From Beijerinckiaceae bacterium (GTDB lineage: Bacteria > Pseudomonadota > Alphaproteobacteria > Rhizobiales > Beijerinckiaceae), in contig JAPZUD010000005.1 in the NCBI GenBank assembly GCA_027533425.1, positions 124,001 through 188,000 on the forward strand: a stretch of DNA of 64,000 nt, written 5' to 3'. Positions 1 to 64,000 of this stretch are shown one piece after another. The stretch's first letter is position 1; every line of letters starts with the position of its first letter. The translations under genes and the position numbers were made by a program. The notes beneath the pieces are model-generated. The model worked only from the letters and a program-made list of their open reading frames with translations. It was not told the origin of the DNA and did no database searches.

Positions 1-53
1 TGGACTCCTGATGAGGCTTAATGTGATCAATATATTTTTAATAACCTGCTTTC

Positions 54-92
54 ATCGAAGGATATCAATATTCTTCGATCTTCGATTTTTTT
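54..92 (+). terminator. Possible intrinsic terminator of a gene left of the window
   Basis: ATCGAAG at 54-60 can pair with CTTCGAT at 73-79 or 80-86, and a run of seven T follows at 86-92. The surrounding 100 bases are AT-rich and non-coding, and may also hold the promoter of the next gene. Confidence 0.4.
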
Positions 93-168
93 GCACGCCC
101 ATCAATGTTGATTAATGATCATCATCTATCAATGGCTTACGGTCGAACCAGTAATGGGATTTCATAAG

Positions 169-1344
169 ATGACATCCAATCGACAGGCAGGCTTATTGTT
201 GTGTCTGACTTTCATGATCATGAATTGTATGAACGCTGCCGTCGCGCAGGAAAAGCCTGAATGCACACAAGAATATATGGAGATAAAGCCGGCGGAGGTT
301 GTTGCGCTTTGCGAAAAGGCTTTGCAGCAGCCTGCTGATGCAAAAACCAGATCCGGATTGCTTTATCTCAAGGGACGCGGATTGCATCGAAGCGGCCAAC
401 GGACCCTGGCGATCCAAGCTTACGAGGAAGCCCTGAAACTAGACGAGAACAATCCTGAGCTCCATATCAGCCGCTCCTGGGCTGGTTTTTCGAGTGGCGA
501 TGCAGAGGCCTTCTTTCGTCATGCCGAAATCGCTCATCAGCTGGCACCCCAAAATCCACGGATGTGGGATCTCGTTGGCTTTGCCCTGATGCAAACTGGC
601 GATCTCGAAGCAGCTCTGGAGGCTTACGCAACGGCGCTTGATATTGACCCTGCGCAGCCGTTTGCCTTGCTTCATCGATCGCAGTTGTTTGAAGGTATGA
701 AGCGGCCGCTCGATGCGCTCAATGACCTCAACCGGTTGATCGAGATTCCACCGCATGTTGTCGATAGGGCCGGCCTCTTGAACGCGCACAGCATGGTTGT
801 CAGCTTCCATGCGGAGGCACTTTTGTCCCGAGGTCACCTGTTCAAGGAACTGGGTCGCAACTCGGCAGCACAGCGCGATTTTGAACGAGCTCTGGCTTGG
901 GAGCGCTCCGAGAAAACAATCTTGGCCTTGGCCCAGCATATCAAGATGGACCCGACCCAGGTCGCGCTGTTCGAAACACTGACCGCAGACGCTGTTGCGA
1001 TCAGTCCAAACAATATCCGTGCTGTTCGGCTGCGTGCGTTCGCGCTTGAGCGCGCCAAGCGATATCCGGAGGCTGTGGAAATTCTGGGTCGGGTCATCGA
1101 GTTGGCCCCCAAAGACGCCCAAGCCCATTTCACGAGGGCAATCATATTCAAATCACTGAATCGCTTTGACGACGTCGCCAATGAGTTCGCCAAGGCTTTC
1201 GAGAAAGACCAAAGGATCCTTCAGCCGCTCATGGGAAGCATGGTGATGAATGGTCATTGGAAAGGTGCACCGGTCCCGACCACCCTTGACGAGCCGCTGC
1301 GGAAAGCTCTCCTTGCCTGCGCTAAAGACCCGTTATGCATCTGA
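169..1344 (+). CDS. Secreted tetratricopeptide-repeat protein
   Basis: A protein of about 391 residues with an N-terminal signal peptide (hydrophobic stretch LLLCLTFMIM, then a cleavage-like AVAQ) followed by TPR helical pairs through most of its length, for example the repeats containing AIQAYEEALKLDENNPEL and AALEAYATALDIDPAQP. TPR proteins are scaffolds for protein-protein contacts. The export signal puts this one in the periplasm or envelope. An earlier in-frame ATG exists at 115, but the start at 169 places the signal peptide right at the N terminus. It is a single gene that converges on rtcR. No catalytic domain is visible and the partner is unknown. Confidence 0.75.
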   Translation: MTSNRQAGLLLCLTFMIMNCMNAAVAQEKPECTQEYMEIKPAEVVALCEKALQQPADAKTRSGLLYLKGRGLHRSGQRTLAIQAYEEALKLDENNPELHISRSWAGFSSGDAEAFFRHAEIAHQLAPQNPRMWDLVGFALMQTGDLEAALEAYATALDIDPAQPFALLHRSQLFEGMKRPLDALNDLNRLIEIPPHVVDRAGLLNAHSMVVSFHAEALLSRGHLFKELGRNSAAQRDFERALAWERSEKTILALAQHIKMDPTQVALFETLTADAVAISPNNIRAVRLRAFALERAKRYPEAVEILGRVIELAPKDAQAHFTRAIIFKSLNRFDDVANEFAKAFEKDQRILQPLMGSMVMNGHWKGAPVPTTLDEPLRKALLACAKDPLCI

Positions 1345-1366
1345 AACGGAACGCTATCCTGCCTGG

Positions 1367-1393
1367 TCTTGGGCTGACGGATTAGGCCCAAGA
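1367..1393. other. Hairpin between convergent genes
   Basis: TCTTGGGC at 1367-1374 pairs with GCCCAAGA at 1386-1393. It lies in the 99-base gap between the convergent TPR gene and rtcR. No T-run follows on either strand, so a terminator role is only possible. Confidence 0.3.
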
Positions 1394-1443
1394 TCGACAG
1401 TTTGCCGCAAACATCACGGTCCAGACCTCTTGGGTCGGACGAG

Positions 1444-3039
1444 CTAGGCCTGACTAACTGTCTGCCAGTCGAGGCCGAATCGCGCGAGGTATTTTTTCAG
1501 GCGATCTGCGTCATTGGCGCTGGTCTTCCGCGCCCGTGATGCGGCGAACAGGGTTCGGCCGGCCGCGCTGAGGCTCGAATGCTCGCGGCAGACACGGATC
1601 ACGGAAGCGAGTTGGATCTGGTCAAACAGGTCGAGAGCGCGAAGCTCCTCCTCACCGAGGAGTGTTGCAAGCAAGGTGTGCCCGTCATTGGCCCCCGTGC
1701 GTGACCAGCTGCGCTTGAGGCGCGCAATCTCCTCGATGACCACCTCCTCGGTGATCCGGCCCAAGGGCGCAAACGTCGCCATGCGTGTGACCGATGCGCC
1801 GAGATCACGGAAATTCGCGTTCCAGCTTGCCTCGGGCGATGTCGCAAAGGCGAGATAACGGGCCCGCGCCTCCCGATTGAAGGTGATGTGCTCGTTCTCT
1901 CGGGCGGCGTAGCTGCGCAGTTCGAAATCGAGATTGGGCTCGATATCCTCGCGGCGATCGGCAAGGCTGGGCAGTTCGAAAGTCCAGAGATTGAGACGCG
2001 CCAGCAGATCTTCGCGGAATTTGCCCTGCCCGACATCCTGCGAGAGATCGCGGTTGGTGCCGGCGATCAACTGGAAATCGCTCGCCACTTCCTTGTCGGC
2101 GCCCATAGGCAGGAAGCGCTTCTCTTCGATGGCGCGCAGGATCATCGCCTGCTCGTCGATGCCGAGTTCGCCGATCTCGTCGAGAAAGAGAATGCCGCCA
2201 TCCGCCTTGCGCAGGAGGCCCGCACGATCCTGCAAGGCGCCGGTGAACGCCCCTTTCGCATGGCCGAAGAGGGTCGACATCGCGCCATCACCCCGAAGGG
2301 TAGCGCAATTCACCTCCACGAAATCCCCGCGCACCTGATGGCGCGCCTTCTTCAGCGCATAGATCCTCTGTGCAAGCTGCGATTTTCCCGCACCGGTCGG
2401 GCCTGTCAGCAGCAACGGCGCGCGCGACCGGATCGCGACCTGCTCGATGCGGTCGATCATCCGGTTGAAAGCCGCATTCCGCGTGGCAATACCGGATTTG
2501 AGGAAGGATGACCCCTCTGCCTGCTCTGCCTTGAAGCGGGTCGCGATATGGTCATAGCGGGCAAGGTTGATGTCGATGATGTCGTATTTGCCGGGCCCGC
2601 CATCCTGCCAGCGGCGCGGCGGCGTGAGCTGGAGGATCTGTGCAGGAATGTAATGCGCCTCGATCAGCAGGAACCAGCAGATCTGCGCCACATGCGTGCC
2701 GGTTGTGATGTTGACGAAATACTCCTCGGTATCCGGGTCGAAGGGGTAGGCGCGCGCAAAATCATGCATCGCGGCGTAGACCTCGCCGAAATCCCACGGG
2801 TTCTTGAGGTTCATCACATGGCAACGCGCCTCGGTCTCGGGCGAGACCTGGGCGATATCCGCCGTGATGCGCTGGGCGAGCGTCTCGGCATGGTTGTCGT
2901 GGATGATCTCGATCCGGTCGACGACCATATCCTCATGCTGGCAAACCGCGACCGTGGGCCGCCAGCGTTCCCAGCGATTGTGCTTGCCGGCATCAAGCGA
3001 TGTGCCGAGAAAGCCGATGACGACGCGACGCTTGGTCAT
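1444..3039 (-). CDS. rtcR: RtcR, sigma54-dependent activator of the RNA-repair operon
   Basis: A 531-residue protein matching RtcR in length and order. Residues 1-180 form the RtcR N-terminal (CARF-type) sensor domain, followed by a sigma54-interacting AAA+ domain with Walker A GPTGAGKS (213-220), the GAFTGA sigma54-contact loop (263-268) and Walker B GGILFLDE (281-288), then a C-terminal helix-turn-helix region. RtcR proteins hydrolyse ATP to open sigma54 promoters once the sensor domain detects an RNA-damage ligand. It is divergent from rsr, with a good sigma54 promoter in the gap, the classic regulator/target layout. AGGATAAGAGCA precedes the ATG at 3039. This is the clearest evidence that the locus to its right is a damage-induced RNA-repair operon. 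Confidence 0.95.
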   Translation of the reverse strand: MTKRRVVIGFLGTSLDAGKHNRWERWRPTVAVCQHEDMVVDRIEIIHDNHAETLAQRITADIAQVSPETEARCHVMNLKNPWDFGEVYAAMHDFARAYPFDPDTEEYFVNITTGTHVAQICWFLLIEAHYIPAQILQLTPPRRWQDGGPGKYDIIDINLARYDHIATRFKAEQAEGSSFLKSGIATRNAAFNRMIDRIEQVAIRSRAPLLLTGPTGAGKSQLAQRIYALKKARHQVRGDFVEVNCATLRGDGAMSTLFGHAKGAFTGALQDRAGLLRKADGGILFLDEIGELGIDEQAMILRAIEEKRFLPMGADKEVASDFQLIAGTNRDLSQDVGQGKFREDLLARLNLWTFELPSLADRREDIEPNLDFELRSYAARENEHITFNREARARYLAFATSPEASWNANFRDLGASVTRMATFAPLGRITEEVVIEEIARLKRSWSRTGANDGHTLLATLLGEEELRALDLFDQIQLASVIRVCREHSSLSAAGRTLFAASRARKTSANDADRLKKYLARFGLDWQTVSQA

Positions 3040-3135
3040 TGCTCTTATCCTAAAAAATAAATTTTGATATCTTTAGATTAGTTTATGGGTGCGCGCAATC
3101 GACGCCGATCTCCACCTGCTAGCGCCGCTTCCTTC

Positions 3136-3147
3136 TCAATATATTGA
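3136..3147. promoter_or_regulatory. 12-base perfect palindrome, candidate RtcR enhancer site
   Basis: TCAATATATTGA at 3136-3147 is a perfect palindrome in an AT-rich stretch. It lies about 80 bases upstream of the start expected from the sigma54 promoter at 3191-3206, a normal distance for an enhancer-binding protein site. That RtcR binds here is inference. Confidence 0.4.
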
Positions 3148-3190
3148 AAATAAATGTTTTTTAGAGCATCCGCGGGTGCCGTCAGGACTT

Positions 3191-3206
3191 TGGCACGAAC
3201 CTAGCA
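3191..3206 (+). promoter_or_regulatory. Sigma54 (-24/-12) promoter of the rsr-Y RNA-rtcBA operon
   Basis: TGGCACGAACCTAGCA matches the consensus TGGCAC-N5-TTGCA at all but one base. The invariant GG (3192-3193) and GC (3204-3205) are separated by the required ten bases. Transcription should start near 3217. Its position opposite the sigma54 activator gene rtcR fits exactly. It also rules out the ATG at 3207 as the rsr start, because that codon would lie upstream of the transcript. Confidence 0.85.
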
Positions 3207-3239
3207 ATGAGGTCTGTTGTCAAAAGAAGGATGAGAGCA

Positions 3240-4802
3240 ATGGCAAACAAATCCGTGTTTGCATCGATCGTTGGAAAGCTGCTCCCGCGCCCCGATGGGA
3301 AGAACCACGAGGGGGCTCCGGCCTATAGCCTCACGCCGCGCCACAAGCTGGCGCAGCTTGCGGCCACGGGCACGCTCAACCGCACCTTCTACGCGGAGGC
3401 GCGGGAGCAGCTGGACGAAATCATGCACCTGCTTCCGGAAATCGAGCCGGAATTCATGGCGAAGACGGCCATCTATGCCCGCGAGAAGGGCTTCATGAAG
3501 GATATGCCGGCCTTGCTGCTGGCCTATCTCTCCATGATGCAGTCCGAGCATTTCAGCCTCGCCTTCAACCGCGTGGTCGATAACGGCAAGATGTTGCGCA
3601 ACGTCGTGCAGATCCTGCGCTCGGGTGCCACGGGGCGGAAGTCCCTCGGCACCCGGCCCAAGCGCCTTGTCCAGCTCTGGCTGGAGAACGCCTCGGACCG
3701 CGAGATCATGCGGGCGGCGGTGGGAAATCACCCCTCGCTGGCCGATGTGATCAGGATGGTTCATCCCAGGCCGCGTTCCGCGGCGCGGGCGGCGCTCTAT
3801 GGCTACCTGATCGGGAAGCCGCATGATGTCTCGGCCCTGCCGGAGATCGTGCGGGATTTCGAGGCGTTCAAGGCAGATCCGTCCCGCGAGGTGCCGGACG
3901 TACCGTTCCAGATGCTGACGGCGCTGCCGCTCACGCGGGAGCACTGGATCGCCATCGGCCGCAAGGCGGGCTGGCACATGCTGCGGATGAACCTCAACAC
4001 CTTTGCGCGCCACAAGGCGTTCGAGGATGAGGATTTCGTCCGCCACGTGGCCGAACGTCTGCGCGACGAGACGGCGATCCGGAAGGCGAAGGTCTTCCCG
4101 TACCAGCTGATGGTGGCGCATGCGATGGCGTCGAACGTGCCCGTGCCTGTCCGGGAGGCCTTGCAGGACGCGATGGAAGTCGCGGTCGGCAATGTCCCGG
4201 CGGTGAACGGTAAGGTCGTCATCTGCCCGGACGTGTCCGGGTCGATGTCTTCGCCGGTCACCGGGCATCGTCGCGGTGCCACGACAGCGGTGCGCTGCAT
4301 TGATGTCGCGGGCCTCGTGGCGGCGGCCTTCCTCAGGGCGAACCGCGAGGCGCGGGTCATCCCGTTCGAGCAGGATGTGGTCAAGGTCGACCTCAACCCG
4401 CGCGATACGGTGCTGACCAACGCAGCGAAGCTCGCTTCGATCGGCGGAGGCGGAACCAACTGCTCGGCCCCGCTCGAAAAGCTGGTGGCCGAGAAGGCGA
4501 AGGTCGATCTGGTCGTGTTCGTCTCGGATAACGAGTCCTGGATGGATGCCGATCCGAATGGCTATCGCGGAACCGCGATGATGCAGAGCTGGCAGAAGCT
4601 GAAGGTGCGCAACCCGGAGGCAAAGCTCGTCTGCATCAACATCCAGCCTTCCACCACCACGCAAGCGGTGGAGCGGCCGGATATCCTCAATATCGGGGGT
4701 TTCTCCGATGCGGTGTTCGATGTGATCGGCGCGTTCCATCGCGGCGAACTCACGCCCGACCACTGGGTTGGCGAGATCGAGAAGATCGCACTGGCCGATT
4801 GA
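3240..4802 (+). CDS. rsr: Rsr, bacterial Ro60 ortholog (TROVE domain ring protein)
   Basis: A 520-residue Ro60-family protein. The N-terminal and central part is the HEAT-like TROVE ring. The C-terminal third is a von Willebrand A fold with a MIDAS-type motif PDVSGSMSS. Ro60 proteins bind Y RNAs on the outer ring surface and structured or misfolded RNA through the cavity; in Deinococcus the Y RNA tethers Ro60 to polynucleotide phosphorylase. The start at 3240 is chosen because AGAAGG (3225-3230) lies nine bases upstream and because it is downstream of the expected sigma54 transcription start; in-frame ATGs at 3207 and 3231 fit worse. Four Y RNAs follow directly, then rtcB and rtcA. This is the Salmonella-type rsr-yrl-rtcBA arrangement with extra RNAs. 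Confidence 0.93.
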   Translation: MANKSVFASIVGKLLPRPDGKNHEGAPAYSLTPRHKLAQLAATGTLNRTFYAEAREQLDEIMHLLPEIEPEFMAKTAIYAREKGFMKDMPALLLAYLSMMQSEHFSLAFNRVVDNGKMLRNVVQILRSGATGRKSLGTRPKRLVQLWLENASDREIMRAAVGNHPSLADVIRMVHPRPRSAARAALYGYLIGKPHDVSALPEIVRDFEAFKADPSREVPDVPFQMLTALPLTREHWIAIGRKAGWHMLRMNLNTFARHKAFEDEDFVRHVAERLRDETAIRKAKVFPYQLMVAHAMASNVPVPVREALQDAMEVAVGNVPAVNGKVVICPDVSGSMSSPVTGHRRGATTAVRCIDVAGLVAAAFLRANREARVIPFEQDVVKVDLNPRDTVLTNAAKLASIGGGGTNCSAPLEKLVAEKAKVDLVVFVSDNESWMDADPNGYRGTAMMQSWQKLKVRNPEAKLVCINIQPSTTTQAVERPDILNIGGFSDAVFDVIGAFHRGELTPDHWVGEIEKIALAD

Positions 4803-4819
4803 ACAAGGCTTCGGGACGT

Positions 4820-4841
4820 GGCTTGGGCCGCGCCCCGGGCC
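4820..4841 (+). other. Stable hairpin between rsr and the first Y RNA
   Basis: GGCTTGGG (4820-4827) pairs with CCCGGGCC (4834-4841) over eight pairs, two of them G-U, with a six-base loop. No U-run follows, so it is unlikely to terminate. It could protect the rsr 3' end or mark a processing point before Y1. Confidence 0.45.
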
Positions 4842-4850
4842 AACTGAACA

Positions 4851-4960
4851 CCATGGCGAATGCCGACGGGACTACATCCACCACCAAGGCGCGGCGGCAA
4901 GGAAACCGCCACCGGACTCATCGTTATCCGGAGCCGGTCTCGTCACTCTCGTCGCCATGG
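4851..4960 (+). ncRNA. Y RNA 1 (Ro60-associated, head without tRNA features)
   Basis: Terminal helix CCATGGCGA (4851-4859) with TCGCCATGG (4952-4960), nine pairs. The Ro-binding motif GNCGAANG appears as GGCGAATG (4855-4862). A second helix GACGGGA (4865-4871) pairs with TCTCGTC (4938-4944). Between the two is an asymmetric internal loop, ATGCC against ACTCTCG. The head holds two hairpins: GGCGG/CCGCC (4893-4897, 4906-4910) and CCGGA/TCCGG (4912-4916, 4927-4931). There is no T-loop sequence GTTCRA, so this copy does not mimic tRNA. Bacterial Y RNAs tether Rsr to a partner protein. The RNA is expected to be processed from the sigma54 transcript. Ends are taken from the helix and may be off by a few bases. 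Confidence 0.8.
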
Positions 4961-4992
4961 CCCTCGAACAGGAAAGGAATAATGCGGATTAG

Positions 4993-5127
4993 CGTGACGA
5001 ATGCAGGCGGAACTACATCGCTGTTGACGATCCGGGTCGCGGGTTCGAATCCCGTCAGGTCCATCACTGGGGGCCTGTAGCTCAGCCAGGTAGAGCAGGA
5101 ATGTTTCGCCGACCCCTTGTCGTCACG
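4993..5127 (+). ncRNA. yrlA: Y RNA 2, YrlA-type tRNA mimic
   Basis: Terminal helix CGTGACGA (4993-5000) with TCGTCACG (5120-5127), motif GACGAATG, second helix GGCGGAA (5006-5012) with TTTCGCC (5104-5110). The head is a tRNA core in permuted order: T-arm first (stem 5039-5043/5051-5055, loop TTCGAAT), then the acceptor 3' strand CAGGTCC (5056-5062), an eight-base closing loop, the acceptor 5' strand GGGCCTG (5071-5077; all seven pairs form, one G-U), T8-A9 (5078-5079) and a D-arm GCTC/GAGC whose loop keeps the GG pair. Only three pairs (TCC 5031-5033, GGA 5098-5100) replace the anticodon stem, which leads into the Ro-binding stem. This is the published YrlA design, with no free CCA end. Confidence 0.9.
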
Positions 5128-5140
5128 GTTTTCCCTTCGC

Positions 5141-5269
5141 GCGGCGAATGCCAGCGGGACTCCATCGGTAGAGCACTTTCCTTCGGGGAAGCGGTCGGTG
5201 GTTCAAATCCACCCTGCGCCGCAAGGCGCCAGTAGCTCAATAAACCGTCTCGCGAAATCTCGTCGCCGC
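5141..5269 (+). ncRNA. Y RNA 3, tRNA-like cloverleaf permuted at the D loop
   Basis: Terminal helix GCGGCGA (5141-5147) with TCGCCGC (5263-5269), motif GGCGAATG, second helix GCGGGAC (5154-5160) with GTCTCGC (5247-5253). The head reads D-loop 3' part GGTA (5167-5170), D-stem strand GAGC (5171-5174), A26, a six-pair hairpin CTTTCC-TTCG-GGGAAG (5176-5191) in place of the anticodon arm, a five-base variable loop CGGTC, T-arm GGTGG/CCACC with loop TTCAAAT (5197-5213), an acceptor helix capped by GCAA (5214-5232, one bulged C), T8-A9 and D-stem strand GCTC (5235-5238), which pairs back to 5171-5174. The Ro-binding stem therefore emerges from the D loop, not from the anticodon stem as in Y2. The UUCG cap leaves no anticodon. 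Confidence 0.87.
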
Positions 5270-5292
5270 ACCCTTTCCGTCTTCGTCGTGAC

Positions 5293-5410
5293 GGCGTGGC
5301 GAATGCCGGTGGGACTACATCGGTAGGGCCATATGGCTTGAGGTTCGACTCCTCCCGCAGGTGGGGCAACCCGCTGGCGAGACAGTCTCACCATCCCTTG
5401 TCGCCACGCC
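5293..5410 (+). ncRNA. Y RNA 4, reduced tRNA-like head
   Basis: Terminal helix GGCGTGGCGA (5293-5302) with TCGCCACGCC (5401-5410), ten pairs, motif GGCGAATG, second helix GGTGGGACT (5308-5316) with AGTCTCACC (5384-5392), nine pairs. Like Y3 it continues with CATCGGTAG. The head then has a short hairpin GGGCC-ATAT-GGCTT (5326-5339), a T-arm GAGG-TTCGACT-CCTC (5340-5354) and a long hairpin capped by GCAA (about 5356-5379, one mismatch). No D-stem partner GCTC is present, so it keeps the T-arm and closed acceptor but has lost the D stem. The helices overlap a spurious upstream rtcB start at 5361, which is rejected for that reason. Confidence 0.82.
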
Positions 5411-5435
5411 CCTCACGACGCCGAATTCTGTCTTT

Positions 5436-5456
5436 CTGCCCAACGGGCAGGCTTTT
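5436..5456 (+). terminator. Terminator-like hairpin between the Y RNA array and rtcB
   Basis: CTGCCC (5436-5441), loop AAC, GGGCAG (5445-5450), then GCTTTT. The six-pair GC stem and short U-run make a weak intrinsic terminator or attenuator just after Y4 and 15 bases before the rtcB start. It could make most transcripts end after the Y RNAs, or form the 3' end of the Y4 precursor. Confidence 0.5.
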
Positions 5457-5471
5457 GTGAAGGAATGGACC

Positions 5472-6716
<1,245 letters not shown>

Positions 6717-6717
6717 A

Positions 6718-6740
6718 GCCGGGGCGCGCGCTGCCCCGGC
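6718..6740 (+). other. Strong hairpin between rtcB and rtcA
   Basis: GCCGGGGC (6718-6725) pairs perfectly with GCCCCGGC (6733-6740) around a seven-base loop, starting just after the rtcB stop. There is no U-run. It may protect the rtcB message from 3' exonucleases or lower expression of rtcA. Confidence 0.5.
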
Positions 6741-6770
6741 AAACCCGCATTCTTTAGAAAGTCCAGAACG

Positions 6771-7793
6771 ATGATGATCATCGATGGTTCCCTTGGTGAG
6801 GGGGGCGGGCAGATCCTGCGCTCCTCGCTCACATTGTCGATGGTCACGGGAAAGCCCTTCGCCATCGAGAACATTCGCGCGGGCCGCGAGAAGCCCGGCC
6901 TGATGCGCCAGCATCTGACGGCTGTGAAGGCGGCTGCGGCGATCTGCGGGGCGGAAACGCGCCATGCCGAAATCGGCTCGACGCGGCTGGCCTTCGAGCC
7001 GGGCCGCGTTGCCGCAGGAGCGCATGTCTTCAATATCGGTTCGGCCGGTTCAACGTCGCTCGTCTTGCAGACATTGCTGCTGCCGCTGGCTTTGTGCGGC
7101 GCTCCTTCGCGCCTCGTCATCCAGGGTGGAACGCATAACCTCGCCGCACCGCCCTTCGAGTTCATCGCACGCGCTTTCCTGCCGTTGCTGGCAAGGATTG
7201 GCTTCTGCGTGAGCATCCGGCTGACCCGACCAGGTTTCTTCCCGGCCGGAGGCGGTGAGATTGTGGTCGAGATCGAGCCTGCGGCGAAGCTGGAGCCGCT
7301 CATGCTGGAGACGCGCGGCGGGCTCGTCCGGCGTCGCATCGAGGCGCAGGTTGCGAACCTGCCCTTCGCGATCGCACGGCGCGAGGTTGCCCATGCCGGG
7401 GAGATGCTCGGCTGGGCGGATGCGGAACGCGTCCCCTGCCAGATCGACGGCGCGCCGAGCACCGGCAATGTCGTGCTGATCGAGGTCGAGCACGAAGCGG
7501 TCACCGAGGTCTTCACCGGCTTCGGGCGGCAGGGCGTTTCGGCGGAAGCGGTTGCGGCCACTGCCGCAAGGGAGGCCGGCGACTACCTCGCCGGTGCCAA
7601 TGCGATCGGCCCGCATCTTGCGGACCAGCTCCTCCTGCCGATGGCGCTCGGCGCGGGTGGTTGCTTCACGACCGGCCCGCTGAGCGACCATACGCGCACC
7701 AACATCGGGACAATCCAGCGATTTCTGGATATGCCCGTTGAATTGCGTTCGGAGGCGGAGGGCGTGCGTGTGATCGTGGGCGCAGCATCATGA
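6771..7793 (+). CDS. rtcA: RtcA, RNA 3'-terminal phosphate cyclase
   Basis: A 340-residue RtcA of normal length. It converts RNA 3'-phosphate ends to 2',3'-cyclic phosphates using ATP through an adenylylated histidine, preparing ends for RtcB. Seen are the N-terminal IDGSLGEGGGQILR motif, REKPGLMRQHL, HNLAAPPFEF, PGFFPAGGGE and, near the C terminus, SDHTRTN with the nucleotidyl-acceptor histidine (His307). It is the last gene of the sigma54 operon, 54 bases after rtcB, and is followed by a strong terminator. ATG occurs twice in a row (6771, 6774), so the first residue is uncertain by one codon. The upstream ribosome-binding site is weak. Confidence 0.95.
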   Translation: MMIIDGSLGEGGGQILRSSLTLSMVTGKPFAIENIRAGREKPGLMRQHLTAVKAAAAICGAETRHAEIGSTRLAFEPGRVAAGAHVFNIGSAGSTSLVLQTLLLPLALCGAPSRLVIQGGTHNLAAPPFEFIARAFLPLLARIGFCVSIRLTRPGFFPAGGGEIVVEIEPAAKLEPLMLETRGGLVRRRIEAQVANLPFAIARREVAHAGEMLGWADAERVPCQIDGAPSTGNVVLIEVEHEAVTEVFTGFGRQGVSAEAVAATAAREAGDYLAGANAIGPHLADQLLLPMALGAGGCFTTGPLSDHTRTNIGTIQRFLDMPVELRSEAEGVRVIVGAAS

Positions 7794-7799
7794 GGGCAG

Positions 7800-7839
7800 G
7801 CCTCTTCGGGACCTCGATGTCCTGAAGAGGCATTTCTTT
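7800..7839 (+). terminator. Intrinsic terminator of the RNA-repair operon
   Basis: GCCTCTTC (7800-7807) pairs with GAAGAGGC (7824-7831). The stem continues inward with a G-U pair and GGAC/GTCC to about 13 pairs, and ATTTCTTT follows. It begins six bases after the rtcA stop. Confidence 0.85.
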
Positions 7840-7872
7840 GTGGCTAGCCCAACACGATGAAGGGCGAGAAGC

Positions 7873-8169
7873 ATGACTGAAAAGGCAACGCTCCCTCTTT
7901 CACGCTTGCGTGAAATTGGTTGGCATTTCTGGGATCCGATTGGCCTTTTGCCGGAGGGAGCAGACTGGAAGACGCAGACCTTCATCGACGAATACGATGT
8001 GTATCTCCTCCACGTCGCCTTTAGCCTGCAAGCTGGATGGTCGGCCGAGTTGGCCATTGCCTATCTGGTGCAAGCCGAGGTTGAAGCGATGGGATTGGGC
8101 TTGCGATCGACGACGAAGGACAGAGCCGTATCAACAGTGACCGCGCTGCGCACGGCTCTCCGACTCTGA
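7873..8169 (+). CDS. Small protein of unknown function (98 aa)
   Basis: A 98-residue soluble protein with no signal peptide or membrane segment. It starts at an ATG with AGGGCGAG just upstream. The sequence is tryptophan-rich near the N terminus (REIGWHFWDPIG) and looks helical afterwards (FIDEYDVYLLHVAFSL). I do not recognise the family. It follows the rtcA terminator by 34 bases, so it is probably transcribed separately, though read-through from the repair operon is possible. Confidence 0.6.
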   Translation: MTEKATLPLSRLREIGWHFWDPIGLLPEGADWKTQTFIDEYDVYLLHVAFSLQAGWSAELAIAYLVQAEVEAMGLGLRSTTKDRAVSTVTALRTALRL

Positions 8170-8199
8170 TCGGAAAGGGCAAGTCGGCTGGCCCCAAAA

Positions 8200-8225
8200 T
8201 CCGCTGCCCCGAAGTCCGCTGCCCC
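8200..8225 (+). repeat. 11-base direct repeat pair in a gene gap
   Basis: TCCGCTGCCCC occurs at 8200-8210 and again at 8215-8225, a period of 15 bases, in the non-coding gap between two convergent genes. No function is evident. Confidence 0.5.
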
Positions 8226-8322
8226 CGGGGCGTTTGATGGGCAAGCCGATACGTCTCTGATGGTGCCCATCATCCAGATCGGATCGTCACCGAACCGTGC
8301 GGGCCATGACGCGCTACATATT

Positions 8323-9129
8323 TCACGCGCGCCAGGGCCATTCCAGCCGGTCGAGGGTCGCAGGCAGCAGCGCAGGGTCGCCGAGCGCGATCATGCCGTC
8401 GGAATGAAGCGGGTTCCCGCCATCGAGTGCGGTGACGATGCCGCCGGCGCCCGTGACGATCGGAATATGCGCGGCAATATCGTAGATTTCGAAGCCGCCC
8501 CAGCCGACGGCGATGTCGATATGACCGGCCGCGAGCATCGGCAGGGAAAAGCAATCTCCGCCATAAACGAGCATGCGCACGGCACGGCCCAACCGTTCGA
8601 TGGCGGCATGGGCGGCCGGATCCCGCGCAAGGGCAGAACTGACCCAGACCGAGGCCTGAGCAAGATCGGGACATGGCCGGGTTGAAAGCCGAAACGTGCG
8701 GCCCTCCCGGCGTCCGAAGGCCTGCGCCCCATCTCCCCAATAGCGTTCCTTGAGGTAGGGCTGATCATTGAGGCCAAACACCGCCTGTCCGCGATGGAGC
8801 CGGGCAATGAGCGTGCCCCAGACCGGCTGCCCGGCAATGAACGACTTTGTACCGTCGATCGGATCGATGACCCAGACATGCTCGGCATCCGGATTCAGCC
8901 GGCCGAATTCCTCCCCGATGATGCCGTGCCCGGGATCATGGGCCTCGATGAGGTCTCGGATCGCACGTTCCGCAGCGCGGTCGGCCTCGGTGACCGGGTC
9001 GAAGCCGAAGGCTGATCTCTTGTCATCGACAGCCGGCGAGGCGCGGTACCATGGAAGGATCGCAGCGCCCGCCGCATCGGCAAGGGTGTGGGCAAATCGA
9101 TCCAGGGCTTCATGAGACGCGGCGTTCAT
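8323..9129 (-). CDS. Inositol-monophosphatase-family phosphatase, HisN-like
   Basis: A 268-residue Mg2+-dependent phosphatase of the IMPase fold. It has GEEFG, the core DPIDGTKSFIAG and the C-terminal GGFEIYDIAAHIPIV. DPIDGTKSF followed by PVWGTLIA is typical of bacterial histidinol-phosphatase HisN, though such enzymes also hydrolyse other phosphate monoesters. The start at 9129 overlaps the stop of the upstream permease gene as ATGA, so it is translationally coupled to a phosphonate/phosphate-ester type transporter. That context suggests it may dephosphorylate an imported organophosphate instead of acting in histidine synthesis; this is inference. It is the last gene of the transporter operon. 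Confidence 0.8.
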   Translation of the reverse strand: MNAASHEALDRFAHTLADAAGAAILPWYRASPAVDDKRSAFGFDPVTEADRAAERAIRDLIEAHDPGHGIIGEEFGRLNPDAEHVWVIDPIDGTKSFIAGQPVWGTLIARLHRGQAVFGLNDQPYLKERYWGDGAQAFGRREGRTFRLSTRPCPDLAQASVWVSSALARDPAAHAAIERLGRAVRMLVYGGDCFSLPMLAAGHIDIAVGWGGFEIYDIAAHIPIVTGAGGIVTALDGGNPLHSDGMIALGDPALLPATLDRLEWPWRA

Positions 9130-10823
9130 GGCGTCTGTCTCCGCCAGCCCTGGGCACGGATCACGAGATGGCGCAACGTCAGCTGGATGCAGGCTGCGAC
9201 CATCGACAGGACCATGATGACGACCGCAAAGGCAGAGGCCTGCCCGATGCGGCTCCCTTCGACGAGATTGATCACGGCGATCGAGGCCGGACGGGTCTGG
9301 GCGGTGAACAGGAAGATCAGCGCCGAGACTGTCGTCATGGCGTTGACGAAGAAGTATCCCGCCACATCGATCAGCGTCGGCAGAAGGACCGAGCCATGGA
9401 TACGTCTGGCGGTTCCCGCCGGGCCGATCCGGAGCGCCTGGGCCGCCAGATCGATCTCTCTGTCGAGACGCAGCAACTCGTTGACGACCATGAGATGCGG
9501 AACGGTGTAGAAATGCGCAACGGTACAGAGGATGATCAGGGCCAGGCTTCCCTGCAAGGCGTGGAGCGGATTGGCCGGATTGTTGAAAAAGAACACATAG
9601 CCGAGGCCGAGGACGAGGCCTGGCACGGCAACGGGCATCATGGCGACGCCCTGCAAACCGTTCCGGATCATCCCGTTTCCGAGCTTCCGGGCAATCAGCC
9701 ACCCCGACAGGGCCACGAGCCCCGTTCCAGCCAGAGCCGTTCCGAAGGCGAGAATGAGCGAGTTGCCGAGGGCGCGGAATTCGTCGGCATCGCTGAAGAG
9801 GCGCTCGTAGTTCTGGAGACCCAGAGAGAGATTGTACGGCCAGAATTTTACGAGCGAGCCGAAGATCGCCATTCCGATGATGCCGAGGATTGCGATCGCC
9901 ACCAGCGTGGCAAAGAGGAACAGCACGAGATCGCGCAGCGGCAGCCGCTCGGCGCGGATCGGAACGGATTTTCCGGTGATCATCGCGCGCTGGCTTTTCC
10001 GCGCGAGCCAGTCAATGGCGTAGGCGACGATGGCCGGAAGCAGCAGGAGCACGCCGACGACAGCCCCCATCTCGAAGTCGAAACGCCCGATCACCAGTTT
10101 GTAGATGTCGGTGGCCAGCACATTGGTCGAGCCGCCGACAACGCTGGGGATGCCGAAATCCGTGAAGACGAGGATGAAGGCGATCGATGCGGCGCTGATC
10201 GCGGCATAGCGGCACGAGGGCAAGGTCACGGTGACGAAACGACGCCAGGGCCCCGCACGCAAGGCCCGTGCCGCTTCGTAATGGCGCTGGTCACCGGCAG
10301 ACAATCCGGCGGAGAGGATCAGAACCGCGTGGGGAAACGCATAGAAGACGCTCGCGAGGATAATCCCGACCGGACCGTAGAGGCTTTCCCCGAGCAGCCA
10401 GCCCTTGAGCCAGCCCTGGTTGCCAAAAAGATAGACCAGCCCGAAAGCCGGCAGCAGCGAGGGCGCGAGCAGCGGCAAAAGCGCGATCAGCCGGAAGATA
10501 CCGCGCCCGGGCATGGCGGTGCGCACGAGGGCATAGGCAAAGGGAAAGGCCAGCGCCATCGCGATCACGGTGGCGATCATCGACAGGCTGAGCGAGTTCC
10601 ACGCGGCGATGACAAGCCCGGGCTCGGCACCATAACGCAGGAAGTTATCCAGTCCGACGAACGCGCCATCCTTTCCGAGGAAGGCCCGAACCAGCAGGGC
10701 CCCGATCGGCAGAAGGGTTGCCGTTGCCAGGACGACCAGAAGGACCGGCGGCACGATCTGCCCGGTCGGATCGGGCCGGACCTGCCGCGCGGCCGTTCCC
10801 GATACGGCGCTGATCTCAGCCAT
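9126..10823 (-). CDS. ABC transporter permease, two-domain (PhnU2/FbpB type)
   Basis: A 565-residue inner-membrane protein with about twelve membrane segments and two copies of the binding-protein-dependent permease domain, one in each half, each with an EAA-type loop (the second around LDREIDLAAQALRIGPAG). The double-domain architecture matches iron(III)/2-aminoethylphosphonate permeases (FbpB, PhnU2). It overlaps the ATPase gene upstream by eight bases and the phosphatase gene downstream by four, so the genes form one operon. Together with the ATPase and the periplasmic protein it makes a complete importer. The substrate cannot be told from the sequence alone: 2-aminoethylphosphonate, a sugar phosphate (AfuABC-like) or iron are candidates. 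Confidence 0.88.
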   Translation of the reverse strand: MAEISAVSGTAARQVRPDPTGQIVPPVLLVVLATATLLPIGALLVRAFLGKDGAFVGLDNFLRYGAEPGLVIAAWNSLSLSMIATVIAMALAFPFAYALVRTAMPGRGIFRLIALLPLLAPSLLPAFGLVYLFGNQGWLKGWLLGESLYGPVGIILASVFYAFPHAVLILSAGLSAGDQRHYEAARALRAGPWRRFVTVTLPSCRYAAISAASIAFILVFTDFGIPSVVGGSTNVLATDIYKLVIGRFDFEMGAVVGVLLLLPAIVAYAIDWLARKSQRAMITGKSVPIRAERLPLRDLVLFLFATLVAIAILGIIGMAIFGSLVKFWPYNLSLGLQNYERLFSDADEFRALGNSLILAFGTALAGTGLVALSGWLIARKLGNGMIRNGLQGVAMMPVAVPGLVLGLGYVFFFNNPANPLHALQGSLALIILCTVAHFYTVPHLMVVNELLRLDREIDLAAQALRIGPAGTARRIHGSVLLPTLIDVAGYFFVNAMTTVSALIFLFTAQTRPASIAVINLVEGSRIGQASAFAVVIMVLSMVAACIQLTLRHLVIRAQGWRRQTP

Positions 10824-11952
10824 GATCGTCGAGAAGGAAAAGCTGGTCCGGTTCGACCGACACCGTCACGTGATCACCGAGACCGGGCGGATTGCCGAAG
10901 CGCGGAAACGGGATTTCCGCGACGAGGGGGCCCCCGTTCTGGATTTCCGGCTGGATTTCGAGGCGCAGGCGATCACCAAGGAAGGCCACCGAGGAGACCC
11001 TTCCCCGCGTTCCGACGGCGCCGCCGGCCGCTTCCATACCGATCCGGACGGCTGATGGGCGGAAGCACAGATATCCGGCTGATCCGCACGGAGCCTGACT
11101 CCCACCAAGCCGGAACACATGTCCTCCGGCCTGCACGATGTTTCCCGAGATCGACGTGACAGGCAGCGCGTTCACCTCGCCGAGAAAACGCGCCACGAAG
11201 AGATTGGCGGGGCACTGGTAGAGCTCGGCGGGGGTGCCAATCTGCTCGATCCGGCCGGCATTCATCACAACGACCCTGTCGGCGATCGACAAGGCCTCCT
11301 GCTGGTCATGCGTGACCATAATGCTGGTGATGCCGATCCTGCGTTGCACCTGGCGAAGTTCATCCCGCAGACTGGCCCGGACATTGGCATCGAGGGCCGA
11401 GAGCGGCTCATCGAGCAGAAGCAGGCCCGGTGACAGGGCCAGTGCGCGCGCAAGGGCAACCCGCTGCTGCTGCCCGCCAGAGAGCTGGCTCGGATACTTA
11501 TCGGCATGCCCCTCCAGCCCCACAAGCGCAAGTAATTCACGGATGCGGGCTGCACGCTCGGTGCGCGAGAGCGGCAAGGTTTCCAACCCGAAGCCGATAT
11601 TCCTCGCCGCGCTCCGGTTCGGGAAGAGCGCATAGGACTGGAAGACGATGCCGAAATCCCGGGCTTCCGGTGGCAGGGCGCTGATTTCCGAACCCGCCTG
11701 CCGGATCGAACCACTATCAGCGGCCTCAAACCCGGCAATCAGCCGCAAGAGCGTGGTCTTGCCACAGCCCGAAGGTCCGAGGATGCAGAGCAGCTCGCCC
11801 CGCGGTACATCAAGGTTGACATCGCTGACGACGACTGCGCTGCCAAAACGCTTGGTCAGACCGACGATCGAAAGATAGGGGGCGGCGATTGCCGCCACCC
11901 TTGATGTGACTGGCTCCGAAACAACGGAGAACGCGGTGGCAAGTCCGGCCAT
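10816..11952 (-). CDS. ABC transporter ATP-binding protein (PhnT/FbpC type)
   Basis: A 378-residue ATPase with Walker A GPSGCGKTT, Q-loop, signature LSGGQQQR, Walker B LLLLDEP, D-loop SALD and H-loop THDQ, followed by a C-terminal TOBE-type domain as in Pot/Fbp/PhnT proteins. The ATG at 11952 begins right next to the stop of the binding-protein gene (11954-11956). A longer reading to 12027 would run back into that gene and is rejected. It energises the two-domain permease encoded next. Confidence 0.88.
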   Translation of the reverse strand: MAGLATAFSVVSEPVTSRVAAIAAPYLSIVGLTKRFGSAVVVSDVNLDVPRGELLCILGPSGCGKTTLLRLIAGFEAADSGSIRQAGSEISALPPEARDFGIVFQSYALFPNRSAARNIGFGLETLPLSRTERAARIRELLALVGLEGHADKYPSQLSGGQQQRVALARALALSPGLLLLDEPLSALDANVRASLRDELRQVQRRIGITSIMVTHDQQEALSIADRVVVMNAGRIEQIGTPAELYQCPANLFVARFLGEVNALPVTSISGNIVQAGGHVFRLGGSQAPCGSAGYLCFRPSAVRIGMEAAGGAVGTRGRVSSVAFLGDRLRLEIQPEIQNGGPLVAEIPFPRFGNPPGLGDHVTVSVEPDQLFLLDDHG

Positions 11953-11953
11953 T

Positions 11954-12979
11954 TCAGTTCTTCGGCGGAACCTTGACGCCATAGCGCTTCTGCCATTCCG
12001 CCATGACGGCCTCCCGGCTGCTGGCAAGCTTGGCGAAATCCATCTTCAGGAGTTTCGACTTTTCGTCGGCCGGGTAGTTCTTCGGCAGCACCTGGATGTC
12101 ATCATAGGCGGTGATCGGGAGGTATTTGGCCGAGATCTCGGCCGCCTCGCGTGAGGAAATCCAGTCCGCCATGGCCTTGGCATCGGCGAGATTGCGGGCA
12201 CCCTTGACGAGGGCGGCGGCTTCGATTTCCCAGCCGAGACCTTCGGATGGCAGGATGATCTGGATCGGGGCGCCCTCGTTGATCGCCTTCACGCCCGGCG
12301 TCGCGTAGGAAATGCCGATGATCGTCTCGCCGGAACCCGCCTGACGGCACGGGGCCGAGCCGGAATGGCCGTATTTCGAGACATTCTCATGCAGCTTGTC
12401 CATGAACTCCCAGCCGCCCTTCTCGCCGAAGATCGTCAGCCAGCCATTGACCGCAAGCAGCGCCGTCCCCGAAGAAAGCGGCGACGGCATGGTGATGTGG
12501 CCCTTGTAGATCGGGTTGGTGAGGTCAGCCCAGGTCTTAGGTGCCGGAATGTTCTTCTTGGCTGCCTCGACCGTGTTGAAGCAGAGCGAGGAAGCCCAGG
12601 CGTCGATGCCGACCCAGACCGGCTCGGCCCGGTTGTCGCGCATGACAGGGGCAACCTTGTCGAAATGGGCCGGCTTGTACGGCAGGAGAAGGCCGCGGGC
12701 ATCCGCCGCCATCAGGGCCGAGACCGCGTTGCCCATGATGATGTCTGCCTGCGGGGAGGCCGCTTCGGCAATGACGCGCGCGATGATCGGCGCCGTCGAC
12801 CCGAGGATGGCATTGACCTTGACCTGCGGATGCTTGGCTTCGAAGCCCTTGATCAGAGCCTTTGCCTGATCCTCATCCAGCGAGGAATAAACGGTGAGTG
12901 TGCGCTGTTGGGCTTCTGCGGCCCACGGCAAGAACTGAGAGAACGCCGCGATCGTCGCGGCAAGGATCGGCTTCAACAT
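11954..12979 (-). CDS. Periplasmic substrate-binding protein (PhnS2/FbpA type)
   Basis: A 341-residue protein with a signal peptide (cleavage near AAEAQQ) and the type II binding fold of the FbpA/PhnS2/AfuA group; motifs TLTVYSSLDEDQAKALIKGF and SPLSSGTALLAV are typical. The start at 12979 is used because AGGGGGA lies eight bases upstream; an in-frame ATG at 13009 lacks this. It is the first gene of the minus-strand operon binding protein-ATPase-permease-HisN-like phosphatase. Length and motifs fit the putative 2-aminoethylphosphonate-binding family best, but no phosphonatase genes are nearby. FbpA-type iron binding or sugar-phosphate binding remain open. Confidence 0.85.
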   Translation of the reverse strand: MLKPILAATIAAFSQFLPWAAEAQQRTLTVYSSLDEDQAKALIKGFEAKHPQVKVNAILGSTAPIIARVIAEAASPQADIIMGNAVSALMAADARGLLLPYKPAHFDKVAPVMRDNRAEPVWVGIDAWASSLCFNTVEAAKKNIPAPKTWADLTNPIYKGHITMPSPLSSGTALLAVNGWLTIFGEKGGWEFMDKLHENVSKYGHSGSAPCRQAGSGETIIGISYATPGVKAINEGAPIQIILPSEGLGWEIEAAALVKGARNLADAKAMADWISSREAAEISAKYLPITAYDDIQVLPKNYPADEKSKLLKMDFAKLASSREAVMAEWQKRYGVKVPPKN

Positions 12980-13293
12980 CGTCTGGTCCCCCTGGAGCCT
13001 CGACAGCAAATCGAGCCTGTCGACGCTAGGGCTGTTTGGCGACAGACGGATGACGCTGATCGTGCTGTTTCCCGCGGCATTCCGTGATTACATCTGGCGA
13101 GCTGTGGTCCTTGTCCGTGGATAGTCCCGTATCCGGCGGCTGTTCACAGAGGGGCGCGGGCAGCGATCCCGCACAAACAACCACGCCGGCATGGGAATGC
13201 CGGCGTATCTCGGTCAAACTGGATACGGAACAACTAAGTTTCCTGGCCGGTCAGGCTGCGGCTTCCGACGTGTCCGAGCCTTCTGCCCGCCAC
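12980..13293. other. Gap between two transporter operons
   Basis: A 314-base gap upstream of the binding-protein gene and downstream of phnC. It must hold the promoter of the first operon; I see no clear -35/-10 or Pho box. The only marked structure is the perfect hairpin at 13183-13206. Confidence 0.5.
13183..13206 (-). terminator. Perfect 10-bp hairpin after the PhnCDE-like genes
   Basis: ACGCCGGCAT (13183-13192) and ATGCCGGCGT (13197-13206) are perfect inverted repeats with a four-base loop. Read on the minus strand the hairpin is followed by GGTTGTTTGTG. It lies about 90 bases past the phnC stop and could end that operon; the T-run is poor. Confidence 0.45.
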
Positions 13294-13980
13294 TTACGAA
13301 GCCAGACGACCGTTGCGCATGACCATGGTTCGGTCCGCGAATTCGGCGGCCAGTTCCGGCTGATGCAACGTACAGAGAATTCCAAGACCGCGTGACCGGG
13401 CCAGCTCGTGCATCAAAGCGAGCACAAGGCGGGCTGTATCCGGATCCAGACTTGCCACAGGTTCGTCGGCAAGCAGGATCCGGCTGTCCTGCATCAGCGC
13501 GCGTGCGATTGCCACACGCTGCTGCTGGCCTCCGGAGAGGGTGTCTGCACGCTGGTCGCGCTGTTCCGTCAGCCCCACGGAGGCGAGCGCTGCTTCGGCC
13601 TTGTCCATCATCACCACCGGATAGATCCCCGTAGCAACGCGCCAGATCGGCAACTCCGGCAGGGCGGCGGTCATGACATTGCCAATGGCGGAGCGCCGTC
13701 CGACAAGATTGAACTGCTGGAACACCACCCCGATCCGCCCGCGCGCTTGGCGGAGCATGTCACCACCCGGGCCGCAAACGGCAGTTCCGTCCAACTCGAT
13801 GAGCCCGGAATCCGGTTCCGTCAGGCCGCTGATGCAGCGAAACAACGTCGATTTGCCTGAACCGCTGGGGCCGAGAACTGCCACAAGCTCTCCCGCTGCG
13901 ACCTCCAGCGAGACATCCTTCAAGGCTTGGAAGTCTCCGTAGCGCTTGGAGAGCCCGGACACCGAAAGAACAGGCGTCAT
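13294..13980 (-). CDS. phnC: PhnC-like ABC transporter ATP-binding protein
   Basis: A 228-residue ATPase with Walker A GPSGSGKST, signature LSGGQQQR, Walker B ILLADEP and D-loop VASLDP. The sequence VVFQQFNLVGRRSAIGNVM is characteristic of PhnC. It is a little shorter than most PhnC proteins. The ATG at 13980 overlaps the stop of phnE (ATGA), so the two are translationally coupled. It is the last gene of the phnD-phnE-phnC operon. Confidence 0.88.
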   Translation of the reverse strand: MTPVLSVSGLSKRYGDFQALKDVSLEVAAGELVAVLGPSGSGKSTLFRCISGLTEPDSGLIELDGTAVCGPGGDMLRQARGRIGVVFQQFNLVGRRSAIGNVMTAALPELPIWRVATGIYPVVMMDKAEAALASVGLTEQRDQRADTLSGGQQQRVAIARALMQDSRILLADEPVASLDPDTARLVLALMHELARSRGLGILCTLHQPELAAEFADRTMVMRNGRLAS

Positions 13981-14831
13981 GACAGGCGCCTCCGGAGCGT
14001 GGCGCTCAGTTGGTCGATAAGCGTCACCATAACGAGGATGATGACGAGAATGGTCAGCACGCGATCGAACAGCAGCAAATCGACGCTGTTCTTCAGCTCT
14101 TGCCCGATACCCCCCGCGCCCACCACGCCCAACACGGTCGAGGCACGCACATTGAACTCCCACATGTAGAGCAGGATCGAGGAGAGCTGCGGCAGGGCAT
14201 CGGGCACTTGCACATGCAGAAAGATTTTCAATCGTCCGGCGCCCGTCATCCGCGCGGCTTCCACCGGGCCCATATCGGTCGTTTCGATGGCCTCCGCCCA
14301 GAGTTTTGCAATCGAGCCCGCTGTATGGAGGGCAATGCCGAGTACGCCTGCAAAAGGGCCAAGCCCGACGGCTGCAACGAAAATCAATGCAAAAACGAAG
14401 GAATCGATGCCGCGCAACGCATTGAGGAGCCATCGCGCCGGCAACGACAGGACCGGCGAAGCTCCGACATTGCGTGCGGCCAGAAGGCAGATCGGTGCGG
14501 CAATCACGGCACCGAACGAAACGCCGATGGTTGCCATTGCGACGGTCTCGAGGCCGCGCTGAATAAGAACATCAAGCTCGCTGAGATCAGGCGGCCACGA
14601 GCGAGCGATCCACGTGACCAGACGAGGCAAGCCTTCCCATAGGCGTGAGATACTCACCTCCGCAACCGAGAGGCAGAGCGCGTAGAACGCCACTCCGATC
14701 AGCAGCAGGGGCAGAAAGGCTGCACGCTGGGCCGCGCGGTGCAGAAACCCCGCCTTGCGGTTCAGCGCGGCAGTTGCGACCCGCATCGCCGCTGCTGCTT
14801 CGCCATGGGGGTGGTCAGGCGAAGGTTTCAT
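13977..14831 (-). CDS. phnE: PhnE-like phosphonate ABC transporter permease
   Basis: A 284-residue inner-membrane permease with about six membrane segments and the PhnE permease loop (EAIETTDMGPVEAARMTGAG), plus FNVRASTVLGVVGAGGIG, a strongly conserved PhnE motif. The ATG at 14831 overlaps the phnD stop by one base (TGATG). It works with the PhnD-like and PhnC-like proteins beside it. Confidence 0.88.
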   Translation of the reverse strand: MKPSPDHPHGEAAAAMRVATAALNRKAGFLHRAAQRAAFLPLLLIGVAFYALCLSVAEVSISRLWEGLPRLVTWIARSWPPDLSELDVLIQRGLETVAMATIGVSFGAVIAAPICLLAARNVGASPVLSLPARWLLNALRGIDSFVFALIFVAAVGLGPFAGVLGIALHTAGSIAKLWAEAIETTDMGPVEAARMTGAGRLKIFLHVQVPDALPQLSSILLYMWEFNVRASTVLGVVGAGGIGQELKNSVDLLLFDRVLTILVIILVMVTLIDQLSATLRRRLS

Positions 14832-15694
14832 CAGGATTTGGGCTGCAAGCGACCAACGGCGACACCCGCCGCCTCGATCAGCCCATAGGCCTTGTGATCG
14901 GCCTTCACCCACCCGGTATAGCGCGGCGGCATAATGGTGCGCGCATCCTCCTCTGAGATCGTGGTCACAATCTCCCGGATGCGGGCGGTCATTGCGGGAT
15001 CAAATCCGGCCCGCACAACCAATGGATCATTCGGCAGCGGTTCGGATTGCCAGACGATTTTCACGTCTTCGCGCCGGACCAGGCCGCGATCGGCCATGCC
15101 GTTGAAATTGCGATCGAAATCCGTGGCGAGATCCACCTGCCCATTCGCCACGGCCATCACATTGGCGGGGTGGGAAGCCCCATCGCGATACTGGAAGAAG
15201 GTCTTCGGATCGATGCCGCGCATCCGGAAGTAATGCGTCGGGATCAACCAGCCCGAGGTCGAGCCCACATCTGCAAGAGAAATGCGCAAGCCCTTGGCAC
15301 CTTGCGGCCAGGAATCAATCGTGAGCCCCGGGCGTGCGAGAATGATCGCGTGATAGAAGGGGCGCCCGTCATATTTCACGGTGGCAATGGCCTGTGCGCC
15401 GCCCTGATGATGCGCCAGAACATAGCCCCAGGGACCCATCCAGGCGAGATCGGCCTGCCCGTTGGAGAGCGCGATGGCAATCCCTGCCCAGTCATTCGTG
15501 ACAACCAGTTCATGAGGGTGGCCGAGCCGATCAGCGAGATGCTTGAAGAAGGGCTCGAATGCCTTGCGGGTATCGGACGGGGTAGGCTGGAAAGGACCAA
15601 CAGCGAAGCGCAGACGCGTTTCCCGCGCCCGCAGAACCGGCGGCGCGGCGATCATGGCTCCGGCTGTCAGGCAAAGAATTCGGCGGTTCAGCAT
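14831..15694 (-). CDS. phnD: PhnD-like phosphonate/phosphite binding protein
   Basis: A 287-residue periplasmic binding protein with an N-terminal signal (MLNRRILCLTAGAMIAAPP). The ligand-binding signature STSGWLIP matches the PhnD phosphonate pocket (STSG-x3-P), and the later PLPNDPLVVR matches the second conserved strand. The start at 15694 has AAGAGG seven bases upstream. It is the first gene of a three-gene uptake operon divergent from a phosphoesterase-family gene. No C-P lyase, phosphonatase or PtxD gene is in the window, so the ligand (phosphonate, phosphite or other) is open. Confidence 0.88.
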   Translation of the reverse strand: MLNRRILCLTAGAMIAAPPVLRARETRLRFAVGPFQPTPSDTRKAFEPFFKHLADRLGHPHELVVTNDWAGIAIALSNGQADLAWMGPWGYVLAHHQGGAQAIATVKYDGRPFYHAIILARPGLTIDSWPQGAKGLRISLADVGSTSGWLIPTHYFRMRGIDPKTFFQYRDGASHPANVMAVANGQVDLATDFDRNFNGMADRGLVRREDVKIVWQSEPLPNDPLVVRAGFDPAMTARIREIVTTISEEDARTIMPPRYTGWVKADHKAYGLIEAAGVAVGRLQPKS

Positions 15695-15800
15695 CAATGA
15701 GCCTCTTGTGAACGATGCCTGGATCGAGCCTTGCCGGTGCCTCGGCATTTTTCACAAGGCATGGCTTTGTCGAACAGGGGAAAGTTCGTCCGTCTGGATC

Positions 15801-15810
15801 GTAACGTTAC
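15801..15810. promoter_or_regulatory. Palindrome GTAACGTTAC between phnD and the phosphoesterase gene
   Basis: A perfect 10-base palindrome in the 163-base divergent gap, 107 bases before phnD and 48 before the phosphoesterase start. It is a plausible operator serving both. No clear Pho box (CTGTCAT repeats) is seen. Confidence 0.3.
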
Positions 15811-15857
15811 AGCCGCGCGGGACGAATATTGTTCAGCTCCATGGAAGAGGTGACTGC

Positions 15858-16709
15858 ATGTACAACCAGAGCTGGCTGATCTTTGGCGGGCCCTATGGCA
15901 ATCTCCAGGCGACCCAAGCCCTGTTATCCGAGGCTCGAGCCCTCGCCATTCCAGCGGAGCGCATGCTCTGTACAGGCGATCTCGTGGCCTATTGCGGCGA
16001 TCCGGTCGCAACCATCGACATCATCCGCGAGGAAAGGATCCGGGTGGTGATGGGCAATTGCGATGAGCAACTGGCAGCGGGCGCAGACGATTGCGGATGC
16101 GGCTTTGACCCGGAAAGCACCTGCTCCCGTCTTTCCGCGGAATGGTATGCTTATGCCAATTCCGTTGTCCGCCCGGATCAGCGCGCCTGGCTCGCAACCC
16201 TTCCCAAACGGATCGACCTTGAAATTGGAGAGCGGTCCCTTGCAGCAATCCACGGATCAACGCGCGTCATCAACGAGTTCATCTTTGCCGGAACGCCGGT
16301 ATCCGCCAAGCAGGAAAGCCTTGATGCCCTTGGTTGCGACGGCGTGATCGGTGGGCATTGTGGCCTGCCATTCAGTGAGAAAGTCGAGGGGCGGCTCTGG
16401 CACAATCCGGGTGTGATCGGCATGCCAGCCAATGACGGAACCGCGAGGGTCTGGTTCAGCCTGATCACGCCGACGGAAGCCGGCCTTTGCATCGAGCACC
16501 GGGCGCTTGGCTATGATTACGAAGCCGCGCAAGCGGCAATGCGACGTGCCGGACTTCCGGACTGCTATCGCGAGGCGCTCGCGACCGGACTTTGGCCAAG
16601 CCTGGATGTCTTGCCACAGCGCGAACGCGGTCTGACGGGGATTCCCATATCGGAAACGCGGTTCTCGTGGGAGAAGCGGCCTTCTCCCCTCCTGGGGGCA
16701 GCGGCCTAG
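15858..16709 (+). CDS. Divergent metallophosphoesterase-family protein
   Basis: A 283-residue calcineurin-like phosphoesterase fold protein. It has MLCTGDLVAYCGDP and VVMGNCDEQ at the places of the family GD and GNH[DE] motifs, IHGSTR and GGHCG. Several metal ligands are unusual: the first motif D-x-H reads GGPYGN, GNHD reads GNCD, and the last GHTH reads GHCG. It may therefore bind metal differently or be a non-standard phosphatase. GAAGAGGTG lies just before the ATG at 15858. It is divergent from phnDEC and may share control with it, suggesting a role in using imported phosphorus compounds; this is inference. Confidence 0.75.
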   Translation: MYNQSWLIFGGPYGNLQATQALLSEARALAIPAERMLCTGDLVAYCGDPVATIDIIREERIRVVMGNCDEQLAAGADDCGCGFDPESTCSRLSAEWYAYANSVVRPDQRAWLATLPKRIDLEIGERSLAAIHGSTRVINEFIFAGTPVSAKQESLDALGCDGVIGGHCGLPFSEKVEGRLWHNPGVIGMPANDGTARVWFSLITPTEAGLCIEHRALGYDYEAAQAAMRRAGLPDCYREALATGLWPSLDVLPQRERGLTGIPISETRFSWEKRPSPLLGAAA

Positions 16710-17054
16710 CTCGGATCAGAGAGGGTGCACGGTCTGCCGGAGTGTCAGCCACAGGTGCAAGCAGGTCGTGAGGAACCAGCCGTTGCGGCGATGTTTCCGT
16801 GCGCTGGTCACCAGCCTGGCACCCACAGGCTCGACGGCAATTCCCGCGCGATGGGTGACCTGAGACGCGATGAGCGGCGTTGAGGCGCGAAGGCTTGTTC
16901 CGCCTTTCTGCAACCATCTGGTCGCGAGCTATTCCAGAACGTCTTCGTCGCCTTTTGCGCCGTCATTTCGAGTGTTATATATATTCATACGTTGTAATAT
17001 TGGTAGACTTCCGAATATTAGATCAAATATCAAGATGTTTTGAGACAGCAATAC
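16710..17054. other. Gap with AT-rich segment, no convincing gene
   Basis: 345 bases between the phosphoesterase gene and a convergent XRE gene. The left part is GC-rich and carries only short readings without start signals; a minus-strand 65-residue reading from a TTG at 16913 has the look of gene debris. From about 16965 to 17054 the sequence becomes strikingly AT-rich (TTATATATATTCATACG), unlike the flanking DNA. No terminator hairpin is apparent. Confidence 0.5.
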
Positions 17055-17885
17055 TTATTTATGACTGCTCTGCCCTTCCAGAATGACCCGCAAGGCTTCA
17101 GCAGTTGCCGCGTCTGCGGGAAAGAACGTTTCCATGGCAAGTTCTGACAGCGTGATGTCGACGGGCGTACCGAACACGGTTGTCGTGGACAGGAAAGACA
17201 GGATTGCTCCGGGTGTCTTCAGGCGGAATGGCACCACAATGCCAGCATGGTCTATATCGAATGTGCCTTCGGTGGCATGGGTGGCCGGAACCGGGCAGGC
17301 TTGCAAATCCCTGAACAGCATCTCGAGTTTGGGGTCGGCCGTCATATCGATCTGGTGGCGTAATCGCGCCAGCAGATGCGCCCGCCATTCCGGAAGATTG
17401 ACAATGTGAGGCGCTAGCCCTCCCGGCATGAGACTCACCCGGAGCACGTTGACGGGTGGTTCCAGCAGACTCTTGTCGGCAACCAGTTCCAGCAGAGCCG
17501 GGACAACGGCGTTGGAGGCCATGAGCGTCCAGTGCCTGTCGATCGCGATTGCTGGAAACGGCTCGTGCGCCTTCAGGAGCAGATCGATCGCCGCACGCGC
17601 GGCCTGGAGAGCCGGATCATCCAGTCTTCGCTCTGGAAAGACGGGTGCATAGCCCGCAGCGAGCAGCATCATGTTGCGCTCTCTGAGCGGCACCTTCAGG
17701 TGCTCTGCAAGGCGCAGCACCATCTCGCGGCTCGGCGACGATCGGCCACTCTCAATGAAACTCAGGTGTTTCTGGCTGATCTTCACATCAAGTGCGAATT
17801 CAAGCTGGCTCATGCGACGGCGTTGCCGCCAGTCGCGGATCTGTTTGCCGATGGAGCGAGCGTCGGAAGTGACCAGCGCGTTCAT
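17055..17885 (-). CDS. XRE-family regulator with MmyB-like ligand domain
   Basis: A 276-residue regulator. The N-terminal lambda-repressor-type helix-turn-helix spans residues 11-70 (RDWRQRRRMSQLEFALDVKI, then SFIESGRSSPSREMVLRLAEHL). The rest is the MmyB-like ligand-binding domain (AIDRHWTLMASN, VNVLRVSLMPGG). Proteins of this type often control an adjacent divergent gene and are thought to bind small hydrophobic ligands. Here the divergent neighbour is a four-helix membrane protein 110 bases away, its likely target. Confidence 0.88.
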   Translation of the reverse strand: MNALVTSDARSIGKQIRDWRQRRRMSQLEFALDVKISQKHLSFIESGRSSPSREMVLRLAEHLKVPLRERNMMLLAAGYAPVFPERRLDDPALQAARAAIDLLLKAHEPFPAIAIDRHWTLMASNAVVPALLELVADKSLLEPPVNVLRVSLMPGGLAPHIVNLPEWRAHLLARLRHQIDMTADPKLEMLFRDLQACPVPATHATEGTFDIDHAGIVVPFRLKTPGAILSFLSTTTVFGTPVDITLSELAMETFFPADAATAEALRVILEGQSSHK

Positions 17886-17995
17886 GATTCCAGCATAGAT
17901 CGGCAGGTGGGGCTGTCCAATTACCTCTGGCTTAATCGACCGGCGCCATTGAACCGCGCATCATCCTGTCAATCGACACAACATAGGAGATGCCG

Positions 17996-18409
17996 ATGTC
18001 CATGCCCCTCCACCCCACGCCATTGCTGCGGCTTGCACTACTCGGTGATGCCATCGCCAGTGGCGCGACCGGCTTGCTCCTTGCTGGAGGCGCCGCTTAC
18101 CTCACGAACATTCTTGGCTTGCCCGAGCCGCTTATGCGGAATGCAGGCTTCTTCTTGCTGCCCTACGCAGCCTTCGTCGGATATGTCGGCACCCGCGCCA
18201 GGCTATCGACAGGTATGATCTGGATGATCATCATCGCCAATACGATCTGGGCCGTTGAAAGCATCGTCTTGCTGGTTGGTGGCTGGGTATCTCCCACAAC
18301 GCTCGGAGCCAGCTTTATTGTCGCACAAGCCCTTGTGGTTGCGGGCTTCGCTGAGGCGCAATGGCTGGGCCTGCGCAAGAGCAACACAAGGGTCTCGGTT
18401 GGCACATAG
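17996..18409 (+). CDS. Small four-helix membrane protein
   Basis: A 137-residue protein with four hydrophobic segments (around LLRLALLGDAIASGATGLLL, AGFFLLPYAAFVGYVG, MIWMIIIANTIWAVESIVLL and GASFIVAQALVVAGFAEA). AGGAG lies six bases before the ATG at 17996; the ATG at 17990 overlaps it. The family is not one I can name. It is divergent from the XRE/MmyB regulator and is probably controlled by it. Confidence 0.75.
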   Translation: MSMPLHPTPLLRLALLGDAIASGATGLLLAGGAAYLTNILGLPEPLMRNAGFFLLPYAAFVGYVGTRARLSTGMIWMIIIANTIWAVESIVLLVGGWVSPTTLGASFIVAQALVVAGFAEAQWLGLRKSNTRVSVGT

Positions 18410-18672
18410 GCGATGCGGATCAATCGCGCTGCGGGGTCGCCTGTCAGCGGGGACCCCGCTACCGAAATTCCGTCGGAGAGCACGTTTATCGGCTGCTTGA
18501 GTGTCAATGATCGCCTGAAGTGGTCGTTCCGCTTCCGTGAAGAGTTTCGGGCTCTCGTCATTACCCCCTCAATAGCTGACGTCCATCAGCAAGACACAAC
18601 TGGTCGTGTGGGTTGCAGAAGCGGAACCGCAGACCTACGCTGGCCTCCCGGGAGATTTGAGGAGAAAGCGCC

Positions 18673-19320
18673 ATGAGTATCTGGTTCAGACCTGCCCTTG
18701 CTTCCCTCATCTGTCTTGGTTCGGAGCTGGCCGAGGCCCAATCGTCAGGGCGGCAGGTCACGTTCCCACGCGGTGCGACCGCGACAGAGATCCGGGGAAC
18801 GTTGCGCGGCTCAGCTGATGCCACCCTGCTTTTGCGCACTGCGCCCGGGCAGGTGATGCAGGTACTGTTCACCTCGGCAAACCGTTCCTGCTATTTCAAC
18901 GCTTTCGAGCCGGGCCGGGAAGAGGCGGTGCATATCGGATCGAGCGCGGGCAATGAATTCGGCCGCAGCCCGACTGTTGCCGGTGAATACCGGTTTCAGA
19001 TCTATCTGATGCGCAACGCCGCGCGCCGGAACGAAACCTGTCGCTACCGGATCTCCTTCGAAGTGACCGGCGCGCCGGGTGGCGTCAGCGCAGGGGTATC
19101 GGATCGCCAGATGCGGGATCAATGCCAGGCACGGGTTGCTTCGATGTACGCCGTGCGCAGCGCCCGCATCCGCATGGCCGCAATCCGCCCCGGTGCGGAT
19201 GGGCCAAGCATAGACGGACGCGTGAACAAGGGCGCGGAGGGCATCAAGGCATTCCGGTGCCTCTTCACACCAGCCCGCCAGCTGCGCGATGTCATGGCCA
19301 TGACACCGGACGGAGAATAG
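18673..19320 (+). CDS. Secreted protein resembling g-type lysozyme inhibitor (PliG)
   Basis: A 215-residue protein with a signal peptide (ALASLICLGSELAEAQ). Residues 25-130 resemble PliG/PPC-like beta-sandwich inhibitors: VTFPRGATATEIRGTL, then a GQ-containing strand, SAGNEFGRSPTVAGEYRFQI and the very characteristic LMRNAARRNETCRYRISFEV. PliG proteins sit in the periplasm and block goose-type lysozymes. A C-terminal extension of about 70 residues with cysteines is not part of that domain and is unrecognised. It appears to be a single gene. Confidence 0.7.
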   Translation: MSIWFRPALASLICLGSELAEAQSSGRQVTFPRGATATEIRGTLRGSADATLLLRTAPGQVMQVLFTSANRSCYFNAFEPGREEAVHIGSSAGNEFGRSPTVAGEYRFQIYLMRNAARRNETCRYRISFEVTGAPGGVSAGVSDRQMRDQCQARVASMYAVRSARIRMAAIRPGADGPSIDGRVNKGAEGIKAFRCLFTPARQLRDVMAMTPDGE

Positions 19321-19464
19321 CCAACATTCATGTTCCTGGTTTGTTGTTGATTTCATTGTGACAGGACTGCTGAATGACAATGACACTGTCTTCTCATCCT
19401 GACAGATGCACGGCATTCGACCGCCATGGCGCAGCCGCTGCCTTACATTGAGGAGAAAGATCCC

Positions 19465-20175
19465 ATGAAGAAGCCTTTCGCCGAGTTTATCGGAACATTC
19501 ACGCTCGTGTTCTTCGGTTGTGGTGCAGCCGTCATTGCCGGCATGGGTTCGGGACCAACGGCGATCGATATTCTCGGCATTTCTTTTGCGTTCGGCCTGG
19601 CAATTGTAGCCATGGCGTATGGAATCGGCCCGGTCTCAGGATGCCACGTCAATCCAGCCGTCAGCCTCGGCGCCTACATCGCCGGGCGCATGGAATTGGG
19701 CGATCTGTGGTCTTATGTCGTCGCGCAGATCCTTGGTGCCATTGCCGGCGCGCTTGTACTGTTCCTAATCCTCAGCGGCAAGGCGCAGGGCTGGAATGGC
19801 GGCCTCGGCCAGAATGGCTGGGGCGTCGGCTATCTCGGCGGATATTCCATGGCCGCGGCGTTCTTGTTTGAAGCAGTGGCAACGTTTCTGTTCCTGGTTG
19901 TCATCCTTGGTGTGACCCAAAAGGGCCAACCAAACGAACTGGCCGGCCTTGCCATCGGCCTGACGCTCGTGGCGATCCACATTGTCGGCATCAACGTCAC
20001 CGGTGTTTCGGTGAACCCAGCGCGCTCCCTCGGTCCGGCTTTGGTCGGCATGGGGACCAATCCTGCAGCGCTGGGCCAGGTTTGGCTCTTCCTCCTCGCC
20101 CCTCTCGTCGGTGCTGCCGCGGCTGGCCTTGCGTTCAAATCGGGCCTTCTGGGCACCGAAGCGCAATCCAAATAA
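19465..20175 (+). CDS. aqpZ: Aquaporin Z-type water channel
   Basis: A 236-residue six-helix MIP channel with both NPA boxes, HVNPAVSLG (NPA 63-65) and SVNPARSLGPAL (NPA 184-186), the arginine after the second box typical of the selectivity filter, and an N-terminal FAEFIGTFTLVFFGCG. This composition is that of water-selective AqpZ. GAGGAG about ten bases before the ATG at 19465 fixes the start; a reading from 19426 adds 13 non-conserved residues. It is a single gene. Confidence 0.93.
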   Translation: MKKPFAEFIGTFTLVFFGCGAAVIAGMGSGPTAIDILGISFAFGLAIVAMAYGIGPVSGCHVNPAVSLGAYIAGRMELGDLWSYVVAQILGAIAGALVLFLILSGKAQGWNGGLGQNGWGVGYLGGYSMAAAFLFEAVATFLFLVVILGVTQKGQPNELAGLAIGLTLVAIHIVGINVTGVSVNPARSLGPALVGMGTNPAALGQVWLFLLAPLVGAAAAGLAFKSGLLGTEAQSK

Positions 20176-20425
20176 GTCTTTCGCGGAGGGACTTATCGGG
20201 CGGGGGCTTTGGTCGCAGTGAATAGCCCCGAGTTTTTTGAAGGCTGGGAACGTCCGGTTTCGGTCGAAATCGTCGGGGCAAAAATGACAGTTTTGTGGGC
20301 GCGAAGCTGCCCTTGCGAAAAACGACGCAGCATATCGGAACGCTCATCAAGATCGTTTTGGGCAATCGGCCGGTCGGGAGAACCCACTGGATGCATATGC
20401 CTCCCGCCGATGCTAATATAGCGTC

Positions 20426-20902
20426 ATGAGTGATCTCTATACTCCGGCGTCTGAATTTCTGCTCCGCGTTGCAAACGGCGACGTCCTTTTGAAGGGAAGC
20501 GCAGAGGCTGACAAGAATCTTCGCCTCTTGATCCAGTTCATGAGCGACATAGACCCGTCAAACCGCGATTGGGCCACCCTTCTTGTCGCCAGCAAAGATA
20601 TCGATACACCTGAGATCCAAGAGGCGCTGCTACGAGCCACTCAGGATGAAAATGCAAGCGTCCGGGCAGAAGCGCTCCTGGGGTTAGCTGAGCGTGATTT
20701 GCCTCACGCGATCCCTTTGATTTTACGGGAACTCAGTCGAGACGAATGTGGATATGGCACGTTTCAGGCGGCCCATCACGTGGCCGACCCGTCCCTTCTT
20801 GATAAACTAATCACGTGGCGTGGCCGCGCAAGCCATCAACATGTTAATGAAGAAATTGAAGATGCCATACGTGCATGCGAGGCCAAGCTTGCGCTGAGGT
20901 AG
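20426..20902 (+). CDS. HEAT-repeat protein
   Basis: A 158-residue helical protein. Residues 55-130 contain HEAT-like repeats (IQEALLRATQDENASVRAEA, then LLGLAERDLPHAIPLILREL). Such repeats act as protein-binding scaffolds and are also found in phycobilin-lyase-like proteins. The first 50 residues are not assigned. There is no signal peptide. It is a single gene 143 bases from the convergent prfH. Partner unknown. Confidence 0.65.
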   Translation: MSDLYTPASEFLLRVANGDVLLKGSAEADKNLRLLIQFMSDIDPSNRDWATLLVASKDIDTPEIQEALLRATQDENASVRAEALLGLAERDLPHAIPLILRELSRDECGYGTFQAAHHVADPSLLDKLITWRGRASHQHVNEEIEDAIRACEAKLALR

Positions 20903-21045
20903 GTGGCCTTGGAGCGCTAGATACTGAAACACCCCAGGTTCCCGGAGGCTGATGAAATCTAACGAATATCGGCTTTCGGCGTCTACGTTCCTTACCTTGA
21001 GTGTCTGAAATGCGGGCGCGTCACAGCCCTTTCAGGTGGCGCGGT

Positions 21046-21663
21046 TTACCCGCGCCGCCGGAACTCCTCTCCTTCATAGGTGCGGATGGGATTGCCGCGT
21101 TCGACGGCAATTTTCGCCAGCCAGTCCCGGAACCGCGCGGCATCCCGGTTTCGTTCATGCACCGCTCCCAGCAGCGCCCTGATGCGCTCGGTCGCGAGAG
21201 CCTTGTTTCGATGCTGTGACCGCTCATCCCGTGCAACCACGCTGAGGCCGGTTGGGACATGCACCAGGCGGATCGCGCTTTCGGTTCGGTTCTGATGCTG
21301 CCCGCCAGGGCCACCCGCGCGCATTGTCTCGAACCGGAGTTCGTTCGCGGCAATCTCCGGTTCCCGCTCAGGAGGATCAATCCGCCGAACTGCGATGAAC
21401 CAGTTCTTCCTCTTATGGCCGGGACGGATCCCGCTGCGCGCGATCCATTGGATCGTCCCCGCCCAGGATTGGGCAAACCCCTCACCGCCTTGTCCCGCGA
21501 TGGTCAGCAGGACCGAGCCGGCCTTCCGATCAGGTGCCTCCTCGCCGAATGTCAAACCGGCGCTTTCGGCTTCGTCCCGCATGGCGGCGATGACATGCTC
21601 AACTGCCAGACGGCATTCGGCGGGGCCTCGCCCCGCCGTCACGCAAAGAAGGATATCGCTCAT
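21046..21663 (-). CDS. prfH: PrfH, peptide chain release factor homolog
   Basis: A 205-residue class I release factor lacking the codon-recognition domain. It keeps the catalytic loop with GGQ (residues 120-122, within AGGPGGQHQNRTESAI) and the basic C-terminal region. PrfH is established as a rescue factor that releases peptide from ribosomes whose decoding centre has been cut by ribotoxins, after which the partner RtcB reseals the 16S rRNA. The ATG at 21663 overlaps the stop of the RtcB2 gene (ATGA, 21660-21663), so the two are translationally coupled. A longer start at 21678 is less likely because it runs into rtcB2. Confidence 0.93.
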   Translation of the reverse strand: MSDILLCVTAGRGPAECRLAVEHVIAAMRDEAESAGLTFGEEAPDRKAGSVLLTIAGQGGEGFAQSWAGTIQWIARSGIRPGHKRKNWFIAVRRIDPPEREPEIAANELRFETMRAGGPGGQHQNRTESAIRLVHVPTGLSVVARDERSQHRNKALATERIRALLGAVHERNRDAARFRDWLAKIAVERGNPIRTYEGEEFRRRG

Positions 21664-22865
21664 CGCTTGTCCTTCCATCCCTTGCGCGGTTCGATCCGGC
21701 GGCTCTGCCGCGCGGTCTTGAACGTGACCAACGGACGGAGAATCGCCACGACCCGCACAAGGTTCATCGCTTCAAGATCAGCGACGACCTTGTGAATATC
21801 CTTGTAGGCATCGGGCGCTTCCTCAATCAGCAATTGCCGATCCGTGCAGATCACCCGGCCCGCGAACGGGGTGCGAGCGAGCCGTTCAAGATCGCCCGGT
21901 GACGTGCGGACACGCTTCTCCATCGAGCCACGGTCATGTTTGCGGCCTGCGCCATGTGCAATGGAGCAGAGAGCCTCTGATGGTGCTTCAAGAGGCGCCA
22001 CCAGATAGGTCACAGCGCCGCGCGAGCCGGGAACGGGCACAAGGCCCCGATCCGACGGCGCCGCGCCCTTGCGGTGCAGGATGCGCGATCCTTTCCGCTC
22101 CGCCAGGTTATGCGGGACATCAAGCCGGAGAATCCCCTCCGTCCGAAGAGCCGCCATCGCCCGCTCAGCGATGATCTGCCGGTTCAGGCGCGCATAGGTG
22201 AGCGCCCGATCGTGATCCGCAAGATAGGCCAGTCCACCTTCCTCAAGCGGAAGGCCCTCCGTTCCGGCATGATAATGCCGGGCCAGGACGGCTGCACCAA
22301 AACCGCGCGAACCGGAATGGACGAGCAAACCCAGAGCACCCGTCTCAAGTCCGGCTGCCGAAGCAGCATTCTCATCAACGATCTCGGCAACGGCCTGCAC
22401 TTCACAGAAATGATTGCCGCCGCCAATGGTGCCGAGTGCCCCGACATACGGGCTGACATCAAGCCCTTCTGTTGCGAGATCTTCCTCCTCGAGACGCGCT
22501 TCGGCATTTCCGCTCCACGGACCTTCAAGCGCCAAAAGGCGTTCAGCGGCCTTGTCGAGACGAAGCCGACGCTCCGGCAGATCGAGCGACCAGAACTGCA
22601 TGCCGCAGCCGATATCCGTGCCGATGATGTCGGCATGCACCAGGCGTTCAGCCTCTGCGGCGCAGCCGACCGGGCCATGATGGCCAGGATGCAGATCCGG
22701 CATGCCAGCCACCGCGCATATGCCTCGGCGATTGGCGAGCTGTTCCAGCTGCCGCACGGCAGCCTCCTCAATCCACGCGGTGGATGAGGCAAAGAGGTGG
22801 ATGCGCGACGATGCGCCCACCAGACGGGGAGTGCCCATTTTTGAATTTCCGAAAAGAACCGCCAT
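21660..22865 (-). CDS. rtcB2: RtcB2, PrfH-coupled RNA ligase
   Basis: A 401-residue RtcB paralogue of the release-factor-coupled type, clearly distinct from the rtcB at 5472. It keeps GMPDLHPG, the metal cysteine in GTDIGCGM (Cys87), GTIGGGNHFCEV, and the nucleotidyl histidine in SIAHGAGRKHDR. These ligases repair 16S rRNA cleaved in the decoding centre together with PrfH, encoded immediately downstream with a four-base overlap. The start is uncertain: ATGs at 22865 and 22838 both lack a strong ribosome-binding site, and conservation only begins near RIHLFASS. A genome carrying both this module and rsr-rtcBA has two RNA-repair systems within 15 kb. Confidence 0.92.
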   Translation of the reverse strand: MAVLFGNSKMGTPRLVGASSRIHLFASSTAWIEEAAVRQLEQLANRRGICAVAGMPDLHPGHHGPVGCAAEAERLVHADIIGTDIGCGMQFWSLDLPERRLRLDKAAERLLALEGPWSGNAEARLEEEDLATEGLDVSPYVGALGTIGGGNHFCEVQAVAEIVDENAASAAGLETGALGLLVHSGSRGFGAAVLARHYHAGTEGLPLEEGGLAYLADHDRALTYARLNRQIIAERAMAALRTEGILRLDVPHNLAERKGSRILHRKGAAPSDRGLVPVPGSRGAVTYLVAPLEAPSEALCSIAHGAGRKHDRGSMEKRVRTSPGDLERLARTPFAGRVICTDRQLLIEEAPDAYKDIHKVVADLEAMNLVRVVAILRPLVTFKTARQSRRIEPRKGWKDKR

Positions 22866-23276
22866 GCTCAGACAGGCGGCAGAAAGCGTTCGCCGTTTCC
22901 GGCTTCCGGGATGGTCAGATTTCGGCCCTGACCGGGCAGCAGCTGAACATCAACATGGCTGTTCCCTCACGCTCATTGTGCAAGATGCGAGCTCGCACGA
23001 GGAGCTACCGGGTAACGGTTGCTCTTCGTCCAGGCTAGTGCGGAAATATCACAGTGTTGCCGGAATGTCGAACGCGCCGAAGCGCGCTATTCTTCCATTG
23101 TTGTGCCGAAAGTCCGGTTTGGCAGCGCAAACCTAGCTCTTGAGCATGACGATGTTGGCGTCTGGAGAGGCATTGGTTCTCAGCGGTCAGCCAGACCGGA
23201 CCGTGTCCGCTTGTCATTCCGGACCTAATGCCTGATCTAAGGCAGCCTGGGTAGAACGGAGCGCAGGGCGAAGATA
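22866..23276. other. Divergent gap upstream of rtcB2
   Basis: 411 bases between rtcB2 (minus) and a helix-turn-helix gene (plus). I see no gene, no sigma54 promoter and no Y-RNA-like element. The only notable structure is the palindrome TGCGAGCTCGCA at 22986-22997. Confidence 0.5.
22986..22997. promoter_or_regulatory. 12-base perfect palindrome upstream of rtcB2-prfH
   Basis: TGCGAGCTCGCA is a perfect palindrome about 120 bases upstream of the rtcB2 start in the divergent gap. It is a candidate operator for the repair module; the binding protein is unknown. Confidence 0.3.
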
Positions 23277-23756
23277 ATGAAGCCAGAAGCAGAGCCATTG
23301 ACGGCTGAACAGATCGAGGCTCGGTTCAAGGCTAGGTACGCCACCTATCAGTACCATTTCGTGGAGTTCTTCACGGAGCATCTGGCGGATTGCTCCCGCG
23401 CCTTCGGGGGCGATCTCCAGCTCATGCTGGTACTAGCTCTCATGGGCCAGATGCATCTCCAAGCGCTTGTCGCGCAGAAGCAGAACCCTGATCATCGCGC
23501 TCCATCGGTCCGTGAACAGAAGATCACGGCGTCTCGCATTGCCGACGCGTCGGGCATTCCGCGCGAGACAGTACGGCGCAAGCTTACCAAGCTTGAGCAA
23601 TGGGGCTGGGTCGAGCAGGAAGGCTCAGGTGCGTGGCGCATCGTCATCGGCGAACAAGGGTCAAACGCACGTCGTGATCTGGCGGAGTTGGACCAGCGCG
23701 CGATGGCTCGCATTGCAGTCTTCTATCACAAACTCCAAACAATTATAAAATCTTAA
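23277..23756 (+). CDS. Winged helix-turn-helix regulator
   Basis: A 159-residue regulator. A helical N-terminal half (YQYHFVEFFTEHLADCSRAF, then LMLVLALMGQMHLQAL) precedes a winged helix at residues 80-125 with ITASRIADASGIPRETVRRK and the wing GWVEQEGSGAWRIVIG. The layout resembles MarR- or Crp-type DNA-binding domains without an obvious effector domain. The start at 23277 is ATG. It lies just upstream of the SDR-TRIC-dehydrogenase operon, with an inverted repeat between them, and so may control it. Confidence 0.75.
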   Translation: MKPEAEPLTAEQIEARFKARYATYQYHFVEFFTEHLADCSRAFGGDLQLMLVLALMGQMHLQALVAQKQNPDHRAPSVREQKITASRIADASGIPRETVRRKLTKLEQWGWVEQEGSGAWRIVIGEQGSNARRDLAELDQRAMARIAVFYHKLQTIIKS

Positions 23757-23775
23757 CAACGGGTTAGAAGAAGTT

Positions 23776-23792
23776 CTGCCCAAAATGGGCAG
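23776..23792 (+). promoter_or_regulatory. Inverted repeat CTGCCCA-AAA-TGGGCAG
   Basis: A perfect 7-bp inverted repeat with a three-base centre, 20 bases after the regulator gene and about 75 before the first SDR gene. No U-run follows, so an operator for the downstream operon seems more likely than a terminator. Confidence 0.4.
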
Positions 23793-23864
23793 TACCCCCC
23801 TTGCTCCGTCATGATCCTGCAAGCCAAAAATCTGGCAACAAAGGTCAAGGACGGGAGAGCAGGG

Positions 23865-24632
23865 ATGGGCGTCGAGAGCATGTTTCGGCTCGATGGCGAT
23901 GTGGCGCTGGTTACCGGCGCTGGTGCGGGTATTGGCCGTGCGATTGCCAAGCTTTTCGCATCCGTCGGCGCCTCCGTTGTCGTGAGCGATCTCAACGCAG
24001 AGACTGCTGAGGCCGTGGCGCGGGATATCGTGGCCGCAGGTGGGAAGGCGGTCGGCATCGCCTGCAATGTCACCAAGGAAGAGGACCTCGTTGCAGCGGT
24101 CGATACCGCAATGGAACGCTTCGGTCGCCTCACAATCCTCGTCAACAATGCCGGTGGTGGCGGGCCGAAGCCCTTCGACATGCCGATGGGCGATTTCCAC
24201 TGGGCCTATGAACTCAACGTCTTTTCCCTGTTCCGCCTCACGCAATTGGCGGCGCCGCATATGGAGAAGGCTGGCCATGGCGCGGTGCTCAACATCTCGT
24301 CGATGGCGGGCGAGAACAAGAACCAGCGCATGGCGTCATATGGCTCGTCAAAAGCGGCAGTGAACCACCTCACGCGCAATATCGCGTTCGATCTCGGGCC
24401 CAAGAACATCCGCGTGAACTGCATCGCACCCGGCGCGATCAAGACCGATGCGCTCGCGACCGTGCTCACCCCGGAGATCGAGACGGCGATGCTGAAGCAT
24501 ACCCCGCTTGGACGGCTCGGGCAGGCGGAGGATATCGCGAACGCCGCTTTGTTCCTTTGCTGTCCGGCCTCGAGCTGGGTCAGCGGGCAGGTGCTCACGG
24601 TTTCTGGCGGCGGCGTCCAGGAACTGGATTGA
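23865..24632 (+). CDS. Short-chain dehydrogenase/reductase
   Basis: A 255-residue classical SDR with the NAD(P) motif TGAGAGIG (residues 17-24), NNAG, catalytic serine in NISSMAG, YGSSK, and the C-terminal substrate loop ending in SGQVLTVSGGGVQELD. It is close to the 7-alpha-hydroxysteroid dehydrogenase/3-oxoacyl reductase group; the actual substrate is unknown. GGGAG precedes the ATG at 23865; longer reading to 23811 adds an unconserved leader. It begins a run of closely spaced plus-strand genes (gap to the next 10 bases). Confidence 0.88.
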   Translation: MGVESMFRLDGDVALVTGAGAGIGRAIAKLFASVGASVVVSDLNAETAEAVARDIVAAGGKAVGIACNVTKEEDLVAAVDTAMERFGRLTILVNNAGGGGPKPFDMPMGDFHWAYELNVFSLFRLTQLAAPHMEKAGHGAVLNISSMAGENKNQRMASYGSSKAAVNHLTRNIAFDLGPKNIRVNCIAPGAIKTDALATVLTPEIETAMLKHTPLGRLGQAEDIANAALFLCCPASSWVSGQVLTVSGGGVQELD

Positions 24633-24642
24633 GGGCTTCGCC

Positions 24643-25311
24643 ATGCGTGCCGGGCCGGAATGGTTCATCTGGATCGAAACCCTGGGGATTCTCTCCTTCG
24701 CCATCAATGCGATGATCGTGGCAAAGGGGAAGAACCTCTCGACGTTTGGGTATTTCCTCTGCGCAGTAGCGGCAGCGCTCGGTGGCGGCACCTTGCGCGA
24801 CATCCTTCTCGGCCCCTCGGCACAGCCCTTCTTCTGGGTGGCGTTTCCCTTCTACATCGTGGCGATCTTCTTGATCGCCATTGCCTATGCCAACAGCGAG
24901 GGTCTGCGCGCGGCCATTGCGAAGCGCGATTTCCTGATCAAGGAAAGCGCGGAAGCGATTGCGCTGGCTTCGCTTGGTGCGCTGGGGGCGGCGAAAACCT
25001 TCAACCTGCTGGGCCCGGTGGTGGCGCCGACAGTTCTGGGGCAAATGCAGCTCTGGATCCTCTGCGCCTTCTTCGGCGCGGTGAGCGCAGCCTTCGGGTC
25101 CATCATCCGCGACATCATCATCAATGAATTTCCCGGGGCTTTGCGGCCCGGTATGTGGGTGATCGAAGCGTTGTTCCTGGGCTGCGGGCTGCTGGCTCTG
25201 CTGCGGATGGTCGGCGTCCCTGCGCCCTGGGCGTTGCTGGCGGGCTTCCTCGTCACGCTTGTCATTCGTCTCTGGATCGTTGTCTCGGCGCGCCGCGCGC
25301 AAACCTCCTGA
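24643..25311 (+). CDS. TRIC/YicG-family membrane channel
   Basis: A 222-residue inner-membrane protein with about seven hydrophobic segments and two copies of the TRIC-type repeat: LGILSFAINAMIVAKGKNLS with GGGTLRDILLG, then LGALGAAKTFNLLGP with GSIIRDIIINEFP. GGGTxRDILL is the family hallmark. Prokaryotic members are trimeric cation channels; some relatives are annotated as glycine transporters. Sitting between an SDR and a hydroxyacid dehydrogenase, it may move a substrate or counter-ion for that pathway. Confidence 0.85.
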   Translation: MRAGPEWFIWIETLGILSFAINAMIVAKGKNLSTFGYFLCAVAAALGGGTLRDILLGPSAQPFFWVAFPFYIVAIFLIAIAYANSEGLRAAIAKRDFLIKESAEAIALASLGALGAAKTFNLLGPVVAPTVLGQMQLWILCAFFGAVSAAFGSIIRDIIINEFPGALRPGMWVIEALFLGCGLLALLRMVGVPAPWALLAGFLVTLVIRLWIVVSARRAQTS

Positions 25312-25337
25312 TTTCCCAACGAAAAGCGGAGTTTCCC

Positions 25338-26339
25338 ATGAAGATCGCGATGTTCTACGCGAAGGATTACGAGAAGCCGCAATTCGAGGCGGTGAATGCC
25401 GGGCACAAGCACGAGATCACATACATTGCCGCACCGTTGAATGCGTCGACCGCGCCACTCGCAAAGGGGTTCGACGCGATCTGCATCTTCGTGAACGACA
25501 CATGCGATGCCGCGACCATCGCCATTCTGGCGGCAGGCGGCGTGAAGCTGGTTCTCTGCCGATCCGCTGGCTTCAACCAGGTCGATCTCAAGGCCGCGAA
25601 GGCGCATGGCATGACGGTGATGCGCGTGCCCGCCTATTCGCCGGAATCCATTGCCGAGCATGCGGTGGGGATGATCCTCTCGCTCGTGCGCAACGTGCAC
25701 CACCAGTATAACCGCGTGCGCGTCGGCAATTTCTCGATGGATAACCTCGTGGGCTTCACCCTGCGCGGGCGTGTCGCCGGCATTGTTGGCACGGGGAATA
25801 TCGGCCGGGCCACAGCGCGCATCCTCAAGGGGTTTGGCTGCTCGCTGCTGGGCTCTGACCCCTATCCTCATGACGAGATGACGGCGATCGGCATGGAGTA
25901 TGTCGAACGCAACACGCTCTTCCAGCGCTCCGACATCGTTGTGCTCACCGCGCCGCTCACGCCCGAGACGCGCCATATGGTCAATGCCGAGACGCTCAAG
26001 CTCTTCAAGAAGGGCTCGGTGCTCATCAATACCGGGCGTGGTCCGTTGATCGACACCAAGGCGGCGATTGTGGCGCTGAAGAACCTCGAAACGCTCTGGT
26101 ATCTCGGCATCGACGTCTACGAGGATGAAGCGGGGCTGTTCTTCGAGAACCTCTCCGCCGAGATCGTGCAGGACGATACCCTGCAATTGCTGCTCGCGCA
26201 GAAGAACTGCCTCGTCACGCCTCATACGGCCTGGCTGACGCAGGAAGCCCTGACCGATATTGCCGAGCAGACCCTGGGCAATGCGACCGATTTCGCGGCG
26301 GGCAAGCCCAACCCCGATCGCACCGTCAAACTTCCCTGA
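25338..26339 (+). CDS. NAD-dependent D-2-hydroxyacid dehydrogenase (LdhA-like)
   Basis: A 333-residue enzyme with the D-isomer-specific fold: N-terminal catalytic domain, NAD-binding motif GIVGTGNIGRA, catalytic Arg in NTGRGPLIDT, Glu in GIDVYEDEAG and His in VTPHTAWLT. Motifs such as CRSAGFNQVDLKAA, and the length, match fermentative D-lactate dehydrogenase. It reduces pyruvate-like 2-oxoacids to D-2-hydroxyacids or the reverse. ATG at 25338, 26 bases after the TRIC gene. Confidence 0.9.
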   Translation: MKIAMFYAKDYEKPQFEAVNAGHKHEITYIAAPLNASTAPLAKGFDAICIFVNDTCDAATIAILAAGGVKLVLCRSAGFNQVDLKAAKAHGMTVMRVPAYSPESIAEHAVGMILSLVRNVHHQYNRVRVGNFSMDNLVGFTLRGRVAGIVGTGNIGRATARILKGFGCSLLGSDPYPHDEMTAIGMEYVERNTLFQRSDIVVLTAPLTPETRHMVNAETLKLFKKGSVLINTGRGPLIDTKAAIVALKNLETLWYLGIDVYEDEAGLFFENLSAEIVQDDTLQLLLAQKNCLVTPHTAWLTQEALTDIAEQTLGNATDFAAGKPNPDRTVKLP

Positions 26340-26364
26340 TCAACGCCTTTCTCGAGGTTTCTCC

Positions 26365-27165
26365 ATGCCTTCCTCCTTCGACGCCTTCGCCGATTTCCGT
26401 ATGACCGGGCACAAGGTGATCATTACCGGCGGTGCCCAGAACATTGGTGCCGGCATCGCCAGGACATTGGCCGGTGCCGGCGCCAAGGTCATGATCGCCG
26501 ATCTGAACGGCGATCTCGCCCAGAAAACCGCTGCGGAGATCGCTGCCGAAACCGGTTCCGAATGCCACGGCATGGCGTGCGACGTGACCAAGTCGGAGCA
26601 GATCGACGCTGTGGTCGCCGCGACCGTTGCTGCCTTTGGCGGCATCTCCACGCTCGTCAACAATGTCGGCTGGGGCGGTCGCCACGATGACCCCACCGCA
26701 ATTTCCGACGATGCGTTCATTGCCTCCTACAAGCTCAACACGATCAGCGCCTATCGCATGAGCATGGCTTGCCTGACGCATCTGCTGAAGGAAAAGAACC
26801 CGAGCATCACCAATTCCGGGTCTTTCTCATCGGCTGCGCCCGCCTATGACATTCTGGCCTATGGCACGGCCAAGGCAGCCTTGAACCAGATGATGGTGTC
26901 GATCGCGCATCTCCTGGCGAAGAAGGTGCGCGTTAATTCCATCCTTATCGGCACCGTGATGACCCCGGGCTATGCGGATGCTGGCATCGACCCGGCCATG
27001 CAGGAAAAACTGCGGAACCCCGACAACCTGACAGGGCGGCCGGGCGCCCCGCAGGATGTGGCGAATGCCTTCCTCTGGCTCTGTTCGCCGGCTGCCGGCT
27101 GGGTGAGCGGGCAGACGATCAATGTCCATGGCGGCGGCGGCGTGGTGCGCCTCTTCGGGCATTGA
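26365..27165 (+). CDS. Short-chain dehydrogenase/reductase
   Basis: A 266-residue SDR. The cofactor motif reads TGGAQNIGAGIA (an N replaces the first G of GIG), with NNVGWGG, catalytic SGSFSS, YGTAK and the terminal SGQTINVHGGGGVVRLFGH. It is distinct from the SDR at 23865 but shares the ending pattern. The start at 26365 is 25 bases after the hydroxyacid dehydrogenase. It is probably an oxidoreductase of the same catabolic operon. Confidence 0.87.
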   Translation: MPSSFDAFADFRMTGHKVIITGGAQNIGAGIARTLAGAGAKVMIADLNGDLAQKTAAEIAAETGSECHGMACDVTKSEQIDAVVAATVAAFGGISTLVNNVGWGGRHDDPTAISDDAFIASYKLNTISAYRMSMACLTHLLKEKNPSITNSGSFSSAAPAYDILAYGTAKAALNQMMVSIAHLLAKKVRVNSILIGTVMTPGYADAGIDPAMQEKLRNPDNLTGRPGAPQDVANAFLWLCSPAAGWVSGQTINVHGGGGVVRLFGH

Positions 27166-27173
27166 CTATCGGC

Positions 27174-28904
27174 ATGCGTTGTATCCGCTCGACCTCCATC
27201 GGACCCTGCGCGGCACTGGCCCTGCTGGCCTTGGCTGGTAACGGACATGCGCAACAGGCGGGCGGAGCCATTCCCCTTGCCGCGCAAGCCGAAGGCGCCC
27301 CGATTGAGCGGGTGGATGTCATTCTCGTGCGGGGCTCGGACAACCCCGCGCGGGATCAGGCTGCGCTTGCCCGCCTGCGTGAAAGCATGCAGGCGCTGGT
27401 CGGGCGCGGCTATTCCCGCGCTTTCATCGAGCGGCAGCTGGCAACGCCGCGCGGTCGGCTGGGCGTCGGGCAGATCAGCTATCGCCTCGTTCCGGGCCGT
27501 TCGCCTGGAAGCCTCGCTGTGGTGCTCGAACTGGACACTGCCATGCCTGCGACGGCCGCCGGCGCGCAGGGAGCTCTGACAGGCGATGGGCGATCCTTCC
27601 CCGTGCTTTATCGCAGTGACCGCGCCTTTCTGACGGCGATCATCAGCGGAGGGCTTGGAGCCTATACCGATATCAATCCGTGGTTTGGCAATCCCGCTCT
27701 CTTTACCGCCGGCAGCCCCATTGCACGGAAGCGGCCGGGGCGCGCGCCGGGTTGGACCGAGGGATACACGGATCTGGGCTTTGCGGGCGCGGCGCAACTC
27801 GGTGATACGCCGTTCTATGCCTATGGCGCACTGACAGCGCTGACCTCCTGGTCGATCGGGCAGGACATCTACCGCAACGACACCCGTACCTGGACGGATA
27901 TCGAGCGCGCCTATGCGGGCCTGCTCTATGTCGATCCCGAAACCGGCAACAGTGTCAACATCAGCGCCGGCCGGCAAAATGTGACACTGAACGAAGGCTG
28001 GCTCGTGCATTTCGTGCGCGGCAACGCCAATATCGGCAAGCGCGGCGGTACCTATCTCGGCCCCCGCAATGCCAATGACTTCTCCGTGGTGGCTGATGCC
28101 AAACTCGGCCCATGGACTGCGAAGGCCTTCTGGATCGATCCCGACGAACTGCCCGGCATCGATTCCCGCGCGAGCTATCTCGGCGCCAACCTCCGCTACA
28201 CGTTCCGGCCCGGGCTCTCGTTCGATGCGAGCTATATCACGGTGGCGCGCTCCACAGGTTCGCTTGTTGCGCCCGGCGGGGTGCGACTGCCCCGCGAAGG
28301 GCTGCGGACCTATGCCGGGCACGTCCGATGGGAGCGGCCATTCGGCGCGGATGGCGTCTGGCTCGCGAGCGAATTTGCCTATCAGGACCACGAGCGGTTC
28401 CGGATGTCGGCCTATGCGGCTTACGGGCTGATCGGCTATCAGGCCGCGCATCTGCCGTGGTCGCCGAGCCTCTCCTATCGCCTGTCCTATGCCAGCGGCG
28501 ATAACCCGAATTCGGCAAGCTACAACCGGTTCGATCCGCTGCTTTCGACCGGCCTCGGCAACTGGTTGCAGGGCATCAGCTTCGGCAAGCTCACCTCGAA
28601 TTCCAACCTTTCGGTGCATCGCCTGCAATTCAATGTCGTGCCAATGCCGACGCTGAACGTGACGTTCGACTGGCACATCCTGCGCGCGCCGGAGCGGAAC
28701 AATCTCGGCGCGAATCCCGCGCTTTCGACCCTGACCTCCAGCGATATCGGGCAGGAATTCACCCTCACGGGCCGCTGGGCCATCAACCGGAACCTCTATC
28801 TCCAGACCATCGGCTCGATTGCAGTGCCGGGGAAAGCCCTGCGCAACATCGGCGCGCGGCAGAACTGGACCACGTTGCAAGCCAGCCTCTACTGGTCGCT
28901 TTGA
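27174..28904 (+). CDS. Outer-membrane beta-barrel, alginate-export (AlgE-like) family
   Basis: A 576-residue protein with a signal peptide (ALALLALAGNGHAQQ), a periplasmic N-terminal part of about 100 residues and a long barrel of alternating strands rich in aromatic residues, ending in an aromatic-terminated strand (TLQASLYWSL). SYASGDNPNSASYNRFDPLL and NLRYTFRPGLSFDASYI match the alginate-export porin family. Such barrels allow passage of anionic sugars or related acids. The ATG at 27174 is nine bases after the SDR stop, so it belongs to the operon and is probably the outer-membrane entry or exit route for its substrate. Confidence 0.82.
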   Translation: MRCIRSTSIGPCAALALLALAGNGHAQQAGGAIPLAAQAEGAPIERVDVILVRGSDNPARDQAALARLRESMQALVGRGYSRAFIERQLATPRGRLGVGQISYRLVPGRSPGSLAVVLELDTAMPATAAGAQGALTGDGRSFPVLYRSDRAFLTAIISGGLGAYTDINPWFGNPALFTAGSPIARKRPGRAPGWTEGYTDLGFAGAAQLGDTPFYAYGALTALTSWSIGQDIYRNDTRTWTDIERAYAGLLYVDPETGNSVNISAGRQNVTLNEGWLVHFVRGNANIGKRGGTYLGPRNANDFSVVADAKLGPWTAKAFWIDPDELPGIDSRASYLGANLRYTFRPGLSFDASYITVARSTGSLVAPGGVRLPREGLRTYAGHVRWERPFGADGVWLASEFAYQDHERFRMSAYAAYGLIGYQAAHLPWSPSLSYRLSYASGDNPNSASYNRFDPLLSTGLGNWLQGISFGKLTSNSNLSVHRLQFNVVPMPTLNVTFDWHILRAPERNNLGANPALSTLTSSDIGQEFTLTGRWAINRNLYLQTIGSIAVPGKALRNIGARQNWTTLQASLYWSL

Positions 28905-28916
28905 GGAGAGTTCACT

Positions 28917-29540
28917 GTGGCTGAGATGAATGTCCCCTTGCCGCTTCTGGCTTCGCTCCTCTTCAGCATGATGGGACCGATTGGCCTGCTGCCCCTTTTT
29001 GCGAAATCAACAGCGGGTGCTGACGCAAGGCTTCAAAAGACAATCGCGGTTCGTGCGGCGACTTTTGCCACTCTTGCCTTGGCGGTTGCGGTCTTTGTTG
29101 GCTCCGCGATCATGCAATCGGCAGGCACGTCGCGTTCCTCCTTGATCATCGCGTCCGGCATCATCCTGACGTTGACGGCCTTGCGGAACATCTTTGGCTC
29201 GGGTTCGCCGCAATCGAGCCCCGCTCAACCAGCAAGCGAGGCTCTCGCTTTGGCGCCCATTGCGATTCCGGGAATCGTCACGCCGATGGGTGTCGCCATT
29301 CTCATCCTGTTTGCCAGTTACTTCCCTGAAATGGTGGACCGGTTGGCCATTCTGGCCGTCATGGTCGGCATCATGCTGGCAAACCTGCTGGCAATGTTTT
29401 CAGCCCAATGGTTCATGCGCGCTGTCGGCCCGACGCCATTGATCGTGTTGGGCGCGATTTTCGGTGTGCTTCAGGCGGCGATGGGCGTCGAGATGATCGT
29501 TTCGGGCCTCGGCATGTCGCGCCTCTTCGGCCATCCGTGA
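28917..29540 (+). CDS. MarC-family integral membrane protein
   Basis: A 207-residue inner-membrane protein with six hydrophobic segments and the MarC signature (MGPIGLLPLF near the N terminus, APIAIPGIVTPMGVAILILF in the middle). The function of MarC proteins is not settled. GTG at 28917 has GAGGAG eight bases upstream; an ATG at 28926 is possible. It follows the barrel gene by 12 bases. Confidence 0.88.
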   Translation: MAEMNVPLPLLASLLFSMMGPIGLLPLFAKSTAGADARLQKTIAVRAATFATLALAVAVFVGSAIMQSAGTSRSSLIIASGIILTLTALRNIFGSGSPQSSPAQPASEALALAPIAIPGIVTPMGVAILILFASYFPEMVDRLAILAVMVGIMLANLLAMFSAQWFMRAVGPTPLIVLGAIFGVLQAAMGVEMIVSGLGMSRLFGHP

Positions 29541-29584
29541 CAAGCTCAATTGATTTCCAGCTGAAACCAAGACGGGCATAGGCG

Positions 29585-30088
29585 ATGACAGAACGACTGC
29601 TCCGCCTTTTCAAATCGGACGATGCCGCAGCCATTCGTGAATTGACCAGGGCAACGCTGGATGCCTATCACCGCCGTTTCGGCGAGACGGCTGGTCGGGC
29701 CGCTGACATCACCGAACTGGCTGACCTGGCAAAAACCGGCAGTGTTTTTGTCGCACAGCAAGGAGCCGATATCGTCGGCGCGATTGGCTATACCCCTCCT
29801 GGCGTCATCGAGCATCCGCTCTTCTCGCGGAGTTGGGCGCTTATCCGCATGCTCGTCGTTGCCGCGCCGGTTGACCATTCTGCCGTAACGTCCTCGTTAA
29901 TCGCACACTGCGTTGCGCAAGCGGAAAGCGATAAGGCTGAAGCGATCTCTGTGTATTCCTGGCCATCAGACATCCTGTTCGAGCCCGACTTCCGGCGTGC
30001 CGGTTTCAGGGAAGCGAGCATCGCGCCGGAACTTCACGGGAACTTGCACGCCTTGTTGTTGCGACAGCTGGGGCCTAAGTCTGACTGA
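29585..30088 (+). CDS. GNAT-type N-acetyltransferase
   Basis: A 167-residue protein with the GNAT layout: LLRLFKSDDAAAIRELTRAT at the start, a central strand VFVAQQGADIVGAIGY, MLVVAAPVDHSAVTSSLIAH resembling the acetyl-CoA-binding segment (with a poor Q/R-x-x-G-x-G/A loop) and RRAGFREAS near the end. The acceptor is unknown and the loop is atypical, so activity is not certain. It lies 44 bases after marC. Confidence 0.65.
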   Translation: MTERLLRLFKSDDAAAIRELTRATLDAYHRRFGETAGRAADITELADLAKTGSVFVAQQGADIVGAIGYTPPGVIEHPLFSRSWALIRMLVVAAPVDHSAVTSSLIAHCVAQAESDKAEAISVYSWPSDILFEPDFRRAGFREASIAPELHGNLHALLLRQLGPKSD

Positions 30089-30257
30089 GCTCTCAACTCC
30101 GCTTCTGATAGGAAAATCGGACTACCGCTCACCGAATGGGCAATGGAGCACTCTGGAATCGGGCACCAAGGGCTCTCAAAGAATGAATGTCCGGTTTTCG
30201 GGATCAACAACGCTCGGCTTAGCAACCATTTCGGGGGCCGGAAGCGGAATGGCAGGC

Positions 30258-31673
30258 TTATGAAACGCCTGTCAGAACTCCCGACATTCCCCGCCACACG
30301 AACCCGAGCGCGCCGCAGAGTGCAAGCGTGGGGATCATGCCCAGCTTGAGCCGAAAGAGTGCGATGACCGCGACCAGCGAGAGCAGTCCAGAGGCAGGAT
30401 CGAGGCTCGCGAGGTCCGGCCAGGCCATGTCGAGCGGACCGGCACGCAAGGTGCTCACTCTTGCGAACAGGGTGTGAAGGCCGAACCATACAGCGAGATT
30501 AAGGATCACGCCTACGACCGCTGCTGTCACGGCTGACAGGGCGGCTGAGATCGCCTTGCTGCCCGAGAGACGCTCGATATACGGCGCGCCGAGGAAGATC
30601 CAAAGGAAACAGGGCACGAAGGTCACCCAGGTTGTGAGCATTGCACCAAGTAGCCCGGCCGCCATAGGCGAGAGCAGGCCGGGATCGCGGAACGCCGCGA
30701 GAAAGCCAACATAGGCCAGCACGAGGATCAGCGGCCCGGGTGTGGTTTCCGCAAGGGCGAGCCCGTCCAGCATCTCGCCAGGCTTCAGCCATTGATAGGT
30801 GTCGACCGCCTGCTGGGCCACATAGGCAAGGACGGCATAGGCGCCGCCGAAGGTGACGACCGCCATCTTCGAGAAGAAGGCCGCGATCGGTATAAAGACG
30901 CTGCTCCAACCGAAGAGGAACCCCGCCAGCAGCACCGGTGCCACCCAAAGTGCGCCACAGACCGCGATGATCGTTAGGGCTCTGCTGAGGCCAAGATCCG
31001 TCTTCGGAGGGGCTGTGTCGAGGATCTGGTCGAGAAGCGCATCGCTTTTCTTGCCCCCATGCCCGCCACCACCGGCGAAGAGATCGGGCCGAATCCGCGA
31101 GCCGAGCCAGCCGATAAGGCCAGCGGCGAACACGATCAAGGGAAACGGCGCATCAAAGGCGAAGATCGCGATAAAGGAGAGTGCCGCGATACCGATCATG
31201 GCACGGTTTTTCAGAGCGCGCTTGCCGACGCGGATGACCGCTTCGATCACTACGGCCAGCACGGCCGCTTTAAGCCCGAAGAACAGGGCGCCGAGCCAGG
31301 CCGTGTTCTGGAACAAGGCATAGGCGGTAGAGAGCGCGAGGATGACGAAGAAACCCGGAAGGACGAAGAGCGTCCCCGCGACGATTCCGCCGCGGAGCCC
31401 GTGGAGCAGCCAGCCAATATAGATGGCCAGCTGTTGGGCCTCGGGTCCGGGCAGGAGCATGCAATAGTTCAGGGCGCCGAGAAAGCGCTTCTCGGATACC
31501 CAGCGCTTCTCCTCGACGAGGATGCGATGCATGAGCGCGATCTGGCCGGCCGGACCGCCGAAGCTCAGCAGCCCGATCTTTGCCCAGACCGCGAGTGCTT
31601 CGCGGAAGGTCGGGGGCTCGGCGAAGACGCGCGCTTCGGTCGGGGCGCCATCTTTCGTTGCGATATCGGTCAT
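30258..31673 (-). CDS. chrA: ChrA chromate efflux transporter
   Basis: A 471-residue two-domain CHR transporter. Each half carries the CHR signature: FGGPAGQIALMHRILVEEKR with MLLPGPEAQQLAIYIGWLLH in the first, and TFGGAYAVLAYVAQQAV with AETTPGPLILVLAYVGFLAA in the second. It exports chromate across the inner membrane. It follows the rhodanese-ChrB gene by three bases, so the two are co-transcribed. Confidence 0.93.
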   Translation of the reverse strand: MTDIATKDGAPTEARVFAEPPTFREALAVWAKIGLLSFGGPAGQIALMHRILVEEKRWVSEKRFLGALNYCMLLPGPEAQQLAIYIGWLLHGLRGGIVAGTLFVLPGFFVILALSTAYALFQNTAWLGALFFGLKAAVLAVVIEAVIRVGKRALKNRAMIGIAALSFIAIFAFDAPFPLIVFAAGLIGWLGSRIRPDLFAGGGGHGGKKSDALLDQILDTAPPKTDLGLSRALTIIAVCGALWVAPVLLAGFLFGWSSVFIPIAAFFSKMAVVTFGGAYAVLAYVAQQAVDTYQWLKPGEMLDGLALAETTPGPLILVLAYVGFLAAFRDPGLLSPMAAGLLGAMLTTWVTFVPCFLWIFLGAPYIERLSGSKAISAALSAVTAAVVGVILNLAVWFGLHTLFARVSTLRAGPLDMAWPDLASLDPASGLLSLVAVIALFRLKLGMIPTLALCGALGFVWRGMSGVLTGVS

Positions 31674-31676
31674 CGA

Positions 31677-32513
31677 TCAGGCCTTCCTGCCCGGGTTCGG
31701 CCAGTTATGGGTTTCCTCGGTTCCGTCCCTGCACCAGCGGTAGAAGGCATCGTAAAGCAACATGCCAGCGTCAAGCTGGGCGAGATCGTCGCTGAACATG
31801 CGCGAGAGCCCAAGGGATGCCGCAAGGAATCCGGCGGCCTGCGGCGCGAGATCGAGCCGGGCGGTATCCGCTGCTCGAACAATCATTGCGAGCCTGTCAA
31901 GTGCGGGCGATAAAAGCCCGAACTCCGTGAGCATCGTGTCGAAGGTGCAGGTATGCGCCGTGCTACCAACCGGCCCGCGATGGCTCCAGAATACGCCATC
32001 GACATCGAACGGCATCGCGCCGAAGCGATCGGCAACAGCTTCGACCTCGGAAGCCGCGACATAGAGGAAAACGGCGTCGGGATCGACAAAGCGACGGATC
32101 AGCCAGGGACAGGCAATGCGGTCGACTTTCGGTCGGGCCCGGGTCACCCAAAGCGAGCGTCCTTGCGCATCGCGCCGCAGGGCATCCGTTCCTTTCGTCA
32201 ATAGCTCGCCGGCGGCAACCCAGCCCTCGAAACCGCCTTCCAGCGAAACGGCATCCGCCCCGGCATGCCGGAGCAGCGCGGCAACACCCTGGCTGAGCTT
32301 GAGCCCCTTCTGGCAGGAGACAACAATGCGCTTGCCCAGATAGACCGGCGCCCATTCCTGGCAGCTACGATAGTCACGGCGCGATGAACCGGGGATCAGG
32401 TGCGGATCGGTCGCAAAATCCTCTTCAATGCGGACATCGATAATGATCGGCGCATCCGGCGTACCGACAAGGCGGGCGAGTTGGGGAACAGTGATTTCAA
32501 TTGGCAGGGCCAT
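31677..32513 (-). CDS. chrB: Rhodanese-ChrB fusion protein, chromate resistance
   Basis: A 278-residue two-domain protein. Residues 1-105 are a rhodanese fold with active-site loop CQKGLKLS (the catalytic cysteine inside VSCQKG). Residues 118-278 are the ChrB C-terminal domain (WVTRARPKVDRIACPWLIRR, then FDVDGVFWSHRGPVGST). ChrB domains accompany ChrA in resistance operons and affect chromate sensing or handling. The rhodanese could supply thiol chemistry for reduction. First gene of a two-gene operon with chrA. Confidence 0.88.
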   Translation of the reverse strand: MALPIEITVPQLARLVGTPDAPIIIDVRIEEDFATDPHLIPGSSRRDYRSCQEWAPVYLGKRIVVSCQKGLKLSQGVAALLRHAGADAVSLEGGFEGWVAAGELLTKGTDALRRDAQGRSLWVTRARPKVDRIACPWLIRRFVDPDAVFLYVAASEVEAVADRFGAMPFDVDGVFWSHRGPVGSTAHTCTFDTMLTEFGLLSPALDRLAMIVRAADTARLDLAPQAAGFLAASLGLSRMFSDDLAQLDAGMLLYDAFYRWCRDGTEETHNWPNPGRKA

Positions 32514-32817
32514 GAGCGTCCATCCCTCTCGTGCGGGGACAATGGACGCGAATGTTGGGCCTTGGCCTCACGGGGTCTTCGCGAATAACCCCTTGCGAAA
32601 TGGGTTAGGATAATGCGGGATGAGCGTCAAGCGATCGATGCTCCCGCACCGATGGACCGAGAACTGATCAATTCGCAGGTCTTTGTTAAAACGTGCTCGG
32701 CGGCTCCGTTCGCTCTCAGGACATTTCGGCCCGAATTCTCTGAATGACCAAACCGTCCGGTTTCGGCTTCTCGATGAAATGCGCTGAATAACGGCAATGG
32801 CGGCGCATTCCAGCCCT
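32514..32817. other. Gap between chrB and nsrR, with one tiny reading frame
   Basis: 304 bases. It must contain the chrB promoter. AAACCG-TC-CGGTTT (32750-32763) is an inverted repeat. The only coding-like segment is the 30-residue frame at 32716-32808, described separately. Confidence 0.5.
32716..32808 (-). CDS. Possible 30-residue small protein downstream of nsrR
   Basis: A short reading frame whose ATG at 32808 lies ten bases after the nsrR stop, with AGGGCTGG just before it. It ends at TGA 32716-32718. The product (ends LVIQRIRAEMS) has no membrane segment. It could be a leader, a small protein or gene debris; support is weak. Confidence 0.2.
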   Translation of the reverse strand: MRRHCRYSAHFIEKPKPDGLVIQRIRAEMS

Positions 32818-33222
32818 TCATTGCGGATACCGGCAATCGGCCAGCGTTGACTGGTTGAGATCATCGATGAAGGCGCGCTCCGCGCGGGCAAGGCGCGCCT
32901 TGAGGCGGCAATGCGGAAGGAGACGGCACGTTCCGCCATCGGCCTCGAAACATTCGACAAGGGCATGACGCCCCTCGAGGGCGGCCACGACATCGCCGAG
33001 GCGGATTTCATGCGCCGGCCTCGCAAGCCGAAATCCGCCAGCGGCACCGCGCTGTGTCACCAGAAACCCATGGCGTGCCAGTTCCCGCACCACCTTCGTC
33101 AGGTGATCGCGCGACAAGGCGAATTCGGTCGCAATCTCGTCGACCGTGTAGAGACGGTTTTCCCCGCCGGCCAGTTTCATGAGGGCACGCAGCCCGAAAT
33201 CCGTGAAGCTCGTCAATCGCAC
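32818..33222 (-). CDS. nsrR: NsrR-type Rrf2 family repressor
   Basis: A 134-residue Rrf2 winged-helix regulator with the recognition region in LSRDHLTKVVRELARHGF and three conserved iron-sulfur cysteines C91, C99, C105, near the NsrR pattern. NsrR carries an Fe-S cluster that NO destroys, releasing repression. GTG start at 33222 is preceded by GGAG at eight bases; longer readings upstream run through the operator and the ric gene and are rejected. It is divergent from ric (iron-sulfur repair), with a 15-bp inverted repeat in the gap. This pairing strongly supports NsrR over other Rrf2 types. Confidence 0.87.
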   Translation of the reverse strand: MRLTSFTDFGLRALMKLAGGENRLYTVDEIATEFALSRDHLTKVVRELARHGFLVTQRGAAGGFRLARPAHEIRLGDVVAALEGRHALVECFEADGGTCRLLPHCRLKARLARAERAFIDDLNQSTLADCRYPQ

Positions 33223-33240
33223 GCATGGTTCTCCAAAAGA

Positions 33241-33289
33241 GGTATTTACAATGCCGCTTTGGCTGCCGTAAATAGGCATTGTAAATACC
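33241..33289. promoter_or_regulatory. 15-bp inverted repeat operator between nsrR and ric
   Basis: GGTATTTACAATGCC (33241-33255) and its exact reverse complement GGCATTGTAAATACC (33275-33289) face each other, centres 34 bases apart, in the 82-base divergent gap. They are AT-rich like NsrR boxes. The simplest reading is one operator copy for each promoter, bound by NsrR. Confidence 0.75.
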
Positions 33290-33304
33290 GAATTGGAGGT
33301 CGTC

Positions 33305-33970
33305 ATGGAACTGAACCAAGCCATCCATCCCGACATGCATGTCGGCGAGATTGCCGCCGCTCTCGCGGGAGCGACGGCCATCTTCAGGAAGCACAAGATT
33401 GACTTCTGCTGTGGCGGCAATGTCCCGATCCGTGAAGCTCTAGCGAAGAAGAACCTTGATGCAGGCCTTGTCCTCGGGGAATTGCAGGCTCTTGCGGCCA
33501 AGCCACCGGAAGCCCCCTCCGAGACCATGGCGCTCATCGAGCACATTATCCGGCGCTATCACGATGTGCACCGGGCCGAGTTGCCCGAACTTGTCAAGCT
33601 GGCGAAGCGCGTCGAGGCCGTGCTTCGCGAGCATGCGGATGTTCCGGCAGGACTGGCGGATATCCTGGAGACAGCTTTGGAAGATCTCGGGCATCACATG
33701 GAGAAGGAGGAACTGATCCTGTTCCCGGCGATGCGTGGCGGCATGGTCGGGATGGTCGATGGTCCGATCTCGGCCATGCGCGAAGACCATGATGACCACG
33801 CGCTGACGATCCGCGCCTTGCAGGAGATCACCCATGGCTACCAGCCGCCCGTCGGGGCATGCCGGTCGTGGCAGGCGCTTTATCAAGGCGTCGACAAACT
33901 TGTCGCGGATCTGACGGAACATATGCACCTTGAGAATAACGTCCTGTTCCCTCGCTTTGAAAGCCGGTGA
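33305..33970 (+). CDS. ric: RIC (YtfE/ScdA), di-iron iron-sulfur cluster repair protein
   Basis: A 221-residue protein. Residues 1-60 are the ScdA_N domain with HKIDFCCGGNVPIREA. The rest is a hemerythrin-like four-helix domain with His/Glu ligands (HHMEKEELILFPAM, MREDHDDHALTIRAL, LTEHMHLENNVLFPRF). RIC proteins restore Fe-S clusters damaged by nitric oxide or peroxide. GGAGG lies before the ATG at 33305. It is under the presumed NsrR operator and next to denitrification-type genes, fitting a role in protection from NO made during nitrate respiration. Confidence 0.93.
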   Translation: MELNQAIHPDMHVGEIAAALAGATAIFRKHKIDFCCGGNVPIREALAKKNLDAGLVLGELQALAAKPPEAPSETMALIEHIIRRYHDVHRAELPELVKLAKRVEAVLREHADVPAGLADILETALEDLGHHMEKEELILFPAMRGGMVGMVDGPISAMREDHDDHALTIRALQEITHGYQPPVGACRSWQALYQGVDKLVADLTEHMHLENNVLFPRFESR

Positions 33971-33973
33971 GCC

Positions 33974-34333
33974 ATGCCGCGCCCATCGATCCGCGCGGCT
34001 ACCCATGATCCCGCCGTCGAAGGGCTGATCCGCATTCTCGCCGGTATCAAGTTCGATTGTGCGTGCAGGGAACAGCTCGATACCGCCTTGGCGCGCTATT
34101 CGAAATTCTCGGACCTACGCCGTCGAAAACTGGCCTTGTCGGGCGCGCGCGAGCGCGCCCTTCGCATTTCAGGACTTCTGGACCTCCTGAAGGATCTGGA
34201 TGATCTTCCGGTTTCCGAGCCGGATCACTCGGTCTTCCACGAGATGGCCGATCTCTTCCGCGATGTGGTGGTCGCGGCTTCCGAGGCGGAGATGTTGCTT
34301 CGCTCGATCGCCGGCGACGTGGATCGTCTATAG
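33974..34333 (+). CDS. Small helical protein of unknown function downstream of ric
   Basis: A 119-residue, largely helical, charged protein without a signal peptide, starting three bases after the ric stop and so in its operon. CACREQLDTALARY contains two cysteines that could bind a metal. I do not recognise the family. Its stop overlaps the end of the convergent DUF2478 gene by six bases. Confidence 0.65.
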   Translation: MPRPSIRAATHDPAVEGLIRILAGIKFDCACREQLDTALARYSKFSDLRRRKLALSGARERALRISGLLDLLKDLDDLPVSEPDHSVFHEMADLFRDVVVAASEAEMLLRSIAGDVDRL

Positions 34334-34915
34334 GCCGGAACCGCGAGGTTCCACGCCGGATCCGGTCGCTGCTGCGGGACCGTAGCCCAGGATCGCAAGG
34401 AGGCCTGCAACGGTTTCGGCTTCGCCTTCAAGGGCGATCTCCTGGCCCATTCCGCCGGCAAAGGCGCGCCAACTCTCGATATTCCGCCAGGGAACCGCGA
34501 TAACGAGGGGAATGCCCGACCCGATAACGGTGCTGATCAGAGGGCGGAAGCCACCACCTTCGGATTCGGATTTGCCGAACTTATTGAGGATCACGAGCTC
34601 CGGCTCCTGAGAGAGCGATTCCTCGACCATCAACGAGGCCGTCAGCAGCTGGCTGACATCGAGCATGCACCCCCGGGCTTCAGGGCCACGATCCTGAGAG
34701 ATCGCGACATGGCGGCCGCTCCCGAGATCTTCAAGAACCATGTCGCAACGAGACCGTCCGGGCCGGGGCGCATTGTGCTGCACCAATCCGGCCAGGCTGA
34801 CATCCTGTTCAAGCAGCACCATCGCAAGCTGCGTCAGCACCCGATCAGCCCCCGCAGCGTCGGTGTAGACAAGGGCGAGAAGTGCGGGGTCCTGGCTCTC
34901 GTGGAATCGCGACAT
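34328..34915 (-). CDS. DUF2478 family protein, nucleotide-binding-like
   Basis: A 195-residue protein of the DUF2478 group, often found with molybdenum or nitrate genes. An N-terminal beta-strand (PALLALVYTDAAGADRVLTQ), CDMVLEDLGSGRHVAISQDR, ELVILNKFGKSESEGGGFRP and the final LVIAVPWRNIESWRAFAGG fit a THEP1-like nucleoside-triphosphatase relative, though the P-loop is not obvious. ATG at 34915 has AGGAG eight to nine bases upstream. It is the last gene of the long nar operon, after mogA, suggesting a role in molybdenum cofactor supply. Confidence 0.78.
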   Translation of the reverse strand: MSRFHESQDPALLALVYTDAAGADRVLTQLAMVLLEQDVSLAGLVQHNAPRPGRSRCDMVLEDLGSGRHVAISQDRGPEARGCMLDVSQLLTASLMVEESLSQEPELVILNKFGKSESEGGGFRPLISTVIGSGIPLVIAVPWRNIESWRAFAGGMGQEIALEGEAETVAGLLAILGYGPAAATGSGVEPRGSGL

Positions 34916-34930
34916 GGTTGGCACTCCTGT

Positions 34931-35473
34931 TCAGGGGTTCGGGGAAGGACGAAAGGCCGTCAACCGTTCAGGCCGCGTTTCGAGACGCGCGGCACCGATC
35001 AGGTCGAGGCAGTAGGGAATGGCGGGAAAGACAGCATCGAGGCAGGTTGCGATGGCCGATGGCTTGCCCGGCAGGGACACGATGAGGCAACGCCCCCGCA
35101 ATCCGGCCTCCTGCCGGGACAGGATCGCCGTCGGAACCTCGCGAAGGCTGGCGCGGCGCATTTCTTCGCCAAACCCCGGAAGAAGGCGTCCGACGACCCG
35201 GGTCAAAGCCTCGGGCGTCACGTCCCGCGGCGCCGGGCCTGTTCCACCCGACATCAACACGAGATCGCAATGGGCCTTGTCGACAAGATCGATCAGGGTT
35301 TCGGCAATGGCCTCGATTTCATCGGGAACGAGGCGATAATCGCCCTGCCGTTCGCTGGCCAGCACATCGTCGAGATAGGCCTCGATGGCTGGCCCGGAAG
35401 CATCACGATACGTGCCGGCATGGGCGCGATCCGACGCGACGACAATCCCGATCCGGGCGGCAGGAGCTTTCAT
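34931..35473 (-). CDS. mog: MogA-type molybdopterin adenylyltransferase
   Basis: A 180-residue MoCF-domain protein with ARIGIVVASDRAHAGTYRD at the start, LVLMSGGTGPAPRDVTPEA and GRCLIVSLPGKPSAI, the standard Mog/MoaB motifs. It activates molybdopterin by adenylylation before molybdenum insertion. The ATG at 35473 overlaps the carbonic anhydrase stop (ATGA). Its presence in the nar operon makes sense since NarG needs the molybdenum cofactor. Confidence 0.9.
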   Translation of the reverse strand: MKAPAARIGIVVASDRAHAGTYRDASGPAIEAYLDDVLASERQGDYRLVPDEIEAIAETLIDLVDKAHCDLVLMSGGTGPAPRDVTPEALTRVVGRLLPGFGEEMRRASLREVPTAILSRQEAGLRGRCLIVSLPGKPSAIATCLDAVFPAIPYCLDLIGAARLETRPERLTAFRPSPNP

Positions 35474-36231
35474 GAGCGGGGTCCTTCCAACCGCGCATCG
35501 CAGCAACAATCCGCGCCATGCTCGCCGGGCAACGCCTCGAAAGCGGACAGCGCATGCCGACGAACGCCGCTGACCGGTTCGACATTCATGGTGACGCGGT
35601 GGTCGATCGAGGGGAGCTGATCGCGCTCTTCAACAGAAGAAAGATGAGGCCCAAGATCGCGCAGCAGCCCGTCATGGATGCCGTAGATCCAGCCATGCAG
35701 GTGAAGTTCCTGCCCGCGGCGCCAGGCATTTTCCACGAGCGGCGTGGCGGCGAGCCGCCGGACCTGCATCTCGATATTGATTTCGCACAGCCGGTCGAGC
35801 CGGTCCTCCGGCCTGGGGATCCGGTCAAAATGCGCCCGGTGCTTCCGGTGGAGCATGGTCAAAGGCTGGAGCCAGTGATCGAGCATCGCACCGCGCTGCT
35901 CGGCGATGGCGCGATAGACCCCTCCGCAGCCATAATGGCCGCAGACGATGACATGGCGAACGCGCAGCGTGTCGATCGCAAATTCCAGCACCGAGAGGAT
36001 GTTAAGATCGCTCGTATGAACGATATTCGCGATGTTGCGGTGGACAAAAACCGCCCCGGGATCGAGACCGAGCACATCATTGGCAGTCACCCGGCTGTCC
36101 GAACAGCCGATCCAAAGGTAATCGGGCGTCTGCTGTTCGGCCATGCGGCGGAAATAGTCCGGATCGAGCCGGGTTTTCTCGTTGGCCCAGGTGACATTCC
36201 GGTCGAACAGATGATCAAGCGTTTGTGACAT
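35470..36231 (-). CDS. can: Beta-class carbonic anhydrase
   Basis: A 253-residue zinc enzyme with ligands C43, D45, H99 and C102 (in WIGCSDSRV and CGHYGCGGV), interconverting CO2 and bicarbonate. Numbering and sequence follow E. coli Can closely; the C-terminal tail from about 220 is extended and contains a CCC run. Its start overlaps the hemerythrin gene by 17 bases. A carbonic anhydrase in a nitrate-respiration operon is unusual and may help handle bicarbonate or pH during anaerobic growth; this is inference. Confidence 0.92.
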   Translation of the reverse strand: MSQTLDHLFDRNVTWANEKTRLDPDYFRRMAEQQTPDYLWIGCSDSRVTANDVLGLDPGAVFVHRNIANIVHTSDLNILSVLEFAIDTLRVRHVIVCGHYGCGGVYRAIAEQRGAMLDHWLQPLTMLHRKHRAHFDRIPRPEDRLDRLCEINIEMQVRRLAATPLVENAWRRGQELHLHGWIYGIHDGLLRDLGPHLSSVEERDQLPSIDHRVTMNVEPVSGVRRHALSAFEALPGEHGADCCCDARLEGPRS

Positions 36232-36814
36232 GAAATGCCTCCCGACGGGCTTTCATGGCCGCGCTGAGCCCGTGCAATTCGGCCTTCCGGAGCCGGACGC
36301 CGGCAATGGCGAGCACCACGGCATTCTCGACCGCGAGATGCCGGGCCTCCGTGGCGGTATAGGTCAAGATCAGGCCACAAAGCCGCCGTTCGAGCGGAAC
36401 GGGATCATGATCAGCGTCGAGGATGATCGAAAGCCCATGATCGATCGTGCGGACCAATGCCTCATTCATGGCGTGGTCCTGGCTCAATCGGGCCAGAACC
36501 TCGGCAAGGCCATCTTCCGGCAGGGCATGGCGGCGCAGGATCGGGAACAGATCCTCCTCTTCGTCAGCCCAGTGAAGGGGAAGCTCCGACGCCAGAAACA
36601 GATGCAATCGCGCGGCCTGATCCCGGGGGATCTCGGCAAGGGTCGCGGCATAGCGCAAGCCCGCGAGATAACTCCGGTGGCGGTGATGTTCCGCCATGAG
36701 ATAATCAAGCGGCCGCTCCAGAAGCGCAGCCGGCAGCGGCGGCGGCAAAGGGCCTGGCGGTCGCGGCTTCGGCGATGCCGCTTTCAGGGGCTGACTAGCG
36801 CGGGGCCTGGCCAT
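36215..36814 (-). CDS. Hemerythrin-domain protein
   Basis: A 199-residue protein: a proline-rich first 35 residues, then a hemerythrin-like bundle with likely iron ligands in YLMAEHHRHRSYL, LHWADEEEDLFPIL and LSQDHAMNEALVRTI. Such domains bind O2, NO or act in iron handling. The ATG at 36814 has GGGGAGG upstream. The gene overlaps its upstream neighbour by 20 bases and can by 17, so it is tightly coupled in the nar operon. A role as an O2 or NO sensor or scavenger is plausible. Confidence 0.85.
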   Translation of the reverse strand: MARPRASQPLKAASPKPRPPGPLPPPLPAALLERPLDYLMAEHHRHRSYLAGLRYAATLAEIPRDQAARLHLFLASELPLHWADEEEDLFPILRRHALPEDGLAEVLARLSQDHAMNEALVRTIDHGLSIILDADHDPVPLERRLCGLILTYTATEARHLAVENAVVLAIAGVRLRKAELHGLSAAMKARREAFHVTNA

Positions 36815-37154
36815 GGTGATGATCCTCCCCACAGGAACATGCGGGTTGAAGGCCCTGTGGTGGGTTTCGCTCCTCGCTGTCGCGCTTCAGCGCCCAATGG
36901 AGAACAAAGGTAAGGAAGGCCTCCGCAGGGCGCTCGCCCCGTTCCAGCTTGCCCATCACGGCGAGCCAATCTTCATCCTTGGCAAGGCGCGCGAACCTGC
37001 GCACCGCACCGACGACATAGTCCCCTCGCGTTTCCTCGAACAGGGCAGCTTCGGCTTCAATCGCCGTCAACAGAACCAGGTCGCCAAGGCCGATCAGGGC
37101 CTCCTCGGCGAGCCTGTCGTCTGTCAGATTGCGCAGAATGTGACTGAGCATCAT
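36795..37154 (-). CDS. Unknown nar-operon protein with metal-binding tail
   Basis: A 119-residue protein. The N-terminal part is helical (LSHILRNLTDDRLAEEALIG, then YVVGAVRRFARLAKDEDWLA). The C terminus CSCGEDHHHGQAPR looks like a metal-binding tail of two cysteines and three histidines. Two ATGs in a row (37154, 37151) leave the first residue uncertain. It lies between the prolyl isomerase and hemerythrin genes and overlaps the latter. Family not recognised; similar small proteins occur in alphaproteobacterial nar operons. Confidence 0.7.
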   Translation of the reverse strand: MMLSHILRNLTDDRLAEEALIGLGDLVLLTAIEAEAALFEETRGDYVVGAVRRFARLAKDEDWLAVMGKLERGERPAEAFLTFVLHWALKRDSEERNPPQGLQPACSCGEDHHHGQAPR

Positions 37155-37161
37155 GGGCGCC

Positions 37162-38019
37162 TCACTGGACAAGCGGAGTGGAAGAGACGTCCAGCGTGAC
37201 GCCCTCGATCGAGGCGAGGCTCGCCAGTTGCTGGACGTAGTGCCGGGCGGCGATGGCTTGAGCATGCTCCCGGAGGAAAAGCGCGATGCGGTCCCTCACC
37301 TTGTCAAAAGGCAGGTCCCTCCCCTCGATCCGTCGATGCACGGTCACGATGTGAAAGCCGTAGCGGGACTCCACAATCGAGAAGCGATCCGGCCCGACCG
37401 GCAGTTGCGGCAGCATGATTTCAAACTCCGGGACGGTCTGACCGGGTGAAATCTGCCCGAGATTGCCGCCCATCGCCCGGGATGGACAATCCGAATGGGC
37501 CTCGGCCAGGCTTGGAAAGAGCGCCGGCGTTACTTCGACCTCGCGGAGGATCGCTTCCGCGCGCTCCGTTGCGGCTTGCAAGGCCACCGGCCCGCTCTCA
37601 CGCACGCCAATCAGGATATGCGCAACCTCGTAGAGATCCGGCGTGCGGAAGGTCTTGCGGTTGTTGGCGTAGTAGCGCTGCAATTCCTCCTCGCCGGGAA
37701 CCGGCGAGGACACTTCCTGCTCCAACAGCGCGCGGATCCGCGCTTCCTCGTCTGTCTCGCGGCGCCCTTCGCCATCGCTCAGGGGCATCGCGATGATTTT
37801 GAGCCGGGCCGCTTCCTGAAGGAGCAATTCCCGGATAACGAGCGCACGGGCGGCCGCCTGCCAGGCCTCGATCGGCTTGGAAGCCGGGTGGTTCTGGGTT
37901 TCCCGCGCAATCGCCTCGCGCGGGATGATGACGCCATTCACCGTAACGGTGCGCGGCTTGGCGGAAACATTCGGCTTTACGGTGCAGCCGGCTTTGGGGG
38001 CGTCGAGAACAACACTCAT
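37162..38019 (-). CDS. Parvulin-type peptidyl-prolyl isomerase of the nar operon
   Basis: A 285-residue PpiC/NifM-like protein: an N-terminal helical region, then the rotamase domain at about 125-230 with YEVAHILIGV, MGGNLGQISPGQTVPEFE and RYGFHIVTVHRRIEG. There is no signal peptide, so it acts in the cytoplasm. Such parvulins are a recurring extra gene after narI and probably help fold or mature nitrate reductase, as NifM does for nitrogenase. It starts five bases after narI. Confidence 0.88.
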   Translation of the reverse strand: MSVVLDAPKAGCTVKPNVSAKPRTVTVNGVIIPREAIARETQNHPASKPIEAWQAAARALVIRELLLQEAARLKIIAMPLSDGEGRRETDEEARIRALLEQEVSSPVPGEEELQRYYANNRKTFRTPDLYEVAHILIGVRESGPVALQAATERAEAILREVEVTPALFPSLAEAHSDCPSRAMGGNLGQISPGQTVPEFEIMLPQLPVGPDRFSIVESRYGFHIVTVHRRIEGRDLPFDKVRDRIALFLREHAQAIAARHYVQQLASLASIEGVTLDVSSTPLVQ

Positions 38020-38024
38020 GGCCG

Positions 38025-38756
38025 TTACTCCGCCGGCCGGTGCGTCGGGCGCTGCGCATCCGAGCCGGCAAGAGGACGCCGGGTCCGAACGACCTGATAG
38101 CCCTTCCGGCCGAGATACCAGACCGGCGCCGACCAGATATGAACCAGCCGTGAGAACGGGAAGAGCAGGAAGATCGTCATCCCGAGAACCAGATGGGCCA
38201 GATAGGGCCAGTCGAGTCCCTGCAACGTCTTCGCATCAACCGGCTGTACCGTGAGGATGCCTTGCGCCCAGTGCGAGAGCTGGATCATCACCGAACCATC
38301 GGAATGGGCGAGCGAGAACGGCAGGGTGATCAGGCCGAGACAGAGCTGGACCCACAGGATCGTCAGGATCGAGAGGTCCATATAGGTCGAGGTCTGGCGG
38401 ATCCGGGCGTCGAACAACCGCCGGTGCAGCAAGAGGCTGAGCCCGACGAAGCACACCGTCCCGGCAATGCCGCCCGCGACAATCGCGACAAGCTGCTTTT
38501 CCGCCGGCGTCAGAAAGATCGAATAGATGGCCTTGGGCGTCAGCAATCCGACGGTATGGCCAAGGAACAGGAAAAGAATGCCGAAATGGAAGAGGTTCGA
38601 CCCCCAGCTCAGCTGCTTCTTGCGCAATATCTGGCTGGAATGTGCCTTCCAGGTATATTGCTCGCGATCAAACCGGATGATCGATCCAAAAATGAAGGAC
38701 GAAAGGCAGACGTAAGGATACCAGACGAAGAGGATGTGAAAAATGGTGTCGCGCAT
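38025..38756 (-). CDS. narI: NarI, nitrate reductase gamma subunit (cytochrome b)
   Basis: A 243-residue membrane protein with five hydrophobic helices; it carries two haem b and passes quinol electrons to NarH. Characteristic are FGSIIRFDREQYTWKAHSSQ, FHFGILFLFLGHTVGLLTP with haem-ligand histidines, and LVLGMTIFLLFPFSRLVHIW. It starts 18 bases after narJ. Confidence 0.95.
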   Translation of the reverse strand: MRDTIFHILFVWYPYVCLSSFIFGSIIRFDREQYTWKAHSSQILRKKQLSWGSNLFHFGILFLFLGHTVGLLTPKAIYSIFLTPAEKQLVAIVAGGIAGTVCFVGLSLLLHRRLFDARIRQTSTYMDLSILTILWVQLCLGLITLPFSLAHSDGSVMIQLSHWAQGILTVQPVDAKTLQGLDWPYLAHLVLGMTIFLLFPFSRLVHIWSAPVWYLGRKGYQVVRTRRPLAGSDAQRPTHRPAE

Positions 38757-38774
38757 GGAACTCTCCCTCGGGGG

Positions 38775-39527
38775 TCAGCGGCGGGGCGCGGTTGACGTGG
38801 TGACGGCCGGCCTGAGGCTGGCCGGATCGGGGACGGCAAGGCCGGGGGCAGGTCGCCGGGCCTGACGCAGCTTTGAGGCGAGGCTGTCATGCCCGCAGCC
38901 ATCGGAACCGGCTGCCGGGCCGAAGCGGACTTCCTCTTCCTCCCACGCCGCATCGAGGGCCTCGAGATCATCCGGCTCGGGATCGGGCTCGGCCAGCAGG
39001 CGTTCGAGCATCGCGGCATCCGGTTTGACGCGGGCGAGCGCCAGCAGGGCGTCAAAGACCGGGAGATAGATCGCCCCGCGCTTGGCAAGGCGTTCCCGGA
39101 GCGCGGCCATCACCTGAAGCGGCTGCTGGATGAGATCCCGTGCTTCCTCCGGCTGACGGGTCGAGGCGAATTCCAGGAAAAGCGGCAGGAAATCCGGCAG
39201 TTCCTTGGTGGTCGGTGTGAAGCCGCCTTCTTCATAGAGCTGGATCAGGTCCACCATGGCCTGGCCGCGATCCCGGCTTTCGCCATGCACATGCTCAAAC
39301 AGGTGCAGCGACAGCGAACGGGTCCGGTCGAAAAGCAGGATGTAGCGTTCCTGCGCCTCGATCGGGTCGCTGGCGGCGAGCGTGTTGATCAGGCCGGCCA
39401 GCGTCTTGCGCTCCGATGCCGGCAGCCAGGCCTCCCGTTCGAGAACCGGAATGAATTCCGGCAGGGCGGCCAGGAGATTGGCATCGGGATAGGTCAGCAG
39501 TGCAGAGAGAATGCGAAGCGTTTTCAT
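38775..39527 (-). CDS. narJ: NarJ, nitrate reductase assembly chaperone
   Basis: A 250-residue TorD/NarJ chaperone, longer than E. coli NarJ by a C-terminal tail. Core motifs are LSALLTYPDANLLAALPEF, SLHLFEHVHGESRDRGQAMV and ELPDFLPLFLEFAS. It binds the NarG precursor during cofactor insertion. The start is one base past the narH stop. Confidence 0.94.
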   Translation of the reverse strand: MKTLRILSALLTYPDANLLAALPEFIPVLEREAWLPASERKTLAGLINTLAASDPIEAQERYILLFDRTRSLSLHLFEHVHGESRDRGQAMVDLIQLYEEGGFTPTTKELPDFLPLFLEFASTRQPEEARDLIQQPLQVMAALRERLAKRGAIYLPVFDALLALARVKPDAAMLERLLAEPDPEPDDLEALDAAWEEEEVRFGPAAGSDGCGHDSLASKLRQARRPAPGLAVPDPASLRPAVTTSTAPRR

Positions 39528-39528
39528 C

Positions 39529-41055
39529 TCAATAGGCCCCCGCCTTCGGCTTGTCGTTCTTCACCTTCACGCCGCCGAACAGGTTGGTGCTGCTGTCGGA
39601 AGGCAGGCAGCCATCGCCGAACGAGAAGCCGCATTGACCGCGCAACTCGTAGGCATCCTCCGTGACCTCGCGATGCGTGGTCGGGATGACGAAACGGTCC
39701 TCGTAATTGGCGATGGCCATCACGTGGTACATCGCCTCGATCTGGGCCCCGGTGAGGCCCACGCGGGCAGCAACGGCCTCATCGATCACGCCGTCCACCG
39801 TCTTGGCCCGCATATAGGCCCGCATGGCCAGCATACGCTCGAGCCCGAGTGCGACCGGCTTCTCATCCCCCGCCGTAAGAAGATTGGCGAGATATTTCAG
39901 AGGAATGCGGAGCGAGCGGACATCCGGCATACCGCCATCGATGCCCATCTTCCCGGCCTCTGCCGCCGCCGTGATCGGCGAAAGCGGCGGGACATACCAG
40001 ACCATCGGCAGGGTCCGGTATTCCGGGTGGAGCGGGAAGGCGACCTTCCACTCCATCGCCATCTTCCAGACCGGCGATTGGCGGGCCGCTTCGAGCCAGT
40101 TGTCGGAGATCCCATCGCGGCGCGCCTGCTCGATCACGGCAGGATCGTTGGGGTTCAGGAAGATCCGCATCTGCGCTTCGTAGAGATCGGTTTCGTTGGC
40201 TGCGCTGGCGGCTTCCTCGATCCGGTCGGCGTCATAGAGCATCACGCCGAGATAGCGGATGCGGCCGACGCAGGTTTCCGAACAGACCGTCGGCTGGCCC
40301 GCCTCGATGCGCGGATAGCAGAAGATGCACTTCTCGCTCTTTCCGCTCGACCAGTTGAAATAGATCTTCTTGTAGGGGCAGCCCGAGACGCACATGCGCC
40401 AGCCCCGGCACTTGTCCTGGTCGATCAGGACGATGCCGTCTTCCTCGCGCTTGTAGATGGCACCGGACGGGCAGGAAGCAACGCAGGCCGGGTTGAGGCA
40501 ATGCTCGCAGAGCCGCGGCAGATACATCATGAAGGTGTTTTCGAACTGGCCGTACATTTCCTTCTGGATGCCTTCGAAATTCACATCCGCCGAGCGCTTG
40601 GCGAATTCACCGCCAAGGATTTCCTCCCAGTTCGGACCCCATTCGATCTTCTCCATCCGCTCGCCGGTGATCAGCGAGCGCGGCCTTGCGGTCGGAAATG
40701 CCTCGAGTTCGGGCGCCTTTTGCAGGTGCTCGTAGTCGAAGGTGAAGGGCTCGTAGTAATCATCGATTTCCGGCAGGTCCGGATTGGCGAAGATATTGGC
40801 GAGGATCCGCCATTTGCCGCCGATGCGCGGCTCGATCTTGCCGTTGCGCTTGCGGGTCCAGCCACCCTTCCAGCGCTTCTGGTTCTCCCAGTCCTTGGGA
40901 TAGCCGATTCCGGGCTTGGTCTCGACATTGTTGAACCACGCGTATTCCATGCCTTCGCGGTTGGTCCACACGTTCTTGCATGTCACCGAACAGGTGTGAC
41001 AGCCAATGCACTTGTCGAGGTTGAGCACCATCGCGATCTGTGCGCGGATTTTCAT
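39529..41055 (-). CDS. narH: NarH, nitrate reductase beta (iron-sulfur) subunit
   Basis: A 508-residue ferredoxin-type subunit with the four expected cysteine groups: CIGCHTCSVTCKNVW, CEHCLNPACVASCP, CRGWRMCVSGCPYKK (tryptophan replacing a cysteine, giving the 3Fe-4S centre) and CIFCYPRIEAGQPTVCSETC. It relays electrons from NarI to NarG. Eleven bases separate it from narG. Confidence 0.96.
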   Translation of the reverse strand: MKIRAQIAMVLNLDKCIGCHTCSVTCKNVWTNREGMEYAWFNNVETKPGIGYPKDWENQKRWKGGWTRKRNGKIEPRIGGKWRILANIFANPDLPEIDDYYEPFTFDYEHLQKAPELEAFPTARPRSLITGERMEKIEWGPNWEEILGGEFAKRSADVNFEGIQKEMYGQFENTFMMYLPRLCEHCLNPACVASCPSGAIYKREEDGIVLIDQDKCRGWRMCVSGCPYKKIYFNWSSGKSEKCIFCYPRIEAGQPTVCSETCVGRIRYLGVMLYDADRIEEAASAANETDLYEAQMRIFLNPNDPAVIEQARRDGISDNWLEAARQSPVWKMAMEWKVAFPLHPEYRTLPMVWYVPPLSPITAAAEAGKMGIDGGMPDVRSLRIPLKYLANLLTAGDEKPVALGLERMLAMRAYMRAKTVDGVIDEAVAARVGLTGAQIEAMYHVMAIANYEDRFVIPTTHREVTEDAYELRGQCGFSFGDGCLPSDSSTNLFGGVKVKNDKPKAGAY

Positions 41056-41066
41056 GGCCGTTCTCC

Positions 41067-44000
41067 TTATTCGGCAGCCGTGGAAACCTGGTCCGGATGC
41101 GGGCGCTCCAGCCAGTCGACATTCTTGACTTTTCGGATCACGACGAATTCGTCGCGGTTGGTTCCAATCGTGCCGTAGTAGTTGAAATCATAGGCAAACT
41201 GGACGTAGCCACCGATCATATGCGTCGGCTTGAGCACCACGCGTGTCACCGAGTTATGGATGCCCCCGCGCTGCCCGGTCATTTCCGAGCCGGGCACATT
41301 CACGATCTTTTCCTGCGCGTGGTACATGAAGAGCGTGCCCTCCTTCATGCGTTGCGAAACCACCGCGCGAGCGACGAGCGCTCCATTCGAGTTGAAGGCT
41401 TCCACCCAGTCATTGTCGACAATCCCGGCCTTGCGGGCATCGGTTTCGGACAACCAGACGATCGGTCCGCCACGGCTCAGCGTGAGCATCAGCAGGTTGT
41501 CGGTATAGGTGGAGTGGATGCCCCATTTCTGGTGCGGGGTGATGAAGTTGAGCACAATCTCGGTTTCGCCGTTGGGCTTGGTGCCCTTGACCGGATGGAT
41601 GGTCTTGAGATCGATCGGCGGCCGGTAATTGCAGAGCGCCTCACCGAAAGCGCGCATCCAGAGATGGTCCTGGTAGAGCTGCTGCCGCCCGGTGAGCGTG
41701 CGCCACGGAATGTGCTCATGGACATTCGTGTAGCCTGCATTGTAGCAGACCTTCTCGCTCTCGAGCCCAGACCAGGTTGGCGCCGAGATGATCTTGCGCG
41801 GCTGGGCGACGACATCGCGGAAGCGGATCTTCTCGTCTTCCTTGGGCAGGGCCAGATGGGCGTGCTCGCGACCGGTCGTCTTGCTCAGCGCCTCCCAGGC
41901 CTTGACGGCGACTTCACCGTTGGTTTCCGGGGCCATCATCAGGATGACCTCGGTCGCATCGATATCCGAGACGATCCGGGCCAGCCCCTTGTTGGCGCCC
42001 TCGAGATGGGTGCCATTGAGCGCCTTCAGGTGATCGACCTCATGGCCGGTCTTCCAGGCCATGCCCTTGATGCCGTTGCCGAGCGTGTCCATCAGCGGGC
42101 CAAGAGCCGTGAAGCGCTCGTAGATGTGCGCGTAGTCCCGCTGCACCGGCACCACGACCGGCATGGTCTTGCCAGGAATGGGCTCGCACTCGCCTTTCTT
42201 CCAGTCCTTCGGATCGAAGGCCTGTGCCATTTCCATGGCCGTGTCATGCTTGATCGGGTTGAGAACGATGTCGGTCTCTTCGCCCAGCACTTCGGGGGCC
42301 ACCTGCGAAAAGGCCTTGGCGATGCCCTTGTAGATCTCCCAATCCGAACGGGCCTCCCAGGCCGGATCCACCGCACTGGTCAGCGGGTGGATGAAGGGGT
42401 GCATGTCGGAGGTGTTGAGATCGTTCTTCTCGTACCAGGTAGCGGTCGGGAGCACGATGTCGGAGTAGACGCAAGTCGTGGACATGCGGAAATCCAGCGT
42501 GACCAGCAGGTCGAGCTTGCCTTCCGGTGCCTCCTTGACCCAGTTCACTTCCCTCGTGCCGGCAGCCTCCGCCGAGCCGAGATCCTCGCCGAGGACGCCA
42601 TTCGACGTGCCGAGGAGGTGCTTGAGGAAGTATTCATGCCCCTTGCCCGAAGAGCCGAGCAGGTTGGACCGCCAGACGAACAGGTTACGCGGCCAGTTTT
42701 TCGGATTGTCAGGGTCTTCCCAGGCGAACTTGACTTGTCCGGATTTGAGTCCCTTCGCGATGTAATCCTTCGGTTCGAGGCCCGCCGCCTTCGCCTTGGC
42801 GGCAATATCCAGCGGGTTGTCCTCCAATGTCGGGTAGGCCGGCAGCCAGCCCATGCGGACCGCCTGCACATTGTAGTCGATCATCGCGCTGTCCCAGGGG
42901 CCCGCCGGCGCCGTCGGCGAGACAATGTCCATCGCCTTCATCGTCTCGTAGCGCCACTGGTCGGTGTGCACGTAGAAGGCCGAGGTGGAATTCTGCTGCC
43001 GGGGCGGACGGCCCCAATCCAGCGCGAAGGCGAGCGGTGCCCAGCCGGCCTGTGGCCGCAGCTTTTCCTGACCGACATAGTGCGCCCAGCCGCCACCGGA
43101 TTGGCCGACGCATCCGCACATGATGAGCATGTTCATCACGCCGCGGTAATTCATGTCGGCGTGGTACCAGTGGTTCATCGCCGCGCCGATGATGACCATC
43201 GACCGGCCGTTGGTCTTCTCGGCATTGGTGGCGAATTCACGCGCCACCTGGATGATCTTGTCCCGGGAAACACCGGTGATCTTCTCGGCCCAGGCGGGGG
43301 TGTAGGGCAGGTCGGCGTTGTAATCGCCGGTCACATTCTCGCCGCCGAAGCCCTGATCCACGCCGTAATTCGCGACGAAGAGATCATGGACGCTGGCAAC
43401 GAGCGCCTCGCCATCGGCCAGTTTCAGCCGCTTCACCGGGATCGAGCGCTCGAGGATCGAGCCATGATCGGAATGGGTGAAATGCTCATTCTCGATATTG
43501 CCGAAATAGGGGAAGGCAACCTGCGCGGTTTCGTCCTCGATCCCCTTCAGGGTCAGGCGCAGCTTGGTTTCCTTGCCGTCCGAGGCCTTTTCCTCGAGGT
43601 TCCACTTGCCCTGTTCGCCCCAGCGGAAGCCGATCGTCCCGTTGGGAACGACGATCTTGCCGGAGCCTTCGTCATAGGCGACGGTCTTCCATTCCGGGTT
43701 GTTGGTTTCCCCGAGGCCCTTGTCGAAATCCGAGGCGCGCAGGAAGCGCTCCGGCACGAGCCGGCCATCCTGTTTCACCAGGCGCACCAGCATGGGCATA
43801 TCCGTGTATTTCCGGATGTAATCCTGGAAATACGGAACCTGCCGCTTCACATGGTATTCGGTGAGGATCACATGGCCCATCGCCATGGCCAACGCCGCAT
43901 CGGTGCCCTGCTTCACCGGCAGCCAGATGTCCCCGAATTTCGACGCTTCCGAATAATCCGGGCAGATCACCGCGCTCTTGGTGCCGCGATACCGCGCTTC

Positions 44001-44804
44001 GGTGTAGAAATGCGCATCCGGCGTGCGCGTCTGCGGCACATTCGAGCCCCAGAGGATGATGAAGCCAGCATTGTACCAGTCGGCGGATTCCGGCACGTCG
44101 GTCTGCTCGCCCCAGGTTTGCGGCGAGGCCGGCGGCAGGTCGCAGTACCAATCGTAGAACGACATGCACACGCCGCCGATCAGGCTGAGATAGCGCGAGC
44201 CTGCGGCGTAGCTCACCATCGACATGGCGGGGATCGGCGAGAAGCCGAGGATGCGATCCGGCCCATAGGTACGGGCGGTATAGGCATTGGCCGCGGCGAT
44301 GATCTCGTTGACCTCGTCCCAGCTCGAGCGGACGAAGCCGCCATGGCCGCGCTTCTTGGTGTAGGAAGCACGCTTGTCCGGATCCTCGACAATCGAGGTC
44401 CAGGCCGCGACCGGCGAGAGCGTGGCGCGGGCCCGCCGCCACAGGCGGATCAGGCGCGAACGGATCAACGGGTATTTCACCCGGTTGCCGGAATAGAGAT
44501 ACCAGCTGTAGGAGGCCCCGCGCGAGCAGCCGCGCGGCTCATGGTTCGGCAGGTCCGGCCGGGTACGCGGATAATCGGTCTGCTGGGTTTCCCAGGTGAC
44601 GATCCCGCCCTTCACGTAGATCTTCCACGAGCAGGAGCCGGTGCAGTTCGCGCCATGGGTCGAACGCACGATCTTGTCGTGCTGCCAGCGCTTCCGGTAG
44701 CCATCCTCCCAGCGGCGATCCTCGGCTGTGGTCACGCCGTGGCCATTCGCGAAGGGCTCGGAGATCTTGTTGAAGAATGTCAGGCGGTCGAGAAAATGGG
44801 ACAT
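41067..44804 (-). CDS. narG: NarG, membrane nitrate reductase catalytic subunit
   Basis: A 1245-residue molybdopterin guanine dinucleotide enzyme of the usual NarG length. The N-terminal FS0 cluster region (HGANCTGSCSWKIYVKGG, with histidine as one ligand) and HEPRGCSRGASYSWYLYSG are typical, as are DYSEASKFGDIWLPVKQGTD and NHWYHADMNYRGVMNMLIMC. There is no Tat-type leader of the periplasmic kind, so it faces the cytoplasm and reduces nitrate to nitrite. A long open frame on the opposite strand is only an echo of its codon bias. Confidence 0.97.
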   Translation of the reverse strand: MSHFLDRLTFFNKISEPFANGHGVTTAEDRRWEDGYRKRWQHDKIVRSTHGANCTGSCSWKIYVKGGIVTWETQQTDYPRTRPDLPNHEPRGCSRGASYSWYLYSGNRVKYPLIRSRLIRLWRRARATLSPVAAWTSIVEDPDKRASYTKKRGHGGFVRSSWDEVNEIIAAANAYTARTYGPDRILGFSPIPAMSMVSYAAGSRYLSLIGGVCMSFYDWYCDLPPASPQTWGEQTDVPESADWYNAGFIILWGSNVPQTRTPDAHFYTEARYRGTKSAVICPDYSEASKFGDIWLPVKQGTDAALAMAMGHVILTEYHVKRQVPYFQDYIRKYTDMPMLVRLVKQDGRLVPERFLRASDFDKGLGETNNPEWKTVAYDEGSGKIVVPNGTIGFRWGEQGKWNLEEKASDGKETKLRLTLKGIEDETAQVAFPYFGNIENEHFTHSDHGSILERSIPVKRLKLADGEALVASVHDLFVANYGVDQGFGGENVTGDYNADLPYTPAWAEKITGVSRDKIIQVAREFATNAEKTNGRSMVIIGAAMNHWYHADMNYRGVMNMLIMCGCVGQSGGGWAHYVGQEKLRPQAGWAPLAFALDWGRPPRQQNSTSAFYVHTDQWRYETMKAMDIVSPTAPAGPWDSAMIDYNVQAVRMGWLPAYPTLEDNPLDIAAKAKAAGLEPKDYIAKGLKSGQVKFAWEDPDNPKNWPRNLFVWRSNLLGSSGKGHEYFLKHLLGTSNGVLGEDLGSAEAAGTREVNWVKEAPEGKLDLLVTLDFRMSTTCVYSDIVLPTATWYEKNDLNTSDMHPFIHPLTSAVDPAWEARSDWEIYKGIAKAFSQVAPEVLGEETDIVLNPIKHDTAMEMAQAFDPKDWKKGECEPIPGKTMPVVVPVQRDYAHIYERFTALGPLMDTLGNGIKGMAWKTGHEVDHLKALNGTHLEGANKGLARIVSDIDATEVILMMAPETNGEVAVKAWEALSKTTGREHAHLALPKEDEKIRFRDVVAQPRKIISAPTWSGLESEKVCYNAGYTNVHEHIPWRTLTGRQQLYQDHLWMRAFGEALCNYRPPIDLKTIHPVKGTKPNGETEIVLNFITPHQKWGIHSTYTDNLLMLTLSRGGPIVWLSETDARKAGIVDNDWVEAFNSNGALVARAVVSQRMKEGTLFMYHAQEKIVNVPGSEMTGQRGGIHNSVTRVVLKPTHMIGGYVQFAYDFNYYGTIGTNRDEFVVIRKVKNVDWLERPHPDQVSTAAE

Positions 44805-44835
44805 GGTCTGTCGCCTCTCTGGCTAGTAATTCGGG

Positions 44836-47589
44836 TCAGGCGGGATTGGCGACAGGCGTCGCCGGGCGGGGCGCACGGCCCCGCTCGATGTCGTGGAGGA
44901 GGCCGCCGCGCCGGGTGTAGAACCACCAGGTGATGGCGATGCAGGTGATGTAGAAGCCAAGGAAGGCGTAGAGGGCGCCGGCTGCCGAGCCGGTCATGGC
45001 AATCGAGGTGCCGAAGCTCTTCGGGATGAAGAAGGCGCCATAGGCCGCCACCGCCGAGGTGAACCCGATGATCGCGGCGCTTTCCTTGTCGGATTGCTTG
45101 ACGAGATCCTGGCCCTTGAGCTGCGGCTCGAGCCGGGCCACTTCCTGCCGCATGATCGCGGGGATCATCTGGAAGGTCGAGGCATTGCCGACGCCGGTCG
45201 CTGCGAAGAGGAACAGGAAGCTCGCGAAGAAGACCGGGAAGGCGCTGGGGTTCCCCTTCATGCCGATCGCATAGAGGATACCGACCACGCCGAGGCACAT
45301 CGCCACGAAGACCCAGAAGGTGATGCGCCCGCCGCCGATCCGGTCGCAGGCCTTGCCGGAGAAGGCGCGGGAAACCGCACCGACCAGCGGGCCCAGGAAG
45401 GCGTATTGCAGCGCGTTGACCTCGGGGAAGAGGATCTTCGAGAGCAGCGGGAACCCGGCGGAGTACCCGATGAAAGAGCCGAATGTGCCCGTATAGAGCC
45501 AGCACATCACCCAGTTATGGGTCCGGCGGAAGATCACCGCCTGATCGGCGAAGCTCGCCTTCATCGAGGCGATGTCATTCATCCCGAACCAGGCCGCGAA
45601 GGCCGAGGCGATGATGAACGGCACGAAGACGAAGCCGGCATTCTGGAGCCACAATGTCGTGGTGACACCGTTGAGCGTGGCGGTTTGCGGCGAGCCGCCC
45701 AGCGCACCGAACACACCCGCCGTGATCGCGAGCGGCACGACGAACTGCACCACGCTGACGCCGAGATTGCCGAGGCCGGCATTGATGGCGAGGGCGTTGC
45801 CCTTCTCCGCCTTCGGGAAGAAGAAAGAGATATTGGCCATCGAGGAGGCGAAGTTGCCACCGCCAAAGCCGCAAAGCAGGGCGAGCGCCAGGAAGATCCA
45901 GTAGGGCGTTTCCGGGTTCTGGACCGCGAAGCCCATGCCGAGAGCCGGGATCAGCAGCGACCAGGTGGCAAGCGTGGTCCAGAGCCGGCCGCCGAACATG
46001 GCCGGCATGAAGCTGTAGAAGATGCGGAGGGTCGCCCCGGAAAGCCCGGGTAGCGAGGCCAACCAGAACAGCTGTTCATTGGTGAAGGCGAAGCCGACGC
46101 TCGGCAGACGCGCCACCACGACCGACCACACCATCCAGACCGCGAAGGAAAGGAGCAGGCACGGAACCGAGATCCAGAGATTGCGGCGGGCGATGGCACG
46201 CCCCTGCCCCTGCCAGAAGCCAGGATCTTCGGGGCGCCAATCCTGGATCGCACCCTTGGCGGCGAGCGCGCCTTCCTGTTCCGGGCCATGGATCGGCTGC
46301 ATTTCCGGCAGTTGCGGGAGCTTGCGCAGTTCGGCGCCTGCAACCTGCTTTTCCATCGACCGGACGGCGAAGTGCATCCAGAGCATGGCAATCGTCACGA
46401 TGACGAAGAGCAGCCAAAAGCAGCTCTGCCAGACACCCGTCAGGTCATTGAGCGCACCGAAAGCGATCGGCAGCACAAACCCGCCGAGCCCACCGACGAG
46501 ACCGACGACACCGCCGACCGCACCAACCCGGTCGGGGTAGTAAACCGGGATGTGCTTGTAGACCGCCGCCTTGCCCAGGCTCATGAAGAAGCCGAGTACG
46601 AAGGCCGTGACGACAAAGCCAACCAGCCCCATCCGCGTGCTGAATTCCACCGGGCCGCGAATGCCTTCGACGATATAGCTCGTTGGCGGATAGGACAGGA
46701 TGAAGGTGCAGACGATCGAGACCAGGAAGGTCCAGTACATGATCGTCCGGGCGCCATACTTGTCCGAGAGATGGCCGCCATAGGCGCGGAAGATCGAGGC
46801 GGGGATGGAATACATCGCGCCGATCATGCCGGCCGTGGCGATATCGAGCCCGTAGACGCCGATCAGGTACCGCGGCAGCCACAAGGCCAGGGCGACGAAA
46901 GCCCCGAACACGAAGAAATAGTAGAGCGAGAACCGCCAGACCTGGATGTTCCGGAGTGGCTCCATCATGGCCGAGAGCGGCTCCGGCTTTGCACCGGTGG
47001 CGCGGCGGCGGGCTAGGTCCGGGTCATCCTTGGTGAAAAGGAAGAACAGGATGCCCATGATCCCGAGGGCCAGCGCCCAGACGAGCGCGACACTCTTCCA
47101 GCCATAGGCAACCATGATGACAGGCGCTGCGAACTTGGTCACCGCCGCGCCGACATTCCCGGCGCCGAAAATGCCGAGCGCTGTGCCCTGCTTCTCCTTG
47201 GGGTACCATTTTGCCACATAGGCCACGCCGACAGAGAAGGAGCCGCCAGCAATGCCGACGCCGAGCGCGGCGATCAGGAAAGTCGGGTAATCATAGGCGA
47301 AGGTGAGCAGGAAGGTCATGACCGCGGCGGTCAGCATGGTCGCCGTATAAACCATGCGGCCACCATACTGGTCAGCCCAGATACCGAGCAGCAGTCGGAT
47401 CAGCGACCCGGTGAGGATCGGCGTCCCGACAAGCAACCCGAATTGCGTATCGGAAAGGCCCAGATCCTTTTTGATCTGGATGCCAATGATCGCGAAAATC
47501 GTCCAGACCGCGAAACAAACCGTGAAGGCAATGGTCGAGAACCAGAGTGCCCTGTTCTGGTCCGATGCGGTAACAGTGGCGACAGCCAT
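44836..47589 (-). CDS. narK: NarK1-NarK2 fused nitrate/nitrite transporter
   Basis: A 917-residue protein formed by two complete 12-helix major facilitator domains. The first half (NarK1 type, a nitrate/proton symporter) has GIWADQYGGRMVYTATML and GAGNVGAAVTKFAAPVIM; the second (NarK2 type, nitrate/nitrite antiporter) has LCGFGGGNFASSMANISFFF and GNALAINAGLGNLGVSVVQF. The linker is around residues 420-480. The same fusion is known from Paracoccus and other alphaproteobacteria. It is the first gene of the nar operon, 31 bases before narG. A perfect FNR-type box lies 85 bases upstream of the start. Confidence 0.95.
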   Translation of the reverse strand: MAVATVTASDQNRALWFSTIAFTVCFAVWTIFAIIGIQIKKDLGLSDTQFGLLVGTPILTGSLIRLLLGIWADQYGGRMVYTATMLTAAVMTFLLTFAYDYPTFLIAALGVGIAGGSFSVGVAYVAKWYPKEKQGTALGIFGAGNVGAAVTKFAAPVIMVAYGWKSVALVWALALGIMGILFFLFTKDDPDLARRRATGAKPEPLSAMMEPLRNIQVWRFSLYYFFVFGAFVALALWLPRYLIGVYGLDIATAGMIGAMYSIPASIFRAYGGHLSDKYGARTIMYWTFLVSIVCTFILSYPPTSYIVEGIRGPVEFSTRMGLVGFVVTAFVLGFFMSLGKAAVYKHIPVYYPDRVGAVGGVVGLVGGLGGFVLPIAFGALNDLTGVWQSCFWLLFVIVTIAMLWMHFAVRSMEKQVAGAELRKLPQLPEMQPIHGPEQEGALAAKGAIQDWRPEDPGFWQGQGRAIARRNLWISVPCLLLSFAVWMVWSVVVARLPSVGFAFTNEQLFWLASLPGLSGATLRIFYSFMPAMFGGRLWTTLATWSLLIPALGMGFAVQNPETPYWIFLALALLCGFGGGNFASSMANISFFFPKAEKGNALAINAGLGNLGVSVVQFVVPLAITAGVFGALGGSPQTATLNGVTTTLWLQNAGFVFVPFIIASAFAAWFGMNDIASMKASFADQAVIFRRTHNWVMCWLYTGTFGSFIGYSAGFPLLSKILFPEVNALQYAFLGPLVGAVSRAFSGKACDRIGGGRITFWVFVAMCLGVVGILYAIGMKGNPSAFPVFFASFLFLFAATGVGNASTFQMIPAIMRQEVARLEPQLKGQDLVKQSDKESAAIIGFTSAVAAYGAFFIPKSFGTSIAMTGSAAGALYAFLGFYITCIAITWWFYTRRGGLLHDIERGRAPRPATPVANPA

Positions 47590-47667
47590 GCTCGCCCCCT
47601 CTTCATGGAAAACGCGCTCTCAGGTCGAACGCGGAAGCCATGCTTGGCAGGGGGAAAGATCCGGGCC

Positions 47668-47681
47668 TTGATTTGAATCAA
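47668..47681 (-). promoter_or_regulatory. FNR/NarR-type box of the nar operon
   Basis: TTGATTTGAATCAA fits TTGAT-N4-ATCAA perfectly. Its centre is 85 bases upstream of the narK start, which allows a class II promoter starting near 47633. An FNR-family activator is expected to bind under low oxygen or with nitrate. Confidence 0.85.
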
Positions 47682-47782
47682 CCCAGAAAAGGCCATAAAA
47701 GCTTTCAAGAACATGTACTTAATTTGTCAAGGCGGAGCGCATTCTCGATCAAGACACAGCATCGGTTCTGTCAAATCCAGGC

Positions 47783-47796
47783 TTGATCAATATCAA
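47783..47796 (+). promoter_or_regulatory. Second perfect FNR/NarR-type box, upstream of the Crp/Fnr gene
   Basis: TTGATCAATATCAA is also a perfect TTGAT-N4-ATCAA. Its centre is 53 bases before the regulator start codon at 47843. Activation at -41.5 would place the transcript start on the ribosome-binding site, so the box may repress the regulator's own gene or act on the divergent operon. Confidence 0.8.
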
Positions 47797-47842
47797 GGAC
47801 GTGATTGCGCATTTGACGAAAGATGCAGAAGGAGGTGCCGTC

Positions 47843-48541
47843 ATGCGCGATGAAGACTTGCAGGAAATGCGGCAATTGCCGCTCTTTGACGGAGTGGGGG
47901 CGGCCTATGTCGAGTCGCTCCTGCGCAGTGCCTTTGTCCAGCGGTTTCCGGCCCATGTCGAACTGGTCCATGAGGGCGATCCGGCCGATTTCCTCTACGT
48001 GATCGTTCAGGGGCAGGTGGAGATCTATGCCAGCTACCGCGATCGCGAGACCACCATTTCCGTCCTCGGGCCCGGCAACAGCTTCATCATCGCAGCCGTC
48101 CTGCTGGATCGGGTCTACCTGAAATCCGCCCGCGGACTCACACCGACCCGGATCCTGATGCTGCCTGCCGAGGCGGTCCGTGACGGCTTTGCCGAAGACG
48201 CGCATTTTGCTCGCGCTCTCGCGGTAGATATGGCGTTGGCCTATCGCGGCGTCGTGAAGGAATTGAAGAACCAGAAATTGCGCTCCAGCCTCGAGCGGCT
48301 GGCCAATTGGCTCATCGCCGAAGATGAGAAGGGCGGCAGCACCGGAAAGCTGGAAATTCCCTATGACAAAAAAGTGCTGGCGTCCCGTCTCGGGATGGCG
48401 CCGGAAGTCCTTTCACGCTCGATTGCCGCGCTGATCCCGTACAAGGTCGATATTCGCGGGCGGCACGTCCAGCTTAATGACCGCGAGGCGCTGCTGTCCC
48501 TGGCGCGGCCCGTGCCGACAATCGATGATCCCGCGTGCTAG
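47843..48541 (+). CDS. Crp/Fnr-family regulator of nitrate respiration (NarR/Dnr-like)
   Basis: A 232-residue protein with an N-terminal cyclic-nucleotide-binding fold (LVHEGDPADFLYVIVQGQVE), a dimer helix and a C-terminal helix-turn-helix (KKVLASRLGMAPEVLSRSIAAL). It lacks the N-terminal cysteine cluster of FNR, so it is not an oxygen-sensing Fe-S protein; it resembles NarR, Dnr and NnrR, which sense nitrite or NO. GGAGGTG (47831-47837) fixes the ATG at 47843; an upstream TTG at 47783 lies inside the FNR-type box and is rejected. It is divergent from narK, its probable target. Confidence 0.87.
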   Translation: MRDEDLQEMRQLPLFDGVGAAYVESLLRSAFVQRFPAHVELVHEGDPADFLYVIVQGQVEIYASYRDRETTISVLGPGNSFIIAAVLLDRVYLKSARGLTPTRILMLPAEAVRDGFAEDAHFARALAVDMALAYRGVVKELKNQKLRSSLERLANWLIAEDEKGGSTGKLEIPYDKKVLASRLGMAPEVLSRSIAALIPYKVDIRGRHVQLNDREALLSLARPVPTIDDPAC

Positions 48542-48577
48542 GCGAAATCCCATGCGTTTCCTGCTCGTGCATCCCTC

Positions 48578-49261
48578 ATGATGGAATTTACGCTCGCCGC
48601 CCTGACCTTCGCTGCCTCGCATTCCCTGCCGATGCGGCCGCGCATCCGCGAAAAGCTAATCCATCAGTTCGGTAGCCGGACCTTCTGGACGCTCTATGGC
48701 TTGGTGTCTTTGGTCAGCTTGGCCTGGCTGATCGATTCTGCCGCGCGGGCCCCGCATGTTGAACTCTGGGCGCCCGCGGCATGGCAGAGATGGGTGCCAT
48801 TCTTCGTGATGCCGATTGTATTCGGGATCATCGGTCTTACTATTGCCGCGCCCAACCCGCTTTCCTTTGGCGGGCGGCATCCCGAGCGCTTCGAGCCCGA
48901 GAACCCGGGAATTGCCGGCTTCGCCCGCCACCCGCTGCTGGTCGCGATCGCCCTCTGGGCCTTCGCGCATATCTTCCCGAATGGCGATCTCGCCCATGTC
49001 CTGCTCTTCGGTGCGCTTGGGCTCTTTGCCCTCATCGGCATGACGCTGATTGACCGGAGCCGGCGCGCGGAATTCGGCAACGCGGAATGGACAAGGCTCG
49101 CAGAGGGCACATCCAACTGGCCCCTTCATGCCTGGTTCACTGGCCGCTCAACGCCGAAGATCATGGTCTCGATGCAGCGTATTGGCTTCGCCATCGTCTT
49201 CTGGGCCTGCCTCATCTGGGCCCATGCAATGCTGTTCGGCGTTTCGACGTGGCCGGTCTAG
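48578..49261 (+). CDS. nnrU: NnrU family membrane protein
   Basis: A 227-residue inner-membrane protein with six hydrophobic segments and the NnrU signature (AASHSLPMRPRIREKLIHQF near the start, ENPGIAGFARHPLLVAIALW centrally). NnrU was found in Rhodobacter as a gene needed for nitric-oxide reduction; its exact role is unknown and it resembles isoprenylcysteine-methyltransferase-like proteins. It follows the Crp/Fnr gene by 36 bases. Two adjacent ATGs leave the start uncertain by one residue. Confidence 0.88.
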   Translation: MMEFTLAALTFAASHSLPMRPRIREKLIHQFGSRTFWTLYGLVSLVSLAWLIDSAARAPHVELWAPAAWQRWVPFFVMPIVFGIIGLTIAAPNPLSFGGRHPERFEPENPGIAGFARHPLLVAIALWAFAHIFPNGDLAHVLLFGALGLFALIGMTLIDRSRRAEFGNAEWTRLAEGTSNWPLHAWFTGRSTPKIMVSMQRIGFAIVFWACLIWAHAMLFGVSTWPV

Positions 49262-49679
49262 CGGCAGCACTGGCTATGAAGCGCATGCCAAAGGCGGTAC
49301 TGGGGTTGACGGGTCAGGGGCATGTGTGCCCGATGAATGTCTGCTTGCACCTTTGCTCGCCAGGACTTTGAACGACCACTTTGATGAAGGGTTTCGGGTG
49401 CCGGAGGCGTACGAAAGCCTTCATCGAAGCTGCCGATCAGGGGTACAAAGCATTCAAAATCATTGGCGCAATCACCCGTTGAGCCCGCCGCTCATCAAGC
49501 ACCTCGACTGGCCGACCGCTCGATTGCTTTCAGCGTTCACCAAAAGCAAACTATCCACCCTGCAAATCGGTGTCTCGGAGTGATCGCCAAAGCACTCCAA
49601 ACTGTTTGCGGTTATGCTGGATCGCGTTTGACCGCGAAGCGTTGCCGGGCCGAGGATCGCTCCATAAAGGATCAATTTG
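49262..49679. other. Gap before the cytochrome b561 gene, no convincing gene
   Basis: 418 bases. A 32-residue frame (49384-49482, starting MKGFGCRRRTKAFIEA) has no ribosome-binding site and is probably chance or debris. No terminator with a T-run was seen. AAAGGA near 49667 serves the next gene. Confidence 0.5.
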
Positions 49680-50207
49680 ATGCAGGAACGATACTCGGGA
49701 ACGCAGCAAGCGTTGCATTGGGCAACGCTTGTCCTGTTTCTTGTGCAGCTATGGACCTATCCGGCCATTGCCCGCACGCATCATGCGCCACATCTGGGCG
49801 TGCCGATTGAACCGCTGGATCTTGTCCTGCACCAGATCCACGCTCTTTCCGGGGGCATAATTCTGTTGTTCGTCGGCCTGCGTCTTTGGCTCAGGTTTCG
49901 TCACCCCATTGCCGCGCCATCATTTCCGATGGCGTATTTCGCAAAGATATCGAATCTCACGCATATCGGGATCTATACGGTGCTGATCCTCCTCCCGATA
50001 ACCGGCTTTCTGAAAATGTATATCATCTCGATTGCCGGCCCGGTGCATGTCATCCTGACACGCGTGCTCTACGCCTTGATCGTCCTTCATATTGGCGGGG
50101 CGCTGGTCCATGTCATCATTTGGCGGGATGGCTTGCTGGAAAGGATGGGCATCAAGCTCCCCTTCCAGCGCGCGGCGCTGAAACAATTCAGAAACATTCA
50201 GCAATAA
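49680..50207 (+). CDS. Cytochrome b561-type membrane protein
   Basis: A 175-residue four-helix di-haem cytochrome b. Haem-ligand histidines lie in ALHWATLVLFLVQLWTY, LVLHQIHALSGGIILLFVGL, ISNLTHIGIYTVLILLPITG and IVLHIGGALVHVIIW. These proteins pass quinol electrons, often to periplasmic partners or superoxide. The ATG at 49680 has AAAGGA seven bases upstream. It lies 83 bases before a multicopper oxidase gene. Confidence 0.9.
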   Translation: MQERYSGTQQALHWATLVLFLVQLWTYPAIARTHHAPHLGVPIEPLDLVLHQIHALSGGIILLFVGLRLWLRFRHPIAAPSFPMAYFAKISNLTHIGIYTVLILLPITGFLKMYIISIAGPVHVILTRVLYALIVLHIGGALVHVIIWRDGLLERMGIKLPFQRAALKQFRNIQQ

Positions 50208-50290
50208 TTCCAGTGAGATAGATCAAATACAATGTCGACTGACCGACCTATGCTGAGGCTCAAACCAAAGAGCCGGAACTGGAGGTCTGC

Positions 50291-51769
50291 ATGTCGATAT
50301 CGCGCCGTTCTTTCATCGCAGCAACGGGCGCTGCCGCCCTGACAGGGCCTTTCTTCGGGAGCCCTGCCACAGCCGAAGCACCGCTCCTGAATGTCGCCAG
50401 CCGCAGTCTTGATGTGCGAGGCAAGGCAGCCAAGGTCTTCGGTATTGAAGGTCGCGGTAGCAGACCGGGCCTGATCGCTCGAGAAGGAGAGCGCTTTTCT
50501 GGCAATGTTCGGAATGCAACGGCTGAACCATTGATCATGCATTGGCATGGCCAGATCCATGCGCCCGCGGATCAGGATCGATCGCGACCTGGAGGTGGCG
50601 CCCTTGCAGCTGGATCGCAGGATTTCCATGATTTCCTGCTGACGCCCGGAACGCATTGGATGCATTCCCATCAGCTCACAGAACAGCAACTGCTCGCAGC
50701 ACCGATGATCACGCGCGAGAAGGATGCAGGGGACCTTCGGGATGTCGTACTGATGCTGCACGACTTCGCCTTTCGTTCGCCGGCAGAAATTCTGGCGGGT
50801 CTCGGTGGGTCGGATGCGCATGCGGGGCATGGCAGCGCAGGCGCTTCACCACCAAGAGCCTCCGGATCAGGCGGCATCAATCATGGCGACATGAACCATG
50901 GTGCCCGCTCATCCGGGATGATGCCCGGCATGGGCATGATGCCGGGTATGGGCGCCGGGATGAGGATCCACGCCAATGATGTCTCCTATGACGCCTATCT
51001 CGCAAACGACAGGACGCTCGACGATCCCGAAGTCATCCGGGTCGACAAGGGCGAACGGGTTCGGCTTCGGGTGATCAACGGCGCAACAGCGACCGCCTTC
51101 TTTGTCGATACCGGATCGATCGAGGCAACATGCATCGCCGTTGACGGCTCACCTTGCCAGCCGCTGAAGGGCCGACGGTTTCCGCTCGCACAGGGGCAAC
51201 GGATCGATCTCGTGCTTTCGCTGCCCGGAGAAGGCGGCACATTCCCCATCCTGGCGCAGGTCGAGGCTGACATCCGTCAGACAGGCATTGTGCTGGCTAC
51301 ATCCGGAGCCACAATTGCAAAAATCGGCGACATTGCGCGCGAAGCAGCGCCCTACGCCACGCTGGCATTGGACGAAAAACTGCGGGCGCTTGTTCCGCTT
51401 CCCGAGCGCAAAGTAGACCGGACCTTCCGCCTGATGCTCGGCGAGGAAGCGGGTTACCGCTGGACCATAAACGGCAGAGTTCATGGTGAACACCAGCCGC
51501 TTGACGTCAGACGCGGGGAGCGGATCGCGATCATGTTCATGAACCCGACCTCCATGATGCACCCGATGCATCTGCATGGTCACCATTTTCAGGTGGCCGG
51601 ATCACGTGCTGGCCAGTTTGCCGGACCGATCCGTGATACGGTCATCGTTCCACCGCATACACCGGTGATGATCGTTTTCGATGCAGAGCAGCCGGGGCGC
51701 TGGTTCCTGCACTGCCACCATCTTTACCACATGGCGACCGGCATGATGACCGAGTTGTCCATTTCCTGA
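50291..51769 (+). CDS. Multicopper oxidase, Tat-exported (CueO/CopA type)
   Basis: A 492-residue oxidase with a twin-arginine signal (SRRSFI, residues 4-9). Copper ligands are in HWHG (84-87), HSH (125-127), HPMHLHGHHF and the type-1/trinuclear motif HCHHLYHMATGM near the C terminus. A His/Met-rich insert around residues 175-225 (NHGDMNHGARSSGMMPGMGM) probably binds Cu(I), as in CueO and CopA. It oxidises Cu(I) in the periplasm. It is followed by a small membrane protein and a DUF411 protein in the same operon. Confidence 0.93.
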   Translation: MSISRRSFIAATGAAALTGPFFGSPATAEAPLLNVASRSLDVRGKAAKVFGIEGRGSRPGLIAREGERFSGNVRNATAEPLIMHWHGQIHAPADQDRSRPGGGALAAGSQDFHDFLLTPGTHWMHSHQLTEQQLLAAPMITREKDAGDLRDVVLMLHDFAFRSPAEILAGLGGSDAHAGHGSAGASPPRASGSGGINHGDMNHGARSSGMMPGMGMMPGMGAGMRIHANDVSYDAYLANDRTLDDPEVIRVDKGERVRLRVINGATATAFFVDTGSIEATCIAVDGSPCQPLKGRRFPLAQGQRIDLVLSLPGEGGTFPILAQVEADIRQTGIVLATSGATIAKIGDIAREAAPYATLALDEKLRALVPLPERKVDRTFRLMLGEEAGYRWTINGRVHGEHQPLDVRRGERIAIMFMNPTSMMHPMHLHGHHFQVAGSRAGQFAGPIRDTVIVPPHTPVMIVFDAEQPGRWFLHCHHLYHMATGMMTELSIS

Positions 51770-51793
51770 CTTCATCCAAAAAGGAATACGAAC

Positions 51794-52036
51794 GTGTTTC
51801 ACAACGGAAATGACGGATATGGCTGGATGATGGGTTATAGCTGGGGTGTTGGTCACTGGGTGATGTTCGCTGTCATGGCGGCAGCGATCCTTTATCCGGT
51901 GGGCCTGATCCTGAAGCGGCTCGGATTTTCACCGTTCTGGTCGGTGCTGGCCCTTGTACCGGGGATCAACCTCATCGCGCTCTGGATTCTCGCGTTGACG
52001 AGTTCAGCGGATGGAAAAACGGAAACGGGGGCATGA
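51794..52036 (+). CDS. Small two-helix membrane protein of the copper operon
   Basis: An 80-residue protein with two hydrophobic segments (HWVMFAVMAAAILYPVGLIL and FWSVLALVPGINLIALWILA) preceded by a Met/His/Gly-rich N terminus (MFHNGNDGYGWMMGYSWG). GTG start at 51794 with AAGGA upstream. Function unknown. It ends overlapping the next gene by four bases. Confidence 0.75.
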   Translation: MFHNGNDGYGWMMGYSWGVGHWVMFAVMAAAILYPVGLILKRLGFSPFWSVLALVPGINLIALWILALTSSADGKTETGA

Positions 52037-52500
52037 TCAATCGACGCGCGACCCTCGGACTTCTCGCTGCCGCCTTTGCCTCACCCCTCGGGGCGACAAC
52101 GCGTCCTACGGTTGTCGTTCACCGTTCGCCGAGTTGCGGCTGTTGCGGGGCCTGGGCGAATTACCTTCGCCGCGCAGGCTTTCCCGTGACGATCATCAAC
52201 GAAGACGATCTGGCAGCGGTCAAGACGCGCGCCGGCGTGCCGGAAAACCTTCAATCCTGCCACACCGCTTTCATCGAGGGTTATGTGGTGGAAGGACATG
52301 TGCCGATCGAAGCGATCGAGAAAATGCTGGCTTCGAAGCCTCTCATTCTCGGCGTTTCTGTTCCGGACATGCCGGGCGGATCTCCCGGCATGGAGGTTAT
52401 CGGGACAAATCCCGACCCGTTCAAGGTCATATCCTTTGCAAGGAGCGGCGAGCAGGGCGTGTTTCTCGACTATCCAAACGGGTTCTCGCTCCCTCACTAG
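52033..52500 (+). CDS. DUF411 periplasmic metal-binding protein
   Basis: A 155-residue protein with an N-terminal export signal and the DUF411 core: RSPSCGCCGAW (cysteines 35, 37, 38), VPENLQSCHTAFIEGYVVEG and DMPGGSPGMEV. DUF411 proteins occur in copper and silver resistance clusters and are presumed periplasmic copper-binding proteins. The start overlaps the upstream gene (ATGA). It converges with cueR, their ends overlapping by four bases. Confidence 0.87.
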   Translation: MINRRATLGLLAAAFASPLGATTRPTVVVHRSPSCGCCGAWANYLRRAGFPVTIINEDDLAAVKTRAGVPENLQSCHTAFIEGYVVEGHVPIEAIEKMLASKPLILGVSVPDMPGGSPGMEVIGTNPDPFKVISFARSGEQGVFLDYPNGFSLPH

Positions 52501-52907
52501 CGGTGGACGCCGCGAATTCCCTCTCCGCCAAGGCCGTCAAGGATAGGGCATTCAGGTCGCTGATCGCTATGGCACGCGTGAAGGAGTTGCCGGAGTGTTT
52601 GCGACATCGCCTGAAGTTCTGTGATCTTAGTCTCGATCTGGTGGAGGTGGCGTGCCGCAAGGGCGTACACATCCCGGCTTGAACGTGCCTTGTTGCGCCA
52701 GAGATCCAGCAAGGCGCGGATTTCCTCCAGCGAAAAGCCGAGGTCGCGCGCCGATCGGATGAAGCGGAGTTCGTGGAGATCGCGTTGGTCATAGTCGCGG
52801 TATCCGTTGTCCCGGCGGGCACCATTGGCGATCAGTCCAATCGACTCGTAGTGCCGGATCATTTTTGCCGAAACACCGCTCGCTTCGGCCGCTGCTCCAA
52901 TCTGCAT
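52497..52907 (-). CDS. cueR: CueR, copper-responsive MerR-family activator
   Basis: A 136-residue MerR-type regulator. The N-terminal winged helix contains AAEASGVSAKMIRHYESIGL. The Cu(I) site is C112 and C120 in ACHSDQRPEC, the same positions as in E. coli CueR. It distorts DNA at promoters with long spacers to activate copper export. It is divergent from copA with a perfect CueR box between. Confidence 0.93.
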   Translation of the reverse strand: MQIGAAAEASGVSAKMIRHYESIGLIANGARRDNGYRDYDQRDLHELRFIRSARDLGFSLEEIRALLDLWRNKARSSRDVYALAARHLHQIETKITELQAMSQTLRQLLHACHSDQRPECPILDGLGGEGIRGVHR

Positions 52908-52932
52908 TGCGACTTCTCCATTTAATCCCTTG

Positions 52933-52953
52933 ACCTTCCAATCATGGGAAGGT
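52933..52953 (+). promoter_or_regulatory. CueR box in the copA promoter
   Basis: ACCTTCC at 52933-52939 and GGAAGGT at 52947-52953 form a perfect inverted repeat with seven bases between, the CueR consensus. TTGACC (52930-52935) serves as the -35 element, with the -10 expected 19-20 bases on, as in MerR-type promoters. Confidence 0.92.
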
Positions 52954-53004
52954 GTTGGCTGGTTTCAAGCCTCACGCTCTTCAATTCGATAACAGGAGAT
53001 TCCC

Positions 53005-55407
53005 ATGAAATCCGTTGTTCCAGAAACCCGTTCTGCCTCGGGGAAAACCGAAGCAGGGTGCTGCGGCGGACACAGCCTGCATGATGCTCATCACCATCAC
53101 GCAGATCATGCGGCGGCCAGCTCGGACGTGAAAGACCCGGTCTGCGGGATGAGCGTTGATCCGTTGACCGCCAAGCATCACGCCCGTCACAAAGAGCAGG
53201 ACTACTATTTCTGCTCTGCCGGATGCCGCGCAAAGTTCATCGCCGATCCGCAGAAATACCTGACGCCTACCGAGCAACAGGCCGCCGAGCCGATGCCGGA
53301 AGGCACGATCTATACCTGCCCGATGCACCCGGAGGTGCGGCAGGAGGGGCCGGGCTCCTGCCCGATCTGTGGTATGGCGCTCGAGCCGGAGATGATCAGC
53401 CTCGATGATGCTCCCAGCCCAGAGCTTGCCGACATGACCCGGCGGTTCTGGTTCGGCCTGGCGCTGACCATCCCGGTGTTCTTTCTCGAAATGGGCGCGC
53501 ACCTCTTCGATTTTCATGCGCTGATGGCGGGACAGACCTCCAACTGGGTTCAGCTCGTGCTTGCGACCCCGGTCGTGCTCTGGGCTGGATGGCCATTCTT
53601 CGAACGTGGCTGGGCTTCCCTGGTCTCCCGCAATCTCAACATGTTTACACTGATCGCGATCGGCACCGGCGCGGCCTGGAGCTACAGCATCGTTGCTACC
53701 CTCGCTCCCAAGCTGTTCCCGCCGGCTTTCCGGGCAATGGATGGGGCGGTAGCGGTCTATTTCGAGGCTGCCGCGGTGATCACCGTACTGGTGCTGCTTG
53801 GGCAGGTGCTCGAGTTGCGCGCCCGCGAGCAAACCTCCGGTGCGATCAAGGCCCTGCTCGGCCTGGCTCCCAAAACCGCGCACCGTCTCGACAAGAACGG
53901 TGAGGAAACGGATATCCCGCTCGAACATGTCCATCTCGGCGACCGCCTCCGCGTTCGCCCCGGTGAGAAAATCCCGGTCGACGGCATTGTCATCGAGGGA
54001 CGTTCGAATGTCGACGAAGCCATGGTCACTGGGGAGCCGATGCCGGTTGCCAAAACGATCGGTGCGCGAGTCATCGGCGGCACCATCAATACGACCGGAT
54101 CGCTCATGATTGAGGCCGTTGCCGTCGGGCGCGATACGATGCTGGCCCGGATTGTCCAGCTGGTAGCGCAGGCGCAACGCTCGCGCGCGCCGATCCAGCG
54201 CCTTGCGGATACGGTATCGGGCTGGTTTGTGCCGGCGGTCATGCTGGTCTCAGCTGTGGCGTTTCTCGCGTGGTACGTCTTCGGCCCATCGCCGCAATTC
54301 TCCTACGCGTTGATCGCGGCGGTCGCGGTGCTCATCATCGCCTGCCCCTGTGCGCTCGGCCTCGCCACGCCCATGTCCATCATGGTCGGCGTCGGTGCCG
54401 GTGCACAGGCAGGGGTGCTTGTCAAAAATGCCGAAGCTCTCGAGCGGATGGAGAAGGTCGACATGCTGGTGATCGACAAGACCGGCACGCTGACCGAGGG
54501 GCGCCCAAGCGTCACCGGGATGGTCACGACCGGGACGATCGGTGAGGTTGAGCTGCTCCAGCTCGCAGCCTCTGTGGAGAAACTCAGCGAACACCCGCTG
54601 GCATATGCCATCGTCTCGGAAGCGGGGCACCGCGGCATCGCCCTCCTGCCCGCGCTCGAGTTCGACTCGCCCATCGGCAAAGGTGCCCGTGCCAAGATCA
54701 ACGGCCGCGATGTCGCCATCGGCCAGGAGCGCTATCTCGCCGAAATTGGTGTGACTGTGGCTGCGGGTGGCGCCGCAACCATGCGCGAGGAAGGCGCAAC
54801 TGCTGTCTTCGTTGCCGTCGAGGGAGAATTGGCCGGTATTCTCCGCATTGAGGATCCAATCAAGGTGTCGACTCCAGCCGCGCTTGTGGCCCTGCGCCAG
54901 GCAGGCATCGAGATCATGATGCTGACCGGCGACGCGAAAGGCACTGCAAAAGCCATCGCGGAGCGGCTCGGCATCACGCGCTTCGAGGCCGAGGTCACGC
55001 CGGAGCGCAAGCAACAGGTCGTGGCCAGCCTTCGCGCGGAAGGAAGGGTCGTCGCCATGGCGGGCGATGGTGTGAATGATGCTCCTGCACTTGCCGCTGC
55101 CGATGTCGGCATCGCGATGGGCAATGGCACCGATGTTGCGCTCGAAAGCGCATCGGTCGCGCTGCTCAAGGGGGATCTCAACGGTATCGTCAAGGCAAGA
55201 CAGCTCTCCGCTGCAACCATGGCCAATATCCGCCAAAACCTGTTCTTCGCATTCGTCTACAATGCCGCCGGGGTGCCCATCGCCGCCGGCCTTCTCTACC
55301 CCGCCTTCGGGATTCTCGTCTCGCCCGTCATCGCGGCAACCGCGATGGCGCTGTCGTCCGTGAGTGTCATCACCAACGCCCTGCGCCTGCGCGCTCTGAA
55401 GCTGTAA
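53005..55407 (+). CDS. copA: CopA-type Cu(I)-exporting P-type ATPase
   Basis: An 800-residue P1B ATPase. The N terminus is unusual: a His-rich stretch (residues 26-35), a YHS domain (42-88, DPVCGMSV and FCSAGC) and a heavy-metal-binding box (101-128, YTCPMHPEV and CPICGMAL), in place of the usual CXXC HMA domains. The core has [19 protein letters not shown], the phosphorylated [29 protein letters not shown], and YN and MALSS copper sites in the last helices. It pumps Cu(I) out of the cytoplasm and is controlled by CueR. ATG at 53005 with AGGAG upstream. Confidence 0.95.
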
Positions 55408-55416
55408 GGCGAGCCG

Positions 55417-55544
55417 TCACGGACCGGAAGCATAACCCCTGAGCCGCGCGTAGTCCCTGACCTGTTCTGGGCTAAGCGCGGCTTTCGGATCGAGATGGTA
55501 GCGCAAGTCCGTCGTCAGATAGATTTCGACAGTTTCGGGCTCCC
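55417..55544 (-). pseudogene. C-terminal remnant of an unknown gene cut by an IS element
   Basis: A 42-residue minus-strand frame (containing EIYLTTDLRYHLDPKAAL) ends at a TGA at 55417-55419 and runs without a start codon into the IS3 element at 55545. It has protein-like composition. The continuation is not found beyond the other end of the element, so a rearrangement or deletion followed. Family not recognised. Confidence 0.45.
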
Positions 55545-56749
55545 TGTAAGGGCGTCTCTGGCTCCTCGGGGTTCGAGATTATGCGGCTCGCGCATGACGC
55601 TGCAAGCGTCGGTTTGCGAAAGTCTGGCGCTTGATCCTTTCGCGCCCGGCGAGGATCTCCTCGCCCCGCCCGTTCCAGACGTCGGCCGGGGTCAGAGTGT
55701 CGAGACTCTCGGCATAGCGGGCATGGTTGTAATGCTCGACGAAGGCCGCGATCTGACGCTCAAGCTCGCCAGGCAGTTAATTGTGCTCGAGCAGGATGCG
55801 ATTCTGGAGCGTCTGACGTCAAAGCTCGATCTTGCCTTGCGTCTGCGGGTTGCAGGGCGCACCCCGGAAATGGTCGATGTCCTATCATCGAGCCGGTTGG
55901 CGAGGTCAGCGGCGACAACAGACGAGTCATTATCGCTGAGCAGCCTGGGCTTGTGCAGAACCGTGACCTGATCCAGTCCCGCTCGCTTGAGGGCGAGGTC
56001 GAGCGTGTCCATCACGTCCTCGGCCCTTATCATGGAGCATAGCTTCCAGGCGACGATGTAACGCGAGCCATCATCCAGGACGGTCGAAAGATAGTACCAT
56101 CCCCGGCCGGTGAACTTGAGGCAGGTAAAGTCCGTCTGCCAGAGCTGGTTGATGGCCGTTGTCTTGTCCTTGAACTCGTTTGCTGCCTCGATCACGATTA
56201 AGACTGGGCTGGTGATGAGATCATGCGCCTTGAGCAGGCGAAACACCGAAGCCTCTGAAACAAAGCATCTTTTCTCATCGGTGAAGCAAGCGGCCAACTC
56301 CCGCGCCGAAAGCTCCGGGATTTCCAGCGCCATGTCGATGATCGCCTGACGGACATCATCCGGGATGCGGTTCCATACGCGATCAGGCCGAGATCGCCGG
56401 TCGGCCAGCGCCTCCGGGCCGCCGGATTGGTATCGATCGTCCCCGCGGTAGAAGGTCGATCGAGGAATGTCGAGCTTATCGAGCGTCCAGCAGGTCGGCA
56501 GATGCGATTGCTCGACCAGCCGTAATTCTGCGAGGAAGCGATCCCCTCCCGGCGACAGAGCTCGGAAATGCTCTCCTGGCCACGCAGGCCCTCGATCATG
56601 ACGCGGATCTTCCCCTCCGCCGAAAACTGCCGACGCGTTGCGCGCCGGATATCCTTCATCCCTTGTTCTGCCAGCGCTTTATCCGGCCCGGATTTATGTC
56701 TCATCTTCGCTCCTTGATCAGCTAAAATGAGCCAGAAATCCTCCGTTCA
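55545..56749 (-). mobile_element. Decayed IS3-family insertion sequence
   Basis: About 1.2 kb with imperfect ends: TGAACGGAGG...TTCTGGCTC read inward from 56749 and TGTAAGGGCG...CTCTGGCTC from 55545. On the minus strand, OrfA begins about 56704 (RRQFSAEGKIRVMIEGLRGQ, then ISELCRREGIA) and breaks by frameshift; OrfB with the integrase core (LWQTDFTCLKFTGRGWYYLS, then VLDDGSRYIVAWKL) is broken again around 55890, and an in-frame stop follows. The last stretch of the transposase ends at TAA 55579-55581. It is an inactive element. A clear target duplication was not found. Confidence 0.85.
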
Positions 56750-57230
56750 CCAATGACCCGCTTCTGGATCACCAGCGCTGACGGAGACACGGGACGCTAC
56801 GACATCATCAGGAAGTCAGCCCCGGCGGAGGGGGCGCATACATCGTCTCTTGAAAAAGCCCCAACTCGCTTTGTTGATCTCTTTCTCAGCGCATGTGCTG
56901 AAGGCGCTGGATGCGGCCGGCATCCCGATGCTGATCGACGACAAGGGCCATGCCTCTTTGCGCGCACTGCTGCTTGAAGGCCGCCAGATCGTCACCTTCT
57001 GAACCGGCGCCGTCCCGGACAACGCCACAGAGCGACAGAGATCAGTCGCTCGTCGCCAAATCTCACTCAACTGTGACGGGCTGCACGTCCCCGCGCGCCC
57101 GTTACACTCTGGAAGTGCCCGTCGCGCCGATCTAGCATGGGCTACCGTTCATACTTGGCCGGAACGGCCTCGAGCCAGATGGCGTCAACCTCGCAGGGGC
57201 AGCGCCCCGGAAAACAACAAGGACATTCCC
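56750..57230. other. Gene debris between the IS element and the GST gene
   Basis: 481 bases without an intact gene. A plus-strand frame ending at TGA 57000-57002 (containing HVLKALDAAGIPMLIDDKGH) looks like the C-terminal end of a lost protein; its upstream part shifts frame near 56865. The remainder holds short non-coding frames and the GST promoter. Confidence 0.45.
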
Positions 57231-57908
57231 GTGCTGACATTCTACTTCAACGGCTCGCCCAATCCGAGCAAGGTTGCCTTGTTCCTCGAAGAAGCCGGTC
57301 TGCCTTATGATGCAAAGCCGATTGATACGCGGCGCGGGGACCAGTTCAAGCCGGAATTCCTGGCGATCAATCCCAATGGCAAGGTGCCGGCGATTGTTGA
57401 TGGCGATGTGATCGTCTTCGACAGCAACGCCATCCTCCTCTACCTCGCCGAAAAGACGGGGAAGTTCCTGCCGCCCGAGACGCCGGCCAATCGCGGTGCG
57501 CTGCTCTCATGGCTGATGTTCGTTGCGACCGGCGTGGGGCCCTTCTCGGGGCAGGCGGTGCATTTCAAGCATTTTGCGCCGGAAAAAGTGCCCTATGCGC
57601 ATGAACGCTATCAATACGAAGCGATGCGTCACTATTCCGTGCTCGATCAGCATCTGGCAAAGCACCGCTATATGGTGGGCGATACCTACACCATCGTCGA
57701 CATGGATATCTGGGGCTGGGCGCGGATGATCCCGTTCATTCTCGGCGAGGAGGCCTGGGCCAAGCTGCCCCATCTCAAGCGTCTCTTCGATGAAATCGAT
57801 GCACGGCCCGCCGCCGCGGCGGCAAAAGGTCTGAAGGATCGGCATGCCTTCAAGGCCGAAATGGACGAGGAAGCCCGCAAGATCATGTTCAAGCATCTCG
57901 CACGTTGA
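57231..57908 (+). CDS. Glutathione S-transferase
   Basis: A 225-residue GST of the YfcG/Ure2-like type. The N-terminal thioredoxin fold has YFNGSPNPSKVALFLEEAGL with the catalytic-region SPN, NPNGKVPAI and the glutathione-binding DSNAILLYLAE; the helical C-terminal domain has YTIVDMDIWGW. These enzymes conjugate or reduce using glutathione. The GTG at 57231 follows AAGGA closely. Single gene. Confidence 0.9.
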   Translation: MLTFYFNGSPNPSKVALFLEEAGLPYDAKPIDTRRGDQFKPEFLAINPNGKVPAIVDGDVIVFDSNAILLYLAEKTGKFLPPETPANRGALLSWLMFVATGVGPFSGQAVHFKHFAPEKVPYAHERYQYEAMRHYSVLDQHLAKHRYMVGDTYTIVDMDIWGWARMIPFILGEEAWAKLPHLKRLFDEIDARPAAAAAKGLKDRHAFKAEMDEEARKIMFKHLAR

Positions 57909-58027
57909 GGCTGCCGAATTCGGCCAGGCGTTTCCTGCCACAAAAAACCGCCCCGAACAGCCCGGACGCTCTGAGCGCCCGGTTTCGGCGTGCCTTGTCA
58001 CGCCTTCCAACGGACGTCCGGGGGGTG

Positions 58028-58045
58028 GCGGTCTGCCGCTTTTTT
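58028..58045 (+). terminator. Short GC hairpin with U-run
   Basis: GCGG (58028-58031), loop TCTG, CCGC (58036-58039), then six T. The stem is short but GC-rich and the T-run clear; it lies about 120 bases after the GST gene and just before the next small gene. Confidence 0.5.
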
Positions 58046-58106
58046 CGTATCGGTCAAGCCGCCAAACTGTGCTAACTCGCCACCTCATCATCAAGGGAGT
58101 GAAACA

Positions 58107-58340
58107 GTGAGCGGCCCAACCGTGTCCGAGGCGACCGACAGGATTTATGCATCACTCCGGTCAAACAATGCTGACATCGACGCCCATATCGCGACCCTCA
58201 AGGCGGCGCTCACCCGGGAGGGCTTGAAGGAAGCGGTCTTCGATCCGACAAGGCTGGTCCAAAACAACCGTTCGGGGCGCAAGCTGATGCAGGCTTACTT
58301 CCGGCAGCGCGGTGTGAGCGTGACGTTTTCAACCGAGTAG
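58107..58340 (+). CDS. Small protein of unknown function (77 aa)
   Basis: A 77-residue helical protein (ATDRIYASLRSNNADIDAHI, ending FRQRGVSVTFSTE) starting at GTG 58107, with AAGGGAG about nine bases upstream. No signal peptide, membrane segment or recognised domain. Its composition looks genuinely coding. It lies directly after a terminator-like hairpin, so it has its own promoter. Confidence 0.6.
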   Translation: MSGPTVSEATDRIYASLRSNNADIDAHIATLKAALTREGLKEAVFDPTRLVQNNRSGRKLMQAYFRQRGVSVTFSTE

Positions 58341-58591
58341 GGCTGCCCGGCTGCATGACCAGGGCTCACATCCGCTTCCGGGGAGCGGCGCCGGCACTTT
58401 GCGTGCCCGGCAAACCGAGCCTCGGCCCGCGACGTCACAGGCGCAGCGGAGGTCGATCCAGACCGCGCGACAATCCGTGACTTTCCGTTGCCCGCGCCCG
58501 GCAATTGCCTGAGCCAGGCGATACCACCCCGAGCCGTCGGCGGCGAGCGCAGTCTCCAAGCATCGAGCGGCGCATGGGTTGCCGTTCCGGA

Positions 58592-59500
58592 TCAGGTCGC
58601 CTCAGCCGCCTCCAGCCATTGCCCGAGGCCTGTTGCGAGCCCATCGAGCACAGCGCGGATGGCATGGGCGTGCTTCTGGTCCTCGTGCACCGCAAGCCAG
58701 CAATCGAGCTTGATATCGACAACCCCGGGCAGCACAGGCACAAGGTCGGGCTCGCGGCGCGCCATGGCTTTCTGGATCATTCCGATCCCCAGTCCGGCGC
58801 GGATTGCCATGGTCTGCGCCACATCAGAATCGACCCGGAACGAGAAAATCTCGCGCGAGATCGGCAAGAGGCCACCCGCCACCGCGCGGGCCGAATGGTC
58901 GTCGCGATCAAAACCGATCAGGTGGTGCTGGGTGAGCTCATCGATGGTCGCGGGCACGCCGAACCGCGCCACGTAATCACGATGCACATGGAGCCCCAGC
59001 GGCACCTGCCCGATGCGGCGGGCCACAAGCCCCTCCTGTTTCGGGCGCGCCATGCGCACAGCGATGTCGGCATCACGGCGCAGAAGGTCCTCGTTGCGAT
59101 TGTTGAGAGCGAGTTCGAGGGTGATTGCAGGAAACCGCGTCCGGATCTCCGCAAGGATCGACGGCAGAACGAAGGTGCCCATGATCTCGCTGGCCGAAAT
59201 CCGCACCGTACCGCGCGGCTGGCGAAAATCTCCGCCGGTGGTCGCGGCGCGCTTGAGAGCCGCGAAAGCGGATTCCATCGCCTCCGCATGCGGCACGAGG
59301 CCGAGCGCCGCTTCCGTGGGGACAAGGCCGCCCGGCGAGCGGGTGAAGAGCGCGACGCCAAGCCCGGCTTCCAGTTCGTCAACATGTCGGCCAATGGTGG
59401 GCTGGGTAAGCCCGGTCGTGCGGGCCGCAGCCGAGAGACTGCCACGCCGGATGACGGCGAGAAACGAGCGCAGCAGCGTCCAATCCGCAAATTCAGTCAT
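58592..59500 (-). CDS. LysR-family transcriptional regulator
   Basis: A 302-residue LysR protein with the N-terminal winged helix (LRSFLAVIRRGSLSAAARTT, GLTQPTIGRHVDELEAGLGV) and a periplasmic-binding-type effector domain. It is divergent from the epimerase/membrane-protein operon, with an AT-rich gap of 86 bases, and probably controls it. Effector unknown. Confidence 0.9.
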   Translation of the reverse strand: MTEFADWTLLRSFLAVIRRGSLSAAARTTGLTQPTIGRHVDELEAGLGVALFTRSPGGLVPTEAALGLVPHAEAMESAFAALKRAATTGGDFRQPRGTVRISASEIMGTFVLPSILAEIRTRFPAITLELALNNRNEDLLRRDADIAVRMARPKQEGLVARRIGQVPLGLHVHRDYVARFGVPATIDELTQHHLIGFDRDDHSARAVAGGLLPISREIFSFRVDSDVAQTMAIRAGLGIGMIQKAMARREPDLVPVLPGVVDIKLDCWLAVHEDQKHAHAIRAVLDGLATGLGQWLEAAEAT

Positions 59501-59586
59501 ACGAAAATTTATAGCTATTGAAAAATTTTATGCAATTCCCGTTTGACAGCGGTCGCGGCATGGTTGGGCCAGAAACGGAGCAACCC

Positions 59587-60549
59587 ATGTCCCAGCCCTC
59601 TCCTCGAACGGCTCTTGTCCTCGGCATCACCGGCGCTGTCGGACTCGGGATCGCCGGCGCACTGGCTTCCCGCGGCTGGTCGATCCGCGCAATGACCCGA
59701 CGCCCCCGGAACGACCGACCGGTACTGCCCTTCGAGGTCGAGTGGTGGCCCGGCGATGCGCTCGATTCCAGCGCTGTGGCCGCAGCGGCGGAGGGCATGG
59801 CGCTCATCGTCCATGGCGTCAATCCACCGGGCTACCAGCGTTGGCGCGAGGACGGCCTGCCCATGCTGGCGAACACCATCGCCGCTGCGGAAAAGGCGGG
59901 TGCGACGATCCTGTTTCCGGCCAATGTCTATGTCTTCTCGAAAGCCTCGCCCCAGCTCATCGACGAGAAGACGCTTCGTGCGCCCACGACACGGAAGGGC
60001 ACCGTGCGGCTCGAGATGGAGCAGATGCTCGAGGACGCCGCAACAAGGCGCGGCGCGCGGGTGATTGCCCTGCGCGCCGGGGATTTCTTCGGACCGGGTG
60101 TCACGAGCTCCTGGTTCGCGCAGGCCATGGCGAAGGGAGGGCCTTCCGCCAAGGTCATCCACACGCTTACGCCGGCGGGCATCGGCCATGCCTGGGCCTA
60201 TCTGCCGGATCTCGCAGAGGCCTTCGCGCGCCTTGTGGACCGGCGTGCCGAACTGCCGGCCTTCACGCTGCTGCCTTTCGGCGGCCATGCCGATCGGACC
60301 GGACGCATGATGGCCGAGGCGGTGCAGCGGGTCCTGGGCCAGCCACCACGGCCGATCCGGTCCTTTCCGTGGATCATGCTGTGGCTGGGCGCCCCTTTCA
60401 GTGCCTTTCTGCGCGAGGCGCTGGAGATGACCTGGCTCTGGAAGACGACGCTTCTGCTCGACAACACAGCGCTCCGCCGCCTGATCGGCGAGGAACCACA
60501 TACACCGCTGGATGAGGCCGTGAGGGCCGCATTGGCACCGACGGCCTGA
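59587..60549 (+). CDS. NAD(P)-binding epimerase-like protein
   Basis: A 320-residue atypical/extended SDR with N-terminal LVLGITGAVGLGIAGALA (a TGxxGxxG variant), a central FPANVYVFSK, and ALRAGDFFGPGV. The classical YxxxK is not evident at the usual place; YVFSK may correspond. The start at 59587 has GGAG seven bases upstream. Substrate unknown. It lies 25 bases before a membrane protein gene and opposite a LysR regulator. Confidence 0.82.
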   Translation: MSQPSPRTALVLGITGAVGLGIAGALASRGWSIRAMTRRPRNDRPVLPFEVEWWPGDALDSSAVAAAAEGMALIVHGVNPPGYQRWREDGLPMLANTIAAAEKAGATILFPANVYVFSKASPQLIDEKTLRAPTTRKGTVRLEMEQMLEDAATRRGARVIALRAGDFFGPGVTSSWFAQAMAKGGPSAKVIHTLTPAGIGHAWAYLPDLAEAFARLVDRRAELPAFTLLPFGGHADRTGRMMAEAVQRVLGQPPRPIRSFPWIMLWLGAPFSAFLREALEMTWLWKTTLLLDNTALRRLIGEEPHTPLDEAVRAALAPTA

Positions 60550-60574
60550 CCCTGAAACTCCAAGGATCGAAATC

Positions 60575-61297
60575 ATGACACCCGCATTCCAGGCGGCGCC
60601 GATGTCGCGCGCCGAAACCCTCGCCCTTGTCTCGCTCGTGCTGGCCCAGATCGTGCTTTTCCTGGTCCCGCTCGTTGTGCTCGGCGGTGCCATCGGCTGG
60701 CCCGCGAGCCTGCGTCTGCCTGCATCCGAGGCCCTGCCACTCATCCATCGCAACGGGGTTGCCGTGCAGGTGGGCTATATCGGCTATCTCCTCACCGCCG
60801 TGGCGATGATACCGCTGGCGCTGGCATTCCGGCGCCACGCGCAGGCGGCGGGTGTCTCGGGGCTGTTGGTCGATACGATGGCGGCACTCGGTATCGCCGC
60901 CGCCGTGCTCAAGACACTGGGAATCGTGCGGTGGCTGATCGCCATGCCCGCGCTTGCCGCCCTGCATGACGGAACGAGCGATCCCGCGATCCGAATGATC
61001 GTCGAAGTGAACTATCTCGCGCTCAATGGCTATGCTGGCAGCGTGGGGGAATTGCTTGGCGTGCAGCTTTTCTCCGGGCTTTGGCTCATCCTGCTGGGTG
61101 TCAGCTTTGCGCGAATGGGCCTGAGAGTTCATGGCGTTGCGGCGATGGTGCTTGGACTTGGCTTCACGGCCATGGCCGCCCGCACGCTCGTGCCCGCTGT
61201 CAATGTGCTGGGCGGGGTACTGCCACCGCTCGGCCTCGCCTGGTATCTGCTGCTGGCCATATCGTTGTGGCGGCAGGGCTTGCGCTCGAATGGCTGA
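60575..61297 (+). CDS. Integral membrane protein, DUF4386-like
   Basis: A 240-residue protein with six hydrophobic helices. HRNGVAVQVGYIGYLLTAVA, MIVEVNYLALNGYAGSVGEL and FSGLWLILLGVSFARMGLRV follow the DUF4386 pattern. Function is unknown. It is co-transcribed with the epimerase-like gene and so probably under the LysR regulator. Confidence 0.75.
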   Translation: MTPAFQAAPMSRAETLALVSLVLAQIVLFLVPLVVLGGAIGWPASLRLPASEALPLIHRNGVAVQVGYIGYLLTAVAMIPLALAFRRHAQAAGVSGLLVDTMAALGIAAAVLKTLGIVRWLIAMPALAALHDGTSDPAIRMIVEVNYLALNGYAGSVGELLGVQLFSGLWLILLGVSFARMGLRVHGVAAMVLGLGFTAMAARTLVPAVNVLGGVLPPLGLAWYLLLAISLWRQGLRSNG

Positions 61298-61476
61298 GCC
61301 AGGCTGCCGGCCGGGTCGCGCCTGGGGCGCGGCCGCCGACCTGGGAGTGTAGAACACGCGGTCAACACTCCTGCCGTCATATGCCTGTTATGGTCAGTCG
61401 GCACCCGCTTCATGCAACGTCCCTGAAGAGCGGGGCGTATCATGCCGGTCCGCGGCACATTTCAAGGGAGGCCGCG

Positions 61477-62310
61477 ATGCGCATCATCAAGCTGACACTC
61501 GAGACGCCTGTCGAAGCAGGCCTCGAAATCCTGCTGGCCGCCCCGATCGACACACCCGAGCAACGGGTTCGAAAAATCGAGGTCACAGGCTTTGACGTCA
61601 GGCATGCAGAGTGCCTGAACAGTGGACAGCCTCTCCTGCGCCTGCGGCAACGCGCGGGAGCCGCAGGGGACGTCAGGCTGACCTTCGATGAACCCGGGCC
61701 CGGGTTCCCGGACTGGGCTTTCGAGCCAACGGGCGGGCCGCATGAAACACCCTCGAGCGAGTTGAAACGCCTGATCGAGGATATTGCGCCCTTGACCCTT
61801 TCCACACCGGAGCGGGTTGAACGGATCATCCGCCATATCGAGGAGCGATTCACCTATGGCGTGCCGGAAATCGGGCTGGCGGACGATCTCGAGGCCATGC
61901 CTGCGCTTGCCTGTGGCCTGCATCAAGGAACCTGCGTCGATACGCATAGTTACGGTGTCGCGGCTTTCCGGGCAGCCGGACTACGCGCCGCCTATGTCAG
62001 CGGCCTCTATTTCGAAGAGGGCACGAAGATCGGAAGACCCGGTCATTGCTGGATGGCGGTCAAGGCAGAGGGCGCACCACACCATTGGGATGTCTCGCAT
62101 TTCCTGAAGTTCGGTTTGGGACCGACCCTGCCGGTGTACAATCCGAAACCCGGGATCCGGTATGCCATGGCGATCGGCCGCGACATCCTGGTCGAAGGAG
62201 AAGCAGGGCCGGTGACCTTAGGTCGACTCTCCGGGTTTCATCTCCTGTCAGGGCCAGAATGCGGGCTGAAGCTCGCAACCCTTGCAGAACTCATCGAGAT
62301 GTCCCCCTGA
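61477..62310 (+). CDS. Transglutaminase-like cysteine protease/amidase protein
   Basis: A 277-residue cytoplasmic protein. A beta-rich N-terminal half (bacterial transglutaminase-like N domain) precedes the catalytic core with Cys in HQGTCVDTHSYGVAAFRAAG, His in RPGHCWMAVKAEG and Asp in HHWDVSHFLK, so the triad is complete. AAGGGAGG precedes the ATG at 61477. Bacterial members act on peptides or amide bonds. Single gene; partner unknown. Confidence 0.85.
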   Translation: MRIIKLTLETPVEAGLEILLAAPIDTPEQRVRKIEVTGFDVRHAECLNSGQPLLRLRQRAGAAGDVRLTFDEPGPGFPDWAFEPTGGPHETPSSELKRLIEDIAPLTLSTPERVERIIRHIEERFTYGVPEIGLADDLEAMPALACGLHQGTCVDTHSYGVAAFRAAGLRAAYVSGLYFEEGTKIGRPGHCWMAVKAEGAPHHWDVSHFLKFGLGPTLPVYNPKPGIRYAMAIGRDILVEGEAGPVTLGRLSGFHLLSGPECGLKLATLAELIEMSP

Positions 62311-62630
62311 AAACCCGACGCGTCGATGCAGCATCCCAGGTCATGAATCGAAGGCGTCAGGCATGTCTTCCGCCGGATCCTGAGGCTGACCACCAGAAGG
62401 CACCTGGACCGCTCCGGGTTTGCAGGCGAACTGACCGGTGGATGCGCCGCAATTTGCCGAACACCTTCAATCATGGCGCATGCCATCGGGCGCAGTTCGG
62501 CTGATCCCGCGCAAGAGTGGCTTCACCGGGACCCGCGGACGTCATGACCTTGTCATGGCGAGCCAATAACGACCACGTCCTGTGCGGTTCGCAGCGCATT
62601 CGATCCCGCTCCTGACACTGGATTGGTCAG
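62311..62630. other. Gap upstream of the dipeptide-type transporter genes
   Basis: 320 bases with no convincing gene, hairpin terminator or recognisable operator. It should hold the promoter of the transporter operon starting at 62631; no binding-protein gene precedes it here. Confidence 0.5.
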
Positions 62631-63569
62631 ATGACCCGCTATCTCGCAACCCGCTTCGTGAGAGCCCTTCTCACGCTCCTTCTTTGCGTGAGCGCCGCCT
62701 TTGTTGTTCTGCGCCTGTCCGGGGACCCGACGGATATCCTGCTCCCCGAGGATGCATCGGCCGATACCCGCGCGGAATACCGCGCCCGCTGGGGGCTCGA
62801 CCGGACAATTCCCGAACAGTATTTTCGCTATCTCGCCAGTGTGCTGCGAGGAGATTTGGGGCTCTCCTTCGCCGATGGTCGGCCGGCCATCACGGTCATC
62901 CTCGAGGCCATCCCGAATACACTCATTCTCGGAAGCTCCGCGATTGTCCTGGCGCTGGCGGTGGGTATTCCACTGGGCGTTCTGGCGGCCCAGCACCGCA
63001 ACACGACCCTTGATCGCACAATCATGTCGTTTGCCGTCCTCGGCTTTTCGCTGCCGACTTTCTTTCTTGCCATCTTGCTCATCCTTCTTTTCGCACTGAC
63101 GCTGAGGTGGCTGCCCTCGTCCGGGACGGAAACCTGGCTTCACCTTCTTCTGCCAACAATCACCCTGGCGTCAGGTCTCCTCGGCAAGACCGCACGGTTT
63201 ACCCGAACATCGCTGCTCGAGGTGCTGAGCCAACCCTATATCCGGACGGCACGCGGGAAGGGCGTGCCTCGCCTCGGCGTCCTTCTGGGCCATGTGTTGC
63301 CGAATGCCGCTGTTCCACTCCTGATGTTTCTCGGGATCGAAATCGGCCTGGTTCTGGCTGGCGCCGTCGTCACGGAAACGATTTTCGCCTGGCCGGGTAT
63401 CGGGCGCCTGCTGGTCTCTGCTGCGGCGTCCCGTGATCTTCCGGTGGTCCAGGCAGCCATTCTTTTCGTTGCCGCGATCATCGTCCTGTCGAACCTGGCT
63501 GTCGATCTTGTCCACGCGATGGTTGACCCTCGGATCGATGCCTTCGGCACGAGGCATTCGCGCTCATGA
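62631..63569 (+). CDS. ABC transporter permease, DppB/GsiC type
   Basis: A 312-residue permease with about six helices. MTRYLATRFVRALLTLLLCV is the usual DppB-type start; the permease loop is YIRTARGKGVPRLGVLLGHV and TETIFAWPGIGRLLVSAAAS follows. Such systems import dipeptides, oligopeptides, glutathione or nickel. Its stop overlaps the next permease gene by four bases (ATGA). Confidence 0.92.
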   Translation: MTRYLATRFVRALLTLLLCVSAAFVVLRLSGDPTDILLPEDASADTRAEYRARWGLDRTIPEQYFRYLASVLRGDLGLSFADGRPAITVILEAIPNTLILGSSAIVLALAVGIPLGVLAAQHRNTTLDRTIMSFAVLGFSLPTFFLAILLILLFALTLRWLPSSGTETWLHLLLPTITLASGLLGKTARFTRTSLLEVLSQPYIRTARGKGVPRLGVLLGHVLPNAAVPLLMFLGIEIGLVLAGAVVTETIFAWPGIGRLLVSAAASRDLPVVQAAILFVAAIIVLSNLAVDLVHAMVDPRIDAFGTRHSRS

Positions 63570-64000
63570 GCGTCCAGGCGGAGACATTTTCCCCGGCCCG
63601 GCGGTCGATGCCCCTATCCATCCGTCTCGCGTTGGTCTTTCTGGCCGGCATGGCCCTGATCGCCCTGATCGCGCCATTGATCGCCCCATACGATTTTGCC
63701 CAGCAGAACCTTCTCCGGCGGTTGCGACCTCCGGTCTTCTGGGGAGGCGATTGGGCCTATCCGCTTGGAACGGACAATCTTGGGCGGGATATTCTGAGCC
63801 GGCTCATTTATGGCATCCGGACATCCATCGCCGTCGCGATGGCAGGCACACTCATCGGGGCTGTCTTCGGTTCGCTGCTGGGTTATCTGGCAACCCGCCG
63901 GCGTGGTCTCGTCGAAGAAATCATCATGATGATGGTGGATGTGCAAGCGGCCCTGCCGGCCTTCTTCATCGCCATTGCCTGCATCGCGCTGATGGGATCG
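63566..64000 (+). CDS. ABC transporter permease, DppC/GsiD type (cut by window end)
   Basis: The first 145 codons of the partner permease. A hydrophobic first helix (LALVFLAGMALIALIAPLIA) is followed by the DppC hallmark HxLGTDxLGRDxxSR in the form YPLGTDNLGRDILSRLIYGI. The frame is open to the window edge. The rest, and probably ATPase and binding-protein genes, lie to the right. Confidence 0.92.
   Translation, partial: MSVQAETFSPARRSMPLSIRLALVFLAGMALIALIAPLIAPYDFAQQNLLRRLRPPVFWGGDWAYPLGTDNLGRDILSRLIYGIRTSIAVAMAGTLIGAVFGSLLGYLATRRRGLVEEIIMMMVDVQAALPAFFIAIACIALMGS

Follow-up and report, generated by a model that had tools for sequence, protein, structure and literature searches.

Y3, a Y RNA with a circularly permuted, D-loop-opened tRNA-like body in the RNA-repair operon of a Beijerinckiaceae bacterium

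Comparison with its homologues indicates that Y3, one of four Y RNAs encoded between rsr and rtcB in a Beijerinckiaceae RNA-repair operon, is a tRNA cloverleaf in circularly permuted order, whose two ends exit via the D loop and carry a Ro/Rsr-type stem there. This comparison brings out a cloverleaf closed by the D stem, elbow residues at G18-G19, the T loop, U8 and A14, hairpin caps that replace the anticodon and the acceptor end, and the Ro-type stem. We hold with moderate confidence, from the sequence and by analogy with characterised Y RNAs, that this near-complete tRNA body most likely acts as a tRNA-mimic adaptor on Rsr. The window is the whole stretch of DNA that was analysed (64,000 nucleotides), and the features discussed are listed in Table 1.

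Table 1. Coordinates of Y3, its structural elements and neighbouring features (window positions unless a locus is named).
Feature	Position	Strand	Remarks
rtcR	1444..3039	-	
Sigma-54-like -24/-12 site	3191..3206	+	9/10 consensus positions
rsr (Ro60 orthologue)	3240..4802	+	domains vWA_Ro60, TROVE
Y1, Y RNA, no tRNA module recognised	4852..4959	+	YrlA 24.5 bits
Y2, YrlA, tRNA mimic opened at anticodon stem	4993..5127	+	RF02553, 70.7 bits
Y3, D-loop-opened tRNA-mimic Y RNA, whole	5141..5269	+	135.5 bits against model R1 (Y3 in its training set)
Outer Ro-type stem, 5' strand	5141..5146	+	pairs with 5264-5269
Inner Ro-type stem, 5' strand	5154..5160	+	pairs with 5247-5253
D loop 3' half, GGTA (G18-G19)	5167..5170	+	GG kept in 23/23
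D stem, 3' tRNA strand GAGC	5171..5174	+	92/92 cells paired, 7 double changes
tRNA position 26 (A in Y3)	5175	+	homologues: A 8/23, G 15/23
Anticodon arm, six pairs, UUCG cap, without anticodon	5176..5191	+	
Variable loop CGGTC	5192..5196	+	
T arm GGTGG-TTCAAAT-CCACC	5197..5213	+	TTCAAAT loop; 100% of cells paired
Acceptor as hairpin, seven pairs, one bulged base, GCAA cap	5214..5232	+	90.3% of cells paired
U8-A9 (T8-A9)	5233..5234	+	U8 in 21/23
D stem, 5' tRNA strand GCTC	5235..5238	+	A14 next
Inner Ro-type stem, 3' strand	5247..5253	+	pairs with 5154-5160
Outer Ro-type stem, 3' strand	5264..5269	+	pairs with 5141-5146
Y4, tRNA-like Y RNA, without clear D stem	5295..5408	+	YrlA 34.1 bits
rtcB	5472..6716	+	
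rtcA	6771..7793	+	
Class II examples	L041:6073-6214, L045:6069-6210, L073:848-997, L076:810-961		12 further sequences

The operon runs in the order rtcR (on the minus strand), a sigma-54-like site, rsr, four Y RNAs, rtcB and rtcA, and is Rhabdaerophilum-like; Rhabdaerophilum sp. SD176, with an Rsr 96% identical, is the nearest named relative in the search. Against the NCBIfam Rsr model the protein scores 81.8 bits, below the strict cut-off of 900. The sigma-54-like site, one of two on the plus strand of the window, was called on what we take to be the -24/-12 consensus. A mechanical open reading frame of 95 amino acids (5082-5369, minus strand), antisense to part of Y2, to Y3 and to the start of Y4, is probably no gene, and elsewhere in the window lies a chrB-a cis-regulatory RNA (RF03078; 32511-32597, minus strand, 56.1 bits).

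Y3 has the sequence features of a bacterial Y RNA in the broad sense, being encoded beside the Rsr/Ro60 gene and having a terminal Ro-type stem with a GAATGC-type 5' strand and a CUYGUCGCC-type 3' strand. This is supported by the Ro motif in 23/23 homologues, where GAATGC (from 5146 in Y3) follows the outer 5' strand, and by the rtcR-rsr-Y-rtcB-rtcA order. From its 5' end, Y3 presents the Ro stem, G18-G19-U-A, the 3' strand of the D stem, position 26, the anticodon arm and the variable loop, followed by the T arm, the acceptor 3' strand, GCAA, the acceptor 5' strand, positions 8-9, the 5' strand of the D stem, positions 14-15 and the Ro stem again. An earlier, sequence-only reading had described this permuted set of tRNA landmarks, with the Ro-type stem inserted in the D loop; each element was located where that reading had placed it, the ends do leave via the D loop, and helices 1 and 2 of the Ro-type stem covary. 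The GG of the D loop stands two to three bases ahead of the D stem in every homologue.

Homologues came from three sources: 397 genomes of the order searched for Rsr (33 matched, some weakly), named genome contigs, which supplied 23 loci, and a class model search. The 23 D-loop-opened sequences collected come from 22 loci, L062 having a second copy. Their scores against model R1 range over 89-137 bits, the next match in the collected loci standing at 63.6 bits; 18 of them built R1 (L058 under the name L007), so that their scores follow by construction, and the second L062 copy, L060, L061, L068 and L084 lie outside its training. Three later homologues, L157, L158 and L161, which are outside both the training and the 23-sequence counts, score 106.4, 83.5 and 114.3 bits. 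In the 23-row alignment 96.4% of cells pair and 26/35 pairs show double-sided changes. The covariation score, 0.517, falls to 0.177 on shuffling and to 0.114 or less when the partners are slid; fitting the alignment to the structure, as was done here, biases these figures in favour of the structure.

The D stem is the critical helix, and covariation between 5171-5174 and 5235-5238 was the check that the sequence-only reading had named for its claim that GAGC and GCTC close the core. Compensatory changes were found there. All cells of this stem pair, and sliding the partner by one to three columns lowers the proportion to 21-50%. The variants of GAGC/GCTC are GCGC/GCGC (3/23), GAAC/GTTC (3/23) and GGaGC/GCCC with a bulged A (1/23), in which an A-U pair has become C-G in three sequences and G-C in one, and a G-C pair has become A-U in three; seven cells are thus changed on both sides, and two sequences have one-sided changes of the G-U type. 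On a quick Rsr tree (48 rows, 21 with the D-loop-opened form) at least four double changes are independent, the first pair of the stem requiring no fewer than three and the second pair one, and the change in L034 is nested among unchanged relatives at forks with SH-aLRT support of 95-99. The D stems of L007 and L058-L060 resemble that of host tRNA-Gln (GTTT/GAAC) and those of L034, L063 and L065 that of tRNA-Pro (GCGC/GCGC), so exchange with tRNA genes may have contributed besides point compensation.

Thermodynamics by itself leaves the fold of Y3 undecided. The ViennaRNA minimum free energy (MFE) fold of Y3, at -53.4 kcal/mol, lacks the D stem and lies below the cloverleaf at -50.6 kcal/mol, the mean pairing probability of the D stem is 0.39, and the D stem is present in the MFE fold of 14/23 homologues and missing in nine, Y3 included. 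On these energies Y3 could be read as nothing more than a lengthened Ro stem bearing three hairpins, the match of GAGC to GCTC being chance or a residue of tRNA ancestry, but such a reading has to explain a D stem that is paired throughout the homologues with independent double changes, and an alternative helix (GGT with ACC) that is poorly conserved, being paired in 20/23, 14/23 and 13/23 sequences at its three positions, with six gapped at the third. We regard it as very improbable, and the MFE fold was rejected as the true structure on both of these counts. It is the homologue comparison that settles the D stem, accepted in spite of the MFE because it pairs in 92/92 cells.

The likeness to tRNA was measured by scoring each core in every rotation against a host profile of 30 distinct ARAGORN tRNAs, from 30 loci out of 42 host Rfam tRNA matches, which contains no tRNA-Leu and no tRNA-Ser. 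The best rotation of the Y3 core starts inside the GCAA cap and reaches 36.3 bits, compared with 19.8 for the linear order, 35.0-64.1 for the profile's own 30 tRNAs and at most 0.8 for 20 shuffles. Across the 23 cores the gain over the linear order is 0.5-16.5 bits and the best-cut interval lies inside the acceptor hairpin in 18; the optimum is broad in L058, L059, L060 and L068, and L038, which gains only 0.5 bit, is degenerate. When the Y3 core is un-permuted, with GCAA removed and CCA added, ARAGORN calls a tRNA, nearest among the 30 host tRNAs to tRNA-Thr(ggt) (74%), and makes no call on the linear core. The rotation test and the conservation together give Y3 the four helices and the elbow residues of a tRNA mimic, in whatever order, with GG in 23/23 homologues, U8 in 21/23, A14 in 22/23 and a TTC T loop in 19/23.

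Y3 is not a tRNA gene in the usual sense, as it offers no cloverleaf in tRNA order with an anticodon; it scores 21.3 bits against the Rfam tRNA model (cut-off 29), with UUCG where the anticodon would be, and ARAGORN finds no tRNA genes in the window. That Y3 cannot decode, as had been proposed, agrees with this cap and with an acceptor that is a closed hairpin and not a CCA end. For the homologues the statement is likewise supported, with one partial exception. The anticodon arm has a four-base cap in 12/23 (counting contiguous pairs), the others having 3 to 14 unpaired or interrupted bases; the partial exception is L063, with five pairs and a seven-base loop, CGAAAAA, which lacks U33 and is the sole such loop among the 23. 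Acceptor caps are of the GNRA type in 13/23.

Permuted tRNA genes are described for unicellular algae and an archaeon in the part of the review PMC3978253 available to us, where the 3' half precedes the 5' half, as in Y3, and the transcripts mature via a circular intermediate into working tRNAs. Y3 could be such a gene, with its ends trimmed and joined, given the matching order of halves and the RNA ligase gene rtcB adjoining it in the operon. Unlike those genes, Y3 has neither an anticodon nor a CCA end, its ends form a conserved helix of the Ro type where trimming would fall, the acceptors are closed hairpins, and a seven-base anticodon loop occurs only in L063. A permuted tRNA gene was thus rejected for want of the anticodon loop of a decoding tRNA, and we consider it highly improbable.

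Among the closest known systems is YrlA (RF02553; Salmonella YrlA, PDB 6CU1), which, like Y3, joins a Ro-type stem to a circularly permuted tRNA body and shares with it the T arm, the D residues, a closed acceptor and a place beside rsr in the rtcBA operon. The two differ in where the body is opened: YrlA at the anticodon stem, with the D hairpin closed, and Y3 in the D loop, with the anticodon-arm hairpin closed, so that the helix closing Y3 is the D stem (in every homologue cell) and not the anticodon stem. The YrlA model, whose gathering cut-off is 69 bits, gives Y3 a score of 27.6, with its tRNA part unaligned and the D arm deleted. Y2, by comparison, is the single above-cut-off YrlA of the window in Rfam; in the structure line of the match the hairpins of the D, T and acceptor arms are closed and the opening is at the anticodon stem, in agreement with the sequence-only reading. 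One might take the weak YrlA similarity to mean that Y3 is a YrlA copy in decay or an artefact of assembly, yet the form recurs in separate assemblies, including the named Rhabdaerophilum genome, and in Rhizobium and Methylosinus plasmid records marked complete, and compensatory changes are found in every helix; separate assemblies and compensation refute this reading for practical purposes, and its probability seems to us negligible.

Permuted tmRNA (RF04321) also has a tRNA-like domain in permuted order, but only the T/acceptor part of Y2 matches it (26.1 bits, cut-off 47), and Y3 gives no match. Deinococcus and animal Y RNAs have a Ro-protein-binding stem in common with Y3 (PMC4726728). That YrlA is a permuted counterpart of tRNA has already been published (PMC11472068). 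No D-loop-opened Y RNA was found in the literature searched, which lacked the primary Wolin-laboratory papers, and there is a small but real chance of an earlier notice in Chen 2014, Wang 2018, or Sim and Wolin 2018.

The remaining Y RNAs of the window show further variation. Y1-type RNAs share CTCAYCGTTA in a hairpin in several operons (window 4852-4959; L158:4372-4479; L059:606-710). Y4 contains GGTA, a small hairpin, a T arm, which is absent from its own MFE fold, and an acceptor hairpin; judged by sequence, Y4 and similar RNAs (L165:658-782; L159:923-1035), in which GG, a small capped hairpin, the T arm and a capped acceptor hairpin are found without a clear D stem, are perhaps D-armless D-loop-opened mimics. 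L159, whose deposited record describes a Salmonella phage, carries the ends of rsr and rtcB, and its Y4-like RNA follows a YrlA-type one. In four loci (L015, L016, L066, L067) rsr is followed by a tandem run of several minimal Y RNAs (CGGGGGGAATGC...), each about 70 nt long and lacking an effector module.

The distribution was surveyed in 50 rsr loci, leaving out duplicates (L001-L003, L006), the partial L054, the distant L032 and weak Rsr matches without loci. The form of Y3, here class I, occurs in 21 of them (the window, L033-L039, L058-L065, L068, L070-L072 and L074), in genera beyond that of the window. L036, from a record titled Mycobacterium sp. KBS0706, has an Rsr that groups with Inquilinus limosus (SH-aLRT 100), which points to transfer or a misnamed genome. 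In 15 other loci a class II form with a long variable arm is opened at the same D-loop point. It starts with GG and CGC, the latter a strand of the D stem, and continues with an anticodon arm that is closed, the long variable arm, a T loop of sequence TTCRA, an acceptor capped by GNRA, and TGGC; we take its body to be tRNA-Leu-like. With L162 added, 15/16 class II sequences pair at 3/3 D stem positions (2/3 in L044), and 16/16 have a GNRA acceptor cap. Eleven of the 15 class II hosts are betaproteobacterial, eight being Methylibium, Pseudacidovorax, Pelomonas, Ideonella and Aquabacterium loci, with three more, from assemblies labelled just Beta- or Proteobacteria, that group with them on the Rsr tree, and 4/15 belong to the window's own order. 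Both classes were found together in none of the 50. For independent loci the chance of such non-overlap would be 3e-5, but, as these are related and sampled by lineage, it serves as description only; neither class was seen in 14/50. A YrlA-type RNA was matched by a loose pattern in 47/50.

A class-wide search with R1 passed E 0.001 in 85/385 genomes. Nine loci were inspected, the matches beyond them all being under 60 bits; L084 (G438, 97.8 bits) is a D-loop-opened form, L087, L095, L096 and L100 read as ordinary tRNAs, and L085, L086, L088 and L089 have other Y RNAs around them, so that only the window's own genome and G438 are counted from this search. Among 72,556 plasmid records 69 matched Rsr; the three regions read (L157, L158, L161), from large Rhizobium and Methylosinus plasmids, hold rsr-Y RNA-rtcB operons that include the class I form. 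In Methylosinus trichosporium OB3b it lies at L158:4495-4618 and in Rhizobium etli CIAT 652 at L157:4534-4672. In viral contigs the class I pattern with the Ro motif gave no matches, and the class II pattern without it gave five, all read as tandem tRNA-Leu-type genes, from which it follows that the class II pattern alone is not evidence. A home-made descriptor was set aside, since it made many chance matches outside Y RNAs and missed Y3 owing to the acceptor bulge; for these reasons and for unequal locus lengths, its shuffle control (1/400 shuffled window spacers versus 12/35 real loci, and none in the real window spacer) is not used as evidence.

Considering function, the adaptor role is inferred for Y3 by carrying over what is known of YrlA and the Deinococcus Y RNA. 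The parts consulted of PMC4726728 and PMC7790460 describe a Deinococcus Y RNA that tethers Rsr to PNPase, and those of PMC8394870 describe dihydrouridine and pseudouridine in YrlA, made by DusA and TruB, and say that its tRNA-like module binds PNPase. Rsr would bind the Ro-type stem of Y3, which would leave the pseudo-tRNA held by its elbow, with the acceptor/T and anticodon arms projecting freely, where YrlA would be held by its anticodon stem. Enzymes that recognise tRNA may bind this module as they do tRNA and so be tethered to the Rsr ring, the candidates being pseudouridine and dihydrouridine enzymes, PNPase and possibly RtcB/RtcA. Such tethering would take place when broken tRNAs induce the operon; in Salmonella, according to the part of PMC7790460 available, induction follows the binding of 5' tRNA halves by RtcR, those of tRNA-Leu(UAG) being the best of three tried. 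Without an anticodon and a CCA end, Y3 should escape both cleavage by anticodon nucleases and charging.

The elbow-tethered mimic might instead be a decoy: it would engage RtcR or a nuclease that targets tRNA, or adjust induction, and would recruit no enzyme to Rsr. The class II form, presumably tRNA-Leu-like, lends this some weight, but the anticodon of Y3 is gone and most homologous anticodon arms are short-capped, leaving little for an anticodon nuclease to hold, and the mimic lacks a 5' half ending in a cyclic phosphate; we think a decoy unlikely, though worth keeping in mind. The adaptor reading, for its part, does not by itself explain what a second topology contributes, given how widely the loose YrlA-type pattern occurs in rsr loci.

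The solved YrlA structure represents one way of attaching a tRNA mimic to the Ro ring, and Y3 a second, conserved way. This second attachment, which leaves other parts of the body free, and its occurrence in two tRNA classes suggest that the tRNA body itself is selected, with its orientation on Rsr varying. As the Rfam YrlA model scores Y3 far below cut-off, RNAs of this form are probably unannotated. More tentatively, and as a proposal that we hold at rather less than even chances, RNA-repair operons may commonly pair oppositely tethered mimics, YrlA by its anticodon end and a D-loop-opened RNA by its elbow, the second being interchangeably class I or tRNA-Leu-like class II, through which Rsr would display complementary pseudo-tRNA faces to repair, decay or modification enzymes. 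If this is true, opening at the D loop would count as a second topology, and a general one, by which nature mimics tRNA. The two topologies in the same operon offer natural controls for asking which partners Y RNAs recruit through their tRNA mimicry.
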